A stretch of 59,687 nt of DNA from Pseudomonadales bacterium. GTDB taxonomy: Bacteria; Pseudomonadota; Gammaproteobacteria; Pseudomonadales; Azotimanducaceae. Position numbers and translations under genes: made by a program. The DNA is taken from the NCBI GenBank assembly GCA_022827905.1, contig JAJEIQ010000008.1, forward strand, positions 1 to 59,687. Reading direction: 5' to 3'. This document shows, in pieces, positions 1 to 59,687 of this stretch. Numbering within the stretch: position 1 is the stretch's first letter; the number at the start of each line of letters is the position of its first letter. The notes under the pieces are model-generated. The model saw only the letters and a program-made list of their open reading frames with translations, did not search any database and was not told where the DNA came from.

Positions 1-132
1 GGCGGCATGCGCTGGTCCGTCAACGGCGCCAACGCCATCCTCGCGCTGCGGTGCGCCATCCTCAGCAACCGCCTCGACGACTTCTGGGAACGCCGGGCGA
101 CCGAAAAGCGACCCCTCATCTCACAATCCTGA
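1..132 (+). mobile_element. Transposase C-terminal fragment (partial at window edge)
   Basis: An open frame enters from the left edge and stops at TGA 130-132, giving 43 residues that read [18 protein letters not shown], then a stretch ending FWERRA. A motif of the type G-M-R-W-x-V-x-G-A-x-A-(I/V)-L-A-L-R near the C-terminus is typical of several DDE transposases, ISKra4-like ones in particular; that family name is a tentative recall. Only the tail lies in the window, so it cannot be said whether the element is intact. No clear terminal inverted repeat was recognised between this stop and recQ. Confidence 0.5.
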
Positions 133-220
133 CGTGCACCCTGCCGGTGGTCGGTTCGGGACGTTGCGGCGAAACGAAGGTCAGCGTTGCGCTGGCTTCC
201 GCCGGGAACCGGAGACTCCC

Positions 221-226
221 TATAAT
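221..226 (+). promoter_or_regulatory. Candidate -10 box for recQ
   Basis: A perfect TATAAT lies only 6 bases before the likely GTG start of recQ at 233. No convincing -35 hexamer is present at 16-18 bases upstream, and no Shine-Dalgarno sequence precedes the GTG. If the box is used, transcription would begin at or inside the start codon, implying a leaderless message; otherwise the box is chance. Confidence 0.35.
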
Positions 227-232
227 CCGTTC

Positions 233-2062
233 GTGAACGCTAACCTCACCCAAAGTGCCCAAACGCTGCTGCGCAGCGTTTACGGCTACCCGGAGTTTCG
301 TTCCGGACAGCTTGAGATCATCGAGTCCGTTCTCGATGGCCGGGATTCGCTGGTGCTGATGCCGACCGGAGGCGGCAAGTCGCTGTGCTACCAGATTCCG
401 GCGATGCTGCGCGAAGGGGTGGGCATCGTCATTTCGCCGTTGATTGCGCTGATGCAGGACCAAGTGCAGGCGCTGCGGCAGTTTGGGGTGGCGGCGGCGT
501 TCCTCAACTCCAGCGTGCCCTTCCATGAACAGCGGGAGATTGAGGGGGCGCTCAAGCGCGGCGAACTGGACCTCCTGTATCTGGCGCCGGAACGGCTGCT
601 GAGCGGGGAGTCCGGCACCCTTGAGTTGCTGAGCGGCCTTGAAGTGGCCCTCATCGCCATCGACGAGGCGCATTGCGTCTCCCAATGGGGACACGACTTT
701 CGCCAGGATTACCTAGGTCTGCATGTGCTCGGGGAGCACTTCCCAGGGGTGCCGCGCATGGCGCTGACCGCCACCGCCGACGTGCGCACGCGGGGAGAGA
801 TCGTTTCCCGCTTGGCGCTCAACGAGCCCCGGCGCTTCATCAGCGGCTTCGACCGGCCCAACATTTGTTACCTGGTGCAGGTGAAGGGCAGCCCGGGGGT
901 GAATTTGCTGCGGTTTCTCGACGGCCATCGGAACGAGGCGGGCATCGTCTACTGCCTCTCGCGGCGCAAGGTGGAGGAGACGGCGCAGCAGCTGGTGGAG
1001 GCGGGCTTCGATGCGCTGCCCTACCACGCGGGCCTCGCCAGCGACGTGCGCCAGCGGCACCAAAACCGCTTTCAGCGCGACGACGGTGTGGTCATCGTCG
1101 CCACGGTCGCCTTCGGCATGGGCATCGACAAGCCGGACGTGCGCTTCGTGGCCCACACCGATTTGCCGAAGAGCGTGGAGGCCTACTACCAGGAGACCGG
1201 GCGCGCGGGCCGCGATGGGCTGCCCGCCGACGCCTGGATGAGCTACGGCCTGCAGGATGTGGTTCGCCTGCGGCAGATGGCCGACCAATCCGAGGCGGAT
1301 GAGCAGCGCAAGCGCATTGAGCGTTCCCGGCTCGACGCGCTGCTCGGCTGGTGCGAGGTCACCGCTTGCCGACGGGCGGCTCTGTTGTCCTACTTTGGCG
1401 AGGAATACGCCGGGCCGTGCGGCAACTGCGACATCTGCCTCAATCCGCCCGAGACCTGGGACGGCACGGTGGCGGCGCAGAAGTTCCTGTCCTGCGTCCA
1501 TCGCACCGGCGAGCGCTTTGGCGCCGCCCACGTGATCGACGTGCTGCGCGGCAAGGATACGGCCAAGGTGCGCCAGCACCGGCACGAACACCTATCCACC
1601 TACGGCATTGGCACCGATTTCTCCGACCGCCAATGGCGCTCGGTGGCCCGGCAGGTGGTGGTGCGCGGCTTTGCCCGTGTCGAGGCCGAACGTTTTGGCG
1701 CCTTGGTGCTGACTTCCGCGGCTCGGCCCTTGCTGCGTGGTGAGGAGCGTCTTGAACTGCGCGAGGAGGCGCGCATCGAAAGACCTAAGCGCAACGCCAG
1801 CCCGCGTCCTGAGGCCCACGCCGTCAGCGCCGCCGACGAGCCCCTATGGCAGGCGCTGAAAGCGCGACGAATTGAATTGGCTGACCAGGCGGGCGTGCCG
1901 CCCTACGTCATCTTCCACGACGCAACGCTCAAGGAGTTCGTGCGTGCCCGGCCTGACTCCCTGGACGCCATGCTGGCCCTGCACGGTGTCGGCGAAACCA
2001 AGCTCCAGCGCTATGGGGAGGCCATGCTGGAGGTCATCGCTCTGCACCCTAGTGTTGACTAG
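233..2062 (+). CDS. recQ: ATP-dependent DNA helicase RecQ
   Basis: A 3'-5' superfamily 2 helicase that unwinds recombination and stalled-fork intermediates in the RecF pathway. Visible parts in order are Walker A MPTGGGKS (about residues 43-50), the DEAH box in [16 protein letters not shown] (144-147), helicase motifs ending in GRAGRDG, a zinc-binding cluster with four cysteines (about 380-402, ending CGNCDIC), an RQC region and a C-terminal HRDC domain (about 535-605). The GTG at 233 gives 609 residues, the usual length for the family; an earlier GTG at 134 would add 33 residues without any RecQ character. The gene stands alone, downstream of a transposase remnant, and converges on the peptidase gene 36 bases away. 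Confidence 0.95.
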
Positions 2063-2098
2063 GCCCTAGCGCCGCTTTGGCTGCCTTGGCCGCCATAC

Positions 2099-4258
2099 TC
2101 AGTTCAAACCCCGCCGCTCAAGCAGCGGCTCGATTCTCGGCTCGCGGCCGGCGAAGTTGCGGAACAGCTCCATGGCGTCCTCGCTGCCGCCCCGCGACAG
2201 CACGGTGTCACGGTAGCGCTGGCCGTTTTCGCGGGTCAGGCCGCCGTTTTCGCGAAACCACTTCTCCGTGTCGGCGTCCAGCACTTCACTCCATATGTAG
2301 GCGTAGTATCCAGCCGAGTAGCCGCCCATGATGTGGGAAAAGTAGGGCAGGCGGTAGCGCGGCGGCACGGTGGTCAAGTTAGCACCCGCAGCGGCGAGGG
2401 CCTCGGCTTCAAATGTCAGGATGTCCTCGGGTGCGGGAGCCTCGCCCGGCGGTAGCTGGTGCAGGGCCTGGTCGATGAGCGAGGCCGCTAGGTACTCAGT
2501 GGTCGCATAGCCTTGGTTGAACCGCTCTGCGGCGAGCACCTGGTCGAGCAGGTCCTTCGGCATGGGTTCGCCGGTTTCGTAGTGCTTGGCGTAGTTGGCC
2601 AACACGGTCGGCCAAGTGGCCCACATCTCATTCAACTGGGACGGGTACTCAACGAAATCGCGGGGCACGTTGGTGCCGCCGAAAGTGATGTAGTTCACGT
2701 CCGAGAACAGCCCGTGCAGCGCGTGGCCGAACTCGTGGAAGGCGGTGATGACCTCGGTGAACGTGAGCAGGGTCGGCTCGCCCTCGTTTGGTTCGGGGAT
2801 GTTGAGGTGGTTGGCAACGACCGGCCGCTTGTCGAGCAGGCGGGATTGGGTGACGTAGTGGCTCATCCAAGCGCCGCCGCGCTTCGACTCGCGGGCGTAG
2901 GCGTCGAAGACGAACAGCCCAAGCGTTGCGCCGTCATGGTCGAGGACGTCAAAGACGCGCACGTCCTCATGGTACACCGGCAGGTCGAAGCGCTCATCGA
3001 ATGCGATGCCGTAAACTTGGCTGGCGGCGAAGAACACGCCGTTGAACAGCACGCTGTCCAGTTCCAGATAGGGCTTGAGCTGGGATTCGTCAAAGGCGTA
3101 GCGCTCCCGGCGCAGCTTTTCGGCGTAGAAGTCCCAGTCCCAAGCGGCGAGATCGAAGCCGCCGCCCATGTTGTCCACGATGGTCTGCAGTTCGCTCGCC
3201 TCGCGCCTGGCGTTGGCGACGGCGGCTGGCGTCAGCGATGCCAGCCGCTCGTTCACGGCCTCGACGGTGCCGGCGGTTGCGTCGTCGAGTATATAGCCGG
3301 CGTGGTTGGCGAAACCCAGCAGTTGGGCCCGCCTTGCCCGCAGCTCCGCAGTGCGGCTGACAATCTCGCGGTTGTCGTAGTCGCCGCCCCGGCTGCCGCG
3401 TCCCATCGAGCGCTTCAGCAACCTTTCGCGCAGCCCCCGGTTCTCGAGTTCGGAGAGCAAAGGCTGCTGGGTGGTGTTCAGCAACGGAATGACGAATTTG
3501 CCGTCCAGGCCGCGGGACGCGGCTTCGCTGGCGGCCGCCTCGATTTGCGCCTCGCTTAAGCCCTTCAGCTCCGCTCGGCTCTGGACGACGACGAACGAAT
3601 CATTCACCTCGCTCAGAACGTTCTGGCTGAAGCGGGTCTGCAGTTTAGCCAACTCGGAATTGGTGGCTCGCAAAGACTCCTTTTCCGCTTCGGACAGCTT
3701 GGCGCCGGCGCGCACGAAAGCGCGATGGGTTTCCTCCACCAAGCGCAGCGATTCAGGCCCGATTTCGAGTGCGCCTCGAGCCGCGTAGACGGCTTGGATG
3801 CGCCCGAACAGCGGGGCGTTGAGGAAAATGCGGTCCCGGTGCTCGGCTAGCTTGGGCGCGACTTGGGCTTCTATCTCAATGAGCGCGTCGTTGGTGTGCG
3901 CCGAGGCCAGTCCGAAAAACACGCTGGCCACGCGATTGAGCGTTTGTCCGGCCAATTCGAGCTGCACCAGCGTGTTCTCGAAGGTCGGTGCCTCCGCCTG
4001 GGCGGTGATGTTGTCGATTTCGGCTAGATGCTCCGCCATGCCGACCTCGAAGGCGGGCAGGAAATGCGCCGGTTCGATGCCGTCGAATGGCGGATACTCG
4101 AGGTGCAGGGGACTCGGCGTGAGCAGTGGGTTCGATTCGGGCATTTTGGCGGCTGGGGCTTCCTTGAGGTCGGTGGGGTTGGAGGAGTTTGGGGAACAGG
4201 CGGCGAGCGCTGCGGCCAGCAGGCCGGCCGACAGTGCGCAAGTGGGTGATCGAAGCAT
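2099..4258 (-). CDS. M3-family metallopeptidase, Dcp/OpdA-like lipoprotein
   Basis: A zinc oligopeptidase of the thimet family. The catalytic HExxH is HEFGH at about residues 507-511 (TAFHEFGHALHG), followed by the conserved downstream region with FVEYPSQ and the C-terminal SHIMGGYSAGYYAY block seen in peptidyl-dipeptidase Dcp. The chosen ATG gives 719 residues beginning MLRSPTCALSAG, with a lipobox LAAC at about residue 21, so the enzyme is probably anchored in the cell envelope, while E. coli Dcp and OpdA lack such a signal. Another in-frame ATG lies 4 codons upstream (4270). It is divergent from the efflux adaptor gene, the starts being about 160 bases apart. Dcp rather than OpdA is inferred from overall motif spacing and is not certain. 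Confidence 0.88.
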   Translation of the reverse strand: MLRSPTCALSAGLLAAALAACSPNSSNPTDLKEAPAAKMPESNPLLTPSPLHLEYPPFDGIEPAHFLPAFEVGMAEHLAEIDNITAQAEAPTFENTLVQLELAGQTLNRVASVFFGLASAHTNDALIEIEAQVAPKLAEHRDRIFLNAPLFGRIQAVYAARGALEIGPESLRLVEETHRAFVRAGAKLSEAEKESLRATNSELAKLQTRFSQNVLSEVNDSFVVVQSRAELKGLSEAQIEAAASEAASRGLDGKFVIPLLNTTQQPLLSELENRGLRERLLKRSMGRGSRGGDYDNREIVSRTAELRARRAQLLGFANHAGYILDDATAGTVEAVNERLASLTPAAVANARREASELQTIVDNMGGGFDLAAWDWDFYAEKLRRERYAFDESQLKPYLELDSVLFNGVFFAASQVYGIAFDERFDLPVYHEDVRVFDVLDHDGATLGLFVFDAYARESKRGGAWMSHYVTQSRLLDKRPVVANHLNIPEPNEGEPTLLTFTEVITAFHEFGHALHGLFSDVNYITFGGTNVPRDFVEYPSQLNEMWATWPTVLANYAKHYETGEPMPKDLLDQVLAAERFNQGYATTEYLAASLIDQALHQLPPGEAPAPEDILTFEAEALAAAGANLTTVPPRYRLPYFSHIMGGYSAGYYAYIWSEVLDADTEKWFRENGGLTRENGQRYRDTVLSRGGSEDAMELFRNFAGREPRIEPLLERRGLN

Positions 4259-4415
4259 GGTAGCGGGCATCTTACTTGAGATCCGCAAGTCGGCGTACCC
4301 GCACATGTTGGCTGCACGTGTTGGCTCAAAGATCCAGAAGTCGTGCGCGCCTAAGGCGGGGCGGGTCAATTCTGTTAGACTCGCCGCCAGCTTAAGCCTT
4401 GCAAGACCCTTGCTG

Positions 4416-5669
4416 ATGGAGCCGCAGTCGGATCAGAAATCGCTGTTGAACCAACTGCGCATCGACCGCTCGGAGCCGTCGTCTTCCGCCGCCAAACCCT
4501 TCAAGTGGTTCGTGCTGATCGCCTTGGTGGGCGGCGTCGCTTTTGCCCTTTGGTTTCTCCCCTTTCCAGAGGACGCGCCGCTGTCGCCGGTTCCCACGGC
4601 GCTGGCCGAGGCGATCGCGCCCCAAGGTTCGGATGCCAGCGTGCTCGACGCCACCGGCTACGTCGTGGCGCGGCGGCAGGCGACGGTGTCCAGCAAGACC
4701 ACCGGCAAGGTGCTCGAGGTGCTGATCGAGGAGGGGGTCCAGGTCGAAGCGGGCCAGTTGCTGGCCCGCCTCGATGACAGCGTGCCCAAAGCGCAACTCG
4801 AGCTGGCCGCCTCGCAGTTGGAATCGGCCCGGCGCAGCTTGCTGGAGATTGAAGCCCAGCTTAAGCAGGGCCAACTCGATCTGGCCCGAAGCCAAGGGCT
4901 GGCCGAGCGGGAACTGGTGAGCCAAGCGGACCTTGACCGCCATCGCTTGGCCGTTGAGGAGATGACTGCTCGCCTCGACCGCATGCGCCAGGACGCCGTG
5001 GTGGCGGAGCGGGCCTTGGCGGTGCAGCGGCAAATCGTTGAGGACATGCAGATTCGGGCGCCCTTCGCTGGCGTGGTCATCGCCAAGGCGGCGCAGCCGG
5101 GCGAAATGATCTCGCCGGTGTCCGCCGGCGGCGGCTACACGCGCACCGGCATTTGCACCATCGTGGACATGGATTCCCTTGAAGTGGAGGTGGATGTCAA
5201 CGAGGCCTACATCAACCGGGTCTATCCCGGCCAACCGGTCAGCATCACCCTCAACGCCTACCCTGAGGACGCCTACGCGGCGGCCGTGATCGCCATCATT
5301 CCCGCCGCCGAGCGCAGCAAGGCCACCGTGCGGGTGCGGGTGGGCTTCAACGAGCGCGACGGGCGGGTGCTGCCGGACATGGGCGTTCGGGTCGCGTTTC
5401 TGGAGACCGGGGCCGATGCGGTCGAGGCGCCGGTTGAGACGGGCGTGCTGGTGCCCAAGGAAGCGGTGGTCCGCGAGGGTGCAAGCAGCTATGTGCTGGT
5501 GGTGGCGGACGATGCGGCGCAACGTCGCCTCATCGAGGTGGACGGGGGTCGGGGCGCCAAGGTGCGGGTCGTCGCCGGCTTGGATGCCGGCGAACGGGTG
5601 GTGGCCCGCCCCGACGAGAATTTGTTGGCGAGCTTGGCCTCCGCTGGCCGTGTCTCGTTGCCGCAGTAG
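4416..5669 (+). CDS. Periplasmic adaptor (HlyD/RND-MFP family) of an ABC efflux system
   Basis: A membrane-fusion adaptor of 417 residues linking an inner-membrane transporter to the outer side of the envelope. A single N-terminal membrane segment (about 31-50, WFVLIALVGGVAFALWF) is followed by a biotinyl-lipoyl-like half motif (VVARRQATVSSKTTGKV, then a long alpha-helical hairpin rich in L, A, Q and R around 120-205), the second lipoyl half (IRAPFAGVVIAKAAQPGEMI), and beta-barrel and membrane-proximal regions. ATG 4416 was picked because it starts a hydrophilic tail just before the membrane anchor; TTG 4410 is an alternative. The next gene is the ABC ATPase 28 bases on, followed by two permeases, so this is a MacA/DevB-type part of one export operon. 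Substrate unknown. Confidence 0.87.
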   Translation: MEPQSDQKSLLNQLRIDRSEPSSSAAKPFKWFVLIALVGGVAFALWFLPFPEDAPLSPVPTALAEAIAPQGSDASVLDATGYVVARRQATVSSKTTGKVLEVLIEEGVQVEAGQLLARLDDSVPKAQLELAASQLESARRSLLEIEAQLKQGQLDLARSQGLAERELVSQADLDRHRLAVEEMTARLDRMRQDAVVAERALAVQRQIVEDMQIRAPFAGVVIAKAAQPGEMISPVSAGGGYTRTGICTIVDMDSLEVEVDVNEAYINRVYPGQPVSITLNAYPEDAYAAAVIAIIPAAERSKATVRVRVGFNERDGRVLPDMGVRVAFLETGADAVEAPVETGVLVPKEAVVREGASSYVLVVADDAAQRRLIEVDGGRGAKVRVVAGLDAGERVVARPDENLLASLASAGRVSLPQ

Positions 5670-5697
5670 CGGTTAAAGAACCTGAAAGGAGCATTGC

Positions 5698-6378
5698 ATG
5701 GCGGTGGTGAGTTGCAAGGGCGTTGAGAAGACCTTCATCAAGGGCAAGGAATCGGTGGAGGTGCTGGCGGGCATCAACTTGGAAATCGAGGAGGGCGACT
5801 TCCTCGCCCTCATGGGGCCTTCCGGGTCGGGCAAGACCACGCTGCTCAACCTGATCGGCGGGCTGGATCATCCGAGCGCCGGATCGGTGGTCGTGGGTGG
5901 CCAGCCCTTGGCCGAGATGTCCGCCAAGCAGTTGGCCAAGTGGCGTTCCGCCAATGTCGGCTTCATCTTCCAGTTCTACAATCTGCTGCCGGTGCTGAGC
6001 GCTCAGCGCAATGTGGAGCTGCCGCTGCTGTTGACCTCCCTGTCGAGCAAGCAGCGCCAAGCCAACGCCGCCGCGGCGCTGCAGATCGTCGGCCTGGCCG
6101 ACCGGGCCAAGCACAAGCCGGGGGAGCTGTCCGGCGGCCAGCAGCAACGGGTGGCCATCGCCCGGGCCATTGTCGCCGACCCGGGGTTGTTGGTGTGCGA
6201 CGAGCCGACCGGGGACCTGGACCGGGAGACGGCGGACGAAATCCTTAAGCTGCTGGAAACGCTGAACGGCGAATATGGCAAGACCATCATCATGGTCACC
6301 CACGACCCCAAGGCCGCCGAGCACGCCGCCCAGGTGCTGCGCATGGACAAGGGCCTGCTGGTGGAGGATGCAGCATGA
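5698..6378 (+). CDS. ABC transporter ATP-binding protein (MacB/LolD type)
   Basis: A stand-alone nucleotide-binding domain of 226 residues that powers the two following permeases. Walker A is GPSGSGKTT (about 40-48), the Q-loop region reads FIFQFYNLLPVLSA, the signature is LSGGQQQRVAIARA (from 144), and Walker B with the catalytic glutamate is LLVCDEPTGDLD (D168, E169), with an H-loop in MVTHDPKAAEHA. The sequence belongs to the lipoprotein/macrolide export class of type VII ABC systems. An AAAGGAG ribosome site lies just before the ATG. Its 3' end overlaps the next start by 4 bases (ATGA), so translation of the permease is probably coupled. Confidence 0.94.
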   Translation: MAVVSCKGVEKTFIKGKESVEVLAGINLEIEEGDFLALMGPSGSGKTTLLNLIGGLDHPSAGSVVVGGQPLAEMSAKQLAKWRSANVGFIFQFYNLLPVLSAQRNVELPLLLTSLSSKQRQANAAAALQIVGLADRAKHKPGELSGGQQQRVAIARAIVADPGLLVCDEPTGDLDRETADEILKLLETLNGEYGKTIIMVTHDPKAAEHAAQVLRMDKGLLVEDAA

Positions 6379-7538
6379 GCCGCCTCGGCTTCATGTGGGC
6401 GAACCTGTTCCGCCGTCCGGTGCGCACTTGGCTGACCTTGGTGTCGGTGATGATCGCCTTCCTGCTGTTCGTCTTGCTGCGCACGGTCTCCCACTCCTTC
6501 TCGGAAGGCGGCGGCTTCGGCGAGCCCGGCATCGATCGATTGATGGTCTCGCCGAAGTATTCGATCATCGACCCGCTGCCGATCAGCGCCCTGCAGCAGA
6601 TCGCCGGGGTGGACGGCGTGCTGGCCGTCACCCACGGCGACTGGTTTGGCGGCGTTTACCAAGACCGGGCCAATTTCTTTCCCAAGTACCCGGTGGAGCC
6701 CATCCCGCACTTCGACATGTACTCGGAGTACCTCATCGACCCGCAGCAGTTGGAAGCCTTTGCCAACACCCGGACCGGCGCCGTGGCGCCGGCAGCGATG
6801 GCGGCGAAGTACGGCTGGACGGTGGGGGACAAGATACCGATCGAGGGCGACATCTACGCCAAGAAGGACGGCAGCCGCAATTGGGAGTTCGACTTGGTCG
6901 GCACCTACACCGCCCCGGAGGACATGCAGCAGCCCGCCGTGTTCCTGTTTAACCACGCCTACTTCGACGAGGCGAGGGGCTTCGGCGAAGGCACCGTCGG
7001 CTGGTTTACCGTGCGCATCGCCGACACCGAGCGGGCGGCGGAGGTTGCCAATGCCATCGATGCGCTGTTCACCAACTCCCTCAATCCCACCCGCACCATC
7101 ACCGAAGCGGAGCAGGCGCGGCAATTCATGTCGCAGATCGGCGACATCGAGCTGATGATGACCGGCATTCTTGCCGCGGTCTTCTTCACCATCCTGCTAT
7201 TGACCGGCAACACCATGGCCCAGGCGTTGCGCGAGCGGGTGCCGGAGTTGGCGGTCCTGAAGACGATTGGCTTCTCCGATGGGGCGGTGGCGGCGCTGGT
7301 GCTTGGCGAAGCGCTGCTGCTTTGCGCGGTGGGGGCGCTCTTAGGTACCGTTCTGGCATTGGGTGCCGCCGCCGTCATTGGACCGGGGATCGAGGAGGCG
7401 ATCGGGGTGTTCGAGGTCAGCGGCGCCACTGCGGCCAGCGCCTTGGGCGTGTCCGCGCTGTTGGGGTTGGTGGTGGGCGCTGTGCCCGCGCTGACCGCGC
7501 GGCGCTTGAGCATCGTTGACGCGCTGCGGGAGCGATAG
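6375..7538 (+). CDS. ABC transporter permease, FtsX/MacB type (first)
   Basis: A 387-residue inner-membrane permease with one N-terminal membrane helix (about 13-35, WLTLVSVMIAFLLFVLLRTV), a large periplasmic MacB-like core domain (about 45-250), and three C-terminal helices (ILAAVFFTILLLTGNTMAQ, then AVAALVLGEALLLCAVGALLG, then the last helix before position 380). This is the standard topology of FtsX-domain permeases that act mechanically with an adaptor, not through a membrane pore. It starts in a 4-base overlap with the ATPase and ends 6 bases before a second permease of identical length, so the pair very likely forms a heterodimer. Confidence 0.9.
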   Translation: MSRLGFMWANLFRRPVRTWLTLVSVMIAFLLFVLLRTVSHSFSEGGGFGEPGIDRLMVSPKYSIIDPLPISALQQIAGVDGVLAVTHGDWFGGVYQDRANFFPKYPVEPIPHFDMYSEYLIDPQQLEAFANTRTGAVAPAAMAAKYGWTVGDKIPIEGDIYAKKDGSRNWEFDLVGTYTAPEDMQQPAVFLFNHAYFDEARGFGEGTVGWFTVRIADTERAAEVANAIDALFTNSLNPTRTITEAEQARQFMSQIGDIELMMTGILAAVFFTILLLTGNTMAQALRERVPELAVLKTIGFSDGAVAALVLGEALLLCAVGALLGTVLALGAAAVIGPGIEEAIGVFEVSGATAASALGVSALLGLVVGAVPALTARRLSIVDALRER

Positions 7539-7544
7539 CGTCTA

Positions 7545-8708
7545 ATGTTGTCGCAAATCCTTGCCGTCACGCTGATGAACGTTCGCAACCTGCCGTCCCG
7601 GCTCGGCAGTTCGTCGGTGATCGTGGTTGGCATCGGCGGCGTGGTGGCGGTCTTGGTGACCTTGCTGGCCATGGCGGGCGGATTTTCAGCGGCGTTGGAG
7701 CGGGGCGGTTCGCCCGATCGGGCGCTGGTGCTGCGCGGCGGATCGGACAGCGAGATGTCCGGGGCGGTGGAGCCGGACGCAGTGCGCATCGTCTCCACCA
7801 TGCCGGAAGTGGCTGACTACAGCCCGGAAATGTACACGGTGGCGGACGTGCCCAAGCGCTCCACGGGCCAGCCCGCCAATCTGATCATCCGCGGCGTCGA
7901 GCAGGCGGCCTTCCGGGTTCGGCCGGAAGTGGAGATCGTCGAGGGTCGCTCGTTCGAGCCGGGCAAGCGCGAAGCCATCGCCGGCTTAGGTGCCTCGGCG
8001 GAGTTCACGGGCATCGACTTGGGCGCCAAGGTGGCGCTTCGGGACAGCGATTGGACCATCGTCGGTCTCTTCAAGGCCAACGGCTCCGCCTATGAATCCG
8101 AATTGTGGGCGGATTTGCCGGTGGCTCAGTCCACCTTCCGCCGGGGCGCCACCGTGCAGTCGGTCCGGGTGCGCTTGACGGCGCCCGAGGTCTTCGACGC
8201 CTTCGCGGCGCGCATCGAGGGGGATCGGCGGCTGGACCTCGAGGCGCACTCGGAGGAGGCCTTCTATCAGCGGCAGTCCGAGTCCTTGAGCACGCTGATC
8301 ACCACGTTCGGCTACACGGTGGCCGTCATCATGGCCTTCGGCGCCTTCTTCGCGGCGTTGAACACCATGTACACCGCAGTCTCCACCCGCACCGTGGAGA
8401 TCGCCACCCTGCGGGCACTCGGCTTCGGCGGCGTGGCGGTGATGGTGTCGGTGTTGATTGAAGCCCTGGGGCTGGCCTTGCTGGGCGGCTTGCTCGGCGG
8501 CGCCATCGCCTACCTTGGCTTCAACGGCTTCACCGTGGCCACCCTCAACCAAGCCTCCTTTTCACAGATCGCCTTCGACTTTGCCGTGACGGGCGAACTG
8601 CTGGCGCTGGGTTTGGTCTGGGCGCTCACGCTCGGCTTCGTCGGCGGCCTGTTCCCGGCCGCCCGCGCGGTCCGCCTGCCGATCACTTCCGCCCTGCGGG
8701 GGGAATAG
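7545..8708 (+). CDS. ABC transporter permease, FtsX/MacB type (second)
   Basis: A second 387-residue permease with the same four-helix layout: N-terminal helix around residues 20-45 (SSVIVVGIGGVVAVLVTLLA), a periplasmic core, then three C-terminal helices from FGYTVAVIMAFGAFFAALN onward and a closing GLFPAARAVRLPITSALRG, the usual FtsX-domain end. It is the last gene of the four-gene efflux set (adaptor, ATPase, permease, permease). No outer-membrane channel gene is adjacent, so a shared TolC-like protein would be needed if the substrate leaves the cell. It converges on the selenoprotein gene with only 2 bases between stop codons. Confidence 0.9.
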   Translation: MLSQILAVTLMNVRNLPSRLGSSSVIVVGIGGVVAVLVTLLAMAGGFSAALERGGSPDRALVLRGGSDSEMSGAVEPDAVRIVSTMPEVADYSPEMYTVADVPKRSTGQPANLIIRGVEQAAFRVRPEVEIVEGRSFEPGKREAIAGLGASAEFTGIDLGAKVALRDSDWTIVGLFKANGSAYESELWADLPVAQSTFRRGATVQSVRVRLTAPEVFDAFAARIEGDRRLDLEAHSEEAFYQRQSESLSTLITTFGYTVAVIMAFGAFFAALNTMYTAVSTRTVEIATLRALGFGGVAVMVSVLIEALGLALLGGLLGGAIAYLGFNGFTVATLNQASFSQIAFDFAVTGELLALGLVWALTLGFVGGLFPAARAVRLPITSALRGE

Positions 8709-8710
8709 CG

Positions 8711-8938
8711 CTAGGCGCCGAGGCCCTTGATGGCCGTCACCAGCTTGTCCTCATCCGGAAACTGGCCGGCGGATTGCTTGGAATGGAGCAGTGCGCCATC
8801 CACCACGACGTCGAACACGCCGCCGCCACCCTCGACAAGACGGGACGAGACGCCGAACTCGGCCTCCAATCGAGCAGCCAAACTGACCGCTTGCGGCTTG
8901 TAGTTTCAGACGCCGCAGTAGGTGATCGAGATGTCCAT
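8711..8938 (-). CDS. SelW-like selenoprotein (SelT/SelW/SelH, Rdx family), Sec11 encoded by UGA
   Basis: A small thioredoxin-fold-like redox protein of 75 residues if the in-frame TGA at complement 8906-8908 is read as selenocysteine. The start reads MDISITYCGV, then U, then NYKPQA, giving a C-x-x-U redox centre (C8, U11) placed after the first beta strand exactly as in the Rdx family (compare the YCGxU.YK pattern of SelW). After the UGA the frame stays open to TAG at 8711-8713 with typical family features (a central VEGGGGVFDVVVDG and a C-terminal FPDEDKLVTAIKGLGA). A GGAGG lies 7 bases before the ATG. A candidate SECIS hairpin follows the UGA. The gene lies 38 bases downstream of a flavodoxin-like gene in the same direction, which may be its electron partner (inference). 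A plain reading frame search would miss this gene or treat it as broken. Confidence 0.88.
8874..8890 (-). promoter_or_regulatory. Candidate bacterial SECIS element (upper stem-loop)
   Basis: In the mRNA, 15 bases after the UGA, GCGGUC (8890-8885) can pair with GGCUGC (8879-8874) through six pairs, two of them G-U, closing a five-base loop AGUUU. The loop begins 21 bases after the UGA and has G as its second base. Bacterial SECIS elements are known for a small upper stem, a G among the first two loop bases and a 16-37 base distance from the UGA; this hairpin meets all three. Folding was done by eye. Confidence 0.6.
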
Positions 8939-8976
8939 GCGGTTGCCTCCTTCGTTAAGTGCTGGGGCCTTGCGGA

Positions 8977-9438
8977 TCAAAACAAGTCCATCTCAAGCCC
9001 CAAGGCCATCGCCAGCCCCAACTCCCGGCAGCCGTTGAGGTGCTCGGCCGTCAATTCGCCCGCAGCGATGATGGGCGCTTGCACCTCCTTGAACGGATAG
9101 CCGTTGGCGATGCGGCGAATGGCGGCCAGCGCCATTGTGCCATCATTGCCGGCGCTGATGAACACGGCGTAGGGCAGGGACAGGATCTTGCCCTCCACCG
9201 GATAGAAGGTGCGGTCGAGAAAGTCCTTCATGCCGCCGGACATGTAGCCGAAGTTTTCCGGGGTGCCGAGCAGCAGCCCGTGCGCCCAAAGCAGGTCATC
9301 CGGTCCTGCGTCCCGGGCACGCAGCAGGCGTGCCTCAACCCCGTCGACGTCCTCGGAGCGAGCGCCGTTCAGGGCCGCTTCCGCCATGCGCCCGGTGTTG
9401 CCGGTTTGGGTGTGGTAAACGATGAGCAGGTGTTTGAC
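8977..9438 (-). CDS. Flavodoxin-like / NAD(P)H-dependent FMN oxidoreductase with unusual start
   Basis: A flavodoxin-fold protein of about 150 residues. The FMN phosphate loop is plain in LLIVYHTQTGNTGRMAEA, and the isoalloxazine-contacting loop is GTPENFGYMSGGMKDFLDR, a pattern of the NADPH-dependent FMN reductase/flavodoxin families. The first ATG in frame (9385-9387) lies after the phosphate loop and would delete it. Upstream the frame is open, but contains no ATG, GTG or TTG; the position where homologs begin (VKHLLIVY) is GTC at 9436-9438, 5 bases after a GAGG, and CTG 9427-9429 is another candidate. The extent given here runs to the GTC; the true start is uncertain. It is 38 bases upstream of the SelW-like gene and likely in one operon, suggesting a joint redox role. 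Confidence 0.75.
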   Translation of the reverse strand, partial: VKHLLIVYHTQTGNTGRMAEAALNGARSEDVDGVEARLLRARDAGPDDLLWAHGLLLGTPENFGYMSGGMKDFLDRTFYPVEGKILSLPYAVFISAGNDGTMALAAIRRIANGYPFKEVQAPIIAAGELTAEHLNGCRELGLAMALGLEMDLF

Positions 9439-9556
9439 TGGAGCCTCGCTGGACGGGATGGCTGGGTCGGCCGGAGTATAGCAACTGCGCCTTCGTGGCG
9501 GCTGCGGCGAAGTCCTTTGCCGAGCGCTAAAATGGCTGGCCGTGTCCAGCAGTTGG

Positions 9557-10798
9557 ATGAATGAAGTCGTGGAACAGCCGGATCAGTTGGTTCAGTTGCC
9601 TGCCGTTCAGGCTGCGGCTGAGCGCATTGCCGGACAGGTTTTGCGCACTCCCTGCGCCCGCTCAGAGACGCTTTCGGCGATGTTGGGCGCGGAGGTCTAC
9701 CTTAAGTTTGAGAACCACCAGTTCACGGCATCCTTCAAGGAGCGCGGCGCCCTGAACTGGCTGCTCGGCCTGCCGGCCGATGCCCGGCAGCGGGGCGTCA
9801 TTGCGGTATCAGCAGGGAACCACGCCCAAGCCGTCGCCTATCACGCGTCCCGCCTCGGCATCCCCGCGGTGATCGTGATGCCCCGGTCCACGCCAAACGC
9901 CAAGGTGGAGCACACCAAGGTGTTCGGCCCGGAAATCCTCCTGGTGGGTGAATCCCTCGATGAGGCCATGGAGCGGACTGGGCAACTGGTGGCGGAGCGC
10001 AACCTGACGCTGGTGCATCCCTTCGATGACGAGCGGGTGATTGCCGGGCAGGGAACGGTGGGCCTCGAACTGCTTGAGCAGGTGGAGGGCCTTGATGCCG
10101 TCCTGGTGCCGGTGGGCGGCGGCGGGCTGATTGGTGGCATGGGCGTTGCGATCAAGGGGCTGGCGCCTTCGGTACGCCTCTATGGGGTACAGATGGAGCG
10201 ATTCAGCGCCGCCCACGACCGTTTTCACGGCCTTGCCGACAACCATTCCCGCCAGCTTGGAACGGTTGCGGAGGGCATTGCCGTCAAGAGCCCCGGCGAA
10301 CGCAGTTGGCCCCTGATTGCCGCCCACGTGGACGGCTTCTTCAAGGTCTCGGAGACTGCCGTCGAGCAAGGCGTCTTCACGCTGCTGGAGGTCGAGAAAA
10401 CAGTGGCCGAAGGCGCCGGAGCCGCCGCCTTGGCGGCCTTGACCGCCAATGCGGCGCGTTTCAAGGGCAAGCGGGTGGCGGTGGTCGTTTCCGGCGGCAA
10501 CATCGACATGATGATTCTCTCCTCCTTACTGCAGCGAGGTTTGGTGCGCGCCAGCCGCTTGGTGCGCTTGGTGATCGAGATTCCCGACCTGCCCGGCGCC
10601 TTGGGAGAACTGACCAGCGCCTTGGGCCGGCTGGACAGCAACATCATTGAAATCGTCCATCAACGGGCGTTCGGAGCCTCGTCGGTGCGCGCCACGGTGG
10701 TGGAGCTGGTGCTGCAGATGCGCGGCGAGGAGCAGAGCGGCCAAGTGCTCGATGCCCTCAAGGCCCAAGGCTATTCGGCGCAGCTCAGAGACCGCTAG
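9557..10798 (+). CDS. ilvA: Threonine ammonia-lyase (PLP-dependent) with ACT-like C-terminus
   Basis: A fold-type II PLP enzyme that deaminates L-threonine to 2-oxobutanoate. The Schiff-base lysine sits in TASFKERGA (about K61), the phosphate-binding glycines in [10 protein letters not shown], and the substrate loop in SAGNHAQ. After the catalytic domain (to about 315) an ACT-like regulatory domain begins at [19 protein letters not shown] and continues to the end, giving 413 residues, the size of the single-ACT class in many proteobacteria (E. coli IlvA has two ACT-like repeats; TdcB has none). ATG 9557 was chosen; GTG 9542 would add five residues. It is divergent from the flavodoxin gene. 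Biosynthetic versus catabolic use cannot be told, so the symbol is provisional. Confidence 0.9.
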
Positions 10799-10873
10799 TC
10801 AGCCTCGGATGGTGGGTTGGGCGGCGTTCTGCGTTATGATCGACGGCTTGGAGAGCGAGGCGAACAGGCAGGC

Positions 10874-11086
10874 ATGGCGCAATTGAGGCATCCGATCACC
10901 GGCGCGGTTTACAGTGCGCTGGGCGAGGGCACCGTCGAGGTGGACAGCAACGGCTTGAAGGGGATCTTTCGCCATGATGGCGAGCACCTGTCCGGAGAGT
11001 TGCGCTTTGCGGACCCGCACATGCTGCTTTGGTTGGGCGGTCCGCAGTTGCCGGAAGGCGACAACATCCGCCGCAATCGAGGCTGA
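10874..11086 (+). CDS. Small uncharacterised protein upstream of the Rieske oxygenase
   Basis: A 70-residue protein beginning MAQLRHPITGAVYSALGEG and containing a W-L-G-G-P segment near its end (MLLWLGGPQLPEG). It has no signal peptide or membrane segment and no family I can name. The composition is protein-like, and the frame is supported by codon bias (high third-position GC). The gene ends 55 bases before the Rieske oxygenase start and points the same way, so it may share the transcript. The repeated G-x-V and F-R-H-D-G patterns suggest a small beta-rich fold; this is a guess from composition. A role as an accessory or regulatory protein for the oxygenase is possible but not shown. Confidence 0.6.
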   Translation: MAQLRHPITGAVYSALGEGTVEVDSNGLKGIFRHDGEHLSGELRFADPHMLLWLGGPQLPEGDNIRRNRG

Positions 11087-11141
11087 GGCGGCCTGCCCTA
11101 GCCTAGCCCCTCAATCAACCGAAAACAGCGAGGATCAGTTC

Positions 11142-12488
11142 ATGAGTGAAGCCGAAGACCTGCGTTCGGAAGGCATTAGCTACCAGGAGTTGATCAGCCG
11201 GGATGTGGTGTCGCCGCCGGAAACCCTGACCTTGGAGAACGTCTTCCGCTCGCCGTTGGTCTCCGTGCCAGTGACCCGCTACACCAGCCAGGCGTTCCAC
11301 GACCTGGAGATGGAGCGGCTCTGGCCCCGCGTGTGGCAGATGGCTTGCCGGGAGGAGGAGATTCCCGAGGTGGGCGACCACCGGGTCTATGACATCGGCC
11401 GCTACTCGATCATCGTGGTGCGCACCGCGGACGGCATCCGGGCGCACCACAACGTCTGCCGCCACCGGGGCCGGCGCCTTTGCGACCGGGCTGGCCACGC
11501 CGCGAGCTTCATCTGCCCGTTTCACGGCTTTAGCTGGCACCTAGACGGCAGCTTGCGCGGCATCACCTCGGAGTGGGATTTCCCGCAAATCGACCGCAGC
11601 GACTTCACGCTGACGCCGGTGCGTTGCGAGACCTGGGCGGGCTGGGTGTTCATCAACATGGACATGGAAGCCGAGCCGCTGGCGGACTTCATGGGCGACC
11701 TGCCGGCCCATTTCGCCGTCTGGCGCCCAGAGGAGCGCTACATTGAAGCGCACGTGGCCAAGGTGATGCGCTGCAATTGGAAGCTCTGCCAGGAGGCTTT
11801 CATGGAGGCCTTCCACGTCATCCACACCCATCCGCAGATACTCGCCGCAATCGGCGACGAGAACTCCCAGTACGACGCCTGGGGCAATTTCTCCCGCGCC
11901 ATCACCCCGAACGGCACGCCAAGCCCTCATCTGCGCTACGAGCCGAGTGAACAGGAGATGTTCGAGTCGGTGATGATGCGCAATCTCGATGATCCCCCGG
12001 CACCGAAAGTGCCGCCGGGCACCACCGCCCGGGCCATGATGGCGGCGGGTTCGCGGGCGGCCCTTAAGCCCTTGGTGGGGGACGACGTGGTCATTTCCGA
12101 CGCCTGCGTCTCCGACAGCATCTACTACACGCTATTCCCCAACTTCCATCCGTGGGGCGGCTACAACCGCATCGTCTATCGCTTCCGTCCCTACGAGAAC
12201 CGCTGCGATCTGTCGCTGATGGAGTGCTACTACCTCAGCCCCTTCGCCGACGAGCGGCCCGACCCCGCGCCCATGCGCTTGTTGGACGCGGACGAGCCTT
12301 GGACCAACGCACCCGAGCTTGGCCTGCTGGCGAAGGTCTTCATGCAGGACACCTTCAATCTGCCGCAAGTGCAGAAGGGGCTGGAGGCCGCCCAGTACGA
12401 TGAGGTGGTGCTGGCCAACTACCAGGAGACCAAGCTGCGACATTTTCACACGCTGCTCAATGAGTGGTTGGGACGGGAAGCCCAATGA
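11142..12488 (+). CDS. Rieske non-heme iron oxygenase, alpha subunit
   Basis: A 448-residue aromatic-ring-hydroxylating-type oxygenase. The [2Fe-2S] Rieske ligands are C106-x-H108 and C125-x-x-H128 within NVCRHRGRRLCDRAGH and ICPFHGFSWHLDG. The catalytic domain carries the mononuclear iron region QEAFMEAFHVIHTHPQ, in which the two histidines of the usual H-x4-H motif are evident. The ATG at 11142 follows a GAGG about 8 bases upstream. Its stop overlaps the P450 start by 4 bases (ATGA), so both oxygenases are translationally coupled. No beta subunit, ferredoxin or reductase gene is adjacent, so electron supply must come from elsewhere. Substrate unknown; the neighbourhood suggests breakdown of an aromatic, terpenoid or similar compound. 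Confidence 0.92.
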   Translation: MSEAEDLRSEGISYQELISRDVVSPPETLTLENVFRSPLVSVPVTRYTSQAFHDLEMERLWPRVWQMACREEEIPEVGDHRVYDIGRYSIIVVRTADGIRAHHNVCRHRGRRLCDRAGHAASFICPFHGFSWHLDGSLRGITSEWDFPQIDRSDFTLTPVRCETWAGWVFINMDMEAEPLADFMGDLPAHFAVWRPEERYIEAHVAKVMRCNWKLCQEAFMEAFHVIHTHPQILAAIGDENSQYDAWGNFSRAITPNGTPSPHLRYEPSEQEMFESVMMRNLDDPPAPKVPPGTTARAMMAAGSRAALKPLVGDDVVISDACVSDSIYYTLFPNFHPWGGYNRIVYRFRPYENRCDLSLMECYYLSPFADERPDPAPMRLLDADEPWTNAPELGLLAKVFMQDTFNLPQVQKGLEAAQYDEVVLANYQETKLRHFHTLLNEWLGREAQ

Positions 12489-13786
12489 GCGAAGCCGCCC
12501 CCGAAGTGTCGCTGTTCGACCACGACACGCTGATCGACCCCTACGCCGCCTACAAGACCCTGCGCGACCGTGCGCCGGTGCAGTTTGAGCCCGCCTTTGG
12601 CGCTTACGTGGTCACCCGCTACGATCTGGTGCGGCAGGCGATACGCGACACAGCCACCTATTCCAGCGAGTTCGGCGACTTCCTGAACGCGGCCGGCAAA
12701 ATCCTGTTCGCGCAGGCACCGGAGGACGTGCAGCAGAAGGTGATGGAACTCAATGATCAGATGATCGACATTCCGCCGACCATGCTGACCCTCGATGAGC
12801 CGGAGCACACCAAGTACCGGTCGTTGGTGGCAAAGCTGTTCATCGGCTCCGAAGTGCGCAAGAGCGAGCCCACCGTCCAGCAGGTGGTCGAACGGAACAT
12901 TGAGGGCTTGGCGGCCGCCCCGGAGGACGATGGGGAGCTGGCGGCCGACTTCATTTCCGCCTTCGCCTTTCCGGTGCCGCTGAAGATCATCGCCGACCGC
13001 CTCGGAATCCCCGAGGAGGACCGAGCCTTTTTTGACGAAGCCGCCACATCAGCGGCTTCGGCGCTCAAGCTCTCCCCCTTGGCGCCCGATCAGATGGTGC
13101 ATCGGGCGCAGCTTGCGCTCGACCTGCAGAAGTTGCTGGTCTCGCTGGTCGAGGCGCGGCGGCGGGAGCCGGCCGAGGACATGATTACCATCCTTGCCAA
13201 CAGCCACCTTGAGGATGAGGACCGGCTGCTGACCCACGGCGAGGCGTTGAGCGTGCTCAACCAGTTTCTGGTGGCGGGCCATGAGACCACCTCCAGCGCC
13301 TTTGGCTGGGGGATGCTGCTGCTGTGCCGCAATCCGGGCTTGCAAGAGAGCATTCGCGGCGATGCGGCGCGCATTCGCACCTTCGTGGAGGAGGCACTGC
13401 GCATGGAGGCGCCGGTGCAGGGCCTGCCGCGGCTGGTCACCCAGGACACCGAACTCGGCGGCGTGCCTTTGCAGGCGGGCAGCCTCATCATGCTCCGCTT
13501 CGGCGCCGCCAACCGCGACGAACGGCAGTTCGAGGATCCGGACCAAGTGCGCATCGACCGCAAGAAGGCCGGAATGCAGCTTGCCTTCGGCTCCGGGGTG
13601 CACCACTGCATCGGCGCGCCCTTGGCTCGGCAGGAATTGAACTTGGGATTTGCGGCGTTACTGGAGCGCTTTGAGGACTTTCGCCTTGCCGACGGCGCAG
13701 ACCCGGAAGCGGAGCCGAGCTTCATTCTGCGCAATCTGCCGACCTTGCCGATTTGCTATCGGCTGCGGCGGGCATCTTCAACCTAA
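12485..13786 (+). CDS. Cytochrome P450
   Basis: A soluble bacterial class I P450 of 433 residues. The heme-thiolate cysteine is C375 in FGSGVHHCIGAPLAR, the oxygen-activating I-helix motif is AGHETTS (264-270), and the K-helix ExxR is in EEALRMEAP (E-E-A-L-R). The N-terminus has no membrane anchor. Translation probably couples to the Rieske gene through the ATGA overlap, and the next gene follows 17 bases later. As with the Rieske enzyme there is no ferredoxin or ferredoxin reductase nearby. The tandem of a Rieske oxygenase and a P450 in one transcript points to two consecutive oxidations of the same substrate (inference). It resembles the CYP families that act on terpenes, fatty acids or aromatics, but no subfamily is assigned. 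Confidence 0.94.
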   Translation: MSEAAPEVSLFDHDTLIDPYAAYKTLRDRAPVQFEPAFGAYVVTRYDLVRQAIRDTATYSSEFGDFLNAAGKILFAQAPEDVQQKVMELNDQMIDIPPTMLTLDEPEHTKYRSLVAKLFIGSEVRKSEPTVQQVVERNIEGLAAAPEDDGELAADFISAFAFPVPLKIIADRLGIPEEDRAFFDEAATSAASALKLSPLAPDQMVHRAQLALDLQKLLVSLVEARRREPAEDMITILANSHLEDEDRLLTHGEALSVLNQFLVAGHETTSSAFGWGMLLLCRNPGLQESIRGDAARIRTFVEEALRMEAPVQGLPRLVTQDTELGGVPLQAGSLIMLRFGAANRDERQFEDPDQVRIDRKKAGMQLAFGSGVHHCIGAPLARQELNLGFAALLERFEDFRLADGADPEAEPSFILRNLPTLPICYRLRRASST

Positions 13787-13803
13787 CTTTGAGAGCAGGG
13801 CGA

Positions 13804-14358
13804 ATGCGTTTGGACCAACCGCGAGTCGAACCCCTTGACGCGGCCCAGCAGAGCGGCGAGGCCCGGGAAATCATGGCTTCACTGCGGGAGAATCTGCGCG
13901 ATTTCAACATCATGCGCACCTTGGCCAATCATCCGGACCTGATGCGCCGATGGATGGTGTTCGCCAACCACATCCTCGGCAAGTCCACGCTGCCGGTTCG
14001 GGAACGTGAACTGCTGATACTGCGCATCGGCTATCTGTGCCAATCGGGTTATGAGTGGGGCCAGCATGTGCTCATCGCCCGGGAAGCGGGCATGACGGAC
14101 GGGGAAATCCGCGCTTGCCAAACCGGTTCGGCGACGCCCGGCCTAGCGGACCTCGACCGGCTGCTGTTCCAAGCCACCGAGGAGTTGCATGAGGACGCCC
14201 ACGTCAGCAATGCGACCTGGGCGGGCTTAGGCCAGCACCTGAACACCCAGCAGTTGATGGACGTGGTGTTCACCGTCGGCCAGTACAACCTGGTCTCGAT
14301 GGCCCTCAATTCCTTCGGCGTGCAACCCGACGAGGGCCTACCAGGCTGGGATATCTGA
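13804..14358 (+). CDS. Carboxymuconolactone decarboxylase (AhpD-like) family protein
   Basis: A 184-residue all-helical protein of the CMD/AhpD superfamily. The core motif is RERELLILRIGYLCQSGYEWGQHVLIAREAG, about residues 62-92, with the conserved E-x-x-x-H (EWGQH) after the cysteine. AhpD-type disulfide reductases carry C-x-x-C here; this protein has only one cysteine, as in the CMD-like enzymes and many related proteins of unknown activity. A third block, MDVVFTVGQYNLVSMALN, matches the family C-terminus. It is the last gene of the Rieske-P450 run, 17 bases after the P450, and may act on a lactone or similar ring-opened intermediate. The reaction itself is not predictable from the sequence. 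Confidence 0.85.
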   Translation: MRLDQPRVEPLDAAQQSGEAREIMASLRENLRDFNIMRTLANHPDLMRRWMVFANHILGKSTLPVRERELLILRIGYLCQSGYEWGQHVLIAREAGMTDGEIRACQTGSATPGLADLDRLLFQATEELHEDAHVSNATWAGLGQHLNTQQLMDVVFTVGQYNLVSMALNSFGVQPDEGLPGWDI

Positions 14359-14407
14359 ACGTCGAACGCACCCATTCGTGCAACTGCACCGCCTATTGTC
14401 ACTATCC

Positions 14408-14455
14408 GTAACGAAACTGTTGACCTTGGCGTCAACTTCCACGACTATTCGTTAC
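14408..14455. repeat. Nested inverted repeats in the gap after the CMD-like gene
   Basis: Outer arms GTAACGAA (14408-14415) and TTCGTTAC (14448-14455) enclose inner arms GTTGAC (14419-14424) and GTCAAC (14431-14436). The inner pair could form a hairpin with a six-base loop, and a run of six T follows about 14 bases after the outer arm. It may be a transcription terminator for the Rieske operon or a protein-binding palindrome for the downstream gene. The rest of the roughly 200-base gap (14359-14561) holds nothing else recognised. Confidence 0.4.
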
Positions 14456-14561
14456 TCAAGCGCCCGTTTTTTGCGTAAGTGGCCACGCAACCCACTGTGC
14501 ATCAAGCAACCAACCACCATAGCTGCAAGCGAAACAAGGAAGCGGATGGGACGATGAAACG

Positions 14562-14960
14562 ATGAAATGCCTCAACGGAGCAATCGGCGGCGGCTTGGTC
14601 CTGTTGGCCCTGCTGCACCTTGGTGTGCCGGCCCGCCCCTATATGCTGATCGGCATGTACTGCTGCGGTGCGGCGCTCGCTCTCATCACCTTGGTGCCAG
14701 GGGTTGGCCAGTGGTCAGCCCGCATACTGGCCGTTTGCGCCACCGCCTGCATGCTGTTCTTCTTCGCCGGATTCTTCCACATGGCCCCCCGCCTTGGCGA
14801 GGAGTGGTACGCCGTCCATCTCTCCGCGTTAGGGCAGCTCATAGCCGCTTTCGCCATGCTCCCCGTGCTATCCGAATACAGCTGCCTGATGAAGGCGGAC
14901 TGCGTGGAGGCCCGCAAAGCGAGAGGGTTCTTCTCGGTCCCGGAGCGGCTTCGGTTCTAG
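14562..14960 (+). CDS. Small integral membrane protein of unknown function
   Basis: A 132-residue protein with about four hydrophobic segments: residues 6-24 (AIGGGLVLLALLHLGVPA), 27-47, 52-72 (ARILAVCATACMLFFFAGFF) and 86-102 (HLSALGQLIAAFAMLPVL), ending in a charged cytoplasmic tail with K, R and E. No family is recognised. Five cysteines are present, three within or next to membrane segments. It lies alone, about 200 bases after the CMD-like gene and converging on the TauD-like gene with 4 bases between the stops. ATG 14562 was chosen because the two earlier ATGs (14547 and 14556) are followed by in-frame stops within four codons. The protein is probably real, judging by the alternation of hydrophobic and polar residues, but may be lineage-specific. 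Confidence 0.6.
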   Translation: MKCLNGAIGGGLVLLALLHLGVPARPYMLIGMYCCGAALALITLVPGVGQWSARILAVCATACMLFFFAGFFHMAPRLGEEWYAVHLSALGQLIAAFAMLPVLSEYSCLMKADCVEARKARGFFSVPERLRF

Positions 14961-14964
14961 ACGC

Positions 14965-15816
14965 CTAGAAGGGCGCATCCCCAACGATCGTCACCCGCTC
15001 CATGTAGCGCTCCTCGGGCCAGTAGTCGGCGGCGGCGTAGTGCTGCACGGCGCGATTGTCCCAGAACGCCAGTGAATCGGGCCGCCAGCGAAAGCGGCAC
15101 TGCACTTCCGGGCGCCATGCCGTTTGGAAAAGGGTTTTCAGCAAGGCGCGGCCTTCGCCCTTGGGCATCCCGTCGATGGCGCGGGTGAAGGCGCGGTTGA
15201 CGTAGAGGGATTTGCGGCCGCTCACCGGATGGGTCCTCACCACCGGGTGGCGCATGGGGGGGAACTCCTCGCGCTTGGCCTGCACTTCGGCATCGGAGGC
15301 GCCTCGGGCCTTCATGCCGGCCAGGAAGTTCTCGTTGTCGTGGACCGCGATGAGCCCCTCAAGGCGCTCCTTCATTCCCTCGTCCAAGCTGTCGTAGGCC
15401 GCTTCCATGTTGGCGAACAGGGTGTCGCCGCCCACTGCCGGCACCTTGCGCGCCCGTAATATGGAGCCCAGTGAGGGTTCCTTGCGCCAAGTGACGTCGG
15501 AGTGCCAGACGTTGATGTAGGGCGGGTGCTCGCGGTCGTTGTGCAGCACCAGGACTTCGGGATGATCTGGATGTTGGGGGCTGAAGGGGTGAACCTCCAG
15601 TTCGCCGAAGCGCTGGGCAAAGGCGATGTGCTGCTCAACTGAAATGGCCTGTTCGCGGAAGAACAGCACTTTGTGCTCAACAAGCTGTTCCGAGAGCCAA
15701 GCGATGGTGCCGTCGCCCAACGGCTCGGCCAAGTCGATGCCGGCCACCTCTGCGCCGACGGTCGGCGTCAAGGGATGGACTTCCAAAGGCTGCTCAACGA
15801 GCGCTGGTTCTGCCAT
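14965..15816 (-). CDS. TauD/TfdA-family 2-oxoglutarate/Fe(II) dioxygenase
   Basis: A 283-residue non-heme iron dioxygenase that couples oxidation of a substrate to decarboxylation of 2-oxoglutarate. The iron facial triad is H-x-D in VWHSDVTW plus the distal histidine in WDNRAVQHYAAADY; the arginine that binds the 2-oxoglutarate carboxylate follows in the ERYMER region. The N-terminal block (LTPTVGAEVAGIDLAEPL) is the family hallmark. ATG 15816 is preceded by AAGGAG with 9-10 bases spacing, better than TTG 15822. Family members attack taurine, phenoxyacids, alkyl sulfates, alpha-hydroxy acids or carnitine precursors, so the name does not fix the substrate. It lies next to a GMC oxidoreductase in the same direction, 44 bases downstream, probably in one operon. 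Confidence 0.92.
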   Translation of the reverse strand: MAEPALVEQPLEVHPLTPTVGAEVAGIDLAEPLGDGTIAWLSEQLVEHKVLFFREQAISVEQHIAFAQRFGELEVHPFSPQHPDHPEVLVLHNDREHPPYINVWHSDVTWRKEPSLGSILRARKVPAVGGDTLFANMEAAYDSLDEGMKERLEGLIAVHDNENFLAGMKARGASDAEVQAKREEFPPMRHPVVRTHPVSGRKSLYVNRAFTRAIDGMPKGEGRALLKTLFQTAWRPEVQCRFRWRPDSLAFWDNRAVQHYAAADYWPEERYMERVTIVGDAPF

Positions 15817-15860
15817 TCGCAATCACTCCTTGGCTCTGCCAAGTTATGCAGAATAGCGGA

Positions 15861-17453
15861 TTAAGCGGTGCGTTCAAGGATGAACTGAGCACCCTTTTCG
15901 GCAATCATCACCGTCGGCGCGTTAGTGTTGCCAGAGGTGATGCGCGGCATGATGGAGGCGTCGATCACCCTTAGGTTCTCGATGCCGTGCACGCGCAGGC
16001 GGTCATCAACCACAACCATGGGGCCGCGACCCATCTTGCAGGTGCCGACGGGGTGGAAGATGGTGGTGCCCAGCGCGGCGGCGGCTTGGCTGAGCGCTTC
16101 GTCGGTGGTGAGTTCCGCGCCGGGCTTCCACTCCCGGGGTTCAAAGGGTGTCAGCGCCGGGGCGGCCATGATGCGCCGGGTGAAGCGCAGCCCGGCCACC
16201 GCCACTTGGCGGTCTTCCTCGGTGGACAGGTAGTTCAGGGTGATGGCGGGCGCCGCAGCCGGATCGGCGCTCTTGATGCGGACATGGCCGCGGCTTGAGG
16301 GGCGCAAGTTGCACACCGACGGCGTGATGGCGTCAAAGCGATGCAGGGGTTCGCCGAACTTGTCCAGCGAGAGCGGCTGAACGTGCCATTCGATGTTGGC
16401 GAACGGCTGCTCCGGGTCACTCTTGGCGAAGGCGCCGAGCTGCGATGGGGGCATGGTCAGAGGGCCGGTGCGGCGCAAGGCGTACTCCAGGGCCATGGCC
16501 GCCTTGCCGGCGAGCGTGCGGGCGCGGCGATTGAGGGTGCGGGTGTGGCTGACCTTGTAGATGCTGCGCACCTGCAGGTGGTCCTGCAGATTCTCGCCGA
16601 CGCCGGGCAAATCGTGGACGACCGGCACGCCGCGTTCGCGAAGCCGTTCGCCGGGGCCGATTCCGGAGAGCTGAAGAATCTGCGGCGAACCGATGGAGCC
16701 GGCGGCTAGCACCACCTCCCGGCGGGCCTTGATCTCCAGCCTGCCCGTGTCGCTGCGCACTGTCACGCCGCAGGCCTTGTGTCCTTCGAGCCGCAGCCCC
16801 TCAACCAGCGCGTCGGTCATCACCTCAAGGTTGGAGCGGCTTTGCGCCGGCCGCAGAAAGGCCTTGGTGGCGCTGAAGCGCCGGCCCCGGCGCTGATTGA
16901 CCTGAAAGTAGGCGGCGCCGAAGTTGTCGCCCCGGTTGAACTCGTCGATCGGGGGGATGCCGCATTCGGCGGCGGCGGCCCGCCAGGCATCTAGGATTTC
17001 CCAGCTCACGCGCCGCTCCTCAACCCGCAGTTCGCCGCCCGCTCCGTGGAACTCGTCGGCGCCATGCTGGTAATCCTCGGAGCGCTTGAACACCGGCAGC
17101 ACCTCTTCCCAGGACCAGCCGCGATTGCCGAGTTGCGCCCAATGGTCGTAGTCGCTGCGCTGGCCGCGCATGTAGATCATGGCATTGATGGAGGAGCAGC
17201 CGCCGAGCACTTTGCCGCGGGCATAGCCGATGCGGCGCCCGTCGAGACCGGGCTCCGGCTCGGTTTCATAGCACCAGTCGGTGCGCGGATTGCCGATGGT
17301 GTACAGGTAACCGACAGGTATGTCGATCCAGAAGTAGTCGTCCTTGCCGCCCGCCTCAATGAGCATTACGCTGGCGTCCTTGTCCGCCGAGAGGCGGTTG
17401 GCGAGCACGCAACCTGCCGTGCCGGCGCCGACAACGATGTAATCGAACTCCAT
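15861..17453 (-). CDS. GMC-family FAD-dependent oxidoreductase (choline/alcohol dehydrogenase-like)
   Basis: A 530-residue flavoenzyme of the glucose-methanol-choline family. The FAD-binding GxGxxG is at the very N-terminus (FDYIVVGAGTAGCVLANRL), followed by the signature 1 region (YARGKVLGGCSSINAMIYMRGQ), signature 2 (AAGSIGSPQILQLSGIG), and the active-site region HPVGTCKMG with the catalytic His, then the last FAD motif NLRVIDASIMPRITSGNTNAPTVMI. Members oxidise alcohols to aldehydes. The related BetA and alkane-alcohol dehydrogenases have the same length. The start ATG at 17453 is unambiguous. It precedes the TauD-like dioxygenase on the minus strand and diverges from the FAD oxidase at 17519. 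Confidence 0.94.
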   Translation of the reverse strand: MEFDYIVVGAGTAGCVLANRLSADKDASVMLIEAGGKDDYFWIDIPVGYLYTIGNPRTDWCYETEPEPGLDGRRIGYARGKVLGGCSSINAMIYMRGQRSDYDHWAQLGNRGWSWEEVLPVFKRSEDYQHGADEFHGAGGELRVEERRVSWEILDAWRAAAAECGIPPIDEFNRGDNFGAAYFQVNQRRGRRFSATKAFLRPAQSRSNLEVMTDALVEGLRLEGHKACGVTVRSDTGRLEIKARREVVLAAGSIGSPQILQLSGIGPGERLRERGVPVVHDLPGVGENLQDHLQVRSIYKVSHTRTLNRRARTLAGKAAMALEYALRRTGPLTMPPSQLGAFAKSDPEQPFANIEWHVQPLSLDKFGEPLHRFDAITPSVCNLRPSSRGHVRIKSADPAAAPAITLNYLSTEEDRQVAVAGLRFTRRIMAAPALTPFEPREWKPGAELTTDEALSQAAAALGTTIFHPVGTCKMGRGPMVVVDDRLRVHGIENLRVIDASIMPRITSGNTNAPTVMIAEKGAQFILERTA

Positions 17454-17518
17454 GAACGGCGGGTTGTAAACTGAACGGCAGGCGAATGCAACGCGGCCTT
17501 AAGCCCGGAGGCAGCCAG

Positions 17519-18844
17519 GTGATCTTTAGCGACCAGACCCCCATCTCCTTTCATGACGAACTGCCCGAGGCGGTCGATGTCGTCGTCATCGGCGGTGGTG
17601 TTATCGGCATCTCCACCGCTTGGTTTCTTGCTAAGCAGGGTGCGCGCGTCCTGGTGTGCGAGAAGGGCCGGGTGGCCGGGGAGCAGTCGAGCCGCAATTG
17701 GGGTTGGATCCGCAAGCAGTGCCGGGACCCGGACGAGCTGCCCATCGTCATGGACAGCCAGAACATCTGGGAAGGGCTGGCCGGTGAGCTTGGTGAGGAC
17801 CTCGGCTTCGTCCGCCAAGGCGTCGCCTACCTGGCGGCAACCGAAAAACAACTCGCGGGCCATGCCGAATGGCTGGACGTGGCCGAGCAGCATCAGTTGG
17901 ACACCCGTGTGCTATCCAGCGCCGAGGTCGATGACTTGATCGATGGCCCGCCCGGCCAGTACGTCGGCGCGCTCTACACCCCGAGCGATGCCCGCGCTGA
18001 ACCCTTCGTGGCCGTGCCCGCCCTAGCCCGGGGAGTGCAACGTCAAGGCGGCCTCATCATTGAAGACTGCGCCGTGCGCGGCATCGAACAGCAGGCGGGG
18101 CGCATAGCTGGCGTCATCACCGAACGGGGACCGGTGCAGGCGTCAGCGGTGGTGTGTGCGGGCGGCGCTTGGACCTCGCTTTTTCTGCGCCATTTGGGCG
18201 TCAAGCTGCCGCAACTGACCGTGCGCGCCACGGTTGCCCGCACGGCGCCGGCGCCGAACATCTACGCGGGCAACGCGGCGGCGCCCGACGTCGCCTTCCG
18301 CCGCCGCCAGGACGGGGGCTACACCCTGGCGTCCGCCAACATGAACGAGCACCTGATTGGCCTGGACTCCTTTCGCCACTTCTTCAAGTATCTGCCGAGC
18401 CTAGCTGCCAGCGTGCGCTACATTCGCCTGCGCTTCGGCGGCATGCTGGGCCGCATGGCCCCGCAGCGTTGGCAGGACGATGGGGAGAGTCCCTTCGAGC
18501 GGACCCGGGTGCTGAATCCGGCGCCATCCCAAGTCGCCCTCAGGCAGATGCGCCGGCGCATCGACGCCCGGCTTCCCCAGTTGGCGAACTGTCCCATCGA
18601 GGAGGCTTGGGCGGGCATGATTGACGTAACGCCGGACGTGGTGCCGGTCATGGATGAGGCTCCGGGTCATCCGGGGCTCTTCATCGCCACTGGATTCAGC
18701 GGGCACGGCTTCGGCATCGGCCCCGGCGCGGGGCGGGTGATGGCGGAAATGGTATCGGGCCGGGCGTCGGCCCATGACCTGACGCGATTCCGCTTCTCGC
18801 GATTCAGCGACGGTTCGCCGATGCGACCGGGGCCGGGCTTGTGA
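17519..18844 (+). CDS. FAD-dependent amine/amino-acid oxidase (DadA-like)
   Basis: A 441-residue member of the D-amino acid oxidase fold (DAO family). The dinucleotide-binding motif is VVVIGGGVIGISTAWFLA (about residues 17-34), followed by SSRNWGWIRKQCRD, which is typical of the DadA-like/glycine oxidase group, and a C-terminal FAD motif GLFIATGFSGHGFGIGPGAGR. The GTG at 17519 is chosen because GGAGG at 17507-17511 stands 7 bases before it; the ATG at 17486 lacks any Shine-Dalgarno. The stop overlaps the next gene's GTG by 4 bases (GTGA). The gene opens a coupled trio with a tyrosine-phosphatase-like protein and an acyl-CoA-dehydrogenase-like flavoprotein. The substrate is not known; a secondary amine or amino acid is likely. 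Confidence 0.9.
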   Translation: MIFSDQTPISFHDELPEAVDVVVIGGGVIGISTAWFLAKQGARVLVCEKGRVAGEQSSRNWGWIRKQCRDPDELPIVMDSQNIWEGLAGELGEDLGFVRQGVAYLAATEKQLAGHAEWLDVAEQHQLDTRVLSSAEVDDLIDGPPGQYVGALYTPSDARAEPFVAVPALARGVQRQGGLIIEDCAVRGIEQQAGRIAGVITERGPVQASAVVCAGGAWTSLFLRHLGVKLPQLTVRATVARTAPAPNIYAGNAAAPDVAFRRRQDGGYTLASANMNEHLIGLDSFRHFFKYLPSLAASVRYIRLRFGGMLGRMAPQRWQDDGESPFERTRVLNPAPSQVALRQMRRRIDARLPQLANCPIEEAWAGMIDVTPDVVPVMDEAPGHPGLFIATGFSGHGFGIGPGAGRVMAEMVSGRASAHDLTRFRFSRFSDGSPMRPGPGL

Positions 18845-19641
18845 GCGCCGAGGCCGCTCCACAGCCGCGCATCCTGCGCTTCGAGGGCGCGGTCAATCTG
18901 CGCGACTTCGGGGGCTACGCCACGGAGGACGGAGGGCGGGTGTCCTCCGGGCGCCTGTTTCGCTGCGGCACCTTGGCGGACCTGACCGAGGTCGGCAAGC
19001 GGGCCTTCGCCGAGTTGGACGTCAAGCTGATTTGCGACCTGCGCCGAGGTGACGAAAAGTCCGCCGAGCCGACCCCGGAACTAGCCGGTGCGCCAGGCCG
19101 CCTGGAGATACCCATCGATCCGGGCAGCGCGGTGGTGATGCGGGAGCGGCTCAATGCAGGCGGCTTGACCTTGAAGGAGCGCATCGACTTCATGGTCGGC
19201 ATCAACCGGGATTTGGCCAACAACCACACCGAGGACTACGCCCGGATGTTCGAGCGGCTTCTTGAACTCGATAGCGGTGGATTCCTGGTCCACTGCTCGG
19301 CGGGAAAGGACCGCACCGGCTTCGCCTGCGCCCTCATTTTGCATGCCTTGGGCGTATCCGAAGCCACGGTGCTTGAGGACTACCTGCTGACCAACGAGGC
19401 GATGGACTACGAAGGCTATGTGCTCAAGCGCATTCGCTCACGGCTGTGGGCCGACTTGGAGGCCGACCGGGAGTCCACCATGGCGCTGTTCGGCGTCCGC
19501 CCGGAGTATCTGCGCTCCGCCTACGACGCCATCGCCGCCGAGTTCGAAGGCGTCGAGCATTACATCGAGCAAGCCATCGGCCTTGACCGCGCGGCCCGTG
19601 AGCGCCTCCAGTCGAGATACCTCATCGGTGCGGAGGGATGA
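18841..19641 (+). CDS. Tyrosine-protein phosphatase family protein
   Basis: A 266-residue phosphatase of the cysteine-based superfamily. The P-loop is HCSAGKDRTG with the catalytic C152 and R158, the usual C-x5-R. The N-terminal N-L-R-D-F-G-G-Y motif (VNLRDFGGYATEDGG) and RLFRCGTLADLT identify the Tyr_phosphatase3 class, which also includes dual-specificity or phosphoinositide phosphatases such as mycobacterial PtpB-like proteins. The start GTG overlaps the upstream FAD oxidase stop, and the end overlaps the next gene by 4 bases (ATGA), so the three are strongly coupled. A phosphatase between two oxidoreductases is unusual. It may act on a phosphorylated metabolite and not on protein (inference). 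Confidence 0.88.
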   Translation: MSAEAAPQPRILRFEGAVNLRDFGGYATEDGGRVSSGRLFRCGTLADLTEVGKRAFAELDVKLICDLRRGDEKSAEPTPELAGAPGRLEIPIDPGSAVVMRERLNAGGLTLKERIDFMVGINRDLANNHTEDYARMFERLLELDSGGFLVHCSAGKDRTGFACALILHALGVSEATVLEDYLLTNEAMDYEGYVLKRIRSRLWADLEADRESTMALFGVRPEYLRSAYDAIAAEFEGVEHYIEQAIGLDRAARERLQSRYLIGAEG

Positions 19642-20795
19642 AGGCCGGGCGCGCCATCCGCTTTACCGACCCGCCCGTTGACCGCGCCTTGGCCTTGGAG
19701 GGCTTGGTGCGCGAGCACGCCGACCAATCCGAGCGTGACCGGCGCCTGCATCCGGCGGTGGCGGAGGCCTTTGCGGCTGCGGGCCTGTATCGAATCGCCG
19801 CGCCTCGGGACTGCTTTGGCGAGGAAGCCCCACCCTTGGAGCAAATTGAGACCATCGAAGCCATCTCCCGATTTGACGGCGCTTCGGGCTGGAACCTGAT
19901 GATCGGCATCGAGACATTCGGCTTGGTGGCGCCGGGGTTCGAGCATTGCCGAGACCTGATCGAGAACCCGCAAGTGGTCCTCTGCAGCTCCACTGCTGCC
20001 GTGGGCCGTGCCGATCCGGTGCCGGGCGGCTACCGGATCAGCGGCCAGTGGTCGTTCGTCAGCGGTTGCCACAACGCCGTCATTTTTTGCGCCACCGTGG
20101 ACCTGCCGGGTACTGGCCTGCGCTACGCCGTGGTGCCCGAACCGGACTACGACATCATCGACACTTGGCGGGTCGGCGGCTTGTGCGGCTCCGGTTCCCA
20201 CGATGTGCGCATCGAAGGCGCCCTCGTCCCGGAGGAGCGCATCACCGCACCCATTGGCGGCGCGGCCAGCGAGTGCCCTTTGCTGCGTTTTCCCTTGGGC
20301 GCGAGGCTGGCCTACAACAAGGTGGCGGTCGCCTTCGGGTTGGCGCGGGCGGCCATGGACGCCTTTGTGGCGCTGGCCGAGGGCAAGACCCCGCGCTTCA
20401 CCAGCGCCAAGTTGTGCGAGAGCCCCCATGCCCAGCGGGCGGCGGCGGAGGCGGAGGTCCGGCTGCTGCGCAGCCGGGCCTTGGTGATGGAGCAAGTGGC
20501 CAAGCTGTGGGCGGTGGTGCAGGCGGCCGGCCACATCACCACCCGTGAGCGGGCGCTCTTCCAACTCGCCTGCTCGGACGCCGTGCGCGACTGCGTCGAG
20601 GCCGTGGACGTGATTGCCGAAGCGGCGGGAACCACGGCCAACCAGGAGGGCCATCCCTTGGAGCGCATCAGCCGCGACATCCGCGTGGTGCGCCAGCACA
20701 CGACGGTCGCGGGCCACAACCTACTCGACACCGGCCGCGTGCTGCTCGGCTTGAAGCCGCAGAGCATGATGCTGGCCGGAGGAAACCGGCCTTAG
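19638..20795 (+). CDS. Acyl-CoA dehydrogenase-like flavoprotein (group D monooxygenase type)
   Basis: A 385-residue protein of the acyl-CoA dehydrogenase superfamily. The N-terminal helical domain (HPAVAEAFAAAGLYRIAAPRD) and the middle beta domain (GGYRISGQWSFVSGC, then VGGLCGSGSHDVRIEGALVPEER) match, and the C-terminal helical domain (FGLARAAMDAFVALAEGK, then ACSDAVRDCVEAVDVIAEAAG) is the type 2 form found in flavin-dependent monooxygenases such as HsaA and HpaB relatives. The usual catalytic glutamate of true dehydrogenases is not evident, so oxygenation is as likely as dehydrogenation. It overlaps the phosphatase by 4 bases upstream. Its TAG stop shares two bases with the TAA of the convergent MFS gene (20792-20795). 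Confidence 0.88.
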   Translation: MKAGRAIRFTDPPVDRALALEGLVREHADQSERDRRLHPAVAEAFAAAGLYRIAAPRDCFGEEAPPLEQIETIEAISRFDGASGWNLMIGIETFGLVAPGFEHCRDLIENPQVVLCSSTAAVGRADPVPGGYRISGQWSFVSGCHNAVIFCATVDLPGTGLRYAVVPEPDYDIIDTWRVGGLCGSGSHDVRIEGALVPEERITAPIGGAASECPLLRFPLGARLAYNKVAVAFGLARAAMDAFVALAEGKTPRFTSAKLCESPHAQRAAAEAEVRLLRSRALVMEQVAKLWAVVQAAGHITTRERALFQLACSDAVRDCVEAVDVIAEAAGTTANQEGHPLERISRDIRVVRQHTTVAGHNLLDTGRVLLGLKPQSMMLAGGNRP

Positions 20796-21988
20796 CGCCC
20801 GCCAGTTCCTTGCGCAGCCACTTGGCTGTGCCGCAGGCTGACATAGGCGACCACCGCCAGCATCAGAGCCAAGGCGGGCAGGGTGGAGAGCAGCACCGCG
20901 GACCAGCCGAAGCCGTGCAGCAGGGCGCCCGCCAACAGGCTGGCTAGGGCGGATACGCCGAAGATGCTGAAGTCGTTGAGCGCTTGGGCGCGGAACTTCT
21001 CCGCCGGTCGGTAGGCCGCCACCAGCGCGGTGGTGCCGCCGACGAACAGGAAGTTCCAGCCGACGCCCAGCAGCACCAATGCCCACCAGTAGTGCATCAG
21101 ATCGTGGCCGGCCAGCCCGACCGCCACCGTTGCGCTCAAGGCGGCGGCACCGGCCGTCATCAGCTTGTAGGCCCCGAAGCGTTGGATCAGCGGCGCGGAG
21201 GCCAGGGAGGGTAGGTACATGGCCACCACGTGCGCCTGGATCACCCGGGCGGTGTCGTCGATGCTGTGGCCATCCACGACATGCATGCTGATGGGCGTCG
21301 CCGTCATAATGAAGATCATGACGCCCTGTCCGACCACCCCGGCGAGCACAGCCACGGCAAAGGCCGGCTGAGCGGCTATCTCCAGAAGGGGACGCCCGGC
21401 CTCGCGACCTGCGGCATCGCTTGCCGGAGCGGGGTTGCGGGTGAGCAGCAGGAGGCCCATGGCAAGCGCGTAGAGGCCCGCCATGGCCAGCAGTGCACCT
21501 TGATAGGGTTGATCCCCATTCCAGCCGGGGCTGCGGGTCGCCAACTCCGGTCCGACGATGGCGCCACCGATCGAGCCGAGCAGAATGATCGATATGGCCC
21601 AACCGGCCTTCTCTGCAGCAACGCTCTCGGCGGCGGCAAAGCGGAACTGGGCACTGAAGGCGAGGGTGGCGCCAATCAGCCCAACCGCCGCCGTGAACAG
21701 CGCAAAGCTGTCGATTTGTAACCCCAGGACGGCCAGCAGGGCACCGCTGACGGCAAGCAGAGCGCCAAAGGCGAAGCCAAGGCGGCGCCCGATGCGCTGC
21801 ATCAGCAACGCCGCCGGTACGGTTGCCAAGGCCGTGCCGACCACCATCAAGGACAGGGGCAGGGTGGCCAGCGATGGATTGGGCGCCATCTCGCTGCCGA
21901 CGATGCCGCCCAAGGTCACGATGAGCACGGACCCGGAGACGAAGACGACCTGGGCAAGAAAGTAGAGAGTCAGGTTGGCGCGCTGCAT
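20792..21988 (-). CDS. Major facilitator superfamily transporter
   Basis: A 398-residue polytopic protein with about 12 hydrophobic segments. It starts NLTLYFLAQVVFVSGSVLIVTLGGIVG and has the typical motif A-like loop after TM2 (LLMQRIGRRLGFAFGALLAV). The second half repeats the pattern with the central linker around RNPAPASDAAGREAGRP. The family exports drugs or transports small organics; no substrate-specific motif is recognised. It converges on the acyl-CoA-dehydrogenase-like gene with interlocked stop codons, and its promoter faces the 270-base gap to the lipoprotein gene at 22261, where nothing else was seen beyond a TTGACA at about 22045. Confidence 0.9.
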   Translation of the reverse strand: MQRANLTLYFLAQVVFVSGSVLIVTLGGIVGSEMAPNPSLATLPLSLMVVGTALATVPAALLMQRIGRRLGFAFGALLAVSGALLAVLGLQIDSFALFTAAVGLIGATLAFSAQFRFAAAESVAAEKAGWAISIILLGSIGGAIVGPELATRSPGWNGDQPYQGALLAMAGLYALAMGLLLLTRNPAPASDAAGREAGRPLLEIAAQPAFAVAVLAGVVGQGVMIFIMTATPISMHVVDGHSIDDTARVIQAHVVAMYLPSLASAPLIQRFGAYKLMTAGAAALSATVAVGLAGHDLMHYWWALVLLGVGWNFLFVGGTTALVAAYRPAEKFRAQALNDFSIFGVSALASLLAGALLHGFGWSAVLLSTLPALALMLAVVAYVSLRHSQVAAQGTGGR

Positions 21989-22260
21989 CGGAGGAGTATA
22001 GCGGTGGTGCGCTCCTCATGGCGCAAGGCCAGCGGGCCGACCCTTGACATGGGTTTCGAATGAGGCGTCCTACAGGGACTTGCCGCCCGTCTGCTGGCAT
22101 TTGTCCAATCGAAAGCGTAGGTTAGGCCGATGAATTCCGGAGGTCGTCTTGCGAACGCATTCACGCCCGCCAAGAGCAGCGGCATCGTTTGGTGCTTCGG
22201 CACCGAGAGCCACAGCTACCACTGCACCTTGGCTGTTGTAGTCGCCGAAGCCGAGGCCTG

Positions 22261-23133
22261 ATGCGCCGCCCGCTGAGTGCAACCCGCTGGATCCTGGGGT
22301 TGGCCGCTGGTGTGGGCCTGGGCTTCTTCTCGGCTTGCTCCGACCCTGAGGCCGACCCATCATCGGCTGCGGAGCGGGCCCTGTCCGGGCTTGCGCAACG
22401 GCCGGCCCCGCAGATCGGCAACGGCGCTTTGGCTTTGGACGCGGTCGTGGGCGCCTTCAGGGAAGTTGCCGTGGAGGGCATATCCGTCCTTTCGATGAAG
22501 GACACCGATGCCTCCGTGATCGCGCTGCGGGTGGACCTCGAGATCCTGGAACCGGTGCTGCTTGGCGGCCAATCGGGCGGCATCACCGCAGCCGGGGCGT
22601 TGGCGCAGGCGCGGGTGGTCGTTGGCAGCAGTTTCGTGGCGGAGGTCAATTCGCTGGATCCGGTGGGACTGCTGCAGGTGCAGGGCCGCACCCTCAGTCC
22701 GGTGCAGCCGCATGGCTACACGCGGATTTTGGGCGTGCGCCCCGAGGGCCTAGGGGTCGTCGGCCACCGCGACTATCACCGCGGCATGTACGACTCCGCC
22801 TTGCAGGCCGGTCCGGGCATCGTTGAAGCCGGGCTGTTGGACATCAGCGAACGGGATCTGAAGCGTCCTCGCTACCTGCGCGCCTTCGTGGCGACCTGCG
22901 GTCCGGTGGCGGTAGTAGGCGTCACCCTGCGGCCCATGCACCTGTTCACCTTGGGCCAACGGCTGCTGGCCTTGTTTGCCCAAGCGGGGCTTGCCTGCGA
23001 CGAAGTGGTCAACCTCGCGGGCGACCGGGAGGCGGTGCTGGCCCTGGCATCGAGCGATGGGTCGCGGTTTGCCTATGTCGGCCATCCGCTGACGGCCAAG
23101 GCGTCCCTGCTCGGCTTTCGCCGGCGGCAGTAG
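22261..23133 (+). CDS. Lipoprotein with phosphodiester-glycosidase-like domain
   Basis: A 290-residue secreted lipoprotein. ATG 22261 yields an N-terminus MRRPLSATRWILGLAAGVG with a hydrophobic core and a lipobox-like SAC at about residue 23; a longer frame from 22189 lacks a signal. The body resembles the phosphodiester glycosidase / NAGPA family: a block like ALQAGPGIVEAGLLDISERD with the G-P-x-(L/I)-V core, then a valine-rich strand pair and a VNLAGDREAVLAL segment in place of the family's L-D-G-G-x-S. The missing G-G-x-S at that spot makes activity doubtful. It is convergent with the ThDP enzyme gene. The family call is moderate at best. Confidence 0.55.
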   Translation: MRRPLSATRWILGLAAGVGLGFFSACSDPEADPSSAAERALSGLAQRPAPQIGNGALALDAVVGAFREVAVEGISVLSMKDTDASVIALRVDLEILEPVLLGGQSGGITAAGALAQARVVVGSSFVAEVNSLDPVGLLQVQGRTLSPVQPHGYTRILGVRPEGLGVVGHRDYHRGMYDSALQAGPGIVEAGLLDISERDLKRPRYLRAFVATCGPVAVVGVTLRPMHLFTLGQRLLALFAQAGLACDEVVNLAGDREAVLALASSDGSRFAYVGHPLTAKASLLGFRRRQ

Positions 23134-23144
23134 GCGCCTTCCGG

Positions 23145-24809
23145 CTATTGCGTTCCGGAGACGATGACGTCGATCAGATAGGGCTTGCCAGCCTCCAAGG
23201 CGCGGCGCAGCGCCGCCGCTAAGGCTTCCGGTTCGGTGACTTGCTCGCCCTCCACCCCCATGCCCTTGGCCATGTCCACGAAGCCGAGCGTCGGGTTGAC
23301 CAGATCCATGTGCGGGTAGGGCCGGTTCGATTCGGCGTTGAAGCGGTGCCGGTAGGCGTCAAGGTTGAGCTTGAGCACCCGGTACTCCCGATTTGACAGG
23401 ATGACGAAGATCACCGGCAGGCCGCAATGGGCGGCGGTCCATAGGGCCTGAATGCTGTACATCGCCGAGCCGTCCCCGGACAGCGCCACTACCGGCCGGT
23501 CGCGCTGCGCCACCTGAACGCCCAACGCGGCGGCGATGCCTTGGCCGATGCCGCCGCCCCGGCCGGAGAAAAAATCACCGGGGCCGCGAAAATCGAACAG
23601 TGCGGCCACTTCCAGGAAGCCAGTGATGGTCTCATCGACGACGATCGCCTCCCGGGGCAGGGCGTTGCTGATCTCATGCAGCGCCCGCCGAGGCGTCATC
23701 GGCCGTGCGTCCCAGATCTTCGACATAGCCTTGGTGGTGGCTTCCTGCCGGGCTTGCTGGGCGCTCAGAAGGGCTTCGTTGCGCGTTTGGGCGAAGGCCA
23801 TTGCCGCGTCCCCGCCGAACTCGGCGAATTGCGCGCAGATGCGTTGCATGGCGTCGCGCAAGTCGCCGACCAAGCCGATGTCGGCCCGATGGCTGAAGGC
23901 CAGCCGGCTGGGCGATGCGCACAGGTGAACGACGGTGGCGGATTCCGGCAGCAAGGGGCCGGGGTCAAACCAGAGTTCCTCGATGAGGTTGGCGCCGACT
24001 AGTAGCACGAGGTCGTTGCCCGCCAGCGCCTTGCCGATGGTCCCCGCCTCGAAGGGGATGCGCCCTTGGTTGCTGGGATGGCGGCTGGGGAAGGCGGATT
24101 GGCTGCGCAGCGGCTCATGCCAAACCGGTGCGCCGAGTTGTTCGGCCAAGGCCACCAACTCATCGCCCGCACCTGCCGCGGCCACGTCATCCCCAGCGAT
24201 GATGGCGGGCGAGGAACTGGCCAGCAGGGCCGTCACTGCCGCCGCCACACCGCTGCCCTGGGCCCGCGGATGGGCGTGCAGCCCGTCCGGCGCCTCCGCC
24301 CCGAGTTCGGTCTCCTGTTCCATCACGTCCACCGGCAGGCCGATGAACACCGGACCGGCGGGCGCCTCGACGGCGATGCGGAAGGCCCGGCGCATCGCGG
24401 CCGCCATTTCGTCGGCGTTGCGCGGTTCGGCGCTCCACTTGGTCACCGGTGCCGCCATCGCCACCAGATCATGGGACAACAAGGGTTCCCGCAGGCGTAG
24501 CCGCGTGTCCTGCTGTCCGGCGGTGACGATCATCGGGGTGCTGCCTTTCAGCGCCCCGTAGATCATGCCGATGCCGTTGCCTAGCCCCGGCGCGACGTGC
24601 AGGTTGACCATTCCCGGCTTGCCGGTGACCTGTGCGTAACCCTTGGCCGCGCCTACCGCGACTCCTTCATGGAGCGCCGTGTAGTACTGAATCTGGGGAT
24701 AGTCGGCCAAGCTGTCCAGCAGCGGGTTCTCAGTCGTCCCCGGATTGCCGAAGATGGCCTCCACGTCGTGGGCGACCAGACTGTCCATGAAAACTTGCCG
24801 TCCGCGCAT
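23145..24809 (-). CDS. Thiamine diphosphate-dependent decarboxylase (benzoylformate decarboxylase-like)
   Basis: A 554-residue ThDP enzyme with the three-domain layout of the pyruvate oxidase/acetolactate synthase family. The N-terminal PYR domain has the conserved glutamate in YYTALHEGVAVGAAKGYA; the middle domain follows about residue 190; the C-terminal PP domain shows the ThDP/Mg motif GDGSAMYSIQALWTAAHCGLP...N with GDG and the distal N (about residues 448-475). The N-terminus (FMDSLVAHDVEAIFGNPGTTENPLL) is close to that of benzoylformate decarboxylase and oxalyl-CoA-type enzymes. No small regulatory subunit is nearby, so acetolactate synthase is unlikely. Its role in the neighbouring catabolic genes is an inference. 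Confidence 0.88.
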   Translation of the reverse strand: MRGRQVFMDSLVAHDVEAIFGNPGTTENPLLDSLADYPQIQYYTALHEGVAVGAAKGYAQVTGKPGMVNLHVAPGLGNGIGMIYGALKGSTPMIVTAGQQDTRLRLREPLLSHDLVAMAAPVTKWSAEPRNADEMAAAMRRAFRIAVEAPAGPVFIGLPVDVMEQETELGAEAPDGLHAHPRAQGSGVAAAVTALLASSSPAIIAGDDVAAAGAGDELVALAEQLGAPVWHEPLRSQSAFPSRHPSNQGRIPFEAGTIGKALAGNDLVLLVGANLIEELWFDPGPLLPESATVVHLCASPSRLAFSHRADIGLVGDLRDAMQRICAQFAEFGGDAAMAFAQTRNEALLSAQQARQEATTKAMSKIWDARPMTPRRALHEISNALPREAIVVDETITGFLEVAALFDFRGPGDFFSGRGGGIGQGIAAALGVQVAQRDRPVVALSGDGSAMYSIQALWTAAHCGLPVIFVILSNREYRVLKLNLDAYRHRFNAESNRPYPHMDLVNPTLGFVDMAKGMGVEGEQVTEPEALAAALRRALEAGKPYLIDVIVSGTQ

Positions 24810-24900
24810 CGATTTGCCTTAACGAGTGGGAAAGGCAAAAGGTAGAGCAAATGACGCTGGCGGGGCAACCGCCCGAACCGGACGAGTGGTTAGTCGTACA

Positions 24901-25088
24901 CTATTTGACTGGCAGCACACCAAGGTCCCGGCAGATTTTTCGGGCTAATAGATCGTCGATTTCGTGTGTCGTGGAACGGCGGAGCGACGATTGTTCCGTT
25001 CATTTCCCCACCAAGAGTGTCGGCTGCCTTCCCTGATCAGCGCGCATCCCTGCTGTCCAAGGTGCTTCGTCAGCTTAGACCGCTTCAT
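24901..25088 (-). pseudogene. hicA: hicA-like mRNA interferase toxin, frameshifted
   Basis: Reading from ATG 25086-25088 gives MKRSKLTKHLGQQGCALIRE followed by GSRHSWW and RRSAVPRHT, a typical HicA toxin with its catalytic G-S-H motif (here GSRHSWW). At about 24960-24965 the frame is broken: reading on gives a stop at 24945-24947, while shifting by one base restores EIDDLLARKICRDLGVLPVK and a TAG at 24901-24903, which is exactly the missing C-terminal half of HicA. One base appears deleted in CACACGAAATCG. The ATG lies inside the last codons of hicB (14-base overlap), so the order hicB-hicA is the reverse of the textbook one. The full-length toxin would be 62 residues. Sequencing error is possible. 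Confidence 0.85.
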
Positions 25089-25293
25089 TCAGGACAACTT
25101 TTTCCTCCAAATAGCTCTCCCCGGCGGCAGCCCGAGCGTCCCGGCGATTGAACTCTAGTGCCTCAGAGAGCGTTTCAGCGAGGCTTTGTCGGAGTGCTGT
25201 GTGGGTTCGCTCTTGGCAATTGACACCCGGCACTTCTTCGACCCAGCCGATCCACCAGTCCCCCTGTTGCTTGATCACTGCGGTGCATTCCAT
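25075..25293 (-). CDS. hicB: HicB-family antitoxin
   Basis: A 72-residue antitoxin of the short HicB type: it starts MECTAVIKQQGDWWIGWVEE, then VPGVNCQERT, TLSEALEFNRRDA, a partial RNase H-like fold. It has no C-terminal DNA-binding domain (HTH or RHH), so regulation of its own promoter would need the toxin complex or another protein. ATG 25293 is preceded by AGGG with 7-8 bases spacing; a longer frame to 25416 has no HicB character. The hicA reading frame begins within its last codons. Since the toxin is frameshifted, the antitoxin may now be an orphan, or may still silence related toxins (inference). Confidence 0.88.
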   Translation of the reverse strand: MECTAVIKQQGDWWIGWVEEVPGVNCQERTHTALRQSLAETLSEALEFNRRDARAAAGESYLEEKVVLNEAV

Positions 25294-25482
25294 TTCGTTG
25301 CCCTTCGGTTGATAGGTGCTGGGTTCAGCAATTTGCTGATCAAGGCTTTGATTGGGGATGGTATTGGAATCAGGAGTCGCATTCAATTCAAGCCAAGAAC
25401 CTGAATCTATCAGCAAGTTACAGACTCCGTTGAAAAGTGGGGCTGACGCTTGAGACTGGCAAGCGAACTGGAGTGGCGCCCG

Positions 25483-25513
25483 CTGACGTTCAGTTGCTGC
25501 GTCCGGCTATAAT
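25483..25513 (+). promoter_or_regulatory. Candidate promoter of phaC
   Basis: TATAAT at 25508-25513 lies about 60 bases before the phaC ATG. A CTGACG at 25483-25488, four of six bases matching TTGACA, sits 19 bases upstream, slightly long. The -10 is followed by a G/C-rich discriminator (GCGCGGCG), which is common at growth-rate-controlled sigma-70 promoters. Read by eye only. Confidence 0.4.
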
Positions 25514-25574
25514 GCGCGGCGCTGAGGGATGCCGAGACGCATCCCAAAGAGGCAGGCAATTGAAGGCAGGTGCG

Positions 25575-27269
25575 ATGAGCGAAGCGGAATCCCAGCAAGC
25601 CGCCGATGCGGCTCCCGGCGCTGGATTGGCCGATCAAGTCGAGGGCGTGGCCCTGAACAGCGCTTTGGGCGCGGACCCGCGCTCACTGGCCAAGGCTTGG
25701 GGGCAGGTCGTGGCCGAGGCCCTGGAGCAGCCGCGGCTGCTGTGGGAGACCGGGCAGAAGCTGCAGGCCGAGATGCTCGGCATCTGGTTCGGCAAACGCG
25801 ATGCCGACCTGCCTGCCGACCAGCGCTTCAAGGATGCGGCGTGGTCCGAGAACCCTTGGTTCAAGCGGGTGCGCCAGTCTTATGTTGCTTGGGCCGAAGC
25901 GCTGGATGACTGGCTGGCGAAATCCGGTCTTGAGGGCATCGAACGCCAGCGTGCGCGCTTCGTGATCGACGCCGCCAAAGACGTATTTTCACCAGTTAAT
26001 CAGCCTCTTACGCCTGAAACCTTGAAAGCTGTTCAATCGAGCCGGGGCGAGAGCTTGGCTCAGGGCGTGCGCAACTTCACCGACGATCTGTTCAATAACC
26101 ACGGCTATCCGGCCGTGGCTGACCGCAGCGCCTTCGAGTTGGGCAAGGACGTGGCCGCCACGCCGGGTGCGGTGATCTACCGCAACGAACTCTTCGAGCT
26201 GATTCAGTACAACCCAACCACAGAAAACGTCCACAAGCGCCCCTTGCTCTATGTGTTCAGCCAGGTCAACCGCTTCTACTTGGGGGACTTGACGCCGGAC
26301 CGGAGCTTGTTTCAGGAATTGGTGGACGCCGGCGTTCAGGTGTTCGCCATGAGTTGGCGCAATCCGGGCCGGGAGCACGCCAACTGGTCGCTGGACACCT
26401 ACGCCGAAGGCGTCATCACCGCTTTGGAGGTGGTGCGCAGCATCAGCCGTCAGCGCAAGATCGATGTGATCGGGCTGTGCGCCGGCGGCACCACGGCGGC
26501 GGCGGCGGCCGGGGCCTTGAACGCCCGCGGCGATGATTGGATCAATTCGCTGTCGCTGTTCGTCAGCATCCTCGACAACCGGCCCGGCGACAGCGACTTC
26601 ACGCTGTTCGTCACCGACCAGTCCGTCGCCGCCCAAAAGCAGACCATCCGCCGCCAGGGCATGATGCGCGAGCGGGACATCCTGGAGATGTTCGCCATGC
26701 TGCGCCTCGATGAAAGCATCTTCAGCTTCGTGCGCAGCAACTATTTCCGCGGCGAGTCGCCCTTGGCCCATCCGCTGCTGTTCTGGTCCATGGACTACAC
26801 GCGGGTGCCGGCCGAGATGCAGTGCGACTTTCTCGACCTCTCGCACCGCAACAGCCTGCCGAAGAAGGAGTTGCGGGTTTTGGGGCGGCGCGTGGATCTC
26901 TCCACCACCCGCTATCCGATTTACGTCATGGCCGGCTCCACCGACCACATCACCCCTTGGAAGGCCTGCTACCGCAGCACCCAACTGTTCGGTGGCGAGG
27001 TCACTTTCGTGCTCACCAGCCAGAACCACACCCAAACCATCAGTGCCCGACCGGACAACCGCCATCTACGCTACTGGATGGCCGATTCCCTGCCGGAATC
27101 CGCCGATGACTGGATGCCCTTGGCCGCCGAAACCCAGGGCAACTGGCGCAGCCACTGGGTGGCGTGGCTGCAGGGCCATTCCGAATTGAAGCCCGCCCCT
27201 GAACGCTTGGGCTCGAAGTCCTATCCCCCGTTGGAGGCCGCTCCCGGGCGCTATGTTCGCGAGAAGTAG
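25575..27269 (+). CDS. phaC: Poly(3-hydroxyalkanoate) synthase, class I type
   Basis: A 564-residue enzyme that polymerises (R)-3-hydroxyacyl-CoA into storage polyester. The lipase-box-like motif is GLCAGGT with the nucleophile C302; the catalytic D457 (GSTDHITP) and H485 (SQNHTQT) are in place. Size and the N-terminal half (about residues 100-250, including DIFNNHGYPAV-like sequence) fit class I PhaC. ATG 25575 is preceded by AAGGCAGG; a longer frame from 25437 lacks PhaC character. No phaA, phaB, phaE or phasin gene is adjacent, so the pathway's other parts lie elsewhere. It implies the organism stores carbon as PHA. Confidence 0.93.
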   Translation: MSEAESQQAADAAPGAGLADQVEGVALNSALGADPRSLAKAWGQVVAEALEQPRLLWETGQKLQAEMLGIWFGKRDADLPADQRFKDAAWSENPWFKRVRQSYVAWAEALDDWLAKSGLEGIERQRARFVIDAAKDVFSPVNQPLTPETLKAVQSSRGESLAQGVRNFTDDLFNNHGYPAVADRSAFELGKDVAATPGAVIYRNELFELIQYNPTTENVHKRPLLYVFSQVNRFYLGDLTPDRSLFQELVDAGVQVFAMSWRNPGREHANWSLDTYAEGVITALEVVRSISRQRKIDVIGLCAGGTTAAAAAGALNARGDDWINSLSLFVSILDNRPGDSDFTLFVTDQSVAAQKQTIRRQGMMRERDILEMFAMLRLDESIFSFVRSNYFRGESPLAHPLLFWSMDYTRVPAEMQCDFLDLSHRNSLPKKELRVLGRRVDLSTTRYPIYVMAGSTDHITPWKACYRSTQLFGGEVTFVLTSQNHTQTISARPDNRHLRYWMADSLPESADDWMPLAAETQGNWRSHWVAWLQGHSELKPAPERLGSKSYPPLEAAPGRYVREK

Positions 27270-27293
27270 TTGCCGCGCTTAAGCCCTAGACGT

Positions 27294-29084
27294 TCACGCG
27301 GCTTGCTGGCGGTCCGGTGCGTTTTGCCGGGCATCGTCCACTTGAATGGTGACGATGCCGATGTCGTGATACTGCTGATGGCGCACCGAGGTGGCGAAGT
27401 GCTTCAAGAGGTTGAGGGATAGGTCGCTTTCATCGGGTGACTGACCCCCGCGATCCTTCAACACGGCGATTCGGTCTTCGAGATTGTCGGCTTCGGCGCC
27501 CACCATGAACTCCAAGGTGAGCGATGTCCCACGGCCCTGAGCGGTGACCACCAGCTGTCGCGGCTCGGCATCCTCGGCTTCATCAGGTTCGCCGATCAAC
27601 GACAGCAGCGCCTCCTCGCCGGCGGCGCACAGGCGGTCGGTGGCGGAGCCGCTCCAGCGCAGGCGTTCGGCGAGGTCGCGCAGAAAGGCGTTGATGGCGG
27701 GCAACGCTTCGATGTCGAGTGTCATCTTGATCCGCCTCCGGCGTGGGCTGGTGGCCTCCATGATGAGCGTCATGACAATGGCTGCCAGCCCGCCGGTGGT
27801 CATGCCGTTGCCGAGCAGTTCACCGAGGGTGCTGTTGTTGAGCATCTCGGCAAAGATGACTTGGTTTTGAAAGCCGGTGCCGATCCAGAATGAGAGTCCG
27901 GCGATCACCGCTTTCCGGTAGTCGAATTGATCCTGCATGATGATCTGCATCCCCTGCATGAAGAGCAGGCCCATGAGCAGGGTGACGTAAGCCGCCACGA
28001 CCGGTCCGGGAATGGCCAGCAGAATGGCGGTCAGCTTGGGCATGAAGGCCAGCGCCATCAGAATGATGCCGATGCAGACACCGACGTTGCGGGCGGCGAC
28101 GCCGGTGAGTTGCGACAGCGGGACGCTTGACGAATAGGTCGTATTGGGCACCGTCGTGGATAGCCCGGAAAGCAGGTTGCCTAGGCCATCGGCAGCCACG
28201 GCGCCCTGGACGCGGCGAAAGTCGATGGCCCGGGGCTTTCGCCAGGACACCCGCTGGATGGCGATGGAATCGCCGACGGTTTCGATGGCACCGATCAGCG
28301 TCACGAAGATGAACGCTGGCAGCAGCGCCCAGAAAGCCGGCTGGTAGGAGAGCTCCAGGCCCAGCCAAACCGTGTCCGGCAGGCCGAACCAAGGCGCCTC
28401 GGCAACCCGGCTGAAATCATAGATGCCGAACAGGGCGGCCACGAAGCAGCCGGCGCCGAGGCCGATGATGGGCGCCCACAGCCGCAGGCTGCCCTTGGCG
28501 CACAGGGTCAGCACGGCGACCACCAGCAGGGTGATGCCCGCGCTGGCCGGGGCGCTGGCCGCCGAAGCACCCGCAGGCGCTTCATTGAGCATGTCGAACA
28601 TGATCGGCATCACCGTCACGGCGATCAGCGCGATCACCGTGCCGGCCACCACTGGCGTGATGATCCGCCGCAGCAGCGATAGGCGCGCCGACAAGGCGAA
28701 CTGGAAGAGGGAGGAAGCGATCACCAGTGTGGCCAGCAGCCCGGGGCCGCCTTCAGCCAACGCCGTGACGCAGACCGCAATGAAGGCCCCGGAGGTGCCC
28801 ATGATGAGCACATGGCCCGCGCCGATGCGCCCGAGCCGGTTGGCTTGCAGAATGGTGGTGAAGCCGCTGACCAGTAGCGCGGCGAACACCGCCCAGATCA
28901 GATAGCTCTCGCCGGTGCCGGCGGCTCGAATCACGATGGCGGGCGTCAGGACAATGCCCGCCAGCACCAGCAGCGCGGCCTGTAGCCCCAAGGTGGCGGA
29001 GACTAGATGCGGCGGCTTCTCGTCCGGTTCGTAACGAATTTCGGCGGAATCGCCTTGGTTGGTTTGCTCCACGGTGCTGCCCAA
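27294..29084 (-). CDS. NCS2-type nucleobase/xanthine-uracil permease fused to a histidine-kinase-like ATPase domain
   Basis: A 596-residue protein in two parts. Residues about 25-440 form a permease of the nucleobase:cation symporter-2 (xanthine/uracil permease) family with about 14 membrane helices and conserved polar segments (VGDSIAIQRVSWRKPRAIDFRR and GLGNLLSGLSTTVPNTTYSSS). Residues 454-596 (MTLDIEALPAINAFLRDLAE onward) are soluble and resemble an RsbW-like HATPase_c_2 domain: a C-terminal helix with AAGEEALLSLI, and NLLKHFATSVRHQQYHDIGI in place of the second motif. The glycine box is not evident, so catalysis is doubtful. The gene converges on phaC and is divergent from the SNF2 helicase. 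Transport of purines or pyrimidines is inferred. Confidence 0.82.
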   Translation of the reverse strand: MGSTVEQTNQGDSAEIRYEPDEKPPHLVSATLGLQAALLVLAGIVLTPAIVIRAAGTGESYLIWAVFAALLVSGFTTILQANRLGRIGAGHVLIMGTSGAFIAVCVTALAEGGPGLLATLVIASSLFQFALSARLSLLRRIITPVVAGTVIALIAVTVMPIMFDMLNEAPAGASAASAPASAGITLLVVAVLTLCAKGSLRLWAPIIGLGAGCFVAALFGIYDFSRVAEAPWFGLPDTVWLGLELSYQPAFWALLPAFIFVTLIGAIETVGDSIAIQRVSWRKPRAIDFRRVQGAVAADGLGNLLSGLSTTVPNTTYSSSVPLSQLTGVAARNVGVCIGIILMALAFMPKLTAILLAIPGPVVAAYVTLLMGLLFMQGMQIIMQDQFDYRKAVIAGLSFWIGTGFQNQVIFAEMLNNSTLGELLGNGMTTGGLAAIVMTLIMEATSPRRRRIKMTLDIEALPAINAFLRDLAERLRWSGSATDRLCAAGEEALLSLIGEPDEAEDAEPRQLVVTAQGRGTSLTLEFMVGAEADNLEDRIAVLKDRGGQSPDESDLSLNLLKHFATSVRHQQYHDIGIVTIQVDDARQNAPDRQQAA

Positions 29085-29188
29085 TCCTCGAATGGGTGCA
29101 GTATGCCATTGTAGTTTTGTGTAGCATTCGAATCACCCGCTTCTCCACGATCATCCAACATTCGACCAGAAGCGCTCGGAAGCAAGAT

Positions 29189-31882
29189 TTGACAGTGAGT
29201 GGTTTTGACTTAGGCCTGCTTCCTTCGGGGCATTTGCACTGCTTCCCATCGTCGGCGGATGATTTGGCGGGGAATGCGGCGCCCGCGGCTGCGGTCGGCA
29301 AGGCGTTTTCACGCGGCGTGGCCGAGGGTTTGCTCGCGCTTGCAGCACGGAAAAGCGGCAGTGGCCTGTCCCCATCCCTGCAGTATTGGCGCAACTTCGC
29401 TTGCCAGTACTTGAGTGAACGCTGCTTGCTGGAACAGGCTGATCCGCAGCACCCTGTTCCGGTCGGCGAGCTTTCGGCAACCGAAGCCGCCTCTCTGCTG
29501 ATGAGCGCGCCGCCCATGAAAGGGGCGGAATATCTCTCGGCGCGCGCACTGCAGACAATTCGCTCCTCGCTTGACGATTGGATGTGCGATCAGATCAGGG
29601 GCCATGGGGGGCTTGATGCGTTGCTTTCGAAACGGGCTCCGCGCTGGCATCAGGTGGGCCGCGTCTGTTTCCACTTGGCGGAAAACAAGAACGACCCGGA
29701 CTTTCCCTTTGCCTTCATGGCAACCTACGCCCCGGAAATCTCCGCACAGGGCCGTGTCCGCCATCAACCCTTAAGCCGTGCGCTGCGAGATTACGCGGGA
29801 GCGAAAAACAACAAGGCGTTGATCCGCCTTCTTTCGCCGGTCCAGCTTGCCGCGCAATCAAGCCCCGTGATCAGGGAACTGGTTGATTCCGGCGACATCT
29901 ACCACGCATTAGCTTGGTCACCCGCAGAGGCCTACGCGTTTCTCAACGATGCAGCAAAGTACGAGCAATGCGGGGTCGTGGTGCGGCTGCCCGACTGGTG
30001 GAGAAAACGCAACAGGCCGCGCGCCAAGGTCACTATCGGCAACGAAACACGGCAAGGCTTCAATGCGGATTCATTGTTGGACTTCAAAGTGCAGGTTGCG
30101 CTCGGAGATGAATCGCTCAGCGAGGCTGAACTGAATGAGTTGATGGAGGCTGGTGATGGCCTCGTGTTCATAAGAGGGCAGTGGGTCGAGCTGGACCGCG
30201 AGAAGCTGAACGAAGCGTTGGCGCACTGGAAAGAGCTGGAGGCTCAGACGAGTGCCGGCGGGCTCACCTTCGCGGAAGGGATGCGCCTGCTGGCTGGCGC
30301 TCCGGTCGAGTTGGGTGAGGATGCTCCGGAAGAGCATCGGGTTTGGTCGCTGGTTGAACCTGGCGATCATCTGGCCAGACTGCTGGCGGAGCTGCGCACG
30401 CCTGCGCGGTTGAAGGCAACCCATCCCGGCGATGCCTTGAACGCACGCCTGCGCCCCTACCAGCAAGAAGGCGTGAACTGGCTGTGGCTGCTCTCGCAGC
30501 TCGGGCTCGGTGCCTGTCTTGCGGATGACATGGGGCTGGGCAAGACCATGCAGGTGATTTCCTTGCTGCTGATCCTGAAAGGGAATCGGTATGGCAGGCC
30601 CTCCCTGCTGGTGCTGCCGGCTTCTCTGATCGGCAATTGGAAAACCGAGCTTGAGCGCTTCGCTCCCTCTCTGCGCAGTCTGTTTTTTCACCGATCGCAT
30701 TTACCGAAGAAGGCAATGGAAGCCATGGCGAACGAAAATGCTGCCTTGGAGAACATTGACGTCGTGTTGACCACCTATGGAACGCTCATGCGTCAGGAGT
30801 GGCTGCAGCGCCGGGAGTGGCAACTGCTGGTTCTCGATGAGGCCCAGGCGATCAAGAATCCAGCGGCTAGGCAGAGCAAAGCGGTCAAGAACCTCGATGC
30901 CCGTTCGCGCATCGCCCTCACCGGCACACCGGTGGAAAACCGCCTGTCCGACCTCTGGTCGTTGTTCGACTTCCTCAATCCCGGCTTGCTGGGATCAGCC
31001 GTGCGATTCAAGTCGTTTGTGAAGTCTCTTGCTGAGCGTGAAAGCGACCAGTTCGCGCCCTTGCGCAATCTGGTGAGCCCCTACATCCTGCGGCGCCTCA
31101 AGACCGACCGGTCAATCATCAGCGACCTGCCGGAGAAGACTGAAATGCCTGTGTACTGTGGCCTGAGCCGAGTCCAAGCCGCGCAATACCAACAAGCCGT
31201 TGATGAAATGGCGGATGCGATCGACAACTTGGATGGCATGAAGCGCCGCGGCTTGGTGCTTTCCTACCTGTTGCGGTTTAAGCAGATCTGCAATCATCCG
31301 TCGCAACTGCTTGGGGACGATGAATACAATCCGAAATTGAGCGGCAAGTTTCAACGGCTGGCTGAGTTGTGCGAATCTATCGCCTCGCGCCAGGAGAAAC
31401 CCTTGGTTTTCACTCAATTCCGGGAATTGACCGCCCCGCTTGCTGATTTTATGGCGCAACTGTTTGGCCGGCCCGGCCTAGTGCTGCATGGCGGCACTCG
31501 CGTAAAGCAGAGACAGGCGCTGGTTGAACGCTTTCAGGATGAACAGGGGCCGCCCTTCTTCATCCTGTCCCTCAAGGCGGGAGGTACGGGCCTCAACCTG
31601 ACCCAGGCATCCCATGTCATTCATTTTGATCGTTGGTGGAACCCGGCAGTGGAAAACCAAGCCACGGACCGCGCCTTTCGCATCGGGCAAAGGAAGAACG
31701 TGCTTGTTCACAAGTTTGTCTGTCAGGGCACGGTTGAAGAGAAAATAGATGCCTTGATCAAAGAGAAGACGGCCCTCGCCGAGGATTTGTTGGATGGTGG
31801 CGCTGACACGCTTCTCACGGAGATGGACGATGAAGCCCTGCTTGATCTGGTGTCGCTCGATATTGACAAAACGCAGGTCTGA
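29189..31882 (+). CDS. SNF2-family DEAD-like helicase (YwqA-like)
   Basis: A superfamily 2 SNF2/Rad54-type ATPase of about 897 residues. The C-terminal motor has motif I DDMGLGKTMQ (K452), motif II LDEAQAIKN (DEAQ 550-553), motif III SRIALTGTPVENRLSDLWS, and motifs V-VI in SLKAGGTGLNLTQASHVIHF, then DRAFRIGQRKNVLVHKF. The N-terminal 440 residues hold a divergent region of the SNF2_assoc type. Start TTG 29189 is 6 bases from GGAAG; GTG 29195 is an alternative, and GTG 29096 an unlikely longer form. The next gene, 11 bases on, encodes a SWIM zinc-finger protein, the same pairing as ywqA-ywqB in Bacillus subtilis. Role in DNA repair or remodelling is inferred. Confidence 0.9.
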   Translation: MTVSGFDLGLLPSGHLHCFPSSADDLAGNAAPAAAVGKAFSRGVAEGLLALAARKSGSGLSPSLQYWRNFACQYLSERCLLEQADPQHPVPVGELSATEAASLLMSAPPMKGAEYLSARALQTIRSSLDDWMCDQIRGHGGLDALLSKRAPRWHQVGRVCFHLAENKNDPDFPFAFMATYAPEISAQGRVRHQPLSRALRDYAGAKNNKALIRLLSPVQLAAQSSPVIRELVDSGDIYHALAWSPAEAYAFLNDAAKYEQCGVVVRLPDWWRKRNRPRAKVTIGNETRQGFNADSLLDFKVQVALGDESLSEAELNELMEAGDGLVFIRGQWVELDREKLNEALAHWKELEAQTSAGGLTFAEGMRLLAGAPVELGEDAPEEHRVWSLVEPGDHLARLLAELRTPARLKATHPGDALNARLRPYQQEGVNWLWLLSQLGLGACLADDMGLGKTMQVISLLLILKGNRYGRPSLLVLPASLIGNWKTELERFAPSLRSLFFHRSHLPKKAMEAMANENAALENIDVVLTTYGTLMRQEWLQRREWQLLVLDEAQAIKNPAARQSKAVKNLDARSRIALTGTPVENRLSDLWSLFDFLNPGLLGSAVRFKSFVKSLAERESDQFAPLRNLVSPYILRRLKTDRSIISDLPEKTEMPVYCGLSRVQAAQYQQAVDEMADAIDNLDGMKRRGLVLSYLLRFKQICNHPSQLLGDDEYNPKLSGKFQRLAELCESIASRQEKPLVFTQFRELTAPLADFMAQLFGRPGLVLHGGTRVKQRQALVERFQDEQGPPFFILSLKAGGTGLNLTQASHVIHFDRWWNPAVENQATDRAFRIGQRKNVLVHKFVCQGTVEEKIDALIKEKTALAEDLLDGGADTLLTEMDDEALLDLVSLDIDKTQV

Positions 31883-31893
31883 GGACAGCCAAC

Positions 31894-32886
31894 ATGAGTT
31901 ACCACAGATGGCCTCCCTATGTGCCAGTGGCGCAGCGTCGCGCCCGGGCGGCTAGGGAAATGCAGAAGTTGCGAAAAAAGGGCTTGAAAATCGAACCCGT
32001 TGAGGTTCAGGGACTGAAGATCGCCCGTACCTTCTGGGGTAAGGCCTGGTGCGACCACCTCGAGAAGTTCAGTGACTTTGCGAACCGTCTGCCGAGGGGG
32101 CGGACCTATGTTCGCAACGGTTCGGTATGTCATCTGGCCATCTCGAAGGGCAGGGTTGAGGCTATGGTCAGCGGCACAGCACTCTACAAGGTCAAGATCA
32201 AGATCACGCCAATGCCCGCAAACAAGTGGAAGGACGTCCTTAAGCTCTGCGCGGGTCAGATTGGCTCCATGCTGGAATTGCTGCAAGGCCGGCTCTCCGG
32301 CAACGTCATGGAGCTCGTGACGGACCGGGACAAGGGGTTGTTTCCCGGACCCAGCGAGATTGAGATGGCCTGCGACTGTCCCGATTGGGCTGGGATGTGC
32401 AAACACATCGCCGCAGTGCTGTACGGCGTTGGCGCCAGGCTTGATCGTCAACCGGAACTGCTTTTTCTGCTGCGCAACGTTGATCATCGGGACTTGATTG
32501 CCACGCAACTGGACATACCGTCAGCCACGTCCGCAAGTGGAAGGCGACGCCGGCTGGCAGGGGCGGACCTCTCCGATGTCTTTGGCGTGGACATTGAAGG
32601 CTCCGACAGGCCCAGCAAGCCCAACAAGCCAAAAGCTGCTGCTGGCAAGAAAGTGACCAAAAGGCGAGCAGCGCCAACAGCCGCGTCCGTCTCCCGGCTG
32701 CGCAAGCGATTGGGACTGAGCAGATCGCAGTTCGCACGGTTGGCTGGCGTAGGTCCACCCACCGTGACCAACTGGGAGAAGGGTCGTGGCAGGCTCAATC
32801 TGCGCCAACACTCGCGGGATGCGCTCACTCGATTGGCGCAATACACGCCGGAGCAAGCCGCGAGAGAGGTCAATCGGACCCGATAG
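31894..32886 (+). CDS. SWIM zinc-finger protein with C-terminal helix-turn-helix
   Basis: A 330-residue partner of the SNF2 helicase. The SWIM motif C-x-C-x(n)-C-x-H is C160-D-C162-x6-C169-K-H171 (MACDCPDWAGMCKHIAAVLY), a zinc site found in SNF2-associated and recombination proteins. After a low-complexity KPKAAAGKKVTKRRA stretch (about residues 245-265), the tail (about 268-320, LRKRLGLSRSQFARLAGV then TVTNWEKGRGRLNLR) forms an XRE-type helix-turn-helix. That DNA-binding tail is an addition to the basic family fold. It is followed by a tRNA-Arg on the other strand. ATG 31894 has an upstream GAGGACAGCC with modest Shine-Dalgarno quality. Confidence 0.88.
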   Translation: MSYHRWPPYVPVAQRRARAAREMQKLRKKGLKIEPVEVQGLKIARTFWGKAWCDHLEKFSDFANRLPRGRTYVRNGSVCHLAISKGRVEAMVSGTALYKVKIKITPMPANKWKDVLKLCAGQIGSMLELLQGRLSGNVMELVTDRDKGLFPGPSEIEMACDCPDWAGMCKHIAAVLYGVGARLDRQPELLFLLRNVDHRDLIATQLDIPSATSASGRRRRLAGADLSDVFGVDIEGSDRPSKPNKPKAAAGKKVTKRRAAPTAASVSRLRKRLGLSRSQFARLAGVGPPTVTNWEKGRGRLNLRQHSRDALTRLAQYTPEQAAREVNRTR

Positions 32887-32917
32887 CGAAACTGCCAACG
32901 CGGCCACCAGGTCGCGC

Positions 32918-32994
32918 TGGCGCGCCCGATAGGATTCGAACCTATGACCTTTGGCTTCGGAGGCCAACGCTCTATCCAGCTGAGCTACGGGCGC
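32918..32994 (-). tRNA. tRNA-Arg (anticodon CCG)
   Basis: A complete 77-base cloverleaf with encoded CCA. The acceptor stem is GCGCCCG against CGGGCGC with G as discriminator; the anticodon arm is TTGGC-CTCCGAA-GCCAA with CCG, and the T arm holds GTTCGAATC. It reads the Arg codon CGG. A TATAAT on the same strand lies about 38 bases upstream. It sits at the junction of the SNF2/SWIM pair and the FAD oxidoreductase. Confidence 0.97.
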
Positions 32995-33031
32995 TTGACC
33001 GGCCTTGTGGGTGCTGGCCGCTTGGAGGCGC

Positions 33032-33037
33032 ATTATA
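33032..33037 (-). promoter_or_regulatory. Candidate -10 box for tRNA-Arg
   Basis: Read on the minus strand, 33032-33037 is TATAAT, 37 bases before the tRNA 5' end. A -35 element is weak (about CTGTCG at 17 bases). The -10 is followed by G/C-rich sequence GCGCC, as common for stable-RNA promoters. Confidence 0.5.
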
Positions 33038-33140
33038 GGCGCAAGGGCCGGTTGCGACAGCATTTGATTCGGCGCTGAGCGTCTCGGCGACGTATGATGC
33101 CGACAACGGCCATTGCGCCTTGTCCGGATTGGGGTTCTCC

Positions 33141-34505
33141 ATGCGCGACCTCATCACCGAGCCGGCCCGCCGCACCTCGGTGGTCCACGAAACCGACGTG
33201 CTGGCGGTTGGCTCCGGCCCCAGCGGCCTGGCGGCTGCCTTAGCAGCGGCGCGATGCGGGGTCGAGGTGACGCTGCTGGAGCGTTTCGGCTGCTTCGGCG
33301 GCAACATCACCGCGGTCGGCGTGGAAGGCTTTGCCTGGTATCGGCACGAGGCCACGGTGGAGGCGGGCGGCATCGGCTGGGAGTTCGAGCAGCGGGCCAA
33401 GGCCATGGGCGCGGCGGTGCCCGAAAGCCAGTCCTTAAGCTACGAGTTGGACAGCGAGGGCTTCAAGCTGGTGGCGGATGCCTTGGTGGAAGAGGCGGGC
33501 GTCCATCCCATGCTGCATCGACAGTTCGTGGCTCCCATCCTGGAAGGTAGCGCCATCGTCGGCGTCATCACCGAATCCAAGGCGGGGCGGGAGGCCATCC
33601 GGGCGCGACGGGTGATTGACGCCACGGGGGATGCGGACGTGGCTTTCCGGGCGGGAGCGCCGACCCGCAAGACGCCGCTGGAGGCGATGCAGGCGGTGAG
33701 CGTGATTTTCCACTTGGCCGGGGTGGACAAAGCCGCCTTCATGGCGGAAGTGCGCGCCAACCCATCGACATACAGCGATTGGTCAACCGGCGAGTGGACC
33801 GCCGAGACTTCCGGCAAGGAGGACCACCTGTTCTCGCCATTCCTCAAGACGCCGTTCGAAAAGGCCAAGCAAGCGGGGCTGATCGCTGCGGACTTGAACA
33901 CCATCGGCGGCACCTGGGGCGCGGTCCACGACAGCGGCGAGCTGACCTATATGAACTTGGTGCACATGCCGGGCTGCGACGGCACCGATCCGGACAGCCT
34001 CACCCGCTTCGAGATGGAGGGCCGCCGGCAGGCTATGCTGGCCATCGAGGCGCTGCGCCGCTTTGCGCCGGGCTGCGAAGCGGCGCGCCTGCGCAACTTC
34101 GGCATGACCTTGGGCGTGCGCGACACCCGCAAGATCGACGCCGCCTACAATCTGACCGAGGCCGATGTCCGCAATCAGGCGCGGTTCGCCGATTCGATCG
34201 GCATCTACCCTGAGTTCATTGACGGCTATGGCGTGCTGGTGCTGCCCACCACGGGCCGCTACCTGCAAATTCCCTACCGCGCCCTGCTGCCCGCCAAGGT
34301 CGACAACCTGCTGGTCGCCGGACGCGCCATCGGCGGCGACCGCATCGCCCACGCTGCCACCCGCAACATGTCCTGCTGCGCGGTGACCGGCCAGGCGGCC
34401 GGCGTCGCCGCAGCCCTGTCGGTGAAGTCGAGCAACAGCTTGAAGGGCGTTGATACGGAGGCCTTGCAGCGGGCATTAACCCGTCAGGAGGTCAGAATCG
34501 CCTGA
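33141..34505 (+). CDS. FAD-dependent oxidoreductase (FAD_oxidored type)
   Basis: A 454-residue flavoprotein. The dinucleotide site is VLAVGSGPSGLAAALAAARCGVEVTLLER (about residues 21-49), and the C-terminal FAD-contacting part is VDNLLVAGRAIGGD, then NMSCCAVTGQAAGVAAALS. The family (PF12831-like) includes secreted and cytoplasmic oxidoreductases of mostly unknown substrate. ATG 33141 has GGGG about 6 bases upstream; TTG 33120 is an alternative. It stands between tRNA-Arg and the methyltransferase gene, with no clear partners. Confidence 0.88.
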   Translation: MRDLITEPARRTSVVHETDVLAVGSGPSGLAAALAAARCGVEVTLLERFGCFGGNITAVGVEGFAWYRHEATVEAGGIGWEFEQRAKAMGAAVPESQSLSYELDSEGFKLVADALVEEAGVHPMLHRQFVAPILEGSAIVGVITESKAGREAIRARRVIDATGDADVAFRAGAPTRKTPLEAMQAVSVIFHLAGVDKAAFMAEVRANPSTYSDWSTGEWTAETSGKEDHLFSPFLKTPFEKAKQAGLIAADLNTIGGTWGAVHDSGELTYMNLVHMPGCDGTDPDSLTRFEMEGRRQAMLAIEALRRFAPGCEAARLRNFGMTLGVRDTRKIDAAYNLTEADVRNQARFADSIGIYPEFIDGYGVLVLPTTGRYLQIPYRALLPAKVDNLLVAGRAIGGDRIAHAATRNMSCCAVTGQAAGVAAALSVKSSNSLKGVDTEALQRALTRQEVRIA

Positions 34506-34515
34506 AGCTGGCCTT

Positions 34516-34538
34516 GGAATTCACGACAGGAATTCACG
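34516..34538. repeat. Direct repeat upstream of the methyltransferase gene
   Basis: GGAATTCACG occurs twice in the same direction (34516-34525 and 34529-34538) with three bases between, 33 bases before the methyltransferase ATG. Each copy contains GAATTC. The position would suit an operator controlling the restriction-modification genes, but no controller (C) protein gene was seen. Confidence 0.4.
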
Positions 34539-34571
34539 CGGAACTTGGCAAGCCGTTGCAGGTAGCTGAAA

Positions 34572-36053
34572 ATGCGGCATCGATGCCGTGTTCAGATGCT
34601 CATGGAACCCGAAGAGAGTAAAGCCCGGGGCGCTTACTACACACCGCCAGCCGTTGCCGCCGCCTTGGTTCGGTGGGCAGTTCGGCACGGTGATGACCGC
34701 CTTCTCGATCCGTCCTGCGGCGATGGCCGGTTTCTTGCCCACCATCGAAACAGCGTCGGTATTGACAACAATCCGCGAGCCGTTGCGAGCGCAAGCGCAG
34801 CGGTGCCCCATGCACGGGTTGTTTGCGCCGACTTTTACGAGTGGGCAGCGGCGAGAGCTGACCGCTTTGATTGCGCCGTCGGCAATCCTCCATTCATCCG
34901 CTATCAACGCTTTGCCGGCCAGCAGCGACGTTGTGCCTTGGCACTTTGCGCCTCCCTCGGCGTTCGCTTGTCGGGTCTGTGCTCCTCATGGGTTCCACAC
35001 CTGATCGCCACCGCCTCTTTGCTTCGTCCGGGTGGCCGCATGGCGTTCGTGGTGCCTGCGGAAATTGGCCACGCGCCTTACGCTGCGCCCTTGCTCGAAT
35101 GGTTTGCGGCCCACTTTGCGGACTTGCGCGTCGTTGCAGTGCGGGAAAAGCTGTTCCCTGAGCTTTCAGAGGATGTGTGGCTTCTGTTTGCGGACGGTTA
35201 CGGTAGTCGGACTGAGCATTTAAAACTCGCCGCGCTGGAGAGCTTTGACGGAGTGCGCGGCTGTGGAGTCGAGGGGGAAGGATGCAGTCTGTCCGAGTGG
35301 CGGCGCTGGGGACGTCGGCTGCGGCCCATGCTGCTGCCCTCCGATTGCCGTGCAGCTTATCGCGCCGTGGCGGATTCCAGCCGAGCCACCAGCCTCGGCA
35401 GCCTAGCCCAGGTCGGCATTGGCTATGTCTCCGGGGACAACGCCTTTTTCCATTTGCGTCCCTCTGAGGCAGCTCGCCTCGACATCCCGGCGCACATGTT
35501 GCGGCCGAGCGTGCGCAGCGGCAAGCAGCTCAAGGGCGACGCGATTGACGCAGCCACTTTGGCCGCATGGCAGAGGGACGATGCGCCTCATTTGCTGCTT
35601 GATCTCAACGCCGCGTCCTCCCTGCCGGATGCCGTGCGGCGCTATCTCGACACGGAGGCGGGCCAGGAAGCGCAACGGCGTTACAAGTGCCGCAAGCGCG
35701 ATCCGTGGTATGTGGTGCCCAACGTGTTTGCGCCCGACTTGTTCCTGTCCTACATGAGCAGCCGTTCGCCCGCGATGGTTGAAAATCGGGCTCAATGCGT
35801 TTGCACCAACGCCGTTCATGGCGTTCGTCTTCACAACGGCAGCAGTCCGTCAGACTTGCGATTGCGTTGGCGCAATCCGCTGACCCAACTGAGTTGCGAG
35901 ATTGAAGGACACCCCTTGGGCGGCGGTGTGCTCAAATTGGAGCCGCGTGAGGCGTTGCGGGTCGTTATACCGAACGAGGAAGTTCTGCCAGAGCTCAATC
36001 TCGCGTTTCGCGAGGGCACCGATGTGCTTTCCCAATGGAGGCATCGTGGCTAG
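34572..36053 (+). CDS. Type II N6-adenine DNA methyltransferase (TaqI/Eco57I-like)
   Basis: A 493-residue gamma-class adenine methyltransferase. Motif X is ARGAYYTPPAVAAALVRW (about residues 18-35), the SAM motif I is LLDPSCGDGRF, and the catalytic motif IV is NPPFIRYQ (NPPF, the N-P-P-(F/Y) signature). A long C-terminal target-recognition-like region follows, with WYVVPNVFAPDLFLSYMSS. ATG 34572 has a weak AGGT upstream; ATGs at 34596 and 34602 are alternatives. The end overlaps the next gene by 8 bases. The pair is probably a restriction-modification system, the methylase protecting sites cut by the second protein (inference). Confidence 0.88.
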   Translation: MRHRCRVQMLMEPEESKARGAYYTPPAVAAALVRWAVRHGDDRLLDPSCGDGRFLAHHRNSVGIDNNPRAVASASAAVPHARVVCADFYEWAAARADRFDCAVGNPPFIRYQRFAGQQRRCALALCASLGVRLSGLCSSWVPHLIATASLLRPGGRMAFVVPAEIGHAPYAAPLLEWFAAHFADLRVVAVREKLFPELSEDVWLLFADGYGSRTEHLKLAALESFDGVRGCGVEGEGCSLSEWRRWGRRLRPMLLPSDCRAAYRAVADSSRATSLGSLAQVGIGYVSGDNAFFHLRPSEAARLDIPAHMLRPSVRSGKQLKGDAIDAATLAAWQRDDAPHLLLDLNAASSLPDAVRRYLDTEAGQEAQRRYKCRKRDPWYVVPNVFAPDLFLSYMSSRSPAMVENRAQCVCTNAVHGVRLHNGSSPSDLRLRWRNPLTQLSCEIEGHPLGGGVLKLEPREALRVVIPNEEVLPELNLAFREGTDVLSQWRHRG

Positions 36054-36900
36054 CTACGATAATCGGTGTCAATGGATAGCCCTCGACGAGGCGCTCAGCG
36101 CTTTCGCTTCCAGCGGTCAACTCACCCAGAGCCAGCGGCACATAAAGCCCCTGCATTGGTATGTTGCTTGCCGTTTGGTGATTGAAGGTGGATTTGCGCC
36201 AGATGAAATCGTTCCCCGACCGCCTTTTTCGATTCGATCGCCCCGGAAGGGGAGGTCACTGCGGCTTGAGTACGACCCGACCATGGGCGGAACGGGCGAA
36301 AGCACCATTTTAGGTGGCCTCAAAGCCAAGGACATCGATGTCGTCGTGTCGAAGCCTGGTATCGGTCCCTGCTTGGCTGTTTCCGTAAAGGGAACGCTAA
36401 ACGCGTTTCGCAACCTGACCAATCGAATGGAAGAGGCCGTTGGCGACTGCACCAACCTGCACATCGCCTATCCCAATCTGGTCTATGGATTCCTGCACGT
36501 ATTGCGTGCCAACCGGGAAGGTGAGGCTGTCACTAGTGATGTCTCTGTTGGCGCTGACGGAAACCCCGTCGATGCGGTGGTGCGTTACCGAAATGTCTTG
36601 AGCAATCTAAGCGGTCGTCGGGGCGTTCGCGACGACGTCACCCGTTATGAGTCGCTTGCGCTTGCTCTCGTGGAGCCCGCAGAGCCACCAAACTCAGCGA
36701 GCCTTCTGGATTGGCCGTCTGAGCCGAGCCCCCTGCGATTGGAGTCTTTCTTTGACCGCCTGTATCGCGAATATGATCTCCGCTACGTTTACGCAGCACC
36801 GAAACTGGAGAAGACCACGCGACGACTGTTTTGGGCGGAGGACTCGCCCGCGTTGGATCAGTCAATTGCTGAGGAGTTTGAGGCGCGGCTGGCACCGTAG
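36046..36900 (+). CDS. Putative PD-(D/E)XK restriction endonuclease
   Basis: A 284-residue protein of no named family. The start GTG 36046 follows GGAGG at 36037-36041; it overlaps the methylase stop by 8 bases, so translation is coupled. A nuclease-like core is seen: E85, then KDIDVVV with D96/D98, then LAVSVKG with S113-V-K115, the order of a PD-(D/E)XK site (E...D...(S/E)xK) where the acidic residue before x-K is replaced by Ser. The following segment NLTNRMEEAVGDCTNLH is highly polar and conserved-looking. Identification as the restriction partner rests on these residues and the coupling to the methylase. The recognition site cannot be read. Confidence 0.6.
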   Translation: MASYDNRCQWIALDEALSAFASSGQLTQSQRHIKPLHWYVACRLVIEGGFAPDEIVPRPPFSIRSPRKGRSLRLEYDPTMGGTGESTILGGLKAKDIDVVVSKPGIGPCLAVSVKGTLNAFRNLTNRMEEAVGDCTNLHIAYPNLVYGFLHVLRANREGEAVTSDVSVGADGNPVDAVVRYRNVLSNLSGRRGVRDDVTRYESLALALVEPAEPPNSASLLDWPSEPSPLRLESFFDRLYREYDLRYVYAAPKLEKTTRRLFWAEDSPALDQSIAEEFEARLAP

Positions 36901-36929
36901 GGTCCGCGTTTATTGTAGGAGGCAAATCA

Positions 36930-37610
36930 GTGGAGTTTGATGAGGTTGTTCTCGGGCGTCGCAGCATCCGCGGCTACAAAGCGGTTCCGGTGCCCAAGGC
37001 ATTGATCCGGGAAGTGATCGGCATCGCGATGCGGGCGCCGTCGTCGCTGAACACCCAGCCTTGGAACTTCCACGTGGTTACGGGGGAACCTTTGGACCGC
37101 ATTCGCAAGGGCAACACTGAGCGCAATCTGGCCGGCGTACCCGATTCCAGGGAGTTCCGCAGCCATGGGGCCTACCGGGGGATGCATCGGGAGCGGCAGA
37201 AGGCAATCGCCGCCCAGCTTTTCGCGGCCATGGACATCCCTTGGGAGGACAAGGTCAAGCGCAAGGACTGGGTGCTGCGGGGGTTTCGCCAGTTCGATGC
37301 GCCGGTGGCGGTGGTGGTGACCTATGACCGGTCGATTCACGGCGGCGACATCGCGCCATTCGACTGCGGCGCGGTGACCAATGCCTTGGTCACCGCGGCT
37401 TGGTCGCGGGGATTGGGGTGCGTCATCAACAGCCAAGGCATCATGCAGTCACCGGTGGTGCGTGAGCACGCCAGCATCCCGGACGATCAGGTCATCATGA
37501 TCTGCGTCGCCATGGGCTTCCCCGAGGAGTCCTTCCCCGCCAACGCCGTGGTATCGAAGCGCAAGTCGGTGGACGAAGCCGTCCGGTTCGTCGGATTTGA
37601 TGATTCCTAG
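36930..37610 (+). CDS. Nitroreductase-family flavoprotein
   Basis: A 226-residue FMN-dependent oxidoreductase. The family N-terminus is VVLGRRSIRGYKAVPVPKALIREV, with the R-R-S-I-R motif that contacts FMN, and the later MRAPSSLNTQPWNFHVV region. The C-terminal GLGCVINSQGIMQSP and VAMGFPEES match the usual fold. The start GTG 36930 is preceded by GGAGG at 7 bases. Its TAG stop shares two bases with the TAG of the convergent GPP34 gene at 37607-37610. Reduces nitro groups, quinones or flavins with NAD(P)H; the physiological substrate is unknown. Confidence 0.93.
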   Translation: MEFDEVVLGRRSIRGYKAVPVPKALIREVIGIAMRAPSSLNTQPWNFHVVTGEPLDRIRKGNTERNLAGVPDSREFRSHGAYRGMHRERQKAIAAQLFAAMDIPWEDKVKRKDWVLRGFRQFDAPVAVVVTYDRSIHGGDIAPFDCGAVTNALVTAAWSRGLGCVINSQGIMQSPVVREHASIPDDQVIMICVAMGFPEESFPANAVVSKRKSVDEAVRFVGFDDS

Positions 37611-38275
37611 TAGAGCGGCTGCTGCGCGTGGGCGATCGCCATGGTGATGTCATAGACGAACTTGCGGATCTGATCCGACATCGCTTGGCCGATGAGGTCG
37701 AGCTTGCGCACCTGCTCGATGCGCTCACCGGCATGGCGCAGCTCGCGCTCGCTTAGGATGACCTCGAACACCGAGGCGGAGTCCGCTAGGCAGATGAGCG
37801 CCACGTCGTGCGGGTCGGGAATCTTGTCGCTCAGCAGCACGTCCATCAAGCGCAGCTTGGCTTCGCGCTCTTCGCGGTCGTCGATCACCGGGTAGCGGCG
37901 GCTGCCGAACACCCACAGGAAGCGGGTGTCCTCCACCTTGATGATGTTGCGCTGCTCCAGGCGCTCGATGGCGGAATCGCGGATCTGCATGCCCTGCTCG
38001 GCGATGCGCTGAATCCAGGTCTTGGGCGGCAGGGATTCGGTTTCGGTTTCGATTTGCTTCAAGGGACCATCAAGGATGGCGTCGCCAGTGGGCGTGGCGT
38101 CCACGACGAACAGCCGTTCAAGATCGCAGTCGATACGCCCCTTCAAGCCCAGATCCATCAGCACGGCGCCTGCCATCAGCATCTCCGTGACGTTGGCGTG
38201 GACATCCTCCATCTTGCCCGTGTCGTCATCGAGCAGCAGCAGGATGATGTCTTCGGCGAGGTTTAGCTTGGACAT
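37607..38275 (-). CDS. GPP34 (Golgi phosphoprotein 3-like) family protein
   Basis: A 222-residue protein with the opening LAEDIILLLLDDDTG and the later RFLWVFGSRRYPVIDDREER pattern of the GPP34 family. In eukaryotes this family (GOLPH3/Vps74) binds phosphatidylinositol-4-phosphate and retains glycosyltransferases; in bacteria it is best known from actinobacteria and its function is unknown. No membrane segment or signal is visible. A TATAAT promoter lies 38-43 bases upstream with ATGACA 16 bases before that. The gene follows MoxR and VWA genes on the same strand, with a 62-base gap, so it could be both co-transcribed and separately expressed. Confidence 0.8.
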   Translation of the reverse strand: MSKLNLAEDIILLLLDDDTGKMEDVHANVTEMLMAGAVLMDLGLKGRIDCDLERLFVVDATPTGDAILDGPLKQIETETESLPPKTWIQRIAEQGMQIRDSAIERLEQRNIIKVEDTRFLWVFGSRRYPVIDDREEREAKLRLMDVLLSDKIPDPHDVALICLADSASVFEVILSERELRHAGERIEQVRKLDLIGQAMSDQIRKFVYDITMAIAHAQQPLY

Positions 38276-38313
38276 GGTTTCAGCGACTCCCTACCCATCC
38301 CGAAACGCCGGGC

Positions 38314-38341
38314 ATTATAGCGGTTCCGGCGGCAGTGTCAT
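38314..38341 (-). promoter_or_regulatory. Candidate sigma-70 promoter of the GPP34-like gene
   Basis: On the minus strand ATGACA (38341-38336) and TATAAT (38319-38314) are separated by 16 bases, five of six and six of six consensus matches. The -10 lies about 40 bases before the GPP34 start. The -35 overlaps the last codons of the VWA gene. Confidence 0.6.
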
Positions 38342-40362
38342 GAAGCTTGCCTGCTGCGGCCGAGCCGTGTGCGCTTGTGCTGCATGTAGTCCACCACGAT
38401 GTATTCGCCGAGTTGCTCCGGGGTGGTGTAGAACACGCGGCCCCCGTTGATGCGGGCGATTTCATCCATGAAGGCCTTGAGGTAGGGGCTTCGGTCGAGC
38501 ATAAAGGTGTTGATGGCGATGCCCTTTTGGGTGCAGTGGCGCACCGCCCGCAGAGTGGCGCGAATGGTCGCCGGCGTGGGTGGATAGGCGAATTGCGCTT
38601 GGCCGTTCTCCAAGTGGGAGGTCGGTTCGCCGTCAGAGATCATGATGATCTGCTTGGCTCCGCCGGGCTCCTTGCCGAGCAGCCGGGCGGCCAGCAGCAG
38701 GGCATGCTGCATGTTGGTGCCGAGCAGGTAATCGTCCCACTGCAGAAAGGGCAGTTCATGGGCTTTCAACGCCTTGGCGTAGGCCGCGAAGCCAATCACG
38801 TGGAAGCTGTCCTTGGGGTAGCGGGAGCTGATCAGGTTGTGCAGCGCCAAGGCCACCTTCTTGGCTGCCTGAAAGGAGCCGCGCAGCGCCATCGACCAAG
38901 AAAGGTCCACCAGCATCGCCGTGGATGTGGAGGTGATCATTTCGCTGCGGTACACCTCGAAGTCCTCATGGCTTAGGCGCACGGGCGAGCCTGGGCCGTT
39001 GCGGTCAATGGCGTTGCGGATGGTGCGTGGCATGTGCAATTGGAAGGCATCGCCGAACGCATAGGGCCGGGTCTGCTCCAGGCGCTCGCCAAAGCGACCC
39101 TCCTCCGGCAAGGCGTGGTTGCCCAGTGACTGCCTTTTGAGGCGTTGATAGATTTCGCCGAGGGCCTTTTGGCCAATCATGCGCGAACCGCGCGGGGTGA
39201 GTTCGAAACGGTTGTTGCCCTTGGCGCGGATGTAGCCTGCCTCCTCAAGGGCCTTGAGGAGGTCGTTCAGGCCGTCGAGGTTCTCGGCAGCATCGGGGCC
39301 AAGCATTTGCTCAAGCAGGTCGCGGTCGATGCGGTCGAGGTCGCCGCCACGTTCGGCGCTCTGCACTTGGCCGATGAGGTCATCGAGCCGCTGCATCTCG
39401 TTCATAAGCTGCATGGCCGCTTCAAGGCTCAGTTCCTCGCCGCCGTCAAAGCGGTATTGGCGTCCTTCCGGGCGCAGAAAATCCATCCCTTTCATCAGCC
39501 GGGCGAGTTCGCGGTTCAGTTCCGGGTCGTCGAAGCGGTCCTGCAGGAGACTTTGCAACTGCGCCCGCTGTTCGGCGGAAAGCGAGTTCATCAGCGATTG
39601 AGCGGCGGCCATCTGCTGGCGCATCTGCTCGAGCAGTTCGTCGAGGGAGGCGGGCGGGTCGTCGCCGAACAGGTCGCCGAACTCGGCCATGAACGCCTCG
39701 AAGCCGGGATCCTCCCCGGCGATCCTCTTGACCAGCATGTCGTTCAGCGCCCGAAGCATGCGCTTCATCCGGTCCATGTCGCCGTCGGAGAGCCCCTTGA
39801 TCAGGTCCTCCATGCCCTTGAGGAAGCTGTTGGTCGCCGCTTGGCGCAGCCGGTTCAGCAGTTCGAGGAATTTTCGCTGGGCGTCCGGGTCGAGGAATTC
39901 GTACGTCTCAAGCGCCTTGATGCGGCTTGGCAGGTCGTCCGGCAGTTCGTCGAGGGTTTGGCGACTGCGCTCGGCGACGCCTTTCAGGACGCTGCCGCTG
40001 AAGTTGCCGCCGTCTTCTTCCTGACTTCCGTCTTCGTCCTCATTGAGCCACTCGTCGATGCGCCGCCGCTCCATGGCGAGAATCTCGTCGAGGGCCTTGC
40101 GCAGGTCGTCGAACAGGCTGCCAAGATCGTAGCGGCTGAGCTGTTCGCGGCGCTTCTCCCGCAGCCGCTTGAGCATCTCGTTCAGGCCGTTTAGGGAGGT
40201 GCCCTGCATGCCCCGGCTCATCAGGTTGCGCAGCGCCCAACGCAGGTCGCCATGCTCGATGACGTCCTCGGTCAGGGCCGACATGACTTCACTGGCATCG
40301 AGTGCCAATTGCTGGCTGCCGTCCCAAGCCGAGTAGCGCAGGTTGCCGGGGAATTGACGCAC
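38338..40362 (-). CDS. VWA-domain protein partnered with a MoxR ATPase
   Basis: A 674-residue soluble protein. Its C-terminal von Willebrand A domain (about residues 480-660) holds the MIDAS motif DLSWS (VDLSWSMALRGSF) and IMISDGEPT; the first 470 residues are helical and highly charged with no named domain (several LLEQMRQQMAAAQS-like stretches). VWA proteins of this type act with MoxR AAA+ ATPases as metal-dependent chaperones or cofactor inserters. The start GTG 40362 is 18 bases after the MoxR stop, with AAAGGGAG upstream. A run of seven A precedes the start. It is followed by the GPP34-like gene. No known cofactor or toxin target sits nearby. Confidence 0.88.
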   Translation of the reverse strand: MRQFPGNLRYSAWDGSQQLALDASEVMSALTEDVIEHGDLRWALRNLMSRGMQGTSLNGLNEMLKRLREKRREQLSRYDLGSLFDDLRKALDEILAMERRRIDEWLNEDEDGSQEEDGGNFSGSVLKGVAERSRQTLDELPDDLPSRIKALETYEFLDPDAQRKFLELLNRLRQAATNSFLKGMEDLIKGLSDGDMDRMKRMLRALNDMLVKRIAGEDPGFEAFMAEFGDLFGDDPPASLDELLEQMRQQMAAAQSLMNSLSAEQRAQLQSLLQDRFDDPELNRELARLMKGMDFLRPEGRQYRFDGGEELSLEAAMQLMNEMQRLDDLIGQVQSAERGGDLDRIDRDLLEQMLGPDAAENLDGLNDLLKALEEAGYIRAKGNNRFELTPRGSRMIGQKALGEIYQRLKRQSLGNHALPEEGRFGERLEQTRPYAFGDAFQLHMPRTIRNAIDRNGPGSPVRLSHEDFEVYRSEMITSTSTAMLVDLSWSMALRGSFQAAKKVALALHNLISSRYPKDSFHVIGFAAYAKALKAHELPFLQWDDYLLGTNMQHALLLAARLLGKEPGGAKQIIMISDGEPTSHLENGQAQFAYPPTPATIRATLRAVRHCTQKGIAINTFMLDRSPYLKAFMDEIARINGGRVFYTTPEQLGEYIVVDYMQHKRTRLGRSRQAS

Positions 40363-40380
40363 GTTTTTTTCTTGCTCCCT

Positions 40381-41796
40381 TTAGGCCGAGTAAACGGCAA
40401 CGCCGGACTCGGCGCTCTTGTTCAGCCGCTTGTTCAGATGCAACCCCTCCAGAACGAACTCGACGATTGCGGCGTGTACGCCGGGGCTTTCGCCTTCCAG
40501 GTGGGCGGTGAGGGCCGGGATGTCGGTCAGGATTCGGCGATAGTCCGCCGCCGGTACGGCGGCCCCGGCGGTGAAGCTGTAACCCTCGCCGAAGGCCTCT
40601 TCCACGGCCTCGAAGTCGCTGCTGCCCAAGGCGCGGTCGAACACCGCCTTCACGGCCGTTTGCACGATTCGGGCGATGACCCGGGCCTCGTCGCCTTCCT
40701 CCATGGCCTCCACCTCCAGCTTGCCTTGGAAGCTTGGCAGGATGTAGGCGAGGTCGGAGATGCGCGGTGCGACCTCCGGTTCATCAAGGGACAGTGCCCG
40801 CCGCACGGCGTTGGCGGTCAAGGTTTCGTAGTTGGCGATGGACGCCCGCACGGAGACGCCCGAGCGTTGGTTGATGTCCGGGGAGCGGCGGGCGGCGTGG
40901 GTTATTTCGGCGATGATCTCGGTCATGAACGGCGCCACCTGCAGCGGCAGCCCGGCGGCTTCCAGCGTGCCGGTCGCCGCCGGCACCTGCGCCTCCTGGG
41001 CCATGATTTCAATTTCCTGTTCGACGCTGGCCGGGTAGTGAGTGCGGATCTGCGCACCGTAGCGGTCCTTCAAGGGCGTGATGATGCGGCCCCGGTTGGT
41101 GTAGTCCTCCGGGTTGGCGGTGGCGACGATGAAGACGTCGAGGGGCAGGCGCACGCGATGGCCGCGAATCTGCACGTCGCGCTCCTCAAGCAGGTTCAGC
41201 AACCCGACCTGGATGCGCTCGGCCAAGTCCGGCAGTTCGTTGATGGCGAAGATGCCGCGGTTGGCGCGCGGCACCAAGCCGTAGTGCAGGGTGTGCTCAT
41301 CGGCCAGGTAGCGGCCTTCGGCCACCTTGATGGGGTCCACCTCACCAATCAGGTCGGCGATGGTGATGTCGGGGGTGGCGAGCTTTTCCGCGTAGCGCTC
41401 ATCGCGGCCAAGCCAACGTATCGGCGCGCTGTCGCCGTGCTCGGCCACTAGGGCGCGGCCTTGGGGGCTGACCGGCTGATAGGGGTTTTCCGGAATCTCC
41501 GCGCCGTCAAGCACCGGGGTCCACTCGTCGAGCAGATTGGCGAGGCTCCGCACGAGGCGCGACTTGGCCTGGCCGCGTTCGCCGAGAAAGATGATGTCCT
41601 GGCCGGACAGCAGGGCGTTCACGACTTGTGGAATCACCGATTCGTCGTAGCCCTTGATGCCGGGAAACAAGGGTTCCCCATCGGGTTCCGCGTTCCGCAG
41701 CCGACGGATCAGATTGCGGCGAATTTCCGCCTTCACGGGCTCGGGCTGGTAGCCCGACGCCTTCAGTTCACCCAGGGTAGCGGGCTTGTCCGCCAT
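40381..41796 (-). CDS. MoxR-type AAA+ ATPase (magnesium-chelatase ChlI-like)
   Basis: A 471-residue AAA+ ATPase. Walker A is GERGQAKS (residues 72-79), with sensor and arginine-finger region in [20 protein letters not shown] and Walker B in [11 protein letters not shown]. The order and the presence of a downstream VWA protein place it with MoxR/RavA-type or Mg-chelatase I subunit-like ATPases. The gene begins the minus-strand MoxR-VWA-GPP34 set and diverges from icd; two palindromes occupy the intergenic gap. Likely assembles or remodels a protein complex, target unknown. Confidence 0.9.
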
Positions 41797-41859
41797 GTTG
41801 CCGCCTTGCCGCCTTCGAGAAGCCTAGTCTCTCAGGGGAGAGGCGGGTTGGCAATGACG

Positions 41860-41904
41860 CGCGAACCCTTGGTTCGCGTTTGGAGTTTCGCTGCGCGAAA
41901 CTCC
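41860..41904. repeat. Tandem palindromic hairpins between the MoxR gene and icd
   Basis: Two adjacent perfect palindromes: CGCGAACC-CTT-GGTTCGCG (41860-41878) and GGAGTTTCGC-TGC-GCGAAACTCC (arms 41882-41891 and 41895-41904). Each could form a stable hairpin in DNA or RNA. They lie in a divergent promoter region, so could be repetitive extragenic palindromes or a regulator's binding sites. A related string, GAGAGTTTCGCG, recurs near 55286. Confidence 0.5.
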
Positions 41905-42014
41905 GCGCACTCACTCGCGAAACCGCTAAAGGAGTTCCCAACGCACCTGGCACGGCACTAGGCTATACTTCGCCGTTTTTCCCTACACCACTGCCTGAAT
42001 CCGGAGCGAAGCCG

Positions 42015-43274
42015 ATGGCGTACCAGCACATAACCGTGCCTGCCGATGGTGAGAAGATCACCGTCAACGAAGACAACACCCTCAACATTCCCGACCGCCC
42101 CATCATTCCCTACATCGAAGGTGACGGCATCGGCATCGACATCACGCCAGTTATGCTCAAGGTAGTGGATGCCGCAGTGGCCAAGGCTTACGGCGGGCGG
42201 CGACGGATCGCTTGGATGGAAGTCTACTCCGGCGAAAAGTCCCTTGAGGTGTATGGCGCGGACGAGTGGCTGCCGGCGGAAACGCTTGAGGCCATGCGCG
42301 AATTCAAGATCGGCATCAAGGGGCCCATGACGACGCCGGTGGGCGGCGGCATCCGCTCGTTGAACGTGGCCCTGCGCCAAGAGCTCGACCTCTACGTCTG
42401 CCTGCGCCCCGTGCGCTGGTTCAAGGGGGTGCCGAGCCCCGTGGTGGCGCCCCAGAAGACTGACATGGTGATCTTTCGGGAGAACACCGAGGACATCTAC
42501 GCGGGAGTCGAATGGGAGGCGGACTCGGAGGGGGCGGAGAAGGTCATCGGCTTTCTGCAGGACAGCATGGGCGTGCGCAAGATCCGATTCCCGCGCCACT
42601 GCGGCATCGGCATCAAGCCGATCTCGGTGGAGGGCACCGAGCGCTTGGTGCGCAAGGCGCTGCAATACGCCATCAACGAGGACCGCGCCTCGCTGACCTT
42701 CGTGCACAAAGGCAACATCATGAAGTTCACGGAAGGGGCCTTCAAGGACTGGGGTTATCGGCTCGCGGCCCGGGAGTTTGGCGCGACGCCCTTGGATGGC
42801 GGCCCTTGGCACGAGTTGACCAATCCGAACACCGGTCGCCAGATCATCATCAAGGACATGATCGCCGACGCCATGCTGCAGCAGATTCTCACCCGTCCCG
42901 ACGAATACGACGTGCTGGCGACCATGAACCTGAACGGCGACTACATTTCCGATGCCCTTGCCGCCCAGGTTGGCGGCATTGGCATTGCGCCGGGCGCCAA
43001 CATCGGGGATTCCATCGCGCTGTTCGAGGCTACCCACGGCACCGCCCCGAAGTACACCGGGCAGGATAAGGTCAATCCCGGCTCGCTGGTGCTTTCCGCC
43101 GAAATGATGCTCCGGCACATGGACTGGCGCGAGGCCGCCGACCTCATCATTGCAGGCATGGAGGGCGCCATCTCGCGGAAAACAGTCACCTACGACTTTG
43201 AGCGCCTGATGAGCGGCGCCACCCTCCTGTCGTGCTCCGCCTTCGGCGACGCGGTTATCGACGCCATGGGCTGA
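42015..43274 (+). CDS. icd: NADP-dependent isocitrate dehydrogenase
   Basis: A 419-residue enzyme that oxidises isocitrate to 2-oxoglutarate in the TCA cycle. The substrate and metal site block [18 protein letters not shown] contains the serine (about S115) equivalent to the E. coli Ser113 that IcdK phosphorylates, and [20 protein letters not shown] with GANIGD is the conserved C-terminal metal/NADP region. ATG 42015 is preceded by GGAG with 8 bases between. Length matches E. coli Icd (416). It is the first gene of the conserved block and converges on cspD, 7 bases apart. No aceK was seen. Confidence 0.97.
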
Positions 43275-43281
43275 GCGCCAG

Positions 43282-43500
43282 CTAAAGACCGTCGTCAGAT
43301 TCGGCGCGAATGTTGACGGCGTGATGGCCCTTGGGACCTTCCTCGACGTCAAAAACCACTTGCTGCCCGGCCTTCAAGGTCTTGTAGCCTTCCATTTGGA
43401 TGGCGGTGTAGTGAGCGAAAAGATCTCCCCCGCCATCGGCTGGCAGAATGAAGCCGTAACCTTTGGCGTTGTTGAACCACTTTACTGTCCCTGTTGCTAT
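43282..43500 (-). CDS. cspD: Cold-shock protein CspD-like, apparent ATA start
   Basis: A 72-residue OB-fold RNA-binding protein with RNP1 KGYGFI and RNP2-like DLFAHYT. The conserved start [10 protein letters not shown] is encoded ATA GCA ACA GGG ACA, so residue 1 would be ATA (43498-43500). Upstream the frame has no ATG, GTG or TTG before a TGA; a strong ribosome site GGGAGGG (43508-43514) lies 7 bases before the ATA. CspD is named by the location next to clpS-clpA, a gamma-proteobacterial hallmark. Non-canonical initiation such as AUU (infC) is known, AUA much rarer; a sequencing error G to A is possible. Confidence 0.88.
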
Positions 43501-43568
43501 TGTCCTGCCCTCCCGGCATTGGGCTTGGCCACTCCACCAAGCGAAAAAAGATGCCCCTCAGGACGGGG

Positions 43569-43596
43569 ATTATTGGGAATTTGCGGTAATTTGCAA
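43569..43596 (-). promoter_or_regulatory. Candidate promoter and leader of cspD
   Basis: On the minus strand TTGCAA (43596-43591) and AATAAT (43574-43569) are 16 bases apart. A leader of about 60 bases would follow, beginning near a small CCCC/GGGG hairpin (CCCCGTCCTGAGGGG). The rest of the 265-base gap between cspD and clpS holds no other recognisable element. Confidence 0.5.
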
Positions 43597-43765
43597 AGTC
43601 CCTTTTCCACCGACAACTTCGCCGGTGCGCCAACAGGGCGCGGGCGCACAAGGTGCGGACGCTCTTTGCAGGCTCAGCGCCTGCGGGTATCATCAACCCA
43701 TGCGGCATGGTTCCTGCTCCACCGGTTACGCATCCAAAGGCGCGAGCCTTCGTGGGGCGTTGAAC

Positions 43766-44152
43766 GTGACTCTTGGGCGCGAACCCGTCCTCCCCCTATT
43801 GCATCAAACTGGGCAGTGGCGGGCCCAGGACGGCGATGAGCCGGGGCTTGGCGAGGACCGCGGGGTGGCGGTGGCCGAGGCGAAGCCCAAGCTGAAAAAG
43901 CCGCCCATGTACAAGGTCATTCTGCTCAATGACGACTACACGCCGATGGAGTTTGTGGTCCATGTGCTCGAGACCTTCTTCGACATGAACCGCGAAAAGG
44001 CGACCCAGGTCATGTTGGCGGTGCACACCCAGGGCAGCGCGGTCGTGGGCATTTTTCCCCGGGACATTGCCGAGACCAAATCCGAGCAACTCAACCAATA
44101 CGCCCAGGAAAATCAGCATCCGTTGGTTTCCAGGGTGGAAATGACGGACTAA
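43766..44152 (+). CDS. clpS: ATP-dependent Clp protease adaptor ClpS
   Basis: A 128-residue adaptor that delivers N-degron substrates to ClpAP. The core [20 protein letters not shown] (the [11 protein letters not shown]-degron pocket) is followed by [15 protein letters not shown] and ending [14 protein letters not shown]. The N-terminal 40 residues are flexible, as in the family. GTG 43766 has GGGG about 8 bases upstream; a TTG at 43760 is an alternative. The start is thus somewhat uncertain. It lies directly before clpA, the usual order. Confidence 0.93.
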
Positions 44153-44170
44153 ACGGCTTACTTTAGGGCC

Positions 44171-46447
44171 ATGCTTAGCAAAGATCTGGAAACCACGCTC
44201 AACGACGCGTTCCGCGAGGCCCGCGCCAAGCGCCACGAGTTCATGACCGTCGAGCATCTGCTGCTGGCGCTGCTCAGCAACGACGCGGCAGTGGAGGTGC
44301 TGCGCAACGTGGGCTGCGACATCGACAAGCTCCGCGAAGACTTAAGCGAGTACATCGAAACCACCACGCCGCTGATTCCAGCGGGCGACGCCAAGCGGGA
44401 GACTCAACCTACCTTGGGCTTCCAGCGCGTCCTGCAGCGCGCGGTTTTCCACGGACAGTCCTCGGGCCGCAAGGAAGTCACCGGCGGCAACGTGCTGGTC
44501 GCCATCTTCAGCGAGCGGGAAAGCCAGTCAGTTTACTACTTAAAGCAGCAGGACATCGCCCGCATCGACGTGGTCAACTACATCGCCCACGGCATCTCCA
44601 AGGTGTATGGCGAGAAGGGCGCCACGGAAAGCGCGGTGGAGGGGGAGGAGCGAACCCAAGGCGAGGAGGGCGCTCAAAAGGCCCTAGAGGCATTTGCCAC
44701 AAATTTGAACGAGCAGGCCAAGGCTGGGCGCATCGATCCGCTCGTGGGCCGGGAGCAGGAACTCGAACGGGTCATTCAGGTGCTGTGCCGCCGACGCAAG
44801 AACAATCCGCTGCTGGTGGGCGAGTCCGGGGTCGGCAAAACCGCCATCGCGGAGGGCTTGGCCAAGCGCATTGTCGAGGCGAAGGTGCCCGACGTGGTGG
44901 CGGATAGCACCATCTACGCCCTCGACCTTGGCGCGCTGCTGGCGGGCACCAAGTATCGGGGCGACTTCGAGAAGCGCTTCAAGGTGGTGCTCGCGGAGTT
45001 GAAGGAACAGGAAGGGGCGATACTCTTCATCGACGAGGTGCATACCATCATCGGTGCTGGCGCCGCCTCCGGTGGCGTCATGGACGCTTCCAACCTGTTG
45101 AAGCCGCTGTTGACCTCCGGCCAGATCCGCTGCATGGGCTCCACCACCTACCAGGAGTTCCGCGGCATCTTCGAGAAGGATCGGGCCCTTTCAAGGCGCT
45201 TTCAGAAGATCGACATCGTCGAGCCGGACGTTCAGGACACCTACCAGATCCTCAAGGGCCTGAAGTCGCGCTTTGAAGACCATTACCAACTGCGCTTCAC
45301 CGACCCGGCGCTGCGCTCCGCATCGGAGTTGGCCGCCAAGTACATCACCGATCGCTTCATGCCGGACAAGGCCATCGACGTCATCGACGAGGCGGGCGCC
45401 GCGCAGCAGTTGCTGCCGCCGAGCCGCCGCAAAAAGACCATCGGCGCCGGCGACGTGGAGCAGGTGGTGGCCAAGATCGCCCGCATTCCCTCCACCCAAG
45501 TCTCCACCTCCGACAAGGAAGCGCTCAAAGGCCTTGATGAGAAGCTCAAGATGGTCATCTTCGGCCAGGACGAGGCCATCGACCAGCTTGCCGACAGCAT
45601 CAAGCTGTCCCGCGCCGGGCTCAAGGCCGGCGACAAGCCGACCGGCGCCTTCCTCTTTGCCGGCCCGACCGGGGTGGGCAAGACCGAGGTGTGCCGTCAG
45701 TTGGCGCTCATCACCGGCGTCGAGTTGCTGCGCTACGACATGTCCGAGTACATGGAGCGGCACACGGTCTCGCGCCTCATCGGCGCGCCGCCGGGTTACA
45801 TCGGGTTTGACCAGGGCGGCCTGCTCACCGAGGCGGTGACCAAGCATCCGCACAGTGTCGTGCTGCTCGACGAGATTGAAAAGGCCCACCCTGAGGTCTT
45901 CAACTTGCTGTTGCAGGTCATGGACCACGGGTCGCTTACTGACAACAACGGGCGCAAGGCCGATTTCCGCAACGTGGTGCTCATCATGACCACCAACGCC
46001 GGGGCCATGGACATGGCCCGCCCGTCCATCGGCTTCTCCGAGCAGGACCACAGTTCCGATGGCATGGAGGCCATCCGCAAGCTGTTCGCGCCGGAGTTCC
46101 GCAATCGGCTCGACGCCATCGTTCAGTTCAGCTCCTTAAGTGAGCCGGTGGTCAAGACCATTGTGGATAAATTCCTCACCGAACTGCAGGCGCAGCTTGA
46201 CGATAAGCGGGTGACCCTCGAGGTGGACGATGAGGCTCGGGCTTGGCTGGCCCGCGAGGGCTACGACGAGAAGATGGGCGCTCGGCCCATGCAACGCCTC
46301 ATTCAAGACAAGATCAAGCGCGAGTTGGCGGACCTGATCCTGTTTGGCCCCTTGGCCAAGGGCGGGGGATTGCTGCGGGTGTCTCTGAAGGATGGGGAAC
46401 TTGCTTTGGAGGCCGTCAGCGCGGCTGACGAGAAGGTCACCGCTTAG
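44171..46447 (+). CDS. clpA: ATP-dependent Clp protease ATPase subunit ClpA
   Basis: A 758-residue AAA+ unfoldase that feeds ClpP. N-domain about residues 1-145 ([20 protein letters not shown]), first Walker A GESGVGKT (217-224) and DEVHT, second Walker A GPTGVGKT (498-505) with [21 protein letters not shown]. The IGL-type ClpP loop is not seen by eye. Length is equal to E. coli ClpA (758). Starts 18 bases after clpS. Converges on infA. Confidence 0.97.
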
Positions 46448-46455
46448 CCACTTCA

Positions 46456-46487
46456 GGCGGCCAGTTCGAGGGCATCTTGCCCTCGCT
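46456..46487 (+). repeat. Palindromic intergenic repeat, copy A
   Basis: GGCGGCCAGTTCGAGGGC, then loop region ATCTT, then GCCCTCGCT. The CGAGGGC arm pairs with GCCCTCG. Located between clpA and infA, in a convergent gap. A second copy in reverse orientation lies at 55242-55273 with identical arms and a different loop, so these are dispersed repeats. May act as terminators on both strands. Confidence 0.6.
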
Positions 46488-46520
46488 TGGAGCCATGGAA
46501 TTCTCGTCGGCGGTGGGAAC

Positions 46521-46736
46521 CTACTTGCGGAACGTGATGCGGCCCTTGCTGAGGTCGTAAGGCGTCAATTCCACCTTGACCTTGTCCCCGGTCAGAATGC
46601 GGATGTAGTTCTTGCGGATTTTGCCCGAAATGTGGGCGGTCACCACATGGCCGTTGTCCAGTTCAACACGGAACATTGTGTTCGGAAGGGTGTCCACCAC
46701 CGTTCCGTCCATCTCGATTTGCTCTTCCTTCGCCAT
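46521..46736 (-). CDS. infA: Translation initiation factor IF-1
   Basis: A 71-residue OB-fold protein that occupies the ribosomal A site during initiation. Sequence [39 protein letters not shown], and ending RGRITFRK-like (SKGRITFRK) are typical. ATG 46736 is chosen; an ATG 3 codons upstream gives the same protein with 3 extra residues. It lies on the opposite strand to clpA, in front of aat, as known for gamma-proteobacteria. Confidence 0.97.
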
Positions 46737-46789
46737 GTAGTCCAAGTCCAGTCAGGCGGCGGCATTCTGCCCTCTAACGGTAGCTGAAT

Positions 46790-47497
46790 TCAACCGGCGC
46801 AGTAGTTGGCGTCAAAGGTCCAAGCGCCAAGCCGGGTTTTGGACTCGTCATTGGCCGCCAGCGCCGCAAGGAACTCGGCGCGCGGGATCGATTTGACGCC
46901 CAATGAACCCAGATGTTGGTTGGGAATTTGGCAGTCGATGAGTTGGAAGCGCCAGCGCTTGAGCTGCTCGCTGAGGTGGGCAAGCGCCACCTTTGAGGCG
47001 TCTGGGGCGCGGCTGAACATGGATTCGCCGAAAAAGAAGGCGCCGATGGACAGGCCGTACAGCCCGCCGACGAGATGCCCCTCGCGCCACACCTCCAGAG
47101 AGTGGGCGTAGCCCATTTCGTGCAGGCGTCCGTAGGCGACGCCCATGGCAGGGGTGATCCAAGTGCCCGATTGGCCTTCGCGTTCGCTGGCGCAGCCCTT
47201 GACCACCTCGGCGAAGGCGCGGTCGAAGGACACTTCAAAGCCGCCGTTGCGCAGCCGCTTGGCGAGGCTTCGGCTGATGCGCATCTCCCCGGGCACCAAC
47301 ACCGCTCTCGGATCCGGACTCCACCAGAGAACCGGCGCTTGGTCGTCGTCGAACCAAGGGAAGATGCCGGCCCGGTAGGCTGCCAAGAGGCGCTTCGGGG
47401 AGAGGTCGCCGCCGACCGCGAGCAGGCCGCCAATCGAATCATCCGCCTGCTGCGCATCAGGGAAGCTGATGCCGCTTTGGATGAAGGAAACCGCCAT
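46790..47497 (-). CDS. aat: Leucyl/phenylalanyl-tRNA--protein transferase
   Basis: A 235-residue transferase that adds Leu or Phe to N-terminal Arg or Lys, marking proteins for ClpS-ClpAP degradation. The family signature is seen in FPWFDDDQAPVLWWSPDPRAV and the later GESMFSRAPDASKVALAHL and QIPNQHLGSLG. ATG 47497 gives the family length (E. coli Aat 234); the longer frame to 47644 has unrelated sequence. Co-location with clpS and clpA fits the N-degron pathway. Confidence 0.95.
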   Translation of the reverse strand: MAVSFIQSGISFPDAQQADDSIGGLLAVGGDLSPKRLLAAYRAGIFPWFDDDQAPVLWWSPDPRAVLVPGEMRISRSLAKRLRNGGFEVSFDRAFAEVVKGCASEREGQSGTWITPAMGVAYGRLHEMGYAHSLEVWREGHLVGGLYGLSIGAFFFGESMFSRAPDASKVALAHLSEQLKRWRFQLIDCQIPNQHLGSLGVKSIPRAEFLAALAANDESKTRLGAWTFDANYCAG

Positions 47498-47511
47498 TGC
47501 TGCGTGGACCG

Positions 47512-47808
47512 CTAGCGGCTGGCCCCGGCGGCCTGCAGAATCTCCCTGAAGGGCTGCGCCAAACGATGCTCGGCGATGATGTCCAGAAGGGTTTCGCCGT
47601 AGTCGTTTTCCGCTTCCAGATTGCGTCCCGCTTGGCGGAACCAATTGATGAAGACCTCAAAGTCATCCGGCCTCATGCTGCGGTAGGCATAGAGCAGGGC
47701 GCTGAAGTCCGGATCCATGCCTTTCGCCAAGGGCGCCTTGTCGAGAAAGGACCGAATGCGCTGCTCGTCCCAGACTTCATCGACCACCTTTGCCTTGTCC
47801 GGCCGCAT
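47512..47808 (-). CDS. PA4642-family protein of unknown function
   Basis: A 98-residue protein beginning MRPDKAKVVDEVWDEQRIRS and ending GETLLDIIAEHRLAQPFREIL. It resembles the small PA4642-type family of gamma-proteobacteria, from memory. No signal, membrane segment or catalytic motif is seen. It sits 14 bases upstream of aat on the same strand and shares its transcript. It may have helical repeats resembling ankyrin-like ends; no function is known. Confidence 0.6.
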   Translation of the reverse strand: MRPDKAKVVDEVWDEQRIRSFLDKAPLAKGMDPDFSALLYAYRSMRPDDFEVFINWFRQAGRNLEAENDYGETLLDIIAEHRLAQPFREILQAAGASR

Positions 47809-47857
47809 ATCGAATCTTGCCGTTGGTGCGGTCCGGCAATCATATCACCCTCGGGTA

Positions 47858-47919
47858 GTGGCTCAGTTTGAATTGAATCAAGCTGAGTTTACAGGCTGAT
47901 TCGATTCAAACTGAGCCAC
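47858..47919. repeat. Long inverted repeat upstream of ftsK
   Basis: Arms of 23 bases (47858-47880 and 47897-47919) are inverted with one difference (T against the expected C at position 17, a G-U pair in RNA), around a 16-base spacer; a run of seven T follows at 47932-47938. It lies in the divergent gap between the PA4642-like gene and ftsK. The arm sequence (GTGGCTCAGTTTGAAT...) resembles ends of IS21-like elements, from memory, so it may be a MITE-like remnant; it could also end transcription. Confidence 0.6.
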
Positions 47920-47945
47920 CACCCACCCTCGTTTTTTTGTGAGGG

Positions 47946-50249
47946 GTGGCAAATGCCGTTACACTAGCCATCCACCAAAGATTGCCAGCGGTTGCGCCAC
48001 TCTTGACCACCTACCGCGCTCCAATACGCGAAATCGGCTTGATTGGCGTCGGCGCCCTTGCCCTGTACCTGCTGCTGGCGGTGGTCTCCCATTCGCCCTC
48101 GGATCCGTCGTACACCTTTAGCGGCGAATCCGGGGAAGTGAGCAACTGGGTGGGCGCCAGCGGTGCCTACTTGGCGGATCTGTTCCTATTCCTTTTCGGC
48201 TGGGTCGCCTACATGATGCCGCTGGCGGTGCTGGCCATCGGGGTGCGCGTCGTGGTTCGAAGCGGCAACCGCTCCCCGTGGTTTGCGGCCACCCTGCGTA
48301 GCATCGGCTGGGTGGTCGTGACGCTTTGCGCCTGTGTCCTCGTGCAAGCGCATGTGCCCTCGGAGGGCTTTGCAATGCCCGCCGGCGCCGGCGGCACGCT
48401 CGGCGAGTGGTTGGCTCAGTATGGGCTGCCCGCCTTCGGCTTCGTAGGGCTGACCCTGTTGGGCGTGGCGGGCATCCTGGCCGGCGCCCAGACCGCCCTT
48501 GGCTTTTCCTGGCTCGATGTTGCCGAATGGCTGGGCGCGCGAATTCACCGTCTTTTCATGGCCATTGCCGCCTTCGCCGCCCGTCGGGTCGAGGCGGCGA
48601 CCCAACGGCGAACGGCCCGCAAGGCCACCCGCTCGGCCGTTCGCAAGCGCGAGCAGACACGCGAAAAGGATCGCAAGCGGCGTCAAAAGCGCCAGCCACC
48701 GAACATCGAGCCCCCGGTGGCGATGGAGGTCAAGCCGGAGCAGGCGAACCTCTTTGACACGGCCGGCGTGGGGCCGGTCCCCGACATGGCCCTGCTTGAC
48801 GACAAGTCCGCCGATGAACCAGGCGGCTTTTCGGAGGAATCACTCAATGCGATGTCCCGGCAACTGGAGTTGAAGCTTGCCGAGTTCGGGGTGGAGGCGG
48901 AAGTCACCTCTGTGTTGCCGGGGCCGGTGGTCACCCGCTTTGAAATGCAGCCGGCACCGGGGGTGCGGGCGCAGAAAATCACCACCCTGGCGAAGGACTT
49001 GGCCCGCTCCTTGGCCGTGATCAGCGTCCGTGTGGTCGAAGTGATTCCGGGCAAATCGGTGATCGGCATCGAGATTCCCAACGAGAACCGGGAAATGGTG
49101 CGGCTCAAGGAGATTTTCGCCACCAGCGAGTACGAGAAGTCGAAGTCGCCGCTGACGTTGGCGCTGGGCAAGGATGTGGCTGGCGCGCCGGTGGTGACGG
49201 ACATCAGCCGCATGCCGCATCTCCTGATCGCCGGCACCACAGGCTCCGGCAAGTCGGTAGGCGTCAACGCCATGTTGATCAGCATTCTTTACAAGGCCTC
49301 CGCAGAGGACGTCCGCTTGATCCTGGTGGACCCCAAGATGTTGGAGTTGGCGGTCTATGAGGGCATCCCGCACTTGCTGGCGCCGGTGGTGACGGATATG
49401 AGCCAAGCTGGCCATGCGCTCAACTGGTGCGTTGCCGAGATGGAGCGCCGCTACCGGCTGATGGCGGCGCTTGGCGTGCGCAACCTGGCCGGATTCAACC
49501 GGAAGGTGCGCGACGGGCAAAAAAAAGGGGCTCCGTTGGTCGATCCGCTGGCGGAGGAGGACGGACTTGAGGATGCGCCCGAATTGGCCACGTTGCCCTT
49601 CATTATCGTGGTGATCGACGAATTCGCCGACATGATGATGGTGGCGCGAAAACAGGTCGAGCAGTTGATCGCCCGCATCGCCCAAAAGGCCCGCGCCGCC
49701 GGCATCCACCTGGTGCTCGCCACCCAGCGCCCGTCGGTGGACGTCATTACCGGCCTCATCAAGGCCAACATCCCGGCCCGCATCAGTTTCCAGGTTTCCT
49801 CACGGGCCGACTCGGGCACCATCCTCGATCAAGGCGGGGCGGAACAACTGCTCGGCCACGGCGACATGCTCTTCCTGCCGCCGGGCACCAGCGTTCCCAA
49901 CCGGGTCCACGGGGCCTTCGTCTCCGATGAGGAGGTGCATCGGGTGGTCCAGGACTGGAAGCAGCGCGGTGAGCCCAACTACGACCACGACATTCTGCGC
50001 GGCGGCGCGGAAGGGGCGTTCGTCGATCTATCGTCCGGTTCGGGGGACACGGAACAGGATGACCCCCTCTATGACGAGGCGGTGGCCTTCGTGATCGAGA
50101 CCCGCCGGCCCTCCATATCGGCCGTTCAGCGCAAGCTGCGCATCGGCTACAACCGCGCAGCCCGCCTCATTGAGGCCATGGAGTTGGCCGGAGTGGTGTC
50201 GCCCATGAACAGCAACGGCAGCCGCGAGGTGCTGGTGGGCAGCGACTAA
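47946..50249 (+). CDS. ftsK: DNA translocase FtsK
   Basis: A 767-residue division-septum DNA pump. Four membrane helices lie in residues about 30-175, then a basic linker ([20 protein letters not shown]), then the motor with Walker A GTTGSGKS (430-437) and the RecA-like DEFADMMM. The C-terminal winged-helix gamma domain follows ([18 protein letters not shown]). The linker is short in comparison with E. coli FtsK (1329 residues), as in other gamma-proteobacteria. The GTG 47946 start is uncertain; TTG 48003 ([11 protein letters not shown]) is a good alternative. Confidence 0.94.
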
Positions 50250-50845
50250 TGCCGCGGCTTGGCTGGTGCCTCCTGTTGGCGGTAGCGGTGGCAGCGCCCG
50301 CCCAGGGCGACCCCCGTTCGGAATTGCAGCAGCGCTTGGACGCCCTTGGCCGCTTGGCGGCGGATTTCACCCAAGCGCAATACGGCACCCGCGGCGAATT
50401 GCTGGAGAAGGCCCGTGGCCGCGTGCGTTTGGCGAGGCCGAATTTCCGCTGGGAGTTGATTGAGCCCTATCGGCAGATCATCGTCGCCGATGGTGAAACC
50501 CTCAAGGTCTATGACCCGGATCTCGAACAGGTCAGCGTCCGGCCGATCGAGGAGGCCTTGACGGATGCCCCCTTGGCGGTGCTAACCGGTTCAGCGGCCA
50601 CTTTAAGTGCCGAGTACGAGGTGGCTCGACTGGAGCCGGAACGGTTCAGCCTGCGGCCACTCGCTGAAGACGCGCTCATCGCCGAGATCATCCTGGCCTT
50701 TGACAGCAGCCGTCTCAGCAGAATCGCCATTCGCGGCCCGTTGGGCCAGCGCACCGACGTCCACCTGAACCGCTTCGAGGACATCTCGGTTGTGCAGCCG
50801 AGCGACTTTGAACTCAACCTCCCGGCCGACGTCGAGGTCTATTGA
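50249..50845 (+). CDS. lolA: Outer-membrane lipoprotein carrier LolA
   Basis: A 198-residue periplasmic chaperone that carries lipoproteins from LolCDE to LolB. A cleavable signal peptide (residues 1-20, [20 protein letters not shown]) is followed by the family opening LQQRLDALGRLAADFTQAQY and RPNFRWELIEPYRQIIVADG. The ATG overlaps the final base of the ftsK stop (TAATG), suggesting coupled translation, and rarA follows 46 bases later. Confidence 0.93.
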   Translation: MPRLGWCLLLAVAVAAPAQGDPRSELQQRLDALGRLAADFTQAQYGTRGELLEKARGRVRLARPNFRWELIEPYRQIIVADGETLKVYDPDLEQVSVRPIEEALTDAPLAVLTGSAATLSAEYEVARLEPERFSLRPLAEDALIAEIILAFDSSRLSRIAIRGPLGQRTDVHLNRFEDISVVQPSDFELNLPADVEVY

Positions 50846-50890
50846 TCTTTCAATGCGCTAAAATCGCCGTTCAAGCAGGCACTTAAGCAC

Positions 50891-52183
50891 ATGGGCGACG
50901 ACGGGCTTCAGGCAGACGACGGGCGGCCGCTGGCGGATCGGCTGCGTCCTCGGACATTGGCGGACTTTGCGGGCCAGGCGCACTTGGTGGGGGAGGGCGC
51001 TCCCTTGGCGCGTTTGGCCGCCAACGGGCAGATGCACTCCATGATCCTGTGGGGACCGCCAGGTTCCGGCAAGACCACCTTGGCCCGCCTGCTCGCCGAC
51101 CACGCCGGTCTCGGCTGGATTGCCTTGAGCGCCGTGCTCGCTGGGGTCAAGGACGTGCGCGAGGCGGTGGGCAGCGCCGAAGCGGCGCGCCGGCTTGGAC
51201 AGGGCACGGCACTGTTCGTCGATGAGGTGCATCGCTTCAACAAGGCCCAGCAGGACGCCTTTCTGCCCCATGTGGAGCGGGGCGTTGTGACCTTCGTCGG
51301 CGCAACCACCGAGAATCCCTCGTTTGAAGTCAATGCGGCCCTGCTTTCCCGTGCCCGGGTGCATGTGCTCAAGGCCCTCGACGCCGACGCGTTGCGCCAA
51401 GTTTTGGACCGGGCAACCCGTGCCTTGGGCGTCGCTGTGGACGATGATGCCGCGGCCCTGTTGATTGAGTTGGCAGATGGCGACGCCCGGCGCCTGCTCA
51501 ACCTGCTTGAGACCGTCGCCCAACTGGGTGGCGATCGCATCGACCAAGGTCTCGTGGAACAGGCGGCGCCCGCCCGCAAGCGCCGTTTCGACAAGGGCGG
51601 CGATCTGTTCTACGAGCAGATTTCGGCGTTGCACAAGGCGGTGCGCGGCAGCGCGGTCGATGCGGCCCTCTACTGGTTTTGCCGCATGCTGGACGGCGGC
51701 TGCGAGCCGCTCTACATCGCCCGGCGGCTGGTGCGCATGGCCAGCGAGGAGGTGGGCAACGCCGACCCCCGCGCCCTGCAGTTGGCGCTGGCCGCCTGGG
51801 ATGCCTATGACCGCCTAGGGTCGCCGGAAGGGGAGCTGGCCATTGCCCAAGCGGTGATCTATTTGGCGAGCGTTCCCAAGAGCAACGCCGCCTACCGCGC
51901 CTTCGGGGCCGCCCAAGCCCATGTGGCGGAAACCCCCTCCTTGGACGTGCCCATGCATCTGCGCAACGCCCCCACCCGACTGATGAAGGGCCTCGGCTAC
52001 GGGAAGGGCTACCGTTACGCCCACGACGAAGCCGACGCCTATGCGGCCGGCGAGAAGTACTTCCCCGACGAACTCGACCCGCAGCGCTACTACCGGCCCG
52101 TGGATCGGGGGTTGGAGGCGAAGATCAAGGCCCGCCTGGAGCGCTTGCAGGCGCTTGATGAGCGAGCGGAGCCGGCCCGATGA
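50891..52183 (+). CDS. rarA: Replication-associated recombination protein RarA (MgsA)
   Basis: A 430-residue clamp-loader-like AAA+ ATPase that acts at stalled forks. Walker A is GPPGSGKT (55-62), Walker B in FVDEVHRFNKAQQDAFL, and the C-terminal tetramer region includes SNAAYRAFGAAQAHV and GYRYAHDEADAYAAGEKYFP. Follows lolA as in E. coli. The stop overlaps crcB start by 4 bases (ATGA). Confidence 0.96.
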   Translation: MGDDGLQADDGRPLADRLRPRTLADFAGQAHLVGEGAPLARLAANGQMHSMILWGPPGSGKTTLARLLADHAGLGWIALSAVLAGVKDVREAVGSAEAARRLGQGTALFVDEVHRFNKAQQDAFLPHVERGVVTFVGATTENPSFEVNAALLSRARVHVLKALDADALRQVLDRATRALGVAVDDDAAALLIELADGDARRLLNLLETVAQLGGDRIDQGLVEQAAPARKRRFDKGGDLFYEQISALHKAVRGSAVDAALYWFCRMLDGGCEPLYIARRLVRMASEEVGNADPRALQLALAAWDAYDRLGSPEGELAIAQAVIYLASVPKSNAAYRAFGAAQAHVAETPSLDVPMHLRNAPTRLMKGLGYGKGYRYAHDEADAYAAGEKYFPDELDPQRYYRPVDRGLEAKIKARLERLQALDERAEPAR

Positions 52184-52557
52184 GCGGCGTCGCGGCAGTG
52201 GCCTTGGGCGGCGCTTTGGGCGCGGTGGCCCGCTACTTGGTGTCGGTGGCCTTCTCGAGCGCCCCCGGGCTTGGTGCCGGGTTTCCTTGGGCCACCCTGA
52301 CCATCAATCTCACCGGCAGCCTTGGCATCGGCTTGGCCTGGGGGAGTTGGTCGCACTTGCCTTGGTTCCAGGATTGGGGGAGGGCCTTTCTGGCGGTCGG
52401 GGTGCTTGGCGGCTTCACCACCTTTTCCGCGTTTTCGCTAGAGAGCCTCATGCTGATCAATGCGGGCCGTTGGAGCGCTGCCATTGCATATGCGATGGTC
52501 AGCGTGGTCGGCTGCCTGTTGGCGGCCTGGCTCGGCCAACGCGTTCTGGGAGTTTGA
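52180..52557 (+). CDS. crcB: Fluoride ion channel FluC (CrcB)
   Basis: A 125-residue fluoride exporter with four membrane helices. The signature is GGALGAVARY near the start, NLTGSLGIG and GVLGGFTTFSAFSLE, which hold the conserved Asn and Phe-box residues. It works as a double-barrelled dimer in the inner membrane. Coupled to rarA by a 4-base overlap, and 3 bases before serS, so no fluoride riboswitch can stand before it. Confidence 0.95.
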   Translation: MSGVAAVALGGALGAVARYLVSVAFSSAPGLGAGFPWATLTINLTGSLGIGLAWGSWSHLPWFQDWGRAFLAVGVLGGFTTFSAFSLESLMLINAGRWSAAIAYAMVSVVGCLLAAWLGQRVLGV

Positions 52558-52560
52558 GCG

Positions 52561-53844
52561 ATGTTGGATCTCAAGCAACTGCGGCAGGACCCCGATGAAG
52601 CGGCCCGGCGGCTCCAAGTCCGGGGCTTCAACTTGGACACGGCAGCCTTCCGTGCCTTGGAGGCGGAGCGCCGCCAGTTGCAGTCCCAGACCGAGCAGTT
52701 GCAGCAAGAGCGCAACGCCCGTTCCAAGGCCATTGGGGCGGCCAAGGCGCGAGGCGAGGACATCGCGCCCCTCGTGGCCCAAGTGGGTGACTTGGGCGAG
52801 CGCCTAAACGCCGCCAAGGCAGAGTTCACGGGCCTCCAGGAGCGGCTGCATCGCTTCCTTTCCGAAATTCCGAATCTCCCCGACGCCTCGGTGCCTGAAG
52901 GCGAGAACGAAGCCGACAACCTGGAGCTCAGGACCTGGGGCCGGATGCCGCAAATCGACTTCGAGCCCTTGGACCACGTGGACCTAGGCGCTGGCGGCGC
53001 ATTGGATTTTGCCGCTGCGGTGAAGATATCCGGCGCCCGCTTCGTGGTCATGAAGGGCGCGGCGGCCCGCCTGCACCGGGCGCTCACCCAGTTCATGCTC
53101 GACACCCACGTCGAGGAGCACGGCTACACGGAGGTTTACGCCCCCTACATCGTCAATTCGGCGTCGTTGTTCGGCACCGGCCAATTGCCGAAGTTCGCCG
53201 ATGAGCAATTCACCATCGAAGGCGCGGACGGCATGCATCTGATTCCCACCGCGGAGGTGCCGGTCACCAACCTGTACCGCGACGTCATCATCGACGCCGA
53301 CGCACTGCCCATCCGCCATGTCTGCCACACGCCTTGCTTTCGCAGCGAGGCCGGCAGCTACGGCAAGGACACCCGGGGCATGATTCGCCAGCACCAGTTT
53401 GAGAAGGTTGAGTTGGTGCAGTTCGTGCGGCCTGAGGCGTCTTGGCAGGCGCTTGACGAGTTGACCGGCCACGCGGAGGCCATTCTGAAGAAGCTGGAAC
53501 TGCCCTACCGAACCGTGGCGCTGTGCGGCGGCGACCTCGGCTTCGCCGCCGCCAAGACCCTCGATCTCGAAGTCTGGCTGCCGGGGCAGGGCCGCTATCG
53601 CGAGATCTCCTCATGCAGCAATTTCCTGGACTTTCAGGCACGGCGCATGATGGCCCGCTACAAGGAAGTGGACGGCGGCGGCAATGAGTACGTCCACACC
53701 CTGAACGGCTCGGCGCTCGCCGTTGGCCGCACCTTGGTCGCGGTGCTTGAGAACTTCCAGGACGGTGCCGGCGGGGTGTCCATTCCGGAGGTCTTGAGGC
53801 CCTACATGGGTGGTGCGGCCAAGCTCGACCTCAACGCCATCTGA
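52561..53844 (+). CDS. serS: Seryl-tRNA synthetase
   Basis: A 427-residue class II synthetase. The N-terminal coiled-coil arm (about residues 30-105) binds the long variable arm of tRNA-Ser; motif 2 is in [32 protein letters not shown] follows, and motif 3 is [19 protein letters not shown]. The coiled coil is the usual length. In organisms with selenoproteins SerS also charges tRNA-Sec, so it is relevant to the selenoprotein at 8711. Starts 3 bases after crcB stop. Confidence 0.97.
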
Positions 53845-53857
53845 AGGAGGCGGGGGC

Positions 53858-55225
53858 ATGGACTACCTCCCGCTGCAAATCGATCTGCGCGGCGAGGACT
53901 GCTTGGTGGTGGGTGGCGGCGCATTGGCGCTGCGCAAGATCGAGTTGCTGCTCAAGGCTGGCGCCGCGGTCAGCGTGGTCGCCAGGGCCTGCTGCGATGG
54001 GGTGCGTGGCTTGGCGCAAAGCGGCTCCGTGCAGTTGACGGAACGCGGCTACCGGTCCACCGACTCCGATGGCCGCCGGCTGGTTATCGCCGCCACCGAC
54101 GATGCCGCCATCAACGCCCAGATCTACGCGGACGGCCAAGCGCGCGCCATTTGGGTGAACACGGTGGATGCGCCCGAGCTCTGCTCGGCGATCTTCCCCG
54201 CCATCGTGGATCGCGGCTCCGTCCAGGTTTCCGTTTCAACAGGTGGCCGGTCGCCCACCTTGGCCAGGATCGTGCGGGGCTGGATTGAAGCCCGCCTGCC
54301 GCCGCGTTTGGGTGCGCTGGCGGACTTCGCTGCCGAACGCCGCGAACGGGTTGCGGCGGCGGTGCCGGACTTGGGAAGGCGGCGGGCCTTCTGGGAACGA
54401 GTCATCAACGGACCGGCCGCCGAGCGCCTGATGGCGGGCGACGCAGCCAGGGCGGAGGGGGCGTTTGAAGCAGCCCTTGCGGCCTCCGCCGGGGAGGGCA
54501 CCGGCTTGGTGGCCCTGATCGGTGCTGGCCCGGGCGATCCGGAGTTACTGACCCTCAAGGGCCTGCGGCTGCTTCAGGAAGCCGATGCGGTGCTTTACGA
54601 CAATCTGGTCAACGAGCGGATCTTGGACTTCGCCCGCCGCGACGCGGAACGCATCTATGTCGGCAAGCGGCGGCGCTACGCCGGCGTGCGCCAGGCGGCC
54701 ATCAACGAACTGCTTGCCGAGCGGGCGCGGGCGGGCCAGCGTGTGGTGCGCCTCAAGGGCGGCGACCCGTTCATCTTCGGCCGCGGAGGCGAGGAAGTGG
54801 AGACGCTAGCCGCCCAGGGCATCGACTGCGTGGTGGTGCCGGGCATTACCGCCGCCCTAGGCGCGGCCAGCACGGCCGGCATTCCCCTGACTCACCGGGA
54901 CCTCGCCCAGTCCGTGCGCTTCGTCACCGGCCACCGGGTCAACGACCAAGTGAACCTGGATTGGCCGGAATTGGTAAACCCCCACCAAACCCTAGTGGTT
55001 TACATGGGCCTCTTGGGCTTGGCGGAAATTGTGGAAAAACTCATCGCCCAAGGCATGAATCCACAAACCCCGGCGCTGCTGGTCGAGCGCGCCACCTTGC
55101 CGGAACAGCGCCAAATCCAAGCCCCGCTGCGCGATTTGCCCGCTGCCGTCGAGGCCGCCGAAGTCAGCGGCCCGACCCTCATCATCATCGGCGAGGTGGT
55201 CAAGCTGGGCATCGCGCAGACGTAG
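53858..55225 (+). CDS. cysG: Siroheme synthase CysG (trifunctional)
   Basis: A 455-residue fusion that turns uroporphyrinogen III into siroheme. N-terminal residues about 1-113 form the NAD-binding precorrin-2 dehydrogenase/ferrochelatase (VVGGGALALRKIELLLKAGA), a dimerisation segment follows, then the SAM uroporphyrinogen-III methyltransferase from about residue 212 (LIGAGPGDPELLTLKGLRLL with GGDPFIFGRGGEE and VPGITAALGA). ATG 53858 has AAGGAGG 9 bases upstream. It is the last gene of this co-directed run, 13 bases after serS. Supplies sulfite and nitrite reductase cofactor. Confidence 0.96.
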   Translation: MDYLPLQIDLRGEDCLVVGGGALALRKIELLLKAGAAVSVVARACCDGVRGLAQSGSVQLTERGYRSTDSDGRRLVIAATDDAAINAQIYADGQARAIWVNTVDAPELCSAIFPAIVDRGSVQVSVSTGGRSPTLARIVRGWIEARLPPRLGALADFAAERRERVAAAVPDLGRRRAFWERVINGPAAERLMAGDAARAEGAFEAALAASAGEGTGLVALIGAGPGDPELLTLKGLRLLQEADAVLYDNLVNERILDFARRDAERIYVGKRRRYAGVRQAAINELLAERARAGQRVVRLKGGDPFIFGRGGEEVETLAAQGIDCVVVPGITAALGAASTAGIPLTHRDLAQSVRFVTGHRVNDQVNLDWPELVNPHQTLVVYMGLLGLAEIVEKLIAQGMNPQTPALLVERATLPEQRQIQAPLRDLPAAVEAAEVSGPTLIIIGEVVKLGIAQT

Positions 55226-55241
55226 TTCATCCAAACCCCGG

Positions 55242-55273
55242 AGCGAGGGCGTCCCGCCCTCGAACTGGCCGCC
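55242..55273 (-). repeat. Palindromic intergenic repeat, copy B
   Basis: The reverse complement reads GGCGGCCAGTTCGAGGGC, loop region GGGAC, GCCCTCGCT, so it matches copy A (46456-46487) in all 27 non-loop bases. The loop-closing pair changes from A-T to G-C. A half copy (GGC ATCTT GCCCTCACT) follows at 55298-55314. It lies between the convergent cysG and tusE genes. Confidence 0.6.
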
Positions 55274-55338
55274 CGATGTGAACGAGAGTTTCGCGCCGGC
55301 ATCTTGCCCTCACTCCAATTTACGCGATCGCTCAGCGC

Positions 55339-55650
55339 CTACAGACAATTGGGCGGTCGTGGCAGCCCGGCGATCTTGGCGGCGAGGCGGGCCGGGCTGC
55401 CCGGAAAGAGCTTGAGCAGGTAGAGGCTTGAACCCTTCTCCTCGCCGAGCTTGGCGCGCACCCACTTGACTAGGGGGCGCATGTCCGGACTCAGGTCATA
55501 GGCGCGGTAGAACGCTTGGGCGAGTTCGATGACCTGCCAGTGCGCAGCGGTGAGCGCAATGCCGCTCTGCTGGGCGATTTCCTCCGCCACGGCTGGGCTC
55601 CAATCATCCAGGTTGCGCAGATAGCCGTCCTTGTCGGTTTCCGGCAGCAC
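55339..55650 (-). CDS. tusE: Sulfurtransferase TusE (DsrC family)
   Basis: A 103-residue last carrier of the Tus relay. It ends GLPRPPNCL, with the conserved penultimate cysteine that takes sulfur from TusD. The second cysteine found 11 residues earlier in true DsrC is alanine here, so this is a TusE and not a dissimilatory DsrC. GTG 55650 is chosen, being 8 bases after GGAG; GTG 55659 would overlap tusB. Sulfur is passed on to MnmA for the 2-thio modification of tRNA wobble uridine. Confidence 0.9.
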   Translation of the reverse strand: MLPETDKDGYLRNLDDWSPAVAEEIAQQSGIALTAAHWQVIELAQAFYRAYDLSPDMRPLVKWVRAKLGEEKGSSLYLLKLFPGSPARLAAKIAGLPRPPNCL

Positions 55651-55651
55651 C

Positions 55652-55918
55652 TTAGGCACTCCAGGTGACGACGCGTTGGCAGCCTTCCACGAGGCCCACG
55701 AAGTCGTCGAAGGAGGCAGGTCGGATGTTCGTGTGGATGCGTTGGGAAAGGCCCCGGGCGCGAATGTCAGGCTCAAGGGCGTAGAACGTGGCGCCGCTAA
55801 GCGCCTGTTGAGCGAGATAGACGCCGTCCTCGATCAGCAAAACGGCATCTTGGGCATCGAGTAGCGGGTGGCAGCCCTCCCAGGCCGCGGGCTTGTTCAC
55901 CAAGTGCAGCGTAGCCAC
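55652..55918 (-). CDS. tusB: Sulfurtransferase complex subunit TusB
   Basis: An 88-residue subunit of the TusBCD heterohexamer. Sequence MVATLHLVNKPAAWEGC and the later DAVLLIEDGVYLA match the DsrH/TusB family. GTG 55918 starts 2 bases after the tusC stop. Only a family-level assignment is possible for this short and variable protein, but the surrounding tusD-tusC-tusB-tusE order is decisive. Confidence 0.88.
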   Translation of the reverse strand: MATLHLVNKPAAWEGCHPLLDAQDAVLLIEDGVYLAQQALSGATFYALEPDIRARGLSQRIHTNIRPASFDDFVGLVEGCQRVVTWSA

Positions 55919-55920
55919 GA

Positions 55921-56277
55921 TCAGCCCGTCACCACGTCTTGGCGGCCGATCAGGCGCCTTTGTTCGGCGTAGTCCAGCCAAGTAACCGGCAGGCACAGGT
56001 TGGCGTCGGTTAGGCCAAGGCGTTCCGCCGACGGGCGGCAAGCGAACAGCTCGGTCACGCCGTACTCCGGCAAGGCGCCAAGCATCTTGCCCACCGTTCG
56101 GCCACCGATAGCGCCGCCATCCTGTTCACTAAGCAACTGATACAGCCCCGCACCGGTGAACAGCACGCTGACCTCCTGATCAAAGACCCCGGCGACCAGA
56201 ATGGACTCGATGGCCTCCAAAGCGTAGCTGGAGCCATAGGGCGCCCGGTTCAACAGAAACAGAATGCGTTTGGCCAT
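55921..56277 (-). CDS. tusC: Sulfurtransferase complex subunit TusC
   Basis: A 118-residue DsrF-like subunit. It starts MAKRILFLLNRAPYGSSYAL, with the S-S-Y-A-L-E-A-x-E pattern of the family, and ends RQDVVTG. Overlaps the stop of tusD by one base (TGATG). Part of the heterohexamer that accepts sulfur from TusA. Confidence 0.92.
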   Translation of the reverse strand: MAKRILFLLNRAPYGSSYALEAIESILVAGVFDQEVSVLFTGAGLYQLLSEQDGGAIGGRTVGKMLGALPEYGVTELFACRPSAERLGLTDANLCLPVTWLDYAEQRRLIGRQDVVTG

Positions 56278-56669
56278 CAGGCGGCGAAGGTCACAAAGCG
56301 GTCGGCTGCGGTCATGGCTTCGATAAGCTGCCCCAAGCCGACGATGGTGAACGCCGGATGGGCGGTGGCGGCGTCCTTCTCGTAGCGGTCGCGCTCCGCC
56401 TCGTCGAGCATCCCTCGTTTCAGGGCATTGGCGATGCAAACGGCGAGTTCGACCCCATGGGACTCACCGAGGCGAACCCAACCAGCGTGCAGATCCTCCT
56501 CATCCTGTGGCGCCACGCCCTGCCCAGCGGCGGCCAGCACCCCGTCATGGTAGAAGAACACCCTGTGAATCCGATGCCCCAAGCGCAGGGCGCTCTCAGC
56601 GAAGCGCAGCGCCGTTCTTGAGCCGGCGCTGGCGTACGGAGCGCCGTGTACGGCAATGGAAATGACCAA
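56277..56669 (-). CDS. tusD: Sulfurtransferase complex subunit TusD
   Basis: A 130-residue DsrE-like subunit bearing the active-site cysteine in ELAVCIANALKRGMLDE, equivalent to Cys78 of E. coli TusD. The early SIAVHGAPYASAGSRTALRFAESAL matches the family's P-Y-x-S-x-x-S/T segment. The TTG at 56669 follows GAGG with 9 bases spacing; no ATG is in frame nearby. It heads the minus-strand tusDCBE operon. Confidence 0.88.
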   Translation of the reverse strand: MVISIAVHGAPYASAGSRTALRFAESALRLGHRIHRVFFYHDGVLAAAGQGVAPQDEEDLHAGWVRLGESHGVELAVCIANALKRGMLDEAERDRYEKDAATAHPAFTIVGLGQLIEAMTAADRFVTFAA

Positions 56670-56763
56670 GGCCAGCCGCCTCGCTGAAGGATTGGGGGAG
56701 TATAGCAGCGCCGGATTAGGTTGGACTCTGACGACACCACATCCCGTCAAGTAGAATGGCCTC

Positions 56764-57063
56764 ATGAAGGCAATGGAACGCAAAGCCCAACTCGGCAAGG
56801 TTTCCCAAGGCGATCGAGACTACTTTAGGCGCTTAGGGGAGGCGAACGCGGCCACAACGCGCATGGAACAGCCCGCCGGAACGCTTGCTGAAGCGATTGA
56901 ACGCATGAAGCGGATAGCGCGGTCTCGGGGCATCGATGTGGTGGCAACCGCGCAAAACCATTGGCCGGACTACGCATCGCACATGAACTACATCGAGGCC
57001 GTGCGCAGGATGGCGGCTAAGGAAAGCGCATTGCGCACCAAGGCCCCCGCTCCCGATGGATGA
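56764..57063 (+). CDS. Hypothetical protein before tRNA-Ser
   Basis: A 99-residue protein rich in K, R and E (pI basic), starting MKAMERKAQLGKVSQGDRDY. A helical coiled region of about 60 residues is likely, for example LAEAIERMKRIARSRGIDVV. No family is recognised. It lies between the tus operon and tRNA-Ser. May be a real lineage gene; codon bias is like that of its neighbours. A second ATG at 56773 is an alternative start. Confidence 0.5.
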   Translation: MKAMERKAQLGKVSQGDRDYFRRLGEANAATTRMEQPAGTLAEAIERMKRIARSRGIDVVATAQNHWPDYASHMNYIEAVRRMAAKESALRTKAPAPDG

Positions 57064-57129
57064 TCCTTGGTCCCTCACATTGACCCGGAGCTTGAAGCTG
57101 CCCCGTAAAGAGCGGAAACTGACCCTCCC

Positions 57130-57217
57130 GGAGGGGTGGCTGAGCGGTCGAAAGCGCTGGTCTTGAAAACCAGAGAGGTGAGAGCCTCCCAGGGTTCGAA
57201 TCCCTGCCCCTCCGCCA
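57130..57217 (+). tRNA. tRNA-Ser (anticodon TGA)
   Basis: A complete 88-base class II tRNA with CCA encoded. Acceptor GGAGGGG pairs with CCCCTCC, discriminator G. Anticodon stem-loop CTGGT-CTTGAAA-ACCAG gives TGA; a long variable arm follows, and the T arm has GTTCGAATC. Its 3' end borders an abrupt AT-rich segment, as expected for an integration site. Confidence 0.97.
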
Positions 57218-57817
57218 AATTATTCCCCTAAATCATTAATAAATATATAATTTTGTCGAATATAGAAAAGTTGGGTGTCACCTTTTATGTCACTTTATTG
57301 GAGCGATATCGCAGTGCCCGGGAGGCTCGCCAGCTTCGCTTTCTCACCATTCCTGTTCTGTGAAGTAGATTGGTCCGTCGCTCATTTCGGTCCCTGCTTT
57401 CGTTGAGCGTTCTGGTGGATGTGGCCAGCGCCACGTTCAAGGTCGTTTGGGAGTGGGCGTGAATCTCTAGGATCAGTTCCTCTAGCTTCTATGTGCTCAT
57501 GTCTCCTTCCTCGTTGCCCGCATCGTCCACCATGCCCCGCAAGCCGACATAGTGGCAATGAAGTCAAGCGCCCTTTGCGTTTTGTTCATTTCAATGCACC
57601 GTCGGCCGGGAGTCGCAGGCTTCTTGGTTGACTCGAAGGTACTCTACTAGGAACTGGTCCATGTGCTCGACAACGGTGGATCGGATTAGGCCGGCATCGT
57701 CGCCGTGGGTGCCGAATGAGGCGATTCGCCAATTTGCTTGGCAGCGGTTCCCCACCCCCTTCGTGATATCCTCACCCAACGTGTAGGAAAACCTGAACGT
57801 TCTTGAAAGGGCCATCC
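57218..57817. other. AT-rich junction and gene-poor stretch after tRNA-Ser
   Basis: The first 85 bases after the tRNA (AAATTATTCCCC... onward) are strikingly AT-rich against a high-GC background. The rest contains no gene that can be supported. One minus-strand frame (57591-57815, 74 codons) has a protein-like C-terminal part (IRSTVVEHMDQFLVEYLRVN) and may be a remnant of a small exported-protein family. No second copy of the tRNA 3' end was seen inside the window. Confidence 0.6.
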
Positions 57818-58513
57818 ATGTCCGTTGACCCCAGCCGCCTTCCCCTGCGGGAACACCCCCGAAGGGCCTTGTCCCCCCAGGAAAGGGAGGCGGGCCGCTA
57901 CATGGTCAAGGAGCTGCTGCTGCCCGACAGGGCGACTTGGTGGGACGATCCGGTGATGGGCGAGCCGCTGCGCCCGCTGGCCGACTTCGCCCATCCCCAA
58001 CTGCGGCGCGTTGATGCGCCGGAATGCGATGGCCACGACCCGATTGGGTCCTTGCGGAGCTTCATGGGCAAGAACTGCGCCGGGCTGCGGGACAGCCTGC
58101 GGGCCGATCCCCATGAGCTTCGGGAGGCCTTCGTCACCGGGGAGTTCACGAAGCGCCAGGCGTACGCCTTGGATTGGGCCTTTTCGGGCATGCGGGTGAT
58201 GTGGATGTTTCCGGGCTTCATTGCGGGAGCCCGGCTCCCCATCTACGAAGTCGCCCGCTGCTTCTGGCAGGCGTTTGACGGCGTCAGCTACGGGACGGGG
58301 CCTTGGCTCAACCAATGGGCGGAAAACCCTGGCAGGCCACATCCCAGCGCTCCGGGCGGCGTTCGCTTGAATCGTCCTTGGGCGGAGGACAATGGAACCG
58401 ACATTTCCGGGAGGGAGTTCATGGCATTGCGAAAGGCCCGAAGGAGCCAAGGTGAATCGCCCAAGGGCAACGCCCTGGAAGGAAGCGCCGACGGCATCCA
58501 AGCCCTCTCATGA
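57818..58513 (+). CDS. Uncharacterised protein coupled to the AbiEii-like gene
   Basis: A 231-residue protein of no recognised family. ATG 57818 follows AAAGGG with 6 bases between; an earlier TTG at 57803 would add five residues. The middle contains conspicuous aromatic residues (AYALDWAFSGMRVMWMFPGF), a run of P and R near the start, and a charged C-terminus. It has no helix-turn-helix that would fit an AbiEi antitoxin. It overlaps the next gene by 4 bases (ATGA), so the two are translated together. The position suggests an antitoxin or partner for the nucleotidyltransferase (inference). Confidence 0.7.
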   Translation: MSVDPSRLPLREHPRRALSPQEREAGRYMVKELLLPDRATWWDDPVMGEPLRPLADFAHPQLRRVDAPECDGHDPIGSLRSFMGKNCAGLRDSLRADPHELREAFVTGEFTKRQAYALDWAFSGMRVMWMFPGFIAGARLPIYEVARCFWQAFDGVSYGTGPWLNQWAENPGRPHPSAPGGVRLNRPWAEDNGTDISGREFMALRKARRSQGESPKGNALEGSADGIQALS

Positions 58514-59331
58514 GGGCCATGCGTGTTGAGGTCCCCGACCGCCTGAAGCACGACTTCCACGCCTTGGCTTCCATTTTCGGTGACTTGTTCCCGAGCGGCC
58601 AAGTCATTCTAGGGGGCGGCATGCTCCTGGAGTCCTCGTGGGACCACCGCGAGTCCACGGACATCGATTTGTTCATTTTGGACTCGGACATGGCCTACGC
58701 CCTGCGGAGCGGGCATCAAGTGCTCGATGAGCTTTTTGACCGTCTTGAAAAGGCGGAGTTGCACATAAGGGAAGACGAAACCCGCATTGGACGCCTAAGC
58801 TGCTTCATCAAAGGCGAATCCGAGGCCGGCGTTGAGTGGACGTTCGTTTCCACGCCAACCGAAGGACCGGGGCCGGATGGTCCCACATCCGTTGAGGGGA
58901 CCGCCATCCGGGCCGCCACCTTCACCGAGATCTTCATGGGCAAGATCGCAGGCCGCGCCTTCAACGCCGACAAAGGGCCGACGATTGACGGCAAGCAGCC
59001 CGTGCCGATTCGGGACTGCTTCGACATTGCCGTGCTGGCCGCCCAGGACCCCGCCCTGCTTGAGGACATCCTGGCCAGAATCCCGGCGGCCCCTCTTGCG
59101 GAAATCGTGTCCAACTACCGCAACGCCCCTGAAGACCTGGCCGAGATCGACGACAAGCCGATCAAGCATGCCCGGTGGACCATCCCCCTACACGGACTTC
59201 CCCAACGAATTGCCGATGCCTTTGAGGCCAAGGACCTCTCTCTGATGCCCCTTGCCAAGCCGTTCCCTCCCGAACCCGAACTCCCCGACGAAGGCGCCGG
59301 GCAGCGCCACAACAGTCCGGGCGGGCCATAA
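58510..59331 (+). CDS. Nucleotidyltransferase of the AbiEii/AbiGii toxin family
   Basis: A 273-residue protein with the nucleotidyltransferase core: LGGGMLLESSWDHREST with the helix-turn glycines (GGG), then D-I-D in STDIDLFILD (about residues 35-57) as the metal-binding aspartates. The later EIFMGKIAGRA and RDCFDIAVLAA (R-x-x-(F/Y)-D-I) are the typical AbiEii C-half. Family members include GTP-binding and tRNA-modifying toxins of type IV toxin-antitoxin and phage-defence systems. Coupled by ATGA overlap to the unknown upstream gene; no AbiEi-like antitoxin is seen. The downstream sequence (59332 onward) holds no other gene before the window's end region. Confidence 0.78.
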   Translation: MRAMRVEVPDRLKHDFHALASIFGDLFPSGQVILGGGMLLESSWDHRESTDIDLFILDSDMAYALRSGHQVLDELFDRLEKAELHIREDETRIGRLSCFIKGESEAGVEWTFVSTPTEGPGPDGPTSVEGTAIRAATFTEIFMGKIAGRAFNADKGPTIDGKQPVPIRDCFDIAVLAAQDPALLEDILARIPAAPLAEIVSNYRNAPEDLAEIDDKPIKHARWTIPLHGLPQRIADAFEAKDLSLMPLAKPFPPEPELPDEGAGQRHNSPGGP

Positions 59332-59604
59332 CTTGATCGCCACCGGAGGCAAGCCGTTTGCCGCTGGAACGTAAGGAGCGTTCAGAGCGTGGGCTTCCCA
59401 GCCTTGGCCTTGCCCCTAAAAGAGGACTGGGCGGCCTGCGCGGAATGGGCTTGGGTCGCGGCGGGATTGATGGAATTGGGGAGTGGAAAAGTGGCGTTCT
59501 AGGGCATTGTTTTTGTGCGGATTAACATATTGTTTGCAGCAAGAAAAGTAACTATTCGCACCCCCGCGCCGTTGGTTGACGCCTGAGGGCGTGTTTCGCA
59601 CGGC
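59332..59604. other. Intergenic region downstream of the nucleotidyltransferase gene
   Basis: No supportable gene is present. The middle part (59500-59545) is AT-richer than its surroundings. Nothing resembling a tRNA, repeat or att copy was recognised. A promoter-like sequence follows. Confidence 0.5.
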
Positions 59605-59633
59605 TTGACATTATAGCCGGCGGGTTCTATGGT
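59605..59633 (+). promoter_or_regulatory. Candidate sigma-70 promoter at the right edge
   Basis: TTGACA (59605-59610) and TATGGT (59628-59633) are spaced 17 bases apart, six of six and four of six consensus matches. It would transcribe rightward out of the window toward the ATG at 59660. Confidence 0.5.
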
Positions 59634-59659
59634 TCGCCCATTCGGACGTTGGGCGGGGG

Positions 59660-59687
59660 CATGGGTCACAGCTGGTTGGGTTCCAAG
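59660..59687 (+). CDS. Possible gene start running off the window
   Basis: ATG 59660 begins MGHSWLGSK, preceded by a G-rich sequence (GGCGGGGGC) and about 27 bases after the candidate -10 box. Only nine residues are present, so no function can be said. An alternative ATG in another frame is at 59629, overlapping the -10 box. Confidence 0.25.

What the first reader, a model, noticed from the sequence alone, without database searches (positions are those of the whole stretch)
8711..8938. Hidden selenoprotein: SelW-like gene with in-frame UGA (C-x-x-U)
Seen: minus-strand frame with GGAGG ribosome site, MDISITYCGV, TGA, NYKPQA, open to TAG with Rdx-type residues after the TGA. Known: SelT/SelW/SelH-type proteins use C-x-x-U and are found in some proteobacteria. 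Inference: UGA is decoded as Sec, so the organism should carry selA, selB, selC and selD.
Basis: partly seen in the sequence, partly recalled or inferred. Interest (0 to 1): 0.85.

Follow-up and report, generated by a model that had tools for sequence, protein, structure and literature searches.

The report
Genuine bacterial SelW-like selenoprotein gene
A small redox-protein gene that looks cut short by a UGA stop codon is very probably read through with selenocysteine, the selenium amino acid, which makes it an ordinary member of a protein family already known from many bacteria.

Summary
Window 8938-8711 (-) is a 75-codon frame with AAGGAGG before its ATG and UGA at codon 11 (C-G-V-U). Read through, it matches Rdx (PF10262, 7.8e-17), and its model matches SelW-related crystal structures (TM 0.90). 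The genome holds selA, selB, tRNA-Sec and selD. Of 77 relatives that span the site, 76 have TGA and one TGC; the 20 more distant homologs read have CxxC. A SECIS hairpin follows: loop GU in 65 of 73 distinct rows against a synonymous null of mean 8.4, maximum 19, and a covariation score of 0.345 that 0 of 500 shuffles reach. All 6 UGA-Rdx genomes in a 194-genome sample of the order have selA. Five other genes of the genome carry TGA at a likely active-site Cys place. Sec insertion was not measured. SelW-like proteins are a known, abundant marine selenoprotein family, so this is a new member of a known kind. Side observations: an upstream flavodoxin-like gene with an apparent GTC start, and bacterial SelW relatives with two UGAs.

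The parts
8711..8938 (-). SelW-like (Rdx, SelT/SelW/SelH type) selenoprotein gene, 75 codons plus TAG
8906..8908 (-). in-frame UGA, codon 11, read as Sec (C-x-x-U motif with Cys8)
   Evidence: TGA in 76 of 77 relatives that span it, TGC in 1
8873..8891 (-). bacterial SECIS hairpin (8 bp in this sequence; the six pairs that were tested span 8890-8874), loop with G-U at 8883-8882
8946..8952 (-). ribosome binding site AAGGAGG, 7 nt before the ATG
   Evidence: read directly; L023, L024 and L026 carry AAGGAGG and L037 CGGAGG in the same place
8977..9438 (-). flavodoxin-like / FMN_red gene upstream on the same strand; 38 nt between its stop and the SelW-like ATG; apparent start codon GTC at 9438-9436; possible redox partner (inference only)
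   Evidence: PF03358 2.4e-7 on 8977-9387; found upstream in 6 of 80 relatives' loci and in 0 of 5 UGA-Rdx loci of the order; start region

Best explanation
The gene encodes a 75-residue SelW-like, thioredoxin-fold protein whose active site is Cys8-Gly-Val-Sec11. Shown by sequence: SelA, SelB, tRNA-Sec and SelD are encoded in the same genome, and the UGA is followed, 15 to 33 nt on, by a conserved hairpin with G-U in its loop. Inferred from the established bacterial pathway: SelD makes selenophosphate, SelA converts Ser-tRNA-Sec to Sec-tRNA-Sec, and SelB bound to the hairpin brings it to the UGA, so the ribosome inserts Sec and goes on to TAG. Inferred for function: the C-x-x-U pair makes a reversible selenylsulfide and serves as a small thiol/selenol redox protein. 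The electron donor is unknown; the flavodoxin-like protein encoded just upstream is a candidate.
For: Read-through protein matches Rdx on both sides of the UGA and TIGR02174 over cut-off. Complete Sec machinery in the genome, with selA, selB and selC within about 4 kb on one contig. TGA in 76 of 77 spanning relatives, TGC in 1; none of the six search peptides covers the UGA and the confirmation query had C there, so the search did not favour TGA. 20 of 20 more distant homologs read have CxxC. Loop GU in 65 of 73 distinct TGA rows against a synonymous-redraw null of mean 8.4, maximum 19 in 2000 draws; all six stem pairs in 45 rows against mean 8.0, maximum 17. On all 73 rows (71 distinct) 89.2% of pair cells are standard against 78.9% shuffled, 42 cells changed on both sides against 13.0, covariation score 0.345 against 0.161, 0 of 500 shuffles reaching any of these. 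All 6 of 6 UGA-Rdx genomes in the 194-genome order sample have selA over cut-off, against 26 of 194 overall. Model pLDDT 88.6; the 22 PDB chains at E 0.001 or better are Rdx/SelW-related. Five further genes in the genome have TGA at a likely active-site Cys place. A Campylobacter jejuni SelW was shown to be translated past its UGA by Ribo-seq and proteomics (PMC11955535, passages read).
Against: No measurement of selenium or of the protein. The single-sequence folding energy of the hairpin is not unusual (z -0.10 on 65 nt; -1.01 on 38 nt). No Rfam family marks it. NF041051 is matched below its cut-off (77.5 against 88). Eight of 73 distinct TGA rows lack the loop GU: L081 and seven Acidimicrobiia/Ilumatobacter-type rows. 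Outer pair 19-35 fails in 21 of 71 distinct rows. Two of the seven sampled genomes of the window's family have selA but no Rdx match. The shuffle control does not correct for relatedness, although sliding the partners by 1 to 3 columns, which does, gives at most 62.4% of cells paired and a score of 0.144.
Confidence: 0.96

Rival explanations
1. Pseudogene: a Cys codon mutated to a TGA stop, and the rest is decaying.
For: None found beyond the stop itself.
Against: The same TGA in 76 of 77 relatives with labels from several phyla; dN well below dS after the TGA in three comparisons; co-varying hairpin.
Confidence: 0.01
2. UGA is read as another amino acid (for example Cys or Trp, by a changed code or suppressor), not Sec.
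For: More distant homologs have Cys at this place, so Cys would fit the fold.
Against: selA, selB, selC and selD in the genome; the hairpin would have no use under a changed code (inference). The flavodoxin-like gene and the Prx-like gene in L146 end in TGA, so TGA still works as a stop.
Confidence: 0.02
3. The hairpin conservation only reflects the protein sequence A-V-S-L-A-A.
For: The protein motif is conserved and GC-rich.
Against: A synonymous redraw that keeps every amino acid and uses each locus's own codon usage gives loop GU in at most 19 of 73 rows against 65 observed. At residue 19, over 74 rows, Ser is AGT 45 times and AGC 4, TCN never; Gly is GGT 19 times and GGC once.
Confidence: 0.02

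Closest known systems
Bacterial SelW-like selenoprotein (CxxU) of the Sargasso Sea and GOS selenoproteomes (PMC1088965, PMC2398784; passages read)
   Same: CxxU motif, SelW-type family, SECIS right after the UGA, Cys forms rarer than Sec forms in those data (48 Sec and 7 Cys; 427 Sec and 56 Cys)
   Different: Nothing essential; the passages seen do not mention a flavodoxin-like neighbour
Campylobacter jejuni SelW (PMC11955535, passages read; NCBIfam NF041051)
   Same: 80-81 aa protein read through one UGA by tRNA-Sec
   Different: Model NF041051 is matched below its cut-off (77.5 of 88 bits)
Bacterial Rdx/SelW-related proteins with solved structures (2fa8, 2ojl, 2obk, 2p0g)
   Same: Fold, TM 0.88-0.91 normalised by the query
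   Different: 25-32% identity in the structural match; their residue at the Sec place was not looked up here
Mouse SelW (2npb)
   Same: SelW fold, 36% identity in the structural match
   Different: Eukaryotic SECIS lies in the 3' UTR (recalled)

Membership tests
Rdx / SelT-SelW-SelH family | profile match over the curated cut-off | tested here: met
   PF10262 61.7 against 22.6 bits; TIGR02174 54.8 against 34.2
Rdx / SelT-SelW-SelH family | C-x-x-U or C-x-x-C motif after the first strand of a thioredoxin-like fold | tested here: met
   C8-G-V-U11 at the end of strand 3-8; SelW-related structures TM 0.90, thioredoxins follow at TM about 0.5-0.6
NF041051 SelTWH_Campy equivalog | score over the equivalog cut-off | tested here: not met
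   77.5 against 88 bits; therefore not filed as that equivalog
Bacterial selenoprotein genes | Sec machinery (selA, selB, selC, selD) in the genome | tested here: met
Bacterial selenoprotein genes | SECIS hairpin just after the UGA with G (here GU) in the apical loop | tested here: met
Bacterial selenoprotein genes | Sec/Cys pairing of homologs at the UGA | tested here: met
   76 TGA and 1 TGC of 77; 20 of 20 CxxC among the more distant homologs read
Bacterial selenoprotein genes | Sec found in the protein | not testable with these tools
   needs 75Se labelling or MS
Flavodoxin-like / FMN_red (upstream neighbour) | profile match over cut-off | tested here: met
   PF03358 30.9 against 24 bits on 8977-9387

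The most novel reading that the evidence does not exclude
In this lineage the flavodoxin-like protein with the GTC start and the SelW-like selenoprotein form a dedicated two-gene redox couple, the flavoprotein reducing the selenylsulfide of SelW in place of glutathione, and the weak start codon keeps the flavoprotein scarce. Support is only adjacency, in the window and in 6 of 80 relatives' loci; the neighbour is absent from the 5 UGA-Rdx loci taken from the order.
Probability: 0.2. Interest if true: 0.45.

Novelty: new member of a known kind. Interest (0 to 1): 0.27.

Why it matters
It corrects a gene that a standard gene finder would miss or cut short, and it places the organism among Sec users with at least six likely selenoprotein genes. 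The family itself is well documented, so the gain is modest. The function of the SelW-like protein was called unclear in one of the papers read (PMC1088965, passage), and the flavodoxin-like neighbour offers one testable partner.

Tried and rejected
Pseudogene and changed-code readings were considered and rejected (see rivals). Rfam gave no SECIS-type match on the window or on three of the five other UGA loci (L145-L147; L148 and L149 were not given). Single-sequence folding did not separate the hairpin from shuffles, so the case rests on the comparative tests. The model built from 44 SelW hairpins found its own site in the genome at 8.5e-12 and nothing else convincing (the next of 7 matches is 0.87; only 150 of 5091 first-look candidates were scored), so it does not serve as a general SECIS finder; further selenoprotein genes were found by family searches instead. 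The formate dehydrogenase and SelD of the genome have no in-frame stop and read Cys at what I recall as the Sec position. A sigma-70 promoter scan and a terminator scan of 8600-9600 found nothing. Inverted repeats in L145 added nothing. Literature searches on sponge symbionts with selenoproteins, on SelW with flavodoxin and on SelW-like in Verrucomicrobia listed nothing on the side observations. The U-x-x-U search did: eukaryotic U-x-x-U SELENOW is in print (PMC7539508, passage). The GUC start-codon search (listing only, 8 of 430 shown) gave nothing of use. The library holds only part of the literature.

Full report
On the minus strand of the window, 8938-8711 reads MDISITYCGV, then TGA, then NYKPQAVSLAARLEAEFGVSSRLVEGGGGVFDVVVDGALLHSKQSAGQFPDEDKLVTAIKGLGA, then TAG, with AAGGAGG 7 nt before the ATG. 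The 387-codon frame on the other strand ends at 8708, so the two genes converge tail to tail.

The protein is Rdx/SelW-like. Reading TGA as a residue, Pfam Rdx matches residues 3-71 at 7.8e-17 and TIGR02174 (SelT/SelW/SelH) over its cut-off; the Campylobacter equivalog NF041051 is matched at 77.5 bits, below its cut-off of 88. In the whole genome this is the only Rdx match at E 0.001, with one TGA inside. Solved relatives by sequence include mouse SelW 2npb (1.7e-7); 8 distinct sequences reach E 1. An AlphaFold2 model from 34 sequences (Cys in place of Sec) has mean pLDDT 88.6 and pTM 0.73. The 22 PDB chains at E 0.001 or better are entries 2fa8, 2ojl, 2obk, 2oka, 3dex, 2p0g and 2npb; some titles say only a gene name, and for those the SelW relation comes's sequence match. 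The best by E-value has TM 0.90; MIEN1 (2ljk) and thioredoxins follow.

The genome can make selenoproteins. selB (409 bits, cut-off 242), tRNA-Sec (75.7 bits, gathering 47, anticodon tca), selA (502 bits, cut-off 268) and selD (266 bits, cut-off 125, in a 729-residue frame) are all there. selA, selB and tRNA-Sec lie within about 4 kb on contig C47. SelD and the best formate dehydrogenase (C16) have no stop inside and show Cys at what I recall as the Sec position.

The site is conserved as TGA. The genome-contig search confirmed 110 relatives and returned the best 80; the other 30 were not seen. Three of the 80 (L085, L089, L094) do not reach the site. Of the 77 that do, 76 have TGA and one (L093, labelled Bathyarchaeota) has TGC. 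Their record titles name Gammaproteobacteria, Acidobacteria, Myxococcales, Verrucomicrobiales, Planctomycetota, Acidimicrobiia and others. In a sample of 194 genomes of the window's order, 65 have an Rdx match: 6 with one TGA in a full-length match, and 59 without (these include G085, whose match is in two pieces, one with a TAA, and G188, below the cut-off). The 20 best uninterrupted matches, the only ones I read, are all C-x-x-C. selA is over its cut-off in 26 of 194 genomes; three more have matches below it. It is in 6 of 6 UGA-Rdx genomes and in 9 of the 59 others (Fisher 3.4e-6 against all 194, 6.1e-5 among Rdx genomes; relatedness not corrected for). Of the 7 sampled genomes of the window's family, 7 have selA and 5 the UGA Rdx.

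A SECIS hairpin follows the UGA. At residue 19, over 74 distinct rows (73 TGA and the one TGC), the codon is AGT 45 times, GGT 19, AGC 4, CGC 2, and CGT, AGG, GAA and GGC once each; Ser is never TCN. I redrew synonymous codons 2000 times with each locus's own codon usage: loop GU is seen in 65 of 73 TGA rows against a mean of 8.4 and a maximum of 19; all six stem pairs in 45 rows against a mean of 8.0 and a maximum of 17. The eight rows without loop GU are L081 and seven Acidimicrobiia/Ilumatobacter-type rows, so that group must use another element or not be decoded.

Covariation was first counted on 44 rows that I picked by hand (29 of the 73 left out, among them all eight without loop GU): 95.5% of cells paired, score 0.361, 0 of 500 shuffles. 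On all 73 rows (71 distinct): 89.2% of cells paired (shuffled 78.9), 42 cells changed on both sides (shuffled 13.0), score 0.345 (shuffled 0.161), 0 of 500 shuffles reaching any of these; sliding the partner by 1 to 3 columns gives 19.0-62.4% paired and scores of 0.025-0.144. Pair 21-33, made of the third positions of Ala17 and Ala21, is C-G 35, G-U 21, G-C 5, U-A 3, U-G 1 and unpaired 6 in 71. The outermost pair 19-35 fails in 21 of 71. RNAalifold on the 44 rows, without being given a structure, predicts five of the six pairs plus 25-29. The loops AGUUU and GGUCU resemble that of E. coli fdhF (recalled). Single-sequence folding energy is not exceptional.

The genome has more likely selenoprotein genes. 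Of 7 CMD matches one holds a TGA (L145, D-C-G-Y-U). Of 12 AhpC-TSA matches two do (L146 W-U-P-F-C, L147 W-U-P-P-C). Both GRDB matches have none inside, but TGA follows just past the end of the match (L148 V-U-P-N-C, L149 V-U-P-V-C), and both match TIGR04483 PrdB below its cut-off. CxxU for AhpD-like and UxxC for PrdB agree with the GOS table (PMC2398784, passage); that the W-U-P places are Prx/Trx active sites is recalled. A hairpin after the TGA is predicted in each, but for the three tested against shuffles it is not beyond chance (z 1.01, -0.05 and -1.62), L145 folds otherwise when a shorter stretch is given, and L148's is short. FDH and SelD were the only other families searched for this purpose, so six genes with the window's own is a lower bound. 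SelW-like, AhpD-like, Prx and proline reductase are among the prominent marine selenoproteins in print (PMC9402790, passage).

How it most likely works is stated under the best explanation. Shown: the gene, the machinery, the conservation and the hairpin. Inferred: Sec insertion and redox use of C-x-x-U. The electron donor is open. A flavodoxin-like gene on the same strand ends 38 nt before the ATG (PF03358). The same neighbour is upstream in 6 of the 80 relatives' loci (L023, L024, L025, L026, L037, L076; some loci are cut by contig ends) and was not found in any of the five UGA-Rdx loci taken from the order sample. In the window, L023, L024, L026 and L037 no ATG, GTG or TTG stands near the place where the protein should begin; GTC stands where L025 has ATG, with GAGG a few bases before it, and in L023 and L024 an in-frame TAA directly precedes the GTC.

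What is known: SelW-like proteins with CxxU were the most abundant selenoprotein family of the Sargasso Sea and of the GOS marine data (PMC1088965, PMC2398784; passages read), have very few or no Cys homologs in Sec users (PMC1794560, passage), and were completely missed by annotation in some Epsilonproteobacteria (PMC4607533, passage). In C. jejuni full-length SelW was seen by Ribo-seq and proteomics (PMC11955535, passages). The finding is therefore a genuine but ordinary new member of a known kind.

Noticed in passing
L047, L053, L055, L058, L059, L063, L065, L072, L079 (Verrucomicrobia-type titles) and L074 (Planctomycetota title), at the match start of each locus: Ten of 77 SelW-like relatives (nine distinct; L053 and L055 are one isolate) have TGA at both motif places (Y-U-G-x-U-N-Y), 9 nt apart, with one hairpin at the usual distance from the second; how the first UGA would be decoded is unexplained. 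U-x-x-U SELENOW is in print for amphioxus and Ostreococcus (PMC7539508, passage); I found no bacterial case in two searches.
   Followed up: partly
window 9438-8977 (-), L023, L024, L026, L037: The flavodoxin-like gene upstream has no ATG/GTG/TTG near its expected start; GTC stands at the place of L025's ATG with GAGG just before it, a possible conserved GTC start codon.
   Followed up: partly
L145 (C47:15785-16027), L146 (C52:62646-63038), L147 (C25:90718-90954), L148 (TGA at C7:35118), L149 (TGA at C1:160789): Five more likely selenoprotein genes of the same genome: CMD/AhpD-like, two Prx-like, two PrdB-like, with TGA at a likely active-site Cys place.
   Followed up: partly
L136 (C64:14544-15452): SelD lies in one 729-residue frame behind a part that looks to me like an NADH-dehydrogenase-type flavoprotein (recalled, not searched), so a likely fusion; it has no in-frame stop.
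   Followed up: no
L091, L092, L096, L097, L098, L101, L102: The Acidimicrobiia/Ilumatobacter-type relatives keep the UGA but lack the loop GU and most stem pairs of the others, so they may use another SECIS.
   Followed up: no
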